A DNA stretch of 23,890 bases from a virus: IMG/VR virus record IMGVR_UViG_3300023175_000196, positions 1 through 23,890 of that record. One strand, given 5' to 3'. A program made the position numbers and the translations under genes. The notes beneath the pieces were generated by a model, which saw only the letters and a list, made by a program, of their open reading frames with translations, ran no database searches and was not told the origin of the DNA. Positions within the stretch are counted from its first letter, which is position 1. The number at the start of each line of letters is the position of its first letter. Shown in pieces: positions 1 through 23,890 of this stretch.

Positions 1-966
1 TTTAGCTGGTGTAATAACATCTTTATAATTTTTAACTTTTGGAAACTCAAGGTAACGATAAGGCTTACATTGTTCATCAACTAATCTACCTTCGTTATCT
101 CTGTAATTCTCATCTGTTTGGCAAGACGGTGTGAATTCTTGGTCAAATTCAGAAGCATTATCTTCTTTAACTCTATTGATAACTTGTTGTTTGGATTCAA
201 ACCAGGGGGTGTCTTCTTCACCATCATCATTATTCCCACTAGAAGCTTGACTATCGTCTTCAACTTCTTTTTTATCTTCTGCTTCAGGTTCGATTGTGTT
301 TTCATTATCTTCACTATCAAATTCATCACCATCTTCGAGTTCTTCATCATCACCTAAATTGATATCAAATGAAAGTTCGTCTTCATAATCTAATTGTTCG
401 TCTTTAGAATAATCATAAATTTCTTTTGTAACAGCAACAACATCGTCCCAACTTTCTGCAGCTTTTACTTTTTCTAAAAGTTTAGTTTCATATTCATTGA
501 AATCAACAGGCAGAACATATTGAGATTTTGTGAAAAGATTTAATCTATCGATAAAAGGAAAACTATTGATATCTCTTTTACCAATACCAAAGAAGTCTTT
601 TTTCATTAAGTCAGCATATGCTTTTTTGAATGATTGTTTAAGACCTGGATATTTTCTTTGAACACGCTTTTCAATTCTAGCGTCTTCAACCACATTTAAA
701 AAGTTTTTGTAGTTTTTACCTTTAGCTTTATCAACAACAGCATCATGCCATCCTTCTTCAGGCGTAAAGAGTGCGTGACCAACTTCGTGACCACATAATA
801 AGTCATATGTATAACCAGTCATATCAGTCCAGATTGGAAGATATAACACACGATTTTTTACATCAAATTTTGCTGTTGAGATTTTTTGGTGTTCGATTTG
901 AATATTCTCGTTTGCCATCAGTTTGGCAAGTTGAGATTTGAACTCTTTTAGATTTGTATCTGCCAT
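1..966 (-). CDS. Metallopeptidase-like phage protein with HEVGH motif (3' end outside window)
   Basis: The frame is open from an ATG at 966 to the left edge: 322 residues with no stop, so the C-terminus is missing. Residues 60-64 read HEVGH, the HExxH zinc-binding motif of gluzincin-type metallopeptidases. The following helix has E94-D95 in a VVEDARIE context, a plausible third ligand. Residues about 205-255 are an extremely acidic linker rich in D, E and S. In marine T4-like phages, proteins of this type (HExxH, acidic linker, C-terminal VWA/CobT-like domain) are found near cobS. The CobT-like half would lie outside the window, so that part is inference. The start has a weak GAGAG ribosome site about 8 bases upstream. 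The gene follows the terminator at 1008-1034 and may be controlled through it. The substrate is unknown. Confidence 0.72.
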   Translation of the reverse strand, partial: MADTNLKEFKSQLAKLMANENIQIEHQKISTAKFDVKNRVLYLPIWTDMTGYTYDLLCGHEVGHALFTPEEGWHDAVVDKAKGKNYKNFLNVVEDARIEKRVQRKYPGLKQSFKKAYADLMKKDFFGIGKRDINSFPFIDRLNLFTKSQYVLPVDFNEYETKLLEKVKAAESWDDVVAVTKEIYDYSKDEQLDYEDELSFDINLGDDEELEDGDEFDSEDNENTIEPEAEDKKEVEDDSQASSGNNDDGEEDTPWFESKQQVINRVKEDNASEFDQEFTPSCQTDENYRDNEGRLVDEQCKPYRYLEFPKVKNYKDVITPAK

Positions 967-1007
967 TTTTTCTCTCTTTTTCACTATCATATGGATAGGA
1001 TACATCA

Positions 1008-1034
1008 AAAAAGGCCTTTTGTCAAGGCCTTTTT
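1008..1034 (-). terminator. Intrinsic terminator (or attenuator) upstream of the HEVGH gene
   Basis: The arms AAAAAGGCCTT (1008-1018) and AAGGCCTTTTT (1024-1034) pair perfectly over 11 bp around a TTGTC loop. On the minus strand the hairpin ends in a run of six T. Because of the A/T flanks it could work in both directions. It lies about 110 bases after the promoter at 1145-1172 and 41 bases before the start of the peptidase-like gene, so it either ends a small RNA or attenuates that gene. Confidence 0.8.
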
Positions 1035-1065
1035 AGCATTTTTTTAGGAGAGTAAAATGAAATTT

Positions 1066-1131
1066 GGAGCGGGGTGTTGGACTTACACCAACTAACTAGA
1101 TGGGGAACCTAGTTCGATTAACTCCCCCCGC
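1066..1131 (-). ncRNA. Candidate structured RNA with cloverleaf-like fold (degenerate tRNA or leader RNA)
   Basis: On the minus strand this stretch can form a long closing stem GCGGGG/CCCCGC (1131-1126 with 1074-1069) enclosing two hairpins. The first is CTAGG-TTCCCCA-TCTAG (1112-1096, one G-T pair). The second is a perfect 5-bp stem GTTGG/CCAAC with a 7-base loop (1092-1076). The stem is followed by TCCA (1069-1066), like a tRNA discriminator base plus CCA. Read as a tRNA, the anticodon would be CCC (glycine). However, the D arm is missing, base 37 is C, the variable loop is 3 bases and the T loop TGTAAGT lacks TTC. A functional tRNA is therefore unlikely. A sigma70-type promoter just upstream and a terminator just downstream support transcription as a short RNA. 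No known riboswitch consensus was recognised. Confidence 0.45.
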
Positions 1132-1144
1132 ATTTTCAGTAACC

Positions 1145-1172
1145 ATTATACACAGATTTTTATAAAAGTCAA
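1145..1172 (-). promoter_or_regulatory. Sigma70-type promoter for the structured RNA / peptidase leader
   Basis: Minus strand: -35 TTGACT (1172-1167), 16-base spacer, perfect -10 TATAAT (1150-1145). The predicted transcript starts near 1138, seven bases before the closing stem of the structured RNA. The promoter lies between the stop of the DUF4338 gene (1188) and the RNA, so it is a fresh start site rather than part of the upstream operon. Confidence 0.7.
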
Positions 1173-1187
1173 GCATTATTTTTATTA

Positions 1188-2471
1188 TTACCGACCAACC
1201 TGTGTTAGATATTTTTCTTTAGTTTCGTCCCAAGACAAGGTAATCAAGTCATCATAGAATAAAGTCTCATTGGACACTCTTCCTTGTTCTTTCAGATTGG
1301 TTATCCTCTTGGTTGCATACTTCTCTTTCCATATATTTACAAGAGCTTCAGTTGATGTGTCAAACGATTTGACCAATTTGTCTTCTGTTATATCACCACG
1401 GAGAAACTCTGCTGTGTTATCATATAAAGGTGAGAAGTAAATACCTCTAGCGTGTTCTGAACGAATCAGTGTCTTATCTAATTTCATTTGAGAATAGGCA
1501 AACTGTAAAGACCTGTTTTTATGGTCTCGTTTATGTGGCTGACCACTTGGTTTCTTTGCAACATACCAATCAAAATATTTTCTTGTATGGTTTTTCTTTA
1601 ACCAATGATTAATTCGATATCTTGTTTTTCTTGTTGGTTCAAATGCAACCGAACCAGCTGTAAAACCCATTTTCTTCCAATGTGATAGTCTATCGTATTG
1701 TGATAGACCTCCTGTCTTTGTCTTACCGTAGAGCGATGTGGTGGTTACACCAACAAGTTTGTCGCCATATAACTCCTGCCATAATTGTTGTATCTTATCG
1801 TCTAAACATAATAAGGCTAACAATTTACCACCTGTGTAATTATAACCTAAAGGTTGGAGAGGAACAATCGTGGATCCAATTGCTGTGTGGTTAATCATTG
1901 ATCCTTGCGTTTTAAGTTCTCTACTCCAACCAATAAAGTTATCTCTTGGTGTTAAGTCTAAAAAGTCTGAGGAAATACAAATAACACCAAGATACTGTTT
2001 GGTCGGTTTATCTCTTACCACAAAATTAAGATTACGACCAATATTAGAATTGTTTTTCATTGTTGATGAGAATGTTCGTATTACATTCCAGAGTTCAGGT
2101 AAATCATCTTGCTTGTTCGCATAAATGAGTTCTGGTTCCAATTTCATGTAAGTATCTACATCAGCTGGATTCCAAATATTAGTTTTGACTTCTTGTATGG
2201 CACGGCGTTGTTTCTCATCTTCTAATACTTTAGTTTCGCCTTCCCATAAATCATTGACGGTCACAAATGGATATTTTTCTTGCACCTCACACCATTTCTG
2301 ATAGAGTGTGTATTCTTTTACATCCATTTGAGAAACAAATTCTAGGTCTTTAATGGTCTCTTGCTTAACTTCTTCAAAATCAATTTCAGGCATTTTAGCC
2401 ACAGGATTAGCATCTGACCATTTTTGCCATTGTGTTTCTACATCATCTTTTGGGTCCCAAGCGTAACTCAT
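1188..2471 (-). CDS. DUF4338 (DruA-like) family protein
   Basis: 427 residues. The segment around residues 160-290 matches the pattern I know for DUF4338, the domain of DruA from the Druantia defence system: a strand YLGVICIS, then RDNFIGWS (176-183), then conserved hydrophobic strands and a YDRLSHWKKMGF-type motif. The N-terminal ~120 residues are charged and unassigned. The biochemical role of the domain is not clear to me, and a role in defence or inter-phage competition is inference. The ATG overlaps the deformylase stop by 4 bases (ATGA), so translation is coupled to the operon starting upstream. It is the last gene before the promoter at 1145-1172. The family call rests on remembered motifs, not a search. 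Confidence 0.6.
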   Translation of the reverse strand: MSYAWDPKDDVETQWQKWSDANPVAKMPEIDFEEVKQETIKDLEFVSQMDVKEYTLYQKWCEVQEKYPFVTVNDLWEGETKVLEDEKQRRAIQEVKTNIWNPADVDTYMKLEPELIYANKQDDLPELWNVIRTFSSTMKNNSNIGRNLNFVVRDKPTKQYLGVICISSDFLDLTPRDNFIGWSRELKTQGSMINHTAIGSTIVPLQPLGYNYTGGKLLALLCLDDKIQQLWQELYGDKLVGVTTTSLYGKTKTGGLSQYDRLSHWKKMGFTAGSVAFEPTRKTRYRINHWLKKNHTRKYFDWYVAKKPSGQPHKRDHKNRSLQFAYSQMKLDKTLIRSEHARGIYFSPLYDNTAEFLRGDITEDKLVKSFDTSTEALVNIWKEKYATKRITNLKEQGRVSNETLFYDDLITLSWDETKEKYLTQVGR

Positions 2472-3058
2472 CGTTTTTTCTGTCTCTGTATTTTTTTAAT
2501 CATCTTTTGTCGTTTTTGTTCAGCCATTTTTAATGAAACTGGACCAACATGGCTTGTAAATTTAACTCCGTTCATATGGTCGAGTTCGTGTAGAAAACAT
2601 CTTGCTACCAAATCGGTGAGTGTTTCATTATGCACCTTACCCGATTCATCTGCAAATTCTACATCAATGCTTAATGGTCTTTCTATTTTAAGATATAAAC
2701 CGGGAAAAGAGAGGCAACCTTCACCACTTTTTTCCACTTCTGCCGATTCTTTAATAACTTTTGGATTGATACAAACGAGTTGTTTGTCTTCGGTGCCAAT
2801 AATAAAAACCCTTGCACGAACATTACACTGATTAGCTGACAGGCCAATGCCACCAAACTGTTTCATTGTCATTTTAAGTTGTTTGACAAGATTTGACATA
2901 GATTGATTTGGCAATTGTTTTGTATCATAATGGGGCATCACTTCTGATAACATTGGTAAAGTATCAGCATATAATGGTAACGGTTCAAGCTTGACTTCTT
3001 TTTCTGGTAATTTTACAGAATCTTCCGTGTTTATAACTAAAATATTATCTTCACTCAT
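2468..3058 (-). CDS. def: Peptide deformylase
   Basis: 196 residues with all three deformylase motifs in order: GGIGLSANQ (69-77, usual form GxGLAAxQ), EGCLS (113-117, metal-ligand C115) and HELDH (157-161, ligands H157 and H161, catalytic E158). The enzyme removes the formyl group from the N-terminal methionine of new proteins. Phage-encoded deformylases are known in marine phages and are thought to keep phage or host proteins maturing during infection. The N-terminus carries an extension of about 40 residues with no recognised function, and the C-terminus is strongly basic (about residues 175-196). The ATG overlaps the gp46 stop by 4 bases, so it is translationally coupled to the recombination genes. 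It is probably active, since all metal ligands are present. Confidence 0.95.
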   Translation of the reverse strand: MSEDNILVINTEDSVKLPEKEVKLEPLPLYADTLPMLSEVMPHYDTKQLPNQSMSNLVKQLKMTMKQFGGIGLSANQCNVRARVFIIGTEDKQLVCINPKVIKESAEVEKSGEGCLSFPGLYLKIERPLSIDVEFADESGKVHNETLTDLVARCFLHELDHMNGVKFTSHVGPVSLKMAEQKRQKMIKKIQRQKKR

Positions 3059-4767
3059 TGTATTATCCTAGAAAAGTTTTTAATCTTATCAAACTTAATT
3101 ACTGATTCAAATTTATCTTGTAGTATATCACCTTTGTGTGATATCACAAAAATATTTACATCATCTAATGAATGTAAAATCTTAATTAATTCATCTACAC
3201 CAGTAGCATCTAATGATGAATCAAAGGTCTCATCCAATATTAGTAGATTCGTGTTGGTTGAGTTTTTCAATCTAGCAACAGCTCGCCATGTGAGCATCAA
3301 TGCCATATCAATTCTTTGTTTCTCGCCTTGTGAAAAGTTATTATAACTAAATTCATCTCTAAATCTGGACTTAATGGTCTCTTTAAAGGTTTCATCTAAA
3401 TTAAAATTAACAAAAAAATCCAATTTGCCAAGATAACTATTGACCAAACGATTAATCACAGGCAAATATTGTTTAATAATTTTTGTTTTGATACCTGTAT
3501 CTTTTAATAAAGCACCAGCAACTTCATAATATGTTTTTTCTTCAAGCAGTTCTTTAAACTCTTTTTCTTTTTGGTCTATTTCAACTTTAAGCTCTTTTAG
3601 TTTTTGTTCTTCTGTATCAGATATTGTTTTATTGGTTTGAAGTTGTTCAATATCTTTTTTAATTCTATCAATGTATCTGTTTATCTCGGTAATTGATGTA
3701 TTGTTTGTAGCAATCTTTATTTGTAATTCTTGTATCTTCTTTTGTTTTTCTGATATATCATTGAGTTTAGCTTGTTCTTCATTTATCATCTCATCAAGTT
3801 GAGATAGTCCGTGGCCACATTCTTCTATTTTTTCTCTTAAGCTTTTAACTTCACCGTCTTTAAATGCCTGTTCAATATGTTGTCGGCAAGTTGGACAGTT
3901 ATCATTATGCTCAAAGAAATCTACATCACCTTTATACTTTGTGAGATTGGTTTCAATTTGTGCTTCTAGTTGATTGAATTTTTTTACTCGCTTTTCTGAT
4001 TCAATTCTTCCATCAACATCTTTTTGAAGCGTAGATACTTGAGATCCAATTGTCTCAATTTCTTCAGTGAGATTTGATATATTAGTTTTGTTGGTAGAAA
4101 TATCTGTTTCATGTTCTTGTATCTTTTCATCGTTGTTTTGTTTTAAGTCTTGAAGCCTTTTTTCTTCAAAGTCATATTGTTGTTGTGTTAGTTGAATGTT
4201 GTGTCTTTTGTCATTCAACATATCTTTATTGCTAATGAGTTTGTCTTTGGTCAGTTTATTCATTACTGAGAATATTTGAATATCTAATAAGTCTTCAATA
4301 ATATCTCGCCTATCTCTATTTGATAGTTGCATAAATGGAGTAAATGAAGCTGAACCAAGAACCACAATTTGTGTAAAAGATTTGTAGTTCATCTTAAGAA
4401 CAAACTTTTCTAATTGCTCTTGATAGTCTTTAACAGTTGCATCTTGGTCTAACAGTTCATCATCGACATATATTTCAAACTTGTTCGGTTTAATACCACG
4501 AATAACCTTATAAGCTTTATTGTTGGTATCAAATTCAACTTCGACCTCAAGATTCTTGCCATTGATTGAGTTAATTAGATTAGCTTTTTGAATTGAACGA
4601 AACGGTTTGCCAAACAAACCAAAACACAAAGCATCAAGCAGTGTTGATTTGCCTGAACCATTAGAACCAACAATCAAAGATTGATTGGTCTTGTCTAATT
4701 CAATTTCAGAAAAATGGTTGCCAGTTGAAAGTAGATTCTTCCAACGGACCTTGCGAAATAATATCAA
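3055..4767 (-). CDS. 46: gp46 recombination endonuclease subunit (Rad50/SbcC-like ATPase)
   Basis: 570 residues, close to T4 gp46. Walker A is GSNGSGKST (34-42). Long coiled-coil arms flank a zinc hook CPTC (C291, C294). The ABC signature NFSQGEK lies at about 477-483 and Walker B LLILDE at 508-513, followed by a D-loop SSLD. With gp47 it forms the MR-type complex that resects DNA ends to produce 3' single strands for recombination-dependent replication, and that helps degrade host DNA. Its ATG overlaps the gp47 stop by 4 bases, so the two subunits are translationally coupled. The order 47-46 is as in other T4-like phages. Confidence 0.97.
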   Translation of the reverse strand: MILFRKVRWKNLLSTGNHFSEIELDKTNQSLIVGSNGSGKSTLLDALCFGLFGKPFRSIQKANLINSINGKNLEVEVEFDTNNKAYKVIRGIKPNKFEIYVDDELLDQDATVKDYQEQLEKFVLKMNYKSFTQIVVLGSASFTPFMQLSNRDRRDIIEDLLDIQIFSVMNKLTKDKLISNKDMLNDKRHNIQLTQQQYDFEEKRLQDLKQNNDEKIQEHETDISTNKTNISNLTEEIETIGSQVSTLQKDVDGRIESEKRVKKFNQLEAQIETNLTKYKGDVDFFEHNDNCPTCRQHIEQAFKDGEVKSLREKIEECGHGLSQLDEMINEEQAKLNDISEKQKKIQELQIKIATNNTSITEINRYIDRIKKDIEQLQTNKTISDTEEQKLKELKVEIDQKEKEFKELLEEKTYYEVAGALLKDTGIKTKIIKQYLPVINRLVNSYLGKLDFFVNFNLDETFKETIKSRFRDEFSYNNFSQGEKQRIDMALMLTWRAVARLKNSTNTNLLILDETFDSSLDATGVDELIKILHSLDDVNIFVISHKGDILQDKFESVIKFDKIKNFSRIIQ

Positions 4768-5834
4768 TCAGTTTCTTCCGTATGTAATGCTTCAACATAT
4801 AACTCTCGCATTAATGTTTTTAACTTTTCAGGCTCAACATTGAGAGTTAGTCCATCAATATATTTGGATAATATAGTCATTGTATCTTCTGCTTGATTTA
4901 CAATATCATTATCATCAGCAATTATATCGTCATTATAATCTTCAACAATTGCAACATCAGCTGCACCTATCTTATATAAATTATCAGTTAGATAATCAAA
5001 TAAAAATGGATTTTGTTTATTCAATACAACCACTTTCACATAGTTGTCTTTGTATTGTTCAAAATCTATCTTTTGAAAGTCTTCTAATGATTTTCCATTA
5101 TCATCATAATTTATTTTATGAAATATCTCATAAGGATTTTTTATAAATTCAAGTTCTCTTGTTTCGGTATCAAAAATATGAAAACCTCTTTGGTCTTTAT
5201 AATCAGCCCATGTCATTTGTGTTGGAGTGCCAACATAAAAAACATGGCCATCATCAGACTTATGATGAAAATGGCCAGTTAAGACGATATCATACTTGTT
5301 TAAAACAGTTTTGTCAATACCTGTATATGAAACATTGCCTTTGTCCATTTCAAAACCTTGTATCTCAAAATGACCAAAACAAATTTGTGACCGGCTGTTT
5401 TTAATCTTTTCTAATATTTCTTCTTCGTTTTCATCACACAACCAAGGAACAACATCAACAGAAACGCCATCAAAATCTACGGTTGTAAATTTATCATAGA
5501 TAGTAAAATCTTTATATTCATTAAGTAATAGTTGAGAAGAATTAACTTTGAGTGTATTGCGATAGGTAATATCATGGTTACCCAACATTGAGTAAAACTT
5601 GATATTGTTTTTTTCTACTTCGTCAAAAAAATAATTGCGACACTGGTAAAGGCTATTAAAGTTAATAAACTTCCGCCTATCAAACAAATCACCCATTTGA
5701 AATATTTGAGTAATGTTGTTTTCTTTAAGATATGGGAAAAGAATGTTCTCATAGAATTTTCTTATATAGTTATGGAAGATAATACTATCACCACGCATAC
5801 CGAAATGCGTATCACCAAGAATACATAATTTCAT
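4764..5834 (-). CDS. 47: gp47 recombination endonuclease subunit (Mre11/SbcD-like nuclease)
   Basis: 356 residues. The calcineurin-like metallophosphoesterase motifs are in order: GDTH (7-10), GDLFD (48-52), GNHD (85-88), GHFE (154-157) and GHFH (187-190). These give the two-metal centre of Mre11-family nucleases. The C-terminal part (about 250-356) is acidic and would carry the ATPase-binding region. It partners gp46, whose start overlaps this stop. The ATG lies one base after the stop of the small DUF465-like gene (TAATATG), so the whole run from gp55 to gp46 is closely packed. Confidence 0.96.
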   Translation of the reverse strand: MKLCILGDTHFGMRGDSIIFHNYIRKFYENILFPYLKENNITQIFQMGDLFDRRKFINFNSLYQCRNYFFDEVEKNNIKFYSMLGNHDITYRNTLKVNSSQLLLNEYKDFTIYDKFTTVDFDGVSVDVVPWLCDENEEEILEKIKNSRSQICFGHFEIQGFEMDKGNVSYTGIDKTVLNKYDIVLTGHFHHKSDDGHVFYVGTPTQMTWADYKDQRGFHIFDTETRELEFIKNPYEIFHKINYDDNGKSLEDFQKIDFEQYKDNYVKVVVLNKQNPFLFDYLTDNLYKIGAADVAIVEDYNDDIIADDNDIVNQAEDTMTILSKYIDGLTLNVEPEKLKTLMRELYVEALHTEETD

Positions 5835-5835
5835 A

Positions 5836-6000
5836 TTATAATTGTTTTGTTAGTTTTTCTATTTGGTCTTTAAGTTGAAGTTTTTGTAATTTCATTTTAG
5901 TTAAGCTTGTATCTGATAGGTAGTTTGTATATCCTTTTTTAATCTGTTCATCTAATTCACGGTGTTTTGTTTTTAAAGATTCGAGATGGTCTGCTATCAC
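5836..6000 (-). CDS. Small DUF465/YdcH-like protein, GTG start
   Basis: 54 residues. The start is GTG at 6000, preceded by a strong AAGGAG ribosome site about 8 bases upstream, and its first base is the last base of the previous gene's stop (TAGTG). The sequence is helical and charged: HLESLKTKHRELD near residues 5-17, then KLQLKDQIEKL at 40-50. This is the HxxLxxxHxxLD...LKxxKLxLKDxI pattern of the DUF465 (YdcH) family, a short helical hairpin of unknown function found in proteobacteria. The next gene, 47, begins one base after the stop. The role is unknown; its place inside the 55-47-46 operon suggests expression with the recombination genes. Confidence 0.8.
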   Translation of the reverse strand: MIADHLESLKTKHRELDEQIKKGYTNYLSDTSLTKMKLQKLQLKDQIEKLTKQL

Positions 6001-6140
6001 TAAAATTCTCCTTTATAAACGGGTATATCATTACATTTTGTTGAATAGTTTGGATCTTTAGTATCACACTTGTTAAAAAATCCTGCACATGAACTAATCA
6101 TAACACAAAACAATAATAAGAGAGGCAATTTTTTATTCAC
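6000..6140 (-). CDS. Tiny predicted lipoprotein, GTG start
   Basis: 46 residues starting with GTG at 6140, overlapping the end of gp55 by 8 bases. The N-terminus is a classic lipoprotein signal: MNKK, a hydrophobic core (LPLLLLFCVMI) and a lipobox ISSC with C18 as the lipidated cysteine. The mature part is only 29 residues, with two further cysteines (C25, C36) that could form a disulfide. The stop is TAG, sharing one base with the next GTG. No promoter is seen, so it would be expressed by coupling to gp55. The sequence shows export and lipid anchoring; the function is not known. A superinfection-exclusion lipoprotein or a spanin-type part are possibilities, though it is not proline-rich like typical o-spanins. 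Confidence 0.72.
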   Translation of the reverse strand: MNKKLPLLLLFCVMISSCAGFFNKCDTKDPNYSTKCNDIPVYKGEF

Positions 6141-6663
6141 CAACAAACTTATCAACTCCTTTTACCTTTGCTTCTTTTTTCTTTTTCTTTGTCTCTTCAA
6201 AGTTTTGAATAAACTCGGAAATATTATCATACAATTCAAACTGTCTTGTGTTGCCATCAGCATCTTCAAGTAATTCAAATTCATCTAAAATACCAATTTG
6301 TTCTGTAGCTTTATACTTCACATATAACTGTTTTTTCTCTCGTGTGATTCTACGAAGAAAAGCATAGTAAATAATTTGTGTGAAGTAAGCAAATGGATTT
6401 TTAGATTTATCTGGATTAAAATTACGGAAATACATCATACAGTTTTCAATACCATCAGCAATCATTTCATCTCTAAATGAATATGATGCAAAGTTTGGTT
6501 TGCGTGATAAGTGTTCTGCAATTTTTAGAAAACATTCACCGACATAATTAGGTATTTGTGGTTGAGGCTTATTCTTTTTATCAGCTTCTTCACATTTACT
6601 TTTATATTCAATTAATGCTTTTAAAAAATCCCCATTATTAACATAGTGTTTTTCTTTTGCCAT
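6133..6663 (-). CDS. 55: gp55 late-transcription sigma factor
   Basis: 176 residues, similar to T4 gp55 (185). The region YSFRDEMIADGIENCMMYFRNF followed by NPFAYFTQIIYYAFLRRI is the sigma region-2-like core that binds RNA polymerase and melts the late promoter -10 box. The start at 6663 is preferred over an ATG 14 codons upstream: it has an AGAAGG ribosome site 6 bases away, and the protein then begins MAKEKHYVNN as in marine relatives. The C-terminus is lysine-rich and ends in a short hydrophobic stretch (VDKFVGE) that could be the sliding-clamp contact; that is inference. Its targets would be the TATAAATA-type boxes in the virion module of this window. Confidence 0.94.
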   Translation of the reverse strand: MAKEKHYVNNGDFLKALIEYKSKCEEADKKNKPQPQIPNYVGECFLKIAEHLSRKPNFASYSFRDEMIADGIENCMMYFRNFNPDKSKNPFAYFTQIIYYAFLRRITREKKQLYVKYKATEQIGILDEFELLEDADGNTRQFELYDNISEFIQNFEETKKKKKEAKVKGVDKFVGE

Positions 6664-6698
6664 AATATACCTTCTTTCATGTTTGCCTGGTTTAGGCC

Positions 6699-6727
6699 TT
6701 GACAAATTTGTTTTTTGTCATTATAAT
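6699..6727 (+). promoter_or_regulatory. Perfect sigma70 consensus promoter on the plus strand, with inverted repeat
   Basis: Plus strand: TTGACA (6699-6704), exactly 17 bases, TATAAT (6722-6727). It points against all genes here and would start an RNA near 6734, antisense to the 127-residue gene. A perfect inverted repeat TGACAAA-N7-TTTGTCA (6700-6720) fills most of the promoter and could be an operator. The -10 lies in the palindrome ATTATAAT, so a -10 box also exists on the minus strand facing gene 55, but no matching -35 is seen there. No plus-strand gene follows. Confidence 0.55.
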
Positions 6728-6729
6728 CC

Positions 6730-7113
6730 TTATGTCGCCAGATGAGGCTGGATCCTTCCAAGGAGGGTTAATACTCTTTTTCTATAATCAAAACCTAACA
6801 TTGATGCTTTCTGTCCTTTATTCCAAGGAGGATGCCTGTTTTGAGAGGTGTATTGGTCAGATGTTAAATCAATAATACGATTCTGATTGTCAACACACCA
6901 CCAGTGCCAAATGCCCTCATCATCTAAAGCACGATGTAGTTTTAATTCTTGTGTTCCAAATATTTTTTGTAAACAGGCAGATGCTGTATGGCAGTGACCA
7001 AACATTGGGTTGGTACTGTTGCGTTCTACCCATTTTTTAGGTAATAAATCGGGTGTTAAATTTTTTAATATTAAATTGGTTACAATTCTCAAATTATCAA
7101 TATTATATTCCAT
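6730..7113 (-). CDS. Conserved phage protein, possible papain-like Cys-His-Asp fold
   Basis: 127 residues. I do not recognise a named family. Visible features are GHCHTASACL (39-48, C41 at the start of a helix), then GIWHWW (67-72, H70), then RIIDLTSDQY (79-88, D82). This C...H...D order and spacing resembles papain-like and NlpC-type folds, where a helix-capping Cys, a strand His and a following Asp/Asn form the catalytic triad. Catalysis is inference. There are no membrane segments or signal. The start is 2 bases after the upstream stop (TAACCATG), so it is co-translated in the uvsY-uvsW operon. It is followed by a 66-base gap with the plus-strand promoter-like motif before gp55. Confidence 0.85.
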   Translation of the reverse strand: MEYNIDNLRIVTNLILKNLTPDLLPKKWVERNSTNPMFGHCHTASACLQKIFGTQELKLHRALDDEGIWHWWCVDNQNRIIDLTSDQYTSQNRHPPWNKGQKASMLGFDYRKRVLTLLGRIQPHLAT

Positions 7114-7115
7114 GG

Positions 7116-7559
7116 TTAATGTATTTGACCTTTATCCTTTGCTATATTAAATTTATCAAGTAATTCATCCATTGTTGTCATGTCATCATCATATTCATCA
7201 ACATAAACAGAAGATTCTAAACTGTCTTTATATGATTTGTTTTCTTTTTTTATCATCTCATCACTATATTTAATTTCTTTTGAAACTTCATGAACCATAT
7301 TTAAATAATATTCAATAAGACTGTCTTTTGGATTTGTATATGTAACTATTTCTGAATTATTTAATGTAGCTATATTATCAGATATAATCTCAACTGGCAA
7401 CCATGGTACCATCATCATTACCGATCCTTTACCTGACCGTCTAAGCAAAACAACCATAGGATTATTTAAAATGGTGTTTTCTTTATCTGCTATAACATCA
7501 GCGATAACATCTTCACCAGATTGAAGTCTAACAACTTTTATATTAAGTGTTTCAGCCAT
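7116..7559 (-). CDS. Conserved marine T4-like phage protein, unknown function
   Basis: 147 residues from an ATG at 7559. An ATG 16 codons upstream exists, but it would put the extra residues inside uvsW and the protein would not begin MAETLNIKVVRLQSGED. The N-terminal ~60 residues look like a small beta-barrel (LQSGEDVIADV..., alternating strands), vaguely Sm-like. The middle is helical, and residues about 115-140 are acidic (DEYDDDMTTMDELLDKF). Proteins of this kind occur next to uvsW in marine T4-like phages. The function is not known. The gene overlaps the end of uvsW by 8 bases. Confidence 0.85.
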   Translation of the reverse strand: MAETLNIKVVRLQSGEDVIADVIADKENTILNNPMVVLLRRSGKGSVMMMVPWLPVEIISDNIATLNNSEIVTYTNPKDSLIEYYLNMVHEVSKEIKYSDEMIKKENKSYKDSLESSVYVDEYDDDMTTMDELLDKFNIAKDKGQIH

Positions 7560-9018
7560 TCTTGAGTTCGATATTGTAGAACTTGTATTTGAACTTCTCT
7601 TCATCATATATTTTCATTCTTTCAATAAAATGTTTTAGTGTATAATTGGTAAATTTACCAACTCTAAAATCATCAGCGATATCAAACAAAGTCGCTACTT
7701 CTTTATTATCTCCTACTCTTAAACCTCGACCGATAGATTGAAGATTACGAATACGAGACTTACTCGGCGAGGCAAAGATAATATTATGTAAGTTCCTTAT
7801 ATTTATACCCGTAGAAAAAGTACCATATGATGCTACGATAATAGCATCTTTTTCTCTTTCAGTAATTGACCGAACAGCTTCACGAGATTCTGTATCGGTT
7901 CCACCAAAAACAAAAAATGTTTTTCTTTTTTTCGCCTTTTCTTTAATGACCTCATATAAATCTTTTCCATGTTTTTCAACAAACTGAAAAAGTATAAGAG
8001 AGTTTCCATTTAATGATAAGGCTAAGTTTCTTATAAATTCGTTTCGTGCTTTGTTTTGAACAATATAATCTATTTCAGTATTATAATCCCATTCTTTCGC
8101 TTGTTTGCAAACCGATTCTGGATATTTCAACACTAAACATTTGATTTTAAAATCCGCCAAATGTTTTTGTTCAATAAGTTCAGATGTAGTTGTTGCACGA
8201 TAAACAGGACCAAATAAACCTTCTAATACTAAGCGATGTGTTTGTGTACCGTCTAAAGTGCCTGTTGTTCCTATCCTATATTTAGCACTAGAACAACCTG
8301 ACATAATTGTTGTTAAAGACTTAGCTTTAAATTGGTGAGCTTCGTCACCTAAAACAAAATCAAACTGTTCAAAATATTCTGGAGGATTTTTATAAACAGA
8401 TTGCCAGGTTGTAATAGTGATAAAACTGTTTGTGTGTTTTTCTTTACCTGAATATTGTCTATGGCAGTATTTGTCTGAATCATAACCATACGATTTAAAA
8501 TCACTAAACATTTGTTCGACTAATGAGGTTGTTGGCACAATCATTAGTCCTTTCTTATAATCAGAGCTTTGGAGATATCTCACTATCAGGTATAGTATTA
8601 AGGACTTACCAGATGCAGTTGGAGACAGTAGGAGAACCCTTTTATTGCGAATTCCTGTGATAAAAGACTTGAGTTGGTAGTCACGGACCTTGTAAGGTAA
8701 ATTTAAAGATTCAATAAATTCTTTAGCTTCATGTACCGAAAAGCTCTCTGTTGAACTAACTTCTTTATCTATTTCAAGCTTATAATTTCTTTCTTCACAA
8801 AACTTTTGTATATAAGCTACAAGACCATGATATATGGTAAAGTTTCTCAAATCTAAAAGCCTTATCTTTCCATCCCAAGCTCGCATCTTATATGCCGGTG
8901 TGAATTGATAACCAGGCACAAAGAATGTAAAATACTCGGACATCTCTTGAGCAAAATGCCTTTCACATTCTAACTGAATATAAGATTCGTTTTGTTTATG
9001 TAGAATGATATCAGCCAT
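7552..9018 (-). CDS. uvsW: UvsW DNA/RNA helicase (SF2)
   Basis: 488 residues from the ATG at 9018, which overlaps the uvsY stop by one base (TAATG). A longer frame with 9 extra residues lacks support. The N-terminal ~100 residues match the UvsW-specific DNA-binding domain. Walker A SPTASGKS is at 132-139, and the DEAH box (225-228) is followed by motif III TGT; a C-terminal QSIGRGLR motif VI is present. T4 UvsW unwinds branched DNA and R-loops, which drives the change from origin-dependent to recombination-dependent replication, and it is the functional analogue of RecG. It sits next to its pathway partner UvsY. Confidence 0.96.
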   Translation of the reverse strand: MADIILHKQNESYIQLECERHFAQEMSEYFTFFVPGYQFTPAYKMRAWDGKIRLLDLRNFTIYHGLVAYIQKFCEERNYKLEIDKEVSSTESFSVHEAKEFIESLNLPYKVRDYQLKSFITGIRNKRVLLLSPTASGKSLILYLIVRYLQSSDYKKGLMIVPTTSLVEQMFSDFKSYGYDSDKYCHRQYSGKEKHTNSFITITTWQSVYKNPPEYFEQFDFVLGDEAHQFKAKSLTTIMSGCSSAKYRIGTTGTLDGTQTHRLVLEGLFGPVYRATTTSELIEQKHLADFKIKCLVLKYPESVCKQAKEWDYNTEIDYIVQNKARNEFIRNLALSLNGNSLILFQFVEKHGKDLYEVIKEKAKKRKTFFVFGGTDTESREAVRSITEREKDAIIVASYGTFSTGINIRNLHNIIFASPSKSRIRNLQSIGRGLRVGDNKEVATLFDIADDFRVGKFTNYTLKHFIERMKIYDEEKFKYKFYNIELKNG

Positions 9019-9452
9019 TATACACCTTGAATGAATTTCTCCCAATCAATAAATGACCTAAGTTCCCATGTTCGGTTGTTTAATTCTTTAAGAATAGCTT
9101 CACACACGGTAACAATTTCATCATGTAAGGTTTTAGCAGCTTTGTGTTTGTTAATATCTTCATCACTTTCTAAATATGTGTTGAGTTCGGCTTTGAGAAC
9201 ATAAGGAAATGGTTCCCAACCATACTTCTTCAACTCATCATCATCGAGTTTGCCTGTATAATATTCCCATTTAAGTCGTCTGATTTTATTTAATTTAAAT
9301 TCAGATTCTTTAGACAATAAACGATGGCGAGAAAGTATATTCAAATACTTACTGTGTAATTGTGGTATCTTTGTTAGTTCTTTACCTGGTTCAGTTCTGT
9401 CCAGTTCGGAATCTTTTCTCCACATTTCTAGTAGTTCTTCTAATTGTTTCAT
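9018..9452 (-). CDS. uvsY: UvsY recombination mediator
   Basis: 144 residues (T4 UvsY 137). It is a mostly helical, charged protein. The KYLNILSRHRLL region, the KIRRLKWEYYTGKLDDDELKKYGWEPFPY segment (about 56-85) and the C-terminal WELRSFIDWEKFI are typical of UvsY. It loads the UvsX recombinase onto gp32-covered single-stranded DNA. It has a strong GGAGG ribosome site and is the first gene after the sigma70 promoter at 9476-9504, so it heads the recombination operon. It is followed with one-base overlap by uvsW. Confidence 0.95.
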   Translation of the reverse strand: MKQLEELLEMWRKDSELDRTEPGKELTKIPQLHSKYLNILSRHRLLSKESEFKLNKIRRLKWEYYTGKLDDDELKKYGWEPFPYVLKAELNTYLESDEDINKHKAAKTLHDEIVTVCEAILKELNNRTWELRSFIDWEKFIQGV

Positions 9453-9475
9453 AATTTATAATCCTCCAATAGTGG

Positions 9476-9504
9476 AGTATAACCAATTGGCAATCAAATG
9501 TCAA
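9476..9504 (-). promoter_or_regulatory. Sigma70 promoter of the uvsY-uvsW-...-55-47-46 operon
   Basis: Minus strand: perfect -35 TTGACA (9504-9499), 17-base spacer, -10 TATACT (9481-9476), one base from consensus. The transcript would start near 9470, just before the GGAGG ribosome site of uvsY. It lies between gp3 (late) and uvsY, so it marks the start of the host-polymerase-dependent, early or middle operon. Confidence 0.85.
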
Positions 9505-9510
9505 GCGTTT

Positions 9511-10050
9511 TTACCAAGTTTTTTCGATATCGTAGTAACTATACCGAAAAGTGGCGTCTGCTGTTAAGAGCGTATCAGGATTATCACTTGAAGACATTAT
9601 AAAGGTTGATAGCGTAGTTGGAAAACATTCGTAAAATTTCATACGAATATAAGGTTGGTTTGAAGAAGATAATAATGTTAATGTTGCATCACTATATTGA
9701 GGTCTTTTTGTTGCTACTCTAGTAGCTTGTTTGTTTAATCTTCTTAAATCTTTGTAATCATCAAAGTCCTCTGGAAAGGTCATGCCACGAATCCAATCAT
9801 GCACTTCTATCCAAGATTCCATTCTTTCATCAATCAAAAAAGTAACATTCAATAAATCGTAAATGGCTTTATCACCAGGCGCAAACAAATCTACAAACGG
9901 TGTAAATTGTGGAGTTTCTGACATAGAAATGCCTGGAACGGAAACAGATTGACAAAAGTATTGAATGTTTGGCAATCTACCAAAATTCAGTATATACTTA
10001 TTGGGTTGTAAAAAATTAGGATTACTCGGATTTCTATCTGTAACTGCCAT
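9511..10050 (-). CDS. 3: gp3 tail terminator / tail completion protein
   Basis: 179 residues (T4 gp3 176). Recognisable blocks are CQSVSVPGI (about 33-41), VTFLIDERMESWIEVHDWI (about 69-87) and the end MKFYECFPTTLS...ADATFRYSYYDIEKTW. They align with T4 gp3 blocks QSVPIPGI, VRFIVDEELKSWI and INFYKPWVSDLS...PYTYFQVEK. gp3 forms the ring that caps the tail tube and stops its growth; the fold is related to tail-tube proteins. Its place after gene 23 and before uvsY is the marine T4-like arrangement. It has its own late-type box 26 bases upstream and lies beyond the gp23 terminator, so it is probably transcribed separately. Confidence 0.88.
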   Translation of the reverse strand: MAVTDRNPSNPNFLQPNKYILNFGRLPNIQYFCQSVSVPGISMSETPQFTPFVDLFAPGDKAIYDLLNVTFLIDERMESWIEVHDWIRGMTFPEDFDDYKDLRRLNKQATRVATKRPQYSDATLTLLSSSNQPYIRMKFYECFPTTLSTFIMSSSDNPDTLLTADATFRYSYYDIEKTW

Positions 10051-10076
10051 GTATTATTTCCATAAATGTTATGGTG

Positions 10077-10084
10077 TATTTATG
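10077..10084 (-). promoter_or_regulatory. Late promoter box CATAAATA before gp3
   Basis: Minus-strand CATAAATA, one base from the T4 late consensus TATAAATA, 26 bases before the gp3 start and after the gp23 terminator. It would be recognised by gp55-RNA polymerase. The same 26-base distance is seen for the gp22 box. Confidence 0.6.
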
Positions 10085-10102
10085 CTACTATAAGCCGTAG
10101 AT

Positions 10103-10128
10103 AAAAAAAGAGGCACCGAAGTGCCTCT
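10103..10128 (-). terminator. Strong intrinsic terminator after gp23
   Basis: On the minus strand AGAGGCAC-TTCG-GTGCCTCT (10128-10109) is a perfect 8-bp stem with a UUCG tetraloop, followed by seven T (10109-10103). It lies 30 bases after the gp23 stop. A second, weaker hairpin GTTAGT-CTA-ACTAAC (10149-10135) precedes it. Confidence 0.93.
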
Positions 10129-10157
10129 CTTTAAGTTAGTTAGACTAACAAACTATA

Positions 10158-11504
10158 TTACATTAAGTTAGCAACTTTAAATGCACGATAGTAGTTGTTA
10201 GATAACACATTTAATGCGCCTTCGCCTTGGTTAGTACCTTCTGCAAATGGGTTAGCAACTAAACCGTAACGGGTTTTGAAGCCAATTTTTGGTTGGAAAG
10301 TACCTGTATCAACTGCACGAACCATTTGTAATGGAACATATGGGCAGTAGAACAGACCAGCGTCATAAGCGTTAGAACCTTTATAACCAACAACAGCAAA
10401 TTCTTTAGAAGCATTTACTGGAGCGTATGGATCAACATACACTTTAATGCGACCAAATAATGTACCTGCAAATGTATTGCCTGTATCATCAACTGTTAAG
10501 TTAGTTTGTGCTTGTAGTGCTGGGTTGTAGTCTAAAAGACCTGCCATTGCAAGAGCAGAAGCAACATCTGATGAACAGATAACGATGTTACCTTTTCCTC
10601 TACGAGTTAATTTTGCAATCGCATTTGCTTCTCTTTCGAGTTGGAAAGCAAGACCTTTAATTTTTTCAACCATCCAGCGACCGTTTGAATCAGTATCTAA
10701 ATCGAACTGACCACCAGCTGTTGTACCAGTCTGACAACCTGTTTTAGCAACAGAGTAGATTGTTCTAACAACTTCACGGTTGATTTCAGCAAGAATTTCT
10801 GTTGAAAGAATATTTGCTAATTCTGTTTCAGCGTCAAGACCATGAACAGCTTTAAGGTCTTGTGCTAATTCAATTGAGTATTCTGCTTTTAATGCACGAG
10901 TTTTAGCAGTAACAGTTACTTTCTCAATTGAGAATGCCATTTCTTGGAATGTGTTAGAACTGTCACCTAAAGCTTCTGCTTTAGCGGTTGACATAGCACC
11001 AACAGCAGCTGCGTTACCTACAAAGGTGTTAGCAGCAGCAGCACCAACAGCGATGTCTGATTGTGCAGTACCTAAACCAGAATGACCTGTATTAGCTTCG
11101 TTATAGAAAGCTTCAGGACCTGATTGACCTTCGTATAATGAACGCATAGCAAAAATAAGGCCTGTAGGACCTGTCATTGGTTGAACACCAGCAACATCGT
11201 ATGCGATTAAGTTTGGTAATGAACGGCGAACTAATGAAATTAGAATCGGATCAAAACCAGCAACTGGACCTGTAGCAGCAGCAGAACCTGAAAAACCAGC
11301 AGCACCACCTGAACCTAAACCAGCCGAAGCTGCGTTAGTTGGTACAGCTTCAGAAAGCACTTCGTTAGATTTGCTCATTTCTAAAGCTTGGTTTTCAAGA
11401 ACAACAGCTGTAACAGCCTTTTTATATGGGTCTTGAATAGGGGCTAAATCAGGATGGTCTAGCACGCCTGCCCATTTAGTTTGTAATTGTTCGGACAAAT
11501 ACAT
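10158..11504 (-). CDS. 23: gp23 major capsid protein precursor
   Basis: 448 residues. The N-terminus (MYLSEQLQTKWAGVLDHPDL), the ITAR-like central block around FSIEKVTVTAKTRALKAEYSIELAQDLKAVHGLD (about 197-230) and the C-terminal GLVANPFAEG block are typical of T4-like major capsid proteins. A prohead protease site LxE|A occurs at residues 50-53 (LSEA), so gp21 should remove about the first 52 residues, comparable to cleavage after E65 in T4. The ~30 residues after the cut are Gly/Ala-rich. The protein forms the hexamers of the head shell. A ribosome site AGGAGA lies just upstream, and the gene is 14 bases after gp22, with a strong terminator behind it. Confidence 0.97.
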   Translation of the reverse strand: MYLSEQLQTKWAGVLDHPDLAPIQDPYKKAVTAVVLENQALEMSKSNEVLSEAVPTNAASAGLGSGGAAGFSGSAAATGPVAGFDPILISLVRRSLPNLIAYDVAGVQPMTGPTGLIFAMRSLYEGQSGPEAFYNEANTGHSGLGTAQSDIAVGAAAANTFVGNAAAVGAMSTAKAEALGDSSNTFQEMAFSIEKVTVTAKTRALKAEYSIELAQDLKAVHGLDAETELANILSTEILAEINREVVRTIYSVAKTGCQTGTTAGGQFDLDTDSNGRWMVEKIKGLAFQLEREANAIAKLTRRGKGNIVICSSDVASALAMAGLLDYNPALQAQTNLTVDDTGNTFAGTLFGRIKVYVDPYAPVNASKEFAVVGYKGSNAYDAGLFYCPYVPLQMVRAVDTGTFQPKIGFKTRYGLVANPFAEGTNQGEGALNVLSNNYYRAFKVANLM

Positions 11505-11518
11505 ATTGTTCTCCTAAA

Positions 11519-12616
11519 TTATTTCTTTGTTTTACTAATTGCTTGAGAAACAGCAGCTACAAAAGGATCAGAAATCTTCTTGTCTTCTGTTGTCTCATCT
11601 TCTACATTTTCGTGAAGTTGTTCTTCATCAGCTTTTTTAACACCTGATGGGAAATAGTTCTCACGGATTGTTTCAAGTTTGGATTTGTATTCGTCCTCTG
11701 TGGAGAATTCAACACTTTCTGCAAGTGATTTAATTTTTTCAACTTGAGTTTCTGTAAGACCGTCTGTTACAACACGAGTAATTTCATTTTTGCGTGATTC
11801 AACAAGTTCTTTTTTGTATTCAACACCACGCTCGATTTCTTCGTTGAGTTTGCTTTCAAGTTCTTCAACTTTAGTAGCTAACTCATCAACCAAATCAACT
11901 TTTTCGGCAGGAACATCAATATAATGTTCAGTGAACAATGTTCTCATACCTGCGATAAACTCTTCTGTTAATTCAGAACGCAAACCTGATTCAATAGCAA
12001 TTTCATTATCTTCCATCCATTGTTCAACAACATATGAAAGGTAATCATCAACTTTTTGAGTTAGGTCATTCTTAATTGTATCGATAGCTTCTTCTAATTG
12101 ACCAGCATATTCAGCCTCCATTTGTTCTTGGATTTGAGTTACACGGTCATGAACACGAGTTTCGAAGATTGTAGTAGCTTTAGATTTGAATTCTTCTGAA
12201 ATAGTTTCATCGTCAGCAAACATATTGTCGATGTCTTCTTTCATTTTTTTCTTCCAAGCTTCTTTGATTTCTTCTTCTGTTTCTTCTTCATCAACAGAAT
12301 TAGCTTCAACTTCTTGTGTTTCTTCTAAGTTTTCTTCTTCGATGAATTCGTCTTCTTGTGCTTCAACTTCTGCATCTTCCATTTTAGCGGAAGCAGCAGA
12401 TGGCTTAGCAGCAATAGACGCTTTGTTCTTTGCTGAATTATCAGGTGTTTGAAGCTTCAATTTATTTGAATCATCAAGTGGTTTAGAATTAGTATTGGTT
12501 GGACCACCTAAATCTTGAACCTCACCTGGTAACTTTTGTGGAGGCATAGCTGGTGCGTTAGACTTGCTAGTTGCAAGAATATCAGCAGCGGCTTCCATAA
12601 GTTTATTTGTTGCCAT
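11519..12616 (-). CDS. 22: gp22 prohead scaffold core protein
   Basis: 365 residues (T4 gp22 269). It is highly acidic and helical. The conserved block VDDYLSYVVEQWMEDNEIAIESGLRSELTEEFI (about 188-220) and IDVPAEKVDLVDELATKVEELESKL are the gp22 signature. The N-terminal ~125 residues form a low-complexity Pro/Ala then Glu-rich extension, and the C-terminal tail is lysine-rich. It builds the internal core on which gp23 assembles. Several gp21-type sites (L/I-x-E) are scattered through it, as expected for a scaffold cut to small peptides. A perfect late box precedes it and gp23 follows, so both are probably made from one late transcript. Confidence 0.93.
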   Translation of the reverse strand: MATNKLMEAAADILATSKSNAPAMPPQKLPGEVQDLGGPTNTNSKPLDDSNKLKLQTPDNSAKNKASIAAKPSAASAKMEDAEVEAQEDEFIEEENLEETQEVEANSVDEEETEEEIKEAWKKKMKEDIDNMFADDETISEEFKSKATTIFETRVHDRVTQIQEQMEAEYAGQLEEAIDTIKNDLTQKVDDYLSYVVEQWMEDNEIAIESGLRSELTEEFIAGMRTLFTEHYIDVPAEKVDLVDELATKVEELESKLNEEIERGVEYKKELVESRKNEITRVVTDGLTETQVEKIKSLAESVEFSTEDEYKSKLETIRENYFPSGVKKADEEQLHENVEDETTEDKKISDPFVAAVSQAISKTKK

Positions 12617-12642
12617 TAGGATTCTCCTTATGTTTTATCTTA

Positions 12643-12650
12643 TATTTATA
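12643..12650 (-). promoter_or_regulatory. Late promoter TATAAATA before gp22-gp23
   Basis: Exact T4 late consensus on the minus strand, 26 bases before the gp22 start and just after the gp21 stop. It would drive high-level gp22 and gp23 synthesis up to the terminator at 10103-10128. Confidence 0.8.
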
Positions 12651-12653
12651 AAA

Positions 12654-13301
12654 TTAAAGTTTTCGAATATAATTTTCAAATAATTTCAAAGCAACCGCTT
12701 CGATTTCTCTGGCTGATGCTTTTCTGATTGCTTTCTTGGCATGGTCAAAGTCTTGTTCTACCCAAGACCCTTTAACGAACATCCATTCTTTATTTTCCAT
12801 GATGCCATTAACGAAAGCACCAGGTGCGGACGGATCCGCAACAATATCAGCCGCCGTAGCAAGTTTTAAATCGTCTTGCACCAAATTATAACCTTCTTTT
12901 GTTTGAACGACCGAACCTAAAGCTCTTGAAGAAACTCCAATGCTAACATCGTTTTCTAAAAAATTCTTAACGATATCACCATAAGGTGTTTCTAAAATTT
13001 GAGCTTTACCATAAAATGTATTTCCATCTTCACTCAAAGAAACAATTTTATGGGAAACTCTTTCAAGGTTGATTGTTGGTGTATCAGGATGACCTAACTC
13101 ACCAAGAGCACGATTCGTTTTAATATACTCTTCGTTATATCTATCAACCTCATTTCTGAGAGTATCCATTTTATACATTCTGTTGTTACGATTAACTGTA
13201 TCGCCAACCAAAAATGTACCTTCAATGTATAGTTTTTTCTTACCGTTTTTTTCTTCGGTAAGAACTTTTACATTTTCAATAGTTTCTGTTATGAGTTTCA
13301 T
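12654..13301 (-). CDS. 21: gp21 prohead maturation protease
   Basis: 215 residues (T4 gp21 212). The fold resembles herpesvirus-type assemblin serine proteases. Motifs visible are GELGHP (67-72, catalytic H71) and IGVSSRALG (121-129, nucleophile S124 or S125), plus the strand motif GDTVNRNNRMY (33-43). It is packaged in the prohead and cleaves scaffold, core proteins and gp23 at L/I-x-E sites, then itself. It lies next to its substrates gp22 and gp23. The start has only a weak ribosome site (AAGGGAAAG). Confidence 0.95.
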   Translation of the reverse strand: MKLITETIENVKVLTEEKNGKKKLYIEGTFLVGDTVNRNNRMYKMDTLRNEVDRYNEEYIKTNRALGELGHPDTPTINLERVSHKIVSLSEDGNTFYGKAQILETPYGDIVKNFLENDVSIGVSSRALGSVVQTKEGYNLVQDDLKLATAADIVADPSAPGAFVNGIMENKEWMFVKGSWVEQDFDHAKKAIRKASAREIEAVALKLFENYIRKL

Positions 13302-13318
13302 GTTTCTTTCCCTTAAAT

Positions 13319-13540
13319 CTATTGTGCATCATAGTAGGTTTTAGAAAGTTCGCCACGCTCAATTGTTTCGCCGGCTTTCCTACATCTAGCATAAATCTCT
13401 TCTGTTACGCCATTCGGTCTTGTGAAACTTCTTACTCCGCCCGAATATGTACCGTTAGCATCAGGATATGTGTCAGATGATGTAGCAGTATTTTCATACT
13501 CCCAAACACCATCAGAACCTGGAACCGTAACCCATGCCAT
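13319..13540 (-). CDS. Small conserved phage protein, unknown function
   Basis: 73 residues, starting MAWVTVPGSDGVWEYEN and rich in Ser, Thr, Tyr and Gly, with a C-terminal YARCRKAGETIERGELSKTYYD segment. I recall similar short proteins (MAWVTVPGS...WEYENTATxSDTYPD) in marine T4-like phages, but with no assigned role. It is probably a small beta-rich protein; the location among prohead genes suggests a capsid accessory part, which is inference. The stop of the upstream basic protein is one base before this start. Confidence 0.82.
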   Translation of the reverse strand: MAWVTVPGSDGVWEYENTATSSDTYPDANGTYSGGVRSFTRPNGVTEEIYARCRKAGETIERGELSKTYYDAQ

Positions 13541-13541
13541 T

Positions 13542-13976
13542 TTACTTTAATCCTAATGAACTTCTTCTACGCATCGACATTCTTCTTTTAATTAGAGAAC
13601 GGCGTAGTTTCGCTCTTCTTGTTGTTTTCCAAGACCGTTTTAATAAACGAGCCTTTCTTAATCTTGTTGTAGCCGGTATCCGTCTTACAGTATTACCCGA
13701 AATACGATACCCTTTAATGGCAGAACGCCTTCTGTTTTTTTGAACAGTGATTCTACCTTTTGCATTTCTTCGTATTCTTCTACGAATCTTTTTAACACGA
13801 CCCATACGAATAATGTTAGGGTTGCGTTTATAAGCTTCTTCTAAATCAAATGAATCAGCCGCAATATATTTTTTAGCTTCTTCAATGTATTTTGCAGTCA
13901 GCTCATTTAGACGAGCTCTAATCTTTTCTTTTACTTCGTCTAACTTATTCTCTATTAAAGAATCAATTATGCTCAT
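13542..13976 (-). CDS. Very basic prohead-core-like protein in gp68 position
   Basis: 144 residues, the same size as T4 gp68 (141). The N-terminal ~50 residues are an amphipathic helix region (MSIIDSLIENKLDEVKEKI...). The rest is extremely rich in Arg and Lys (VKKIRRRIRRNAKGRI at about 60-75; RRAKLRRSLIKRRMSMRRRSSLGLK at the end). It lies between portal and protease genes like gp68. Likely roles are binding the acidic scaffold or the packaged DNA in the prohead core; both are inference. The ATG overlaps the preceding stop by 4 bases. Confidence is high that it is a gene, lower for homology to gp68. Confidence 0.85.
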   Translation of the reverse strand: MSIIDSLIENKLDEVKEKIRARLNELTAKYIEEAKKYIAADSFDLEEAYKRNPNIIRMGRVKKIRRRIRRNAKGRITVQKNRRRSAIKGYRISGNTVRRIPATTRLRKARLLKRSWKTTRRAKLRRSLIKRRMSMRRRSSLGLK

Positions 13977-14722
13977 TTTTTACTATGAGCCTTAAATGCA
14001 AAATCTGAACCTTTCATAAAGTGTTCTGGACTTTTATGAACAAGGTCAGCATATTTTTTAGCGTTTTCAGGTTTAAGAGCCTTATGAACATTTGTCATAG
14101 CTGAAGCTGTATAATGATCCACTTTTCTAGTTTGACCATTACCAAACTTTACACTCTTCGCTTGCTTGTTTGCAACGATAGAATGTAATTGGTCCATTAC
14201 GCTTTCCTGAACTACTTCACTATTTATGTCATTTGTGCTTTCAGCTTGAATAGGAGTTTCAAATCCTTTTGCACTATAAGGAACAGTAAAGTATCTATCA
14301 AGTTTAGCGCTGTGATATAATGCTACTTTCATACCGTTTGGATAAGGTCTAAAAGATTTTCTTTTTAAAATTAAAACAAATGGTGGGTCATTTGGTCCTG
14401 TTTTTTCTTTCCTGTCTTCAATAATGGGTTCAGTTGTAATATCTTCCGATTCTTCTCTTACCGCACGGCGTGTTCTTTGGAATAATTGTGGATTGTCCGT
14501 TAAAAGACCAACCATTTTATTAAACAAATCTTGTAACAATCGTCTTTCTGTTGGATTAAACACAGGACGCTCTTCTTTCATCTTATCTAAAATACGATGA
14601 AGTCTTTGAATCTTTGTTTTATCTGCTAACCCAGCTCTGACAAGAATATCAAATTTTTTGATATCTATTTCTTGTTCAGATAAAAGTTCTTCGATGTCCC
14701 TAAATTCGTTTAATTGTTTCAT
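13973..14722 (-). CDS. Unknown protein between gp67 and gp68-like genes
   Basis: 249 residues. Not recognised as a named family. Residues 1-90 are helical (EELLSEQEIDIKKFDILVRAGL, then a KIQRLHRILDKMKEERPVFNPTERRLLQDLFNKM helix pair). Residues about 113-150 form a beta-rich segment (FVLILKRKSFRPYPNGMKVALYHS), and the C-terminus is Lys/His-rich. The position within the prohead-core cluster suggests a capsid or core role. Proteins with the PPFVLILKRK block seem to be shared by marine T4-like phages in this place. It is coupled on both sides by 4-base ATGA overlaps, to gp67 before it and the basic protein after it. Confidence 0.85.
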   Translation of the reverse strand: MKQLNEFRDIEELLSEQEIDIKKFDILVRAGLADKTKIQRLHRILDKMKEERPVFNPTERRLLQDLFNKMVGLLTDNPQLFQRTRRAVREESEDITTEPIIEDRKEKTGPNDPPFVLILKRKSFRPYPNGMKVALYHSAKLDRYFTVPYSAKGFETPIQAESTNDINSEVVQESVMDQLHSIVANKQAKSVKFGNGQTRKVDHYTASAMTNVHKALKPENAKKYADLVHKSPEHFMKGSDFAFKAHSKK

Positions 14723-15003
14723 TCTTGTTCTTGTTCTTCTTCTGGTTGCTCTTCAACTTCTACATTTGTTTCCGGCTCTTCAACCGGAGTGTCAGCTGTG
14801 TCTTGAACTTCCACATCAATATTGCCATCATCATCTGCTACTGGTGGAGTTTCACCATTAGAAAATAAATTTTTAGCAATTTCTTGTTTTTTACCATCTA
14901 AAGCTTCCATAGCCTTTTGTGATAAAAGGTTATGTAAACTATCTTTAGCATCTGAGCTTTGAGCCGCTGCTATTTGATTTACTACATCAACTACATCTAC
15001 CAT
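14719..15003 (-). CDS. 67: gp67-like prohead core protein
   Basis: 94 residues (T4 gp67 80). The N-terminal half is helical, with KKQEIAKNLFSNGETPP (38-54) resembling IAIARNFLIEGEEPE of T4 gp67. The C-terminal half is almost entirely acidic (EVEEQPEEEQEQE). T4 gp67 is an internal core protein needed for head shape and is cut by gp21. Its place directly after the portal gene is the canonical one. A perfect late box lies 18 bases upstream, inside the end of gp20, with AGGAGA as ribosome site. Confidence 0.85.
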   Translation of the reverse strand: MVDVVDVVNQIAAAQSSDAKDSLHNLLSQKAMEALDGKKQEIAKNLFSNGETPPVADDDGNIDVEVQDTADTPVEEPETNVEVEEQPEEEQEQE

Positions 15004-15013
15004 AATATTTCTC

Positions 15014-16648
15014 CTAGTTTCTATTTATACCACCAAACTTAATTACATCAGCATCAAGTTCTGGTGTTTCTGATTCTGTTTGGTCGTTATCTTTTGTGTT
15101 GTCTTCTGGTGGAAATTGATTAGGATCAGCTTCGCTTTGGCCAAACTGAACACCAGCTTCCTGTTCTTCTTCAATTTCTTTTTCCATTTGGTCAACTTCT
15201 TCATTAGACATTTGAAGAACATTTTTCTTAACCCAATTAGTTGAATAATAACGACCAATATATGGGTCAACTATGTTAAGAAGACCTATTCTTTCTCTAA
15301 GAAGTTCTGCTTCCTTTAACTCCGTAAAGTTATTATCTTTTAAATAATCATAATAAATTTGTTCCTGAAAATCTTGCCATTCTTCTAAAGAACAAATGCC
15401 TTTCAATACAAGTTGAATTTTTAAAGCGCTATCAAATACTTGTGAAAACTTATTTCTTAGTCTTGTAATAAATTTACCAAATTTAACTTCATCTCTTGTA
15501 ACTTCTGTTGAACGACCTAAACCTATCATACCACCTTGTTGTGGTTCTAAACGAGACAAAGGAACATTCAATGATTGTAAAAGTTTATTTCTAAAATATT
15601 TTACATCTTCTAATTCACCAAGGTTTTGGCCAGCAGGTAATGTAGTAATTTCGGTACCTTTACCACCTTCTCGTCTTGGTAACCAAAAGTCTTCTAACAT
15701 TGACATATGTTTTCTATCATCTCTTAACTCACCAGTAGAAGCATCATATACCATCTTGTTACGGTATTTGACCATAACATCTCTTAAGTATTGTTCAGCT
15801 TTACCTTTTGGTAAGTTACCAACATCAATGTAAAATATTCGTCTTTCTGGAGCTCTTGATAATCTGTAAATAACAACAGCATCCTCAATCATTCTTAATT
15901 GATTCAAAGGTTTAATTGCTTTGTGTAAATAAGAAATAACAAAAGTATTTTTAGCATCCATTAATCCAGAATTAATATTAATAATTGATTCTGGTGCAAT
16001 TCTTAAACCTTGATTTAAACTTGTTCCATAAGACTGTGTTGTTTGTCCTCTTTCATTATAGACATAATATTCACCAATAGACTTGATGATTAATGCACCA
16101 GTTTTAGGGTCTTTTTCTTTTTTGACTTCACGGACTTTTCTTATTTTGCGTGGGTCAATGTATCTTAATTCTTTAATACCATCTTTTGGTCTTGATTCGT
16201 CCACAACAACATGATAGTAAATACGACCATCAATATACCATCTTTTAAATAAATCATCAGCTAGATTATTAAAGTTTAACATTCTCAAAACATTATTAAA
16301 CTCATCTCTGATTTTTCTTTTAATTGTTTCTGGTTGTTGAAGATTATCTAATCGAATATCAACACTCTTGCCCGTTTCATCATGTGTGATAGATTCATTA
16401 ACAATATCATCAATTGCCTGTTCAAGTTCGGGGTGATTTGCCATTTCACGATATCTGGTGATAAGCTCAATTTCATTACGAACTGAGCCTTCTAAATCAA
16501 CATAGGTACCGTAATAAGCGTTTTGAGTAACGGTAACTGCACCGTCATCCATTGCCTCATTTGGAAGAGTAAAAGAAGGCTGGTTAGGAGGTTGTTGATC
16601 TACAACATCCTTTTTGCCTAGAGTGAATCCGAATAGTTTAATCGCCAT
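15014..16648 (-). CDS. 20: gp20 portal vertex protein
   Basis: 544 residues (T4 gp20 524). Conserved blocks include YRxMANHPELEQAIDDIVNE (about 67-86), the GRIYYHVVVDE / ELRYIDPRKIRKV segment (about 141-175), RMIEDAVVIYRLSRAPERRIFYIDVGNLPKGKAEQYLRDVM (about 249-290) and SRLEPQQGGMIGLGRSTEVTRDEVKF. It forms the 12-subunit channel through which gp17 pumps DNA and starts head assembly. The C-terminal ~50 residues are acidic and Gln/Asn-rich. The last codons also carry a late promoter (see 15022-15029). The gene lies just after the gp19 terminator. Confidence 0.97.
   Translation of the reverse strand: MAIKLFGFTLGKKDVVDQQPPNQPSFTLPNEAMDDGAVTVTQNAYYGTYVDLEGSVRNEIELITRYREMANHPELEQAIDDIVNESITHDETGKSVDIRLDNLQQPETIKRKIRDEFNNVLRMLNFNNLADDLFKRWYIDGRIYYHVVVDESRPKDGIKELRYIDPRKIRKVREVKKEKDPKTGALIIKSIGEYYVYNERGQTTQSYGTSLNQGLRIAPESIININSGLMDAKNTFVISYLHKAIKPLNQLRMIEDAVVIYRLSRAPERRIFYIDVGNLPKGKAEQYLRDVMVKYRNKMVYDASTGELRDDRKHMSMLEDFWLPRREGGKGTEITTLPAGQNLGELEDVKYFRNKLLQSLNVPLSRLEPQQGGMIGLGRSTEVTRDEVKFGKFITRLRNKFSQVFDSALKIQLVLKGICSLEEWQDFQEQIYYDYLKDNNFTELKEAELLRERIGLLNIVDPYIGRYYSTNWVKKNVLQMSNEEVDQMEKEIEEEQEAGVQFGQSEADPNQFPPEDNTKDNDQTESETPELDADVIKFGGINRN
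15022..15029 (-). promoter_or_regulatory. Late promoter TATAAATA inside the last codons of gp20
   Basis: Exact T4 late consensus on the minus strand, overlapping the last codons (GGT ATA AAT A...) of the portal gene, 18 bases before gp67. It would give separate late transcription of the core-protein cluster gp67 to gp21. Confidence 0.8.
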
Positions 16649-16665
16649 AATAATTTATCATCCTA

Positions 16666-16697
16666 TAAAAAAAATAAAGTGGGGAAAATACCCCACT
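16666..16697 (-). terminator. Intrinsic terminator after gp19
   Basis: Minus strand: AGTGGGG-TATTTT-CCCCACT (16697-16678), a perfect 7-bp stem followed by TTATTTTTTTT. The stem begins 3 bases after the gp19 stop and the T-run ends 17 bases before the gp20 start, so gp20 probably depends on read-through or on a weak box close to its start (GATAAATT, not scored). Confidence 0.92.
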
Positions 16698-16700
16698 CTA

Positions 16701-17246
16701 TTACACAACACCGTCTTCGATTGATTCCCACCATTGATATGATAAGGTAACTGCAAATTCTTCCATTGTGTCATTTGCACCCCAATCTACATCAATAGGA
16801 GTAATATCAGAAGGAAACAAGCCAACAAACTTATATCTCTTAAGACTGTCGCCTGCTTTTCCATATTGAGTTACTTCACCATCAACGGTATAACCGCCTG
16901 GTGAAAGTGCCACTGGATTTCTTACATTAAGATTGTGGCTGTTGATGCCGTTCATCCATCTTTCGAAGGCGTTACGAACAACAAAGTCCTCATCGTTAAT
17001 GACTGAAATTGTCCAGTCTGCGAAAGTTCTATTACCTACAAACTTTAATTCACGACCAAAGTATTGAACTGGTACAACACCAAGCGTAGCGCCTGGTAGT
17101 TGTGCAGTTTTACACATGAATGTAAGTTTTGTTTGTGCGTTTTCAGGTGATGAGAACGCAGGGAAAGGCATAGAAACTTCAAACAGATTAGGACGAGCAC
17201 CGTCTCCAATCATTTGACTTCTAAATTCATTTACATTAAATGCCAT
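16701..17246 (-). CDS. 19: gp19 tail tube protein
   Basis: 181 residues (T4 gp19 163). Typical features: LFEVSMPFP near the N-terminus, the FMCKTAQLPGATLG block (43-56), VGNRTFADWTISVINDEDFVVRNAFERWMNGIN (70-102) and a C-terminal WESIED. Stacked hexamer rings form the inner tube of the contractile tail, surrounded by gp18. It has its own AATAAATA late-type box and AGGAG ribosome site, and a terminator just after the gene. This should allow strong, separate expression of this abundant protein. Confidence 0.96.
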   Translation of the reverse strand: MAFNVNEFRSQMIGDGARPNLFEVSMPFPAFSSPENAQTKLTFMCKTAQLPGATLGVVPVQYFGRELKFVGNRTFADWTISVINDEDFVVRNAFERWMNGINSHNLNVRNPVALSPGGYTVDGEVTQYGKAGDSLKRYKFVGLFPSDITPIDVDWGANDTMEEFAVTLSYQWWESIEDGVV

Positions 17247-17265
17247 TTTTTTCTCCTGTCTTCTC

Positions 17266-17273
17266 TATTTATT
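17266..17273 (-). promoter_or_regulatory. Late-type box AATAAATA before gp19
   Basis: Minus strand AATAAATA followed by GAG, one base from TATAAATA, 19 bases before the gp19 start and overlapping the gp18 stop codon. Confidence 0.6.
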
Positions 17274-18942
17274 AGAACTGTCCAACCACTTCGTTGAACG
17301 ATACACCTGTTCTTACGGCAACAAAGTTAAGTTGAATAAAGTTAATTGAACGAGCAGGTTTGATATAAATGTCGCCAACAAACTCGTTTCGGTCAATTAC
17401 TTCACCTGTGTTATTTGATTCGTCACAAACTACACGGTAATCTGTAATACCTCTACGACCTTGAATGTCTCTTAGATATGGTTCAACTAGATTTACAAAT
17501 TGAGCTCTTGTAAATTGGTCATTGAATTCAAATAAAGAGAAACGAGCGGCACGACTGATTGCTTTTTCAAGGATAATGAACAACCTTCGAACATTAATTC
17601 TATCAAACGCACTTGGTTTTGATAACATAGTTTTGTCACCAAACAACTGTGTACCTTCGCCTTGGAATGTTACAACCGGATTAATACCTTTAAGATAGAG
17701 GTCATCTCTATTTGCTTTTGTAGGATTCCATGCAAGTTTGAGAACATTTCTCATAATGCCTCTGTTTGGACCAGCGGGTGAGAACCATGGGTCTCTTTCG
17801 AGGTCTGTTCTAGCAGCTAAACCTGCAATATCACCGTTACATGGTACCCAACGATATACATCATTATACTTATCATACATATACTTCCAGTTAGAATCAA
17901 TAACTGCATATGATGATGAAGTTAAAGAAGCTCTGTATGCTTTAACATCTGTTGTTTCTGAACCAGCGTTATCAACAACATCTGCTTTTTCTGGTGATAA
18001 GAAAGCAACCGCATCTTTTCTTGTTTCTGCCATTGTAATCAAATCAGCAGCCACAGTAGCATCAGCAGGACCAGAAATGATAAGATTGATATCAACAGCA
18101 TCTGCGTTATCAAATTTATCGTATGCTGTAACAACATTAGCGGTAGAGATTGTGCCATCTGCACCAGCTGAAAGTGAAACTGTTACATTTGATGATAGAT
18201 TAGCAAATGTTTTGTTTGAAGCTGTTGTGCCCCAATTGGTGCCATTTGCGTGATGTGACATCCAGTGAATATATTTTGAACGGTTAGAAATTACATCTTT
18301 ATAATAATTTGTGTTACCACCGTCATCTTTAGCATCAGATGCTTTAGAAACAAATGCAAATTTTTCTAATACTGTGCCTTGTGTTCCTGAAAACAGGCCA
18401 TCTTCATCAACAACAATAACATGGAGTTCATCATGAGAACCACCAGCATTAGAAACATAAGTTGATGTTGAAGGCGTATCGTTAAATTGTGATTCATATG
18501 CCCAACCAGAATAAGAATTACCATCTGCAATAGAAACTTTTAATGAGTTACCTTTTGCGCCTGGATATCTAGCAGCAAAGGTACCATAGGTATTTGCACC
18601 GCTAGACCAGTTATCTTCATAGTCGTCATCATTTTTAATTAATACATTTGGTGATCCGTTTGCTGTTGCGGTGTATGTTGTTGCACCATAAGCACGGACA
18701 ACCTTTAAGTTGTTCGAATATGCTAAAAAACTAGCAGCAGAGAACCAGTATTCATAGTTATCGGTATTAGGCTTGCCAAACGCTTCAACAAGTCTAACTT
18801 CATCTGAAACCGTTACGATTTCATTAACTGGACCCCACTCAAATTTTCCAGCAAAAGCGCCAATCGAAGTGGCAACGGAAGGTACAATTGTAGTCAGGTC
18901 AATTTCTGATACATTTACACCCGGTGAGAGCTGAAATGCCAT
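17272..18942 (-). CDS. 18: gp18 contractile tail sheath protein
   Basis: 556 residues (T4 gp18 659). The N-terminal MAFQLSPGVNVSEIDLTTIVPSV, AGKFEWGPVNEIVTVSDEVRLVEAFG and the C-terminal sheath core (NRDDLYLKGINPVVTFQGEGTQLFGDKTM..., then FNEVVGQF at the end) are diagnostic. The middle (about residues 110-330) is Ser/Thr/Asn/Asp-rich and variable, corresponding to the surface-exposed protease-resistant domains of T4 gp18. The subunits form the contracting outer sheath. The gene has a good AAAGGAG ribosome site. It is preceded by a CTAAATA box and followed directly by gp19. Confidence 0.97.
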   Translation of the reverse strand: MAFQLSPGVNVSEIDLTTIVPSVATSIGAFAGKFEWGPVNEIVTVSDEVRLVEAFGKPNTDNYEYWFSAASFLAYSNNLKVVRAYGATTYTATANGSPNVLIKNDDDYEDNWSSGANTYGTFAARYPGAKGNSLKVSIADGNSYSGWAYESQFNDTPSTSTYVSNAGGSHDELHVIVVDEDGLFSGTQGTVLEKFAFVSKASDAKDDGGNTNYYKDVISNRSKYIHWMSHHANGTNWGTTASNKTFANLSSNVTVSLSAGADGTISTANVVTAYDKFDNADAVDINLIISGPADATVAADLITMAETRKDAVAFLSPEKADVVDNAGSETTDVKAYRASLTSSSYAVIDSNWKYMYDKYNDVYRWVPCNGDIAGLAARTDLERDPWFSPAGPNRGIMRNVLKLAWNPTKANRDDLYLKGINPVVTFQGEGTQLFGDKTMLSKPSAFDRINVRRLFIILEKAISRAARFSLFEFNDQFTRAQFVNLVEPYLRDIQGRRGITDYRVVCDESNNTGEVIDRNEFVGDIYIKPARSINFIQLNFVAVRTGVSFNEVVGQF

Positions 18943-18991
18943 TGGATTACTCCTTTAATAAATGGGTCGAATTTTTTTAATAATTATACTC

Positions 18992-18998
18992 TATTTAG
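18992..18998 (-). promoter_or_regulatory. Late-type box CTAAATA before gp18
   Basis: Minus strand CTAAATAGAG, a marine-phage-like variant of the T4 late box, in the 60-base gap between gp17 and gp18, 49 bases before the gp18 start. Confidence 0.5.
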
Positions 18999-19002
18999 TT
19001 TT

Positions 19003-20634
19003 TTAGAAAGTTGAGGGTGGATACCTATCAGACAACCCACTGTTTGACCACATATCTCCCGAATCAATCTCAACCTCTTCTTTCCGACCATCATCAAAAA
19101 CTCCAACGGGTGTTAGTTCTTCATCAATTAACATATTCTGTTCTTTGAGTAGTTGTTTTCTTACATCAACATCTGTTTCATCTTTGAACATTTGTTGTGC
19201 AGTTAGCCAACCAAATAAAACTAAACCCATTACTAAATCGTCATGATTGCCTTCTTCCGCTTCGTAACTATCTCTAAATCTTGTGAATGTATTTAACTCA
19301 GCAATCGTATCAAAATCATTGATGATAAGTTTATCATTTTCCACTAATGTTTTTAAGTTAGCACACCCTATTTTTTTAACCGACTTTGTTGTTTTAATAC
19401 CAAAGTTTGAGTTTCTTTTAAAACCACCAGATATTGTTTGGCCTTTTATATGGTGATGGTCTAACTTATAAATGTTTTCATACTCTAAATCATAATGTAA
19501 AGTATCAACTACCTGTTGGCCAATGTTATTTGTTTCAATTAAAGCATACGCCTCGTTATACATTGTACCTATTTTATAGATTATCGTTGGGAAAAACATC
19601 AACGGTAATTGATTACTACGATATTTAGCCACCTGTCTGTATGGCGTTTCTGTGACATCGACCACATTTATGGCTGAATAATCTAAATTGACACCTTCAG
19701 CACAATCAACAGACGCTATATACAGATGACCTTTTTGGGGTTCTTCATAGATATCCAGTCCTTCATCAGTTCGAACTGGATTTCTAAACGCTAAACTTCT
19801 TAACTTCACTCCAGAGATGAGTGTAGCAGAAGAACCTACAAATTCTGTTTCAAACTCAACACGAAACTGTTCTTCACTTGTATTTCGTATGGTTTCTTCT
19901 TTCCACTTTTCATCTCTACCTGGTACATCAGACCAAAGAATCTCAAGTGGTTTGTAAAGTGAGCGACCTTCTTCCGCATCAACCCACATTTTATAAAATA
20001 AATTTAATCCGTTTGGTGTTGATACAATAATAACTTTAGTGGTTTGACCAGATGATATAACAGGATATGTTGATTGAAAAAAGTCCAACGCCATATTGTG
20101 TTGAACGAAAGCAAACTCATCCAAAAATATCAAATTGTATGAACCACCTCGAACACCTGAAGCGGATGTTGCATACGCAAATACTTTAGAACCATTTTCT
20201 AGTTCTATGTTACCTTTATTCCAAATTACAATACCTTGTTGTAACCATAAAGGCAAATACTCATAGGCCTTTTGTAATCGACCTAAAATTTCTCTTGCTA
20301 ATGCACCTTTGTTGGCAAGAATACCAACCGTGTATTCTTCATTAAACAACACACACCAAAGCATATAACCCACCGATGTTGTTGTTTTACCACACTGTCG
20401 TGGCATTTTAGCAATATTAAATCTATTTTCGTGGAATGATTTGACCATTTCCTCTTGAAACGGCCACATATCAAAAGGTATCAAACCTTTATCCACATTA
20501 ACAATTTGAACATAGTTTTTAATAAAATATACGGGGTCATGCTGACATTTAATTATTTCTTCTACTTGTTCAGCTGTATATGTTATTTCAACGCCAACTC
20601 TTTTGAGCCGGTCATTTCCAAGATAGCCTTCCAT
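19003..20634 (-). CDS. 17: gp17 terminase large subunit
   Basis: 543 residues (T4 gp17 610). The ATPase domain has Walker A RQCGKTT (79-85) and Walker B LIFLDE (168-173), followed by a coupling motif STPNG (205-209). The C-terminal RNase H-like nuclease has D310 (SVDCAEG), E367 (LIETNN) and D465/D466 (NHDDLVMG). It docks on the gp20 portal and pumps the DNA, cutting it at headful completion. The ATG follows the Dps stop after 3 bases (TAAGATATG), with no strong ribosome site, which implies coupling to the Dps-like gene. Confidence 0.97.
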   Translation of the reverse strand: MEGYLGNDRLKRVGVEITYTAEQVEEIIKCQHDPVYFIKNYVQIVNVDKGLIPFDMWPFQEEMVKSFHENRFNIAKMPRQCGKTTTSVGYMLWCVLFNEEYTVGILANKGALAREILGRLQKAYEYLPLWLQQGIVIWNKGNIELENGSKVFAYATSASGVRGGSYNLIFLDEFAFVQHNMALDFFQSTYPVISSGQTTKVIIVSTPNGLNLFYKMWVDAEEGRSLYKPLEILWSDVPGRDEKWKEETIRNTSEEQFRVEFETEFVGSSATLISGVKLRSLAFRNPVRTDEGLDIYEEPQKGHLYIASVDCAEGVNLDYSAINVVDVTETPYRQVAKYRSNQLPLMFFPTIIYKIGTMYNEAYALIETNNIGQQVVDTLHYDLEYENIYKLDHHHIKGQTISGGFKRNSNFGIKTTKSVKKIGCANLKTLVENDKLIINDFDTIAELNTFTRFRDSYEAEEGNHDDLVMGLVLFGWLTAQQMFKDETDVDVRKQLLKEQNMLIDEELTPVGVFDDGRKEEVEIDSGDMWSNSGLSDRYPPSTF

Positions 20635-20637
20635 ATC

Positions 20638-21072
20638 TTATTTTGAGATACTACGAAGCATCCAACCTAGTTTTTTATGTTTGTCTATTCTATCTTGTAA
20701 AAAGTTTGAAAGACCAATCTGTTCAAATTGGTTTGCAAGTTTATCACACAATTCTAATGTTTTGATTACCTTGTCATTATCACCAGCTAATTCATTAGCC
20801 ATAGCAACACCATCTAATCTTTCAGGCTGTTCTTCTATTTCAGTCATATCTAAAAACTCAGCCATTGTACCTGGTGCATAAGCATCTAATGCTCGTATTT
20901 GTTCAGCAATAACATCAACAGCACCATGTAAATCTTCATACACATTACCATAGAATTCATGGTATTGTGGAAAATTAGAGCCTTCTACATTCCAATGAAA
21001 ATTATGTGACTTAAGATAGAATGTAAATGTATCTGCTAATACTTTTTTAAGTAAATTAATTAAAGTTTCCAT
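20638..21072 (-). CDS. Dps/ferritin-like DNA-protection protein
   Basis: 144 residues. The core matches the Dps family: SHNFHWNVEGSNFPQYHEFY (22-41), then AVDVIAEQIRALD (51-63), and a last helix DRIDKHKKLGWMLR. Dps proteins assemble into 12-subunit shells that oxidise and store iron and shield DNA. Ligands by alignment: H26, H38, D53 and E57 are present, but the acidic residue normally four after H38 is G42. The ferroxidase site may therefore be weakened. The long Lys-rich N-terminal DNA-binding tail of E. coli Dps is absent. The gene sits between the small and large terminase genes, so it is probably expressed late with packaging. Possible roles are protection of phage DNA or of the host cell from oxidative damage; these are inference. 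Confidence 0.9.
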   Translation of the reverse strand: METLINLLKKVLADTFTFYLKSHNFHWNVEGSNFPQYHEFYGNVYEDLHGAVDVIAEQIRALDAYAPGTMAEFLDMTEIEEQPERLDGVAMANELAGDNDKVIKTLELCDKLANQFEQIGLSNFLQDRIDKHKKLGWMLRSISK

Positions 21073-21077
21073 AATAA

Positions 21078-21085
21078 TATTTATT
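21078..21085 (-). promoter_or_regulatory. Possible late-type box AATAAATA at the gp16/Dps junction
   Basis: Minus strand AATAAATA overlapping the gp16 stop, only 5 bases before the Dps start. A transcript from here would be almost leaderless, so this may be chance in AT-rich DNA. Confidence 0.25.
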
Positions 21086-21515
21086 CTTCCTGTTTATTCT
21101 TCAAAAATTTAACAAGTTCTGTTGTAGATCCTACAAAAACAGCCTTGTCGATGTTCATATTTTTTGTATTTCCTACACTATTATTGTTATCTTGTGTTAA
21201 ATCTTTACGGGTTTTTTGTATATTAAGCAAATCTTTGTTAGAATCTGCAAGATTTTTAATCATTGTTGCAGCTACTTCATACGCTCGTGGGTGTTCAGAT
21301 TCTCTTGCTACTTGTAAAAGATTATCTAAAGCTACATTACCCTTTGTTATAAGATTCTTTATGTTACCACGAGCAAATTCTGTATCTTGTTCCGCAACAT
21401 CTTCGACAGGAACGATTTCTTTTTTTTCTTCAACAACAGGTAAAGTTTCTAATACTTCTTCTTTATCGTTCTCTACATTAAATACTTCTGATAATTTTTC
21501 TTCTGTTTTACTCAT
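21081..21515 (-). CDS. 16: gp16 terminase small subunit
   Basis: 144 residues from the ATG at 21515 (MSKTEEKL), which overlaps the gp15 stop as TAATG. A start 5 codons upstream is possible but less coupled. The N-terminal ~50 residues are acidic and variable. The core NIKNLITKGNVALDNLLQVARESEHPRAYEVAATMIKNLADSNKDLLNIQK (about 51-101) is the helical oligomerisation core of T4-like gp16. The C-terminus ends FVGSTTELVKFLKN. gp16 forms rings that recognise DNA and stimulate gp17 ATPase. Confidence 0.9.
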   Translation of the reverse strand: MSKTEEKLSEVFNVENDKEEVLETLPVVEEKKEIVPVEDVAEQDTEFARGNIKNLITKGNVALDNLLQVARESEHPRAYEVAATMIKNLADSNKDLLNIQKTRKDLTQDNNNSVGNTKNMNIDKAVFVGSTTELVKFLKNKQEE

Positions 21516-22525
21516 TATGTAAATGGCCATTCTGTAATTGTTTCACTGAATCCAAAGTCATCGTTTGCATTAGCAGATGTTGGATCCGGTGTTGTTATAA
21601 TAATAACCGTTTTTAACGGCTCACTATCAACACTTGACACATTGTAGCTTGCATTTGATGATGCACCCACAATGATATCATTCGCTTTTAATAAACTATT
21701 TAGATTATTCACCACAACAATACCGGTGTTTGAATTACTAAAGTATGCTAAGTCTCCGGTAATATCTCTACTTTCACCCGTTGTCGTTGTTGTTACAAAT
21801 ATGGTTTCTTCATCATCAAAATATCCAGAACCGTTTGTATAATCAACATAAACTTTTTGTGATGTTCTACTAGCGGTCTCAATATACAGATTGGTATTTG
21901 CTTGGCGAATATATTTACCTTCTTTGACTGGAGGCCATATGTAGCCTTTTGCAGTAAAGTTTAAATCCCAAACAATCAATCTTGTTGAAGAACCATCACC
22001 TTCATATTCTACACTTGGTGTTACTGAATTTAATATAACAGGCATATCATAATGTTGGTCCATTGTTGGAACAAAATCAACAGTTACATTAAAATCAGGT
22101 GTAAAGAATGGTAATATTTGTTCTAATATTTGAGTGCCATCTTCTTGGTTTCTTACAAAAATAGATAAAGAAAATTCAAAGTTATATGGTATTGGAACAT
22201 ATTGTGTTTTAATTGCAGTATTTGTATTAGCAGAAAAGTTTTGTAATGTTGATAATTGTTTTCGACTTGCATCATAGTCCATACCTGTTAAATCAAATGA
22301 TATACGAGGCACAACAGTTTGAACTGATTTGGTAAAATCTGGATTGGATGTAATTAGTGTAATATATTTTTCTTTTGCACCATAAGATAATGGAACTTTC
22401 CAAGATTCTTTTGATGCACTACCATCAGCTGTATATCTTTTTAAAACAATGTCATTAAACATTGTACCAAAAGCTACAATGACTTTTCGTATTGTTCGAT
22501 TATAAAAATGAGAATTACCTAACAT
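21515..22525 (-). CDS. 15: gp15 tail sheath stabiliser / tail completion protein
   Basis: 336 residues (T4 gp15 272). The N-terminus MLGNSHFYNRTIRKVIVAFGTMFNDI and the block VPRISFDLTGMDYDASRKQLS, then PYNFEFSLSIFVRN and VDFVPTMDQHYDMPVILNSV, are characteristic. It forms the ring at the top of the tail that joins it to the gp13/gp14 neck. The C-terminal ~130 residues are Thr/Ser/Gly-rich beta strands with a GYFDDEETIFV...LKANDIIVG motif, an extension compared with T4. The ATG overlaps the gp14 stop by one base (TAATG). Confidence 0.92.
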   Translation of the reverse strand: MLGNSHFYNRTIRKVIVAFGTMFNDIVLKRYTADGSASKESWKVPLSYGAKEKYITLITSNPDFTKSVQTVVPRISFDLTGMDYDASRKQLSTLQNFSANTNTAIKTQYVPIPYNFEFSLSIFVRNQEDGTQILEQILPFFTPDFNVTVDFVPTMDQHYDMPVILNSVTPSVEYEGDGSSTRLIVWDLNFTAKGYIWPPVKEGKYIRQANTNLYIETASRTSQKVYVDYTNGSGYFDDEETIFVTTTTTGESRDITGDLAYFSNSNTGIVVVNNLNSLLKANDIIVGASSNASYNVSSVDSEPLKTVIIITTPDPTSANANDDFGFSETITEWPFT

Positions 22526-23409
22526 TATGCTTCACCAAATGGGTTTGATTCCGTAAAATCAATGATTGAATCAGATTCACTTTCAATCCTTACATTGTCC
22601 TGAATATCTTCAAATGCTGAATTCATATAAGCAGAATCATTAACGGTATTAATTGTTGCAATGGAAGACGATGTATTTCCAATAACATTTCCTGATGCAA
22701 AGGTTCCTTGAACCCGAATAATATCAATGTGAGAGTTTGGAACAAAATCCCAAACAACAGCTTGTGCTGTTGAAGATGCTAAGTTAGCGCCTTGATAAAC
22801 AATTTCATCATTGACAAACTTACCAGAGTGCATTGTTGATATTGCAATTTTTGTTCTTGGATAATGGTCTCTAATATCATTGTCAATTTCAGCTACACCA
22901 GTTTCAATTAGCTCATTAGAGAATACGAACTGTTTCAGCTTGAGTGCATAAAGATAAACATTTGAACCACGACCACGACCTAATGTGTGAAACATAGCTT
23001 GATTGTTTTCATGCTCAACAAAAGTAATTTCAAAAAAGTTTTTAACCAAAGGAACATAAATTAAATCACCCTCATTTGGTCTTGTTTGGGAAGCGTTAGA
23101 TTGAAATCTTCTACGAGAAACCAATAAGGTAATTTCATCTCGTATCTCTAAACCAAACTTTGATATGAAATCACCTTCACCATCCATACCAGTAACATTT
23201 TCCAAATACATCTCAAGCGGAATAGCAGAGATATATTGTTTAAGTGGGTCTTCACCATAAAGGTAATCGACCTCATCTCTTGTTGTTCTTGGCAAATAGA
23301 ATACATCCATGCCATACATCTTTAAGGATTCAATTACTAAATCCTCAACAAGTTGTTGTTCAGCTGTTACATTTTTTGGAAAATTGTTGAAATATAGATT
23401 GGTTGCCAT
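22525..23409 (-). CDS. 14: gp14 neck protein
   Basis: 294 residues (T4 gp14 256). The N-terminal half (NLYFNNF...EQQLVEDLVIESLKMYGMDVFYLPR, then GDFISKFGLEIRDEITLLVSRRRF and EGDLIYVPLVKNFFEITFVEHE) is diagnostic. The protein forms the lower neck ring that joins head and tail together with gp13. The C-terminal ~110 residues contain a repeat-like beta module (FVNDEIVYQGANLASSTAQAV...GTFASGNVIGNTSSSIA) similar in style to that in gp13 and gp15. The start follows the gp13 stop after 7 bases. Confidence 0.93.
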   Translation of the reverse strand: MATNLYFNNFPKNVTAEQQLVEDLVIESLKMYGMDVFYLPRTTRDEVDYLYGEDPLKQYISAIPLEMYLENVTGMDGEGDFISKFGLEIRDEITLLVSRRRFQSNASQTRPNEGDLIYVPLVKNFFEITFVEHENNQAMFHTLGRGRGSNVYLYALKLKQFVFSNELIETGVAEIDNDIRDHYPRTKIAISTMHSGKFVNDEIVYQGANLASSTAQAVVWDFVPNSHIDIIRVQGTFASGNVIGNTSSSIATINTVNDSAYMNSAFEDIQDNVRIESESDSIIDFTESNPFGEA

Positions 23410-23416
23410 TCATTAT

Positions 23417-23890
23417 CTACCCATAGAACATTTCTGATGGAAGAACATTGTATGATTGCATCTCTTCTTCGATTTTATCAATCTCTCTTTGTGCTTCTTC
23501 CATTAGTCTAGGCCCATCTAAAGTTACGCCACCAGGCATTTGAATTCCAGCAAACTTACTTAAGTTGCTACCCCATTGATATTTAATTTTTGCAGTTGCA
23601 TATTGTTTTAAAAACCTATCATTCCAAACATCACTATTACCAGCTTTAGTCATTGTAACACCAGAAACATTTGCACTTAAATCTCCAACAATTTGAATTT
23701 CTGTTGGTGAGTTAATCTTTTTAATTTGAACTTCTTGGCCATCTGATAGAGTAATGAAATCATTTTCAATCACTTCTTGGTCAAAAGTTGTGGAAGAACC
23801 TGTTAAAACATTTGAAGATGTTGTGCCTGTTAATGTACCAGTCAATGTAATTGTATCTGGTTCCATTGTTCGATAACATTCGATAATTAC
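23417..23890 (-). CDS. 13: gp13 neck protein, C-terminal part (5' end outside window)
   Basis: The frame is open to the right edge: eight residues (VIIECYRT) precede the first in-window ATG at 23866, so that ATG is internal. 157 residues are visible. WNDRFLKQYATAKIKYQWGSNLSKF (about 83-107), followed by MPGGVTLDGP, is the gp13 C-terminal signature. The protein forms the upper neck ring on the portal. Between the RTMEPDT and SDVWNDR blocks lies a ~70-residue beta-rich stretch (GTLTGTTSSNVLTGSSTTF...VIENDFITLSDGQEV...) that I do not recall in cyanophage gp13. Confidence 0.88.
   Translation of the reverse strand, partial: VIIECYRTMEPDTITLTGTLTGTTSSNVLTGSSTTFDQEVIENDFITLSDGQEVQIKKINSPTEIQIVGDLSANVSGVTMTKAGNSDVWNDRFLKQYATAKIKYQWGSNLSKFAGIQMPGGVTLDGPRLMEEAQREIDKIEEEMQSYNVLPSEMFYG

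Follow-up and report, generated by a model that had tools for sequence, protein, structure and literature searches.

Organization of the locus

Positions 1–3058 of the 23,890-nucleotide stretch of viral DNA analyzed here (the window) carry a compact locus on the minus strand. Its order, 5′ to 3′, is peptide deformylase, a DruA-family protein, a promoter, a 67-nt RNA, a hairpin, a second promoter-like site and a metallopeptidase (Table 1). An earlier sequence-only reading had described a sigma70-type promoter, a structured RNA with a GCGGGG/CCCCGC closing stem and a TCCA end, an 11-bp terminator and then the start of the peptidase gene, and all of these are present. The −10 element of the promoter ends 13 nt before position 1 of the RNA, and a perfect TATAAT lies no more than 30 nt from the RNA in 64 of 116 distinct homologue upstream sequences (3 in shuffled sequences). 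The series RNA, hairpin, second promoter and peptidase is also seen in homologous loci. Elsewhere in the window a YunG-like protein (PF24585, E 8e-9) is encoded at 6730–7113 on the minus strand, among T4-type core genes.

Table 1. Features of the mini tRNA-Gly locus (window coordinates)
Feature	Position	Strand	Details
HEVGH metallopeptidase gene, phrog_459, truncated at the window end	1–966	−	likely ATG at 966
Second promoter-like site, for the peptidase	997–1025	−	TTGACA-17-TATCCT, 10/12 matches
11-bp terminator-like hairpin 3′ of the RNA	1008–1034	−	scored on the + strand; T-rich on both strands
67-nt mini tRNA-Gly	1065–1131	−	sequence, homologue alignment A2, covariation
Acceptor stem	1131–1125 with 1075–1069	−	6 pairs and a G7·A66 mismatch
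D region	1124–1115	−	only 2 D-stem pairs likely in the window copy
Anticodon arm	1114–1094	−	loop UUCCCCA at 1107–1101
T arm	1092–1076	−	loop UGUAAGU
U73	1068	−	
Encoded CCA	1067–1065	−	
Sigma70-type promoter of the RNA	1145–1172	−	TTGACT-16-TATAAT, 11/12 match
427-aa DruA-family protein (PF14236), proposed RNA user	1188–2471	−	GNAT-like predicted fold
Peptide deformylase	2468–3058	−	Pfam E 3.4e-37; stop overlaps the DruA start codon

A family of mini glycine tRNAs

Arranged by structural element, the window RNA reads GCGGGGG GAGTTAATCG AACTAGG TTCCCCA TCTAGTT A GTTGG TGTAAGT CCAAC ACCCCGC T CCA. ARAGORN finds no tRNA in the whole window, and Rfam gives no family at gathering score, tRNA and tmRNA included, the permissive matches being far below their gathering scores; the sequence-only reading had recognized no known riboswitch or phage RNA motif. 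Folded alone, the window RNA is moderately better than shuffled versions of itself (z −1.85, with 7 of 200 shuffles as good), and an alternative fold is slightly more stable, by about 3 kcal/mol. The structure given for the window copy therefore rests on comparison with its family, several members of which have the expected four- or three-arm form as their minimum-energy fold.

Homologues were collected with peptidase relatives as the starting point and with two DNA patterns. This gave 219 loci with an RNA of 60–70 nt, and 89 distinct sequences (63–70 nt) were compiled; the 67-nt RNA is a member of this large tRNA-Gly-derived family in aquatic T4-like phages. The family is known here from metagenomic viral contigs only. 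BLASTN of three members against known phages returned no copy, and one pattern scan of bacterial genomes for the 63-nt class found nothing. Two classes can be told apart. Class A RNAs (67–70 nt) have T-loops of the TGYRAAT type, and their anticodon stem is usually 7 bp long and carries a 7-nt loop; class B RNAs (mostly 63 nt) have the T-loop TTTAACT and a 4-nt CCCC or CCCA anticodon loop. A few members of 67–68 nt that adjoin DruA have AGCAAAG-like T-loops. We also note that two different mini tRNA-Gly genes, often of different subclasses, can stand in tandem a few nt apart after DruA (L249, L250, L252–L255, L258, L260, L261, L264, L266, L267 and L302).

Compensatory changes, which had been proposed as a check, are abundant. 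Among 40 homologues both-sided changes occur at 14 of 19 pairs, and the covariation score of 0.489 compares with 0.149 ± 0.012 in shuffles, none of 500 of which reaches it; in the 63-nt subfamily (class B) both-sided changes occur at 10 of 21 pairs. Strong covariation is found in all three long helices, the acceptor, anticodon and T stems. The T stem is 98.5% paired and the acceptor stem 88.6%, with a recurrent mismatch at 6-67 or 7-66. The D arm, previously described as gone, is reduced to a micro-arm, usually of 3 bp with a loop of 3–5 nt, and 80 of the 89 sequences have a D-stem of 3 bp, formed by one or another of several pairings; in the window copy only two pairs are likely.

Glycine identity is kept and decoding features are lost

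Six elements, G1-C72, C2-G71, G3-C70, U73, C35 and C36, are invariant in all 40 RNAs of alignment A2, and these are the identity set of bacterial glycyl-tRNA synthetase (PMC3990555, PMC9976931). The invariant positions thus include the whole published glycine identity set; the encoded CCA end is likewise invariant, and the acceptor end is the most conserved part of the RNA. The mini RNA resembles bacterial tRNA-Gly (UCC/CCC) in its GCGG...CCGC acceptor, U73, encoded CCA and C35/C36, and in its 7-bp acceptor, 5-bp T stem and 7-nt T-loop. It differs in the small D arm, the T-loop, the acceptor mismatches and an anticodon arm with either a 7-bp stem or a 4-nt loop, and ARAGORN misses it.

The features of a decoding tRNA are missing or variable. 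No standard D arm with G18 G19 is found in the family, the D-loop being short, and the T-loops UUUAACU, UGCGAAU, UGCAAAU and UGUAAGU do not fit UUCRANY; the last of these is that of the window copy and had correctly been called non-canonical. A 7-nt anticodon loop with U33 is present in the window copy (UUCCCCA) but absent from most of the family: 24 of 34 class A RNAs have G33, and in class B the anticodon loop is cut to 4 nt in 39 of 45. An ordinary tRNA-Gly is encoded by some of the same phages as well, in two cases 7 nt away (as at L324). At L438, where a large array of tRNA genes includes a tRNA-Gly(GCC), the mini RNA comes straight after a tRNA-Gly(UCC). Together, the lost features and the co-encoded ordinary tRNAs argue for a role outside codon reading. 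Both the existence of the RNA family and its non-decoding nature are well supported.

With glycine identity but no features for translation, the phage RNAs show the pattern of a non-proteinogenic tRNA. In Staphylococcus aureus, non-proteinogenic tRNA-Gly species escape EF-Tu (PMC9976931). Those RNAs, donors for the FemXAB peptidoglycan bridges, keep glycine identity as the phage RNAs do and share a GUGC-type T-loop with class A, with EF-Tu avoidance presumed; they are full-length, whereas a micro D-arm marks the phage RNAs, whose link is with DruA rather than with Fem transferases. Truncated D-arms are also known from mitochondrial tRNAs that have lost all or part of an arm; those tRNAs decode, whereas the mini RNAs are encoded by phages and their anticodon loops are altered. 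A search of an open-access library found no description of a phage family of D-arm-reduced, non-decoding tRNAs, and such genes fall in a blind spot of ARAGORN and Rfam.

The DruA-family protein

The 427-aa protein belongs to the DruA family (Pfam PF14236, E 1.4e-20; PADLOC DruA, E 1.1e-15). It matches by profile the DruA of Druantia type I and the DruA-like phage proteins (PF14236, phrog_19197), and differs from Druantia in sitting between a peptide deformylase and a mini RNA. None of the solved structures matches it by sequence. The predicted structure (pLDDT 83) matches mainly GNAT-superfamily folds in Foldseek, individually weakly (best E 3e-3), TacT among them. The GNAT fold is used by known aminoacyl-tRNA-dependent transferases. 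Of 89 loci checked, 85 have a deformylase gene ahead of DruA, no more than 100 nt from it in 63, and this adjacency is kept also in contigs where the RNA lies elsewhere. No description of a biochemical activity of DruA, or of a link of DruA to tRNA, was found in the open-access library searched, and a scan of bacterial genomes with the DruA protein found nothing.

An automatic name on a cyanophage homologue would have made the protein a Mom-type DNA-modification enzyme. We rejected this candidate; there is no sequence-profile similarity to Mu Mom (hhalign probability 0.2%), and the Mom-named cyanophage protein is a DruA by Pfam. Some of these phages (contigs G005, G008–G013, G023, G052, G062 and G081) have a further DruA-like gene elsewhere in the genome, whose shorter product of about 370 aa is close in size to the phrog_19197 proteins of cyanophages.

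Co-occurrence of the RNA and DruA

A DruA relative lies within 4 kb in 179 of the 219 RNA loci (not de-duplicated) and usually ends 20–140 nt upstream of the RNA. Of 58 distinct loci found by the DruA protein alone, 51 have the CCGCTCCA end of the RNA no more than 330 nt away, and 3 are wholly without it. Among 31 peptidase-selected contigs of at least 28 kb, seven have both RNA and DruA, 24 have neither and none has one alone (Fisher's test, 4e-7, a value that overstates independence because the contigs are related, so that the co-occurrence is partly shared ancestry). Seven contigs (17–56 kb) in which the RNA stands behind other genes all encode a full-length DruA, 7–9 kb away, and in one further contig the RNA is in a tRNA array and DruA is 13 kb away; the contigs with a relocated RNA in which no DruA was detected are mostly short.

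One phage (L311) has a canonical tRNA-Gly(UCC) behind DruA, where the mini RNA would be, and this too speaks for the link. Against it, cyanophages with the shorter DruA paralogue have ordinary tRNA-Gly only, and no mini RNA was found near DruA at a few loci, L290/L292, L312 and L307, where the contigs are short. At L290, L292 and L312 the position before the peptidase is filled instead by a small ORF, which has a promoter-like site to itself.

Proposed role and alternatives

The best explanation, to which we would give about an even chance, is that the RNA is a dedicated non-ribosomal glycyl-tRNA that feeds a DruA-type transferase. The transcript of the small phage gene would be trimmed like a tRNA, and because the full bacterial GlyRS identity set is present, the host glycyl-tRNA synthetase would be expected to load it with glycine. 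Its small D-arm, its changed T-loop and anticodon loop and its acceptor mismatches would keep the charged RNA off EF-Tu and the ribosome, and the glycyl-RNA would then be the glycine donor for the 427-aa GNAT-fold DruA protein, probably co-translated with the deformylase. DruA would move the glycine onto a non-ribosomal acceptor, for which protein N-termini and DNA bases are candidates. Since deformylase frees protein N-termini, N-terminal glycine addition is one testable idea, but either target reaction, this or DNA modification, is speculation. The complete system, in which a mini glycyl-tRNA and a deformylase-coupled DruA-type GNAT transferase place glycine on protein N-termini or DNA, is correspondingly a tentative and rather doubtful proposal. 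If the proposal is right, these phages keep a tRNA for a non-translation job and with a named partner protein, DruA-type proteins gain a concrete donor molecule to test, and the mini RNA is a natural minimal tRNA in which glycylation is uncoupled from decoding; by extension, the DruA of the Druantia defence system might also be an aminoacyl-tRNA-dependent enzyme.

The main rival is that the RNA is a decoy or stand-in for tRNA-Gly, soaking up host toxins or nucleases that attack it, or that DruA itself is an enzyme of this kind, buffered by the RNA. Candidate toxins are GNAT toxins that acetylate Gly-tRNA and toxSAS such as FaRel2, a reader of the acceptor stem. The specificity of TacT is set by U73 and G71 (PMC9976931), and FaRel2 picks out tRNA-Gly through its acceptor stem (PMC11559606). 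The marks of both are kept in the mini RNA, which is most conserved at the acceptor end that such toxins read, and TacT is among the fold matches of DruA. Yet a decoy does not need DruA, and the two are found strictly together; nor do acceptor-stem readers need the anticodon C's, which are invariant. We consider the decoy unlikely. That the RNA is a shrunken but functional tRNA decoding glycine codons, comparable to the mitochondrial tRNAs with reduced arms, seems less likely still: it would account for the kept glycine identity and NCC anticodon, and some members, including the window copy, do have U33 and a 7-nt loop, but most lack U33 or have a 4-nt loop, and several of the phages encode an ordinary tRNA-Gly as well.

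The two readings offered from the sequence at the outset fare differently. That the RNA is an attenuating leader or a riboswitch controlling the peptidase was suggested by the succession of promoter, structured RNA, terminator and gene. It is now very improbable: the terminator is followed by a promoter-like site belonging to the peptidase, the RNA ends in an invariant tRNA CCA, and in relatives the RNA has no fixed leader position but occurs apart from the peptidase, within a tRNA array or behind other genes. The other, a stand-alone and possibly decayed tRNA, was right as to a stand-alone, tRNA-derived RNA. Decay itself, that is, a functionless gene carried along by synteny, could explain why ARAGORN misses the RNA, but we find it scarcely credible, the least probable of the readings: the RNA is not decayed because its helices, all of them if the alignment is right, covary and its identity elements are invariant, and it is kept when moved to other places.

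Other tRNA-Gly genes

The relatedness of their DruA to that of pelagiphages suggests, but does not prove, that these phages have SAR11-like hosts. The two cultured pelagiphages with the long DruA, HTVC008M (L034:7963–8036) and Mosig (L329, record 7779–7852), each carry, away from DruA, a full-length gene similar to tRNA-Gly, in which the anticodon is ACC and the T-loop non-canonical (AGCGTTA, GGCAGTA). Between DruA and the peptidase, two pelagiphages have a common stretch (L034:4085–4145 and L035:4505–4565) with AGTAGAACA and a CTGTGCGANNTGACGCA hairpin-like motif, which recalls the class A D- and T-arms and is without an acceptor stem.

Finally, the T-loop pattern also picked up tRNA-Gly genes of 74–75 nt in L075 (four copies), L087, L054 and L072, which look similar to the staphylococcal cell-wall tRNA-Gly. 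Full-length (74–75 nt) tRNA-Gly with a GUGC-type T-loop also occur in viral contigs L043, L085, L092, L095, L099 and L108, and these are possibly further non-translational tRNA-Gly.
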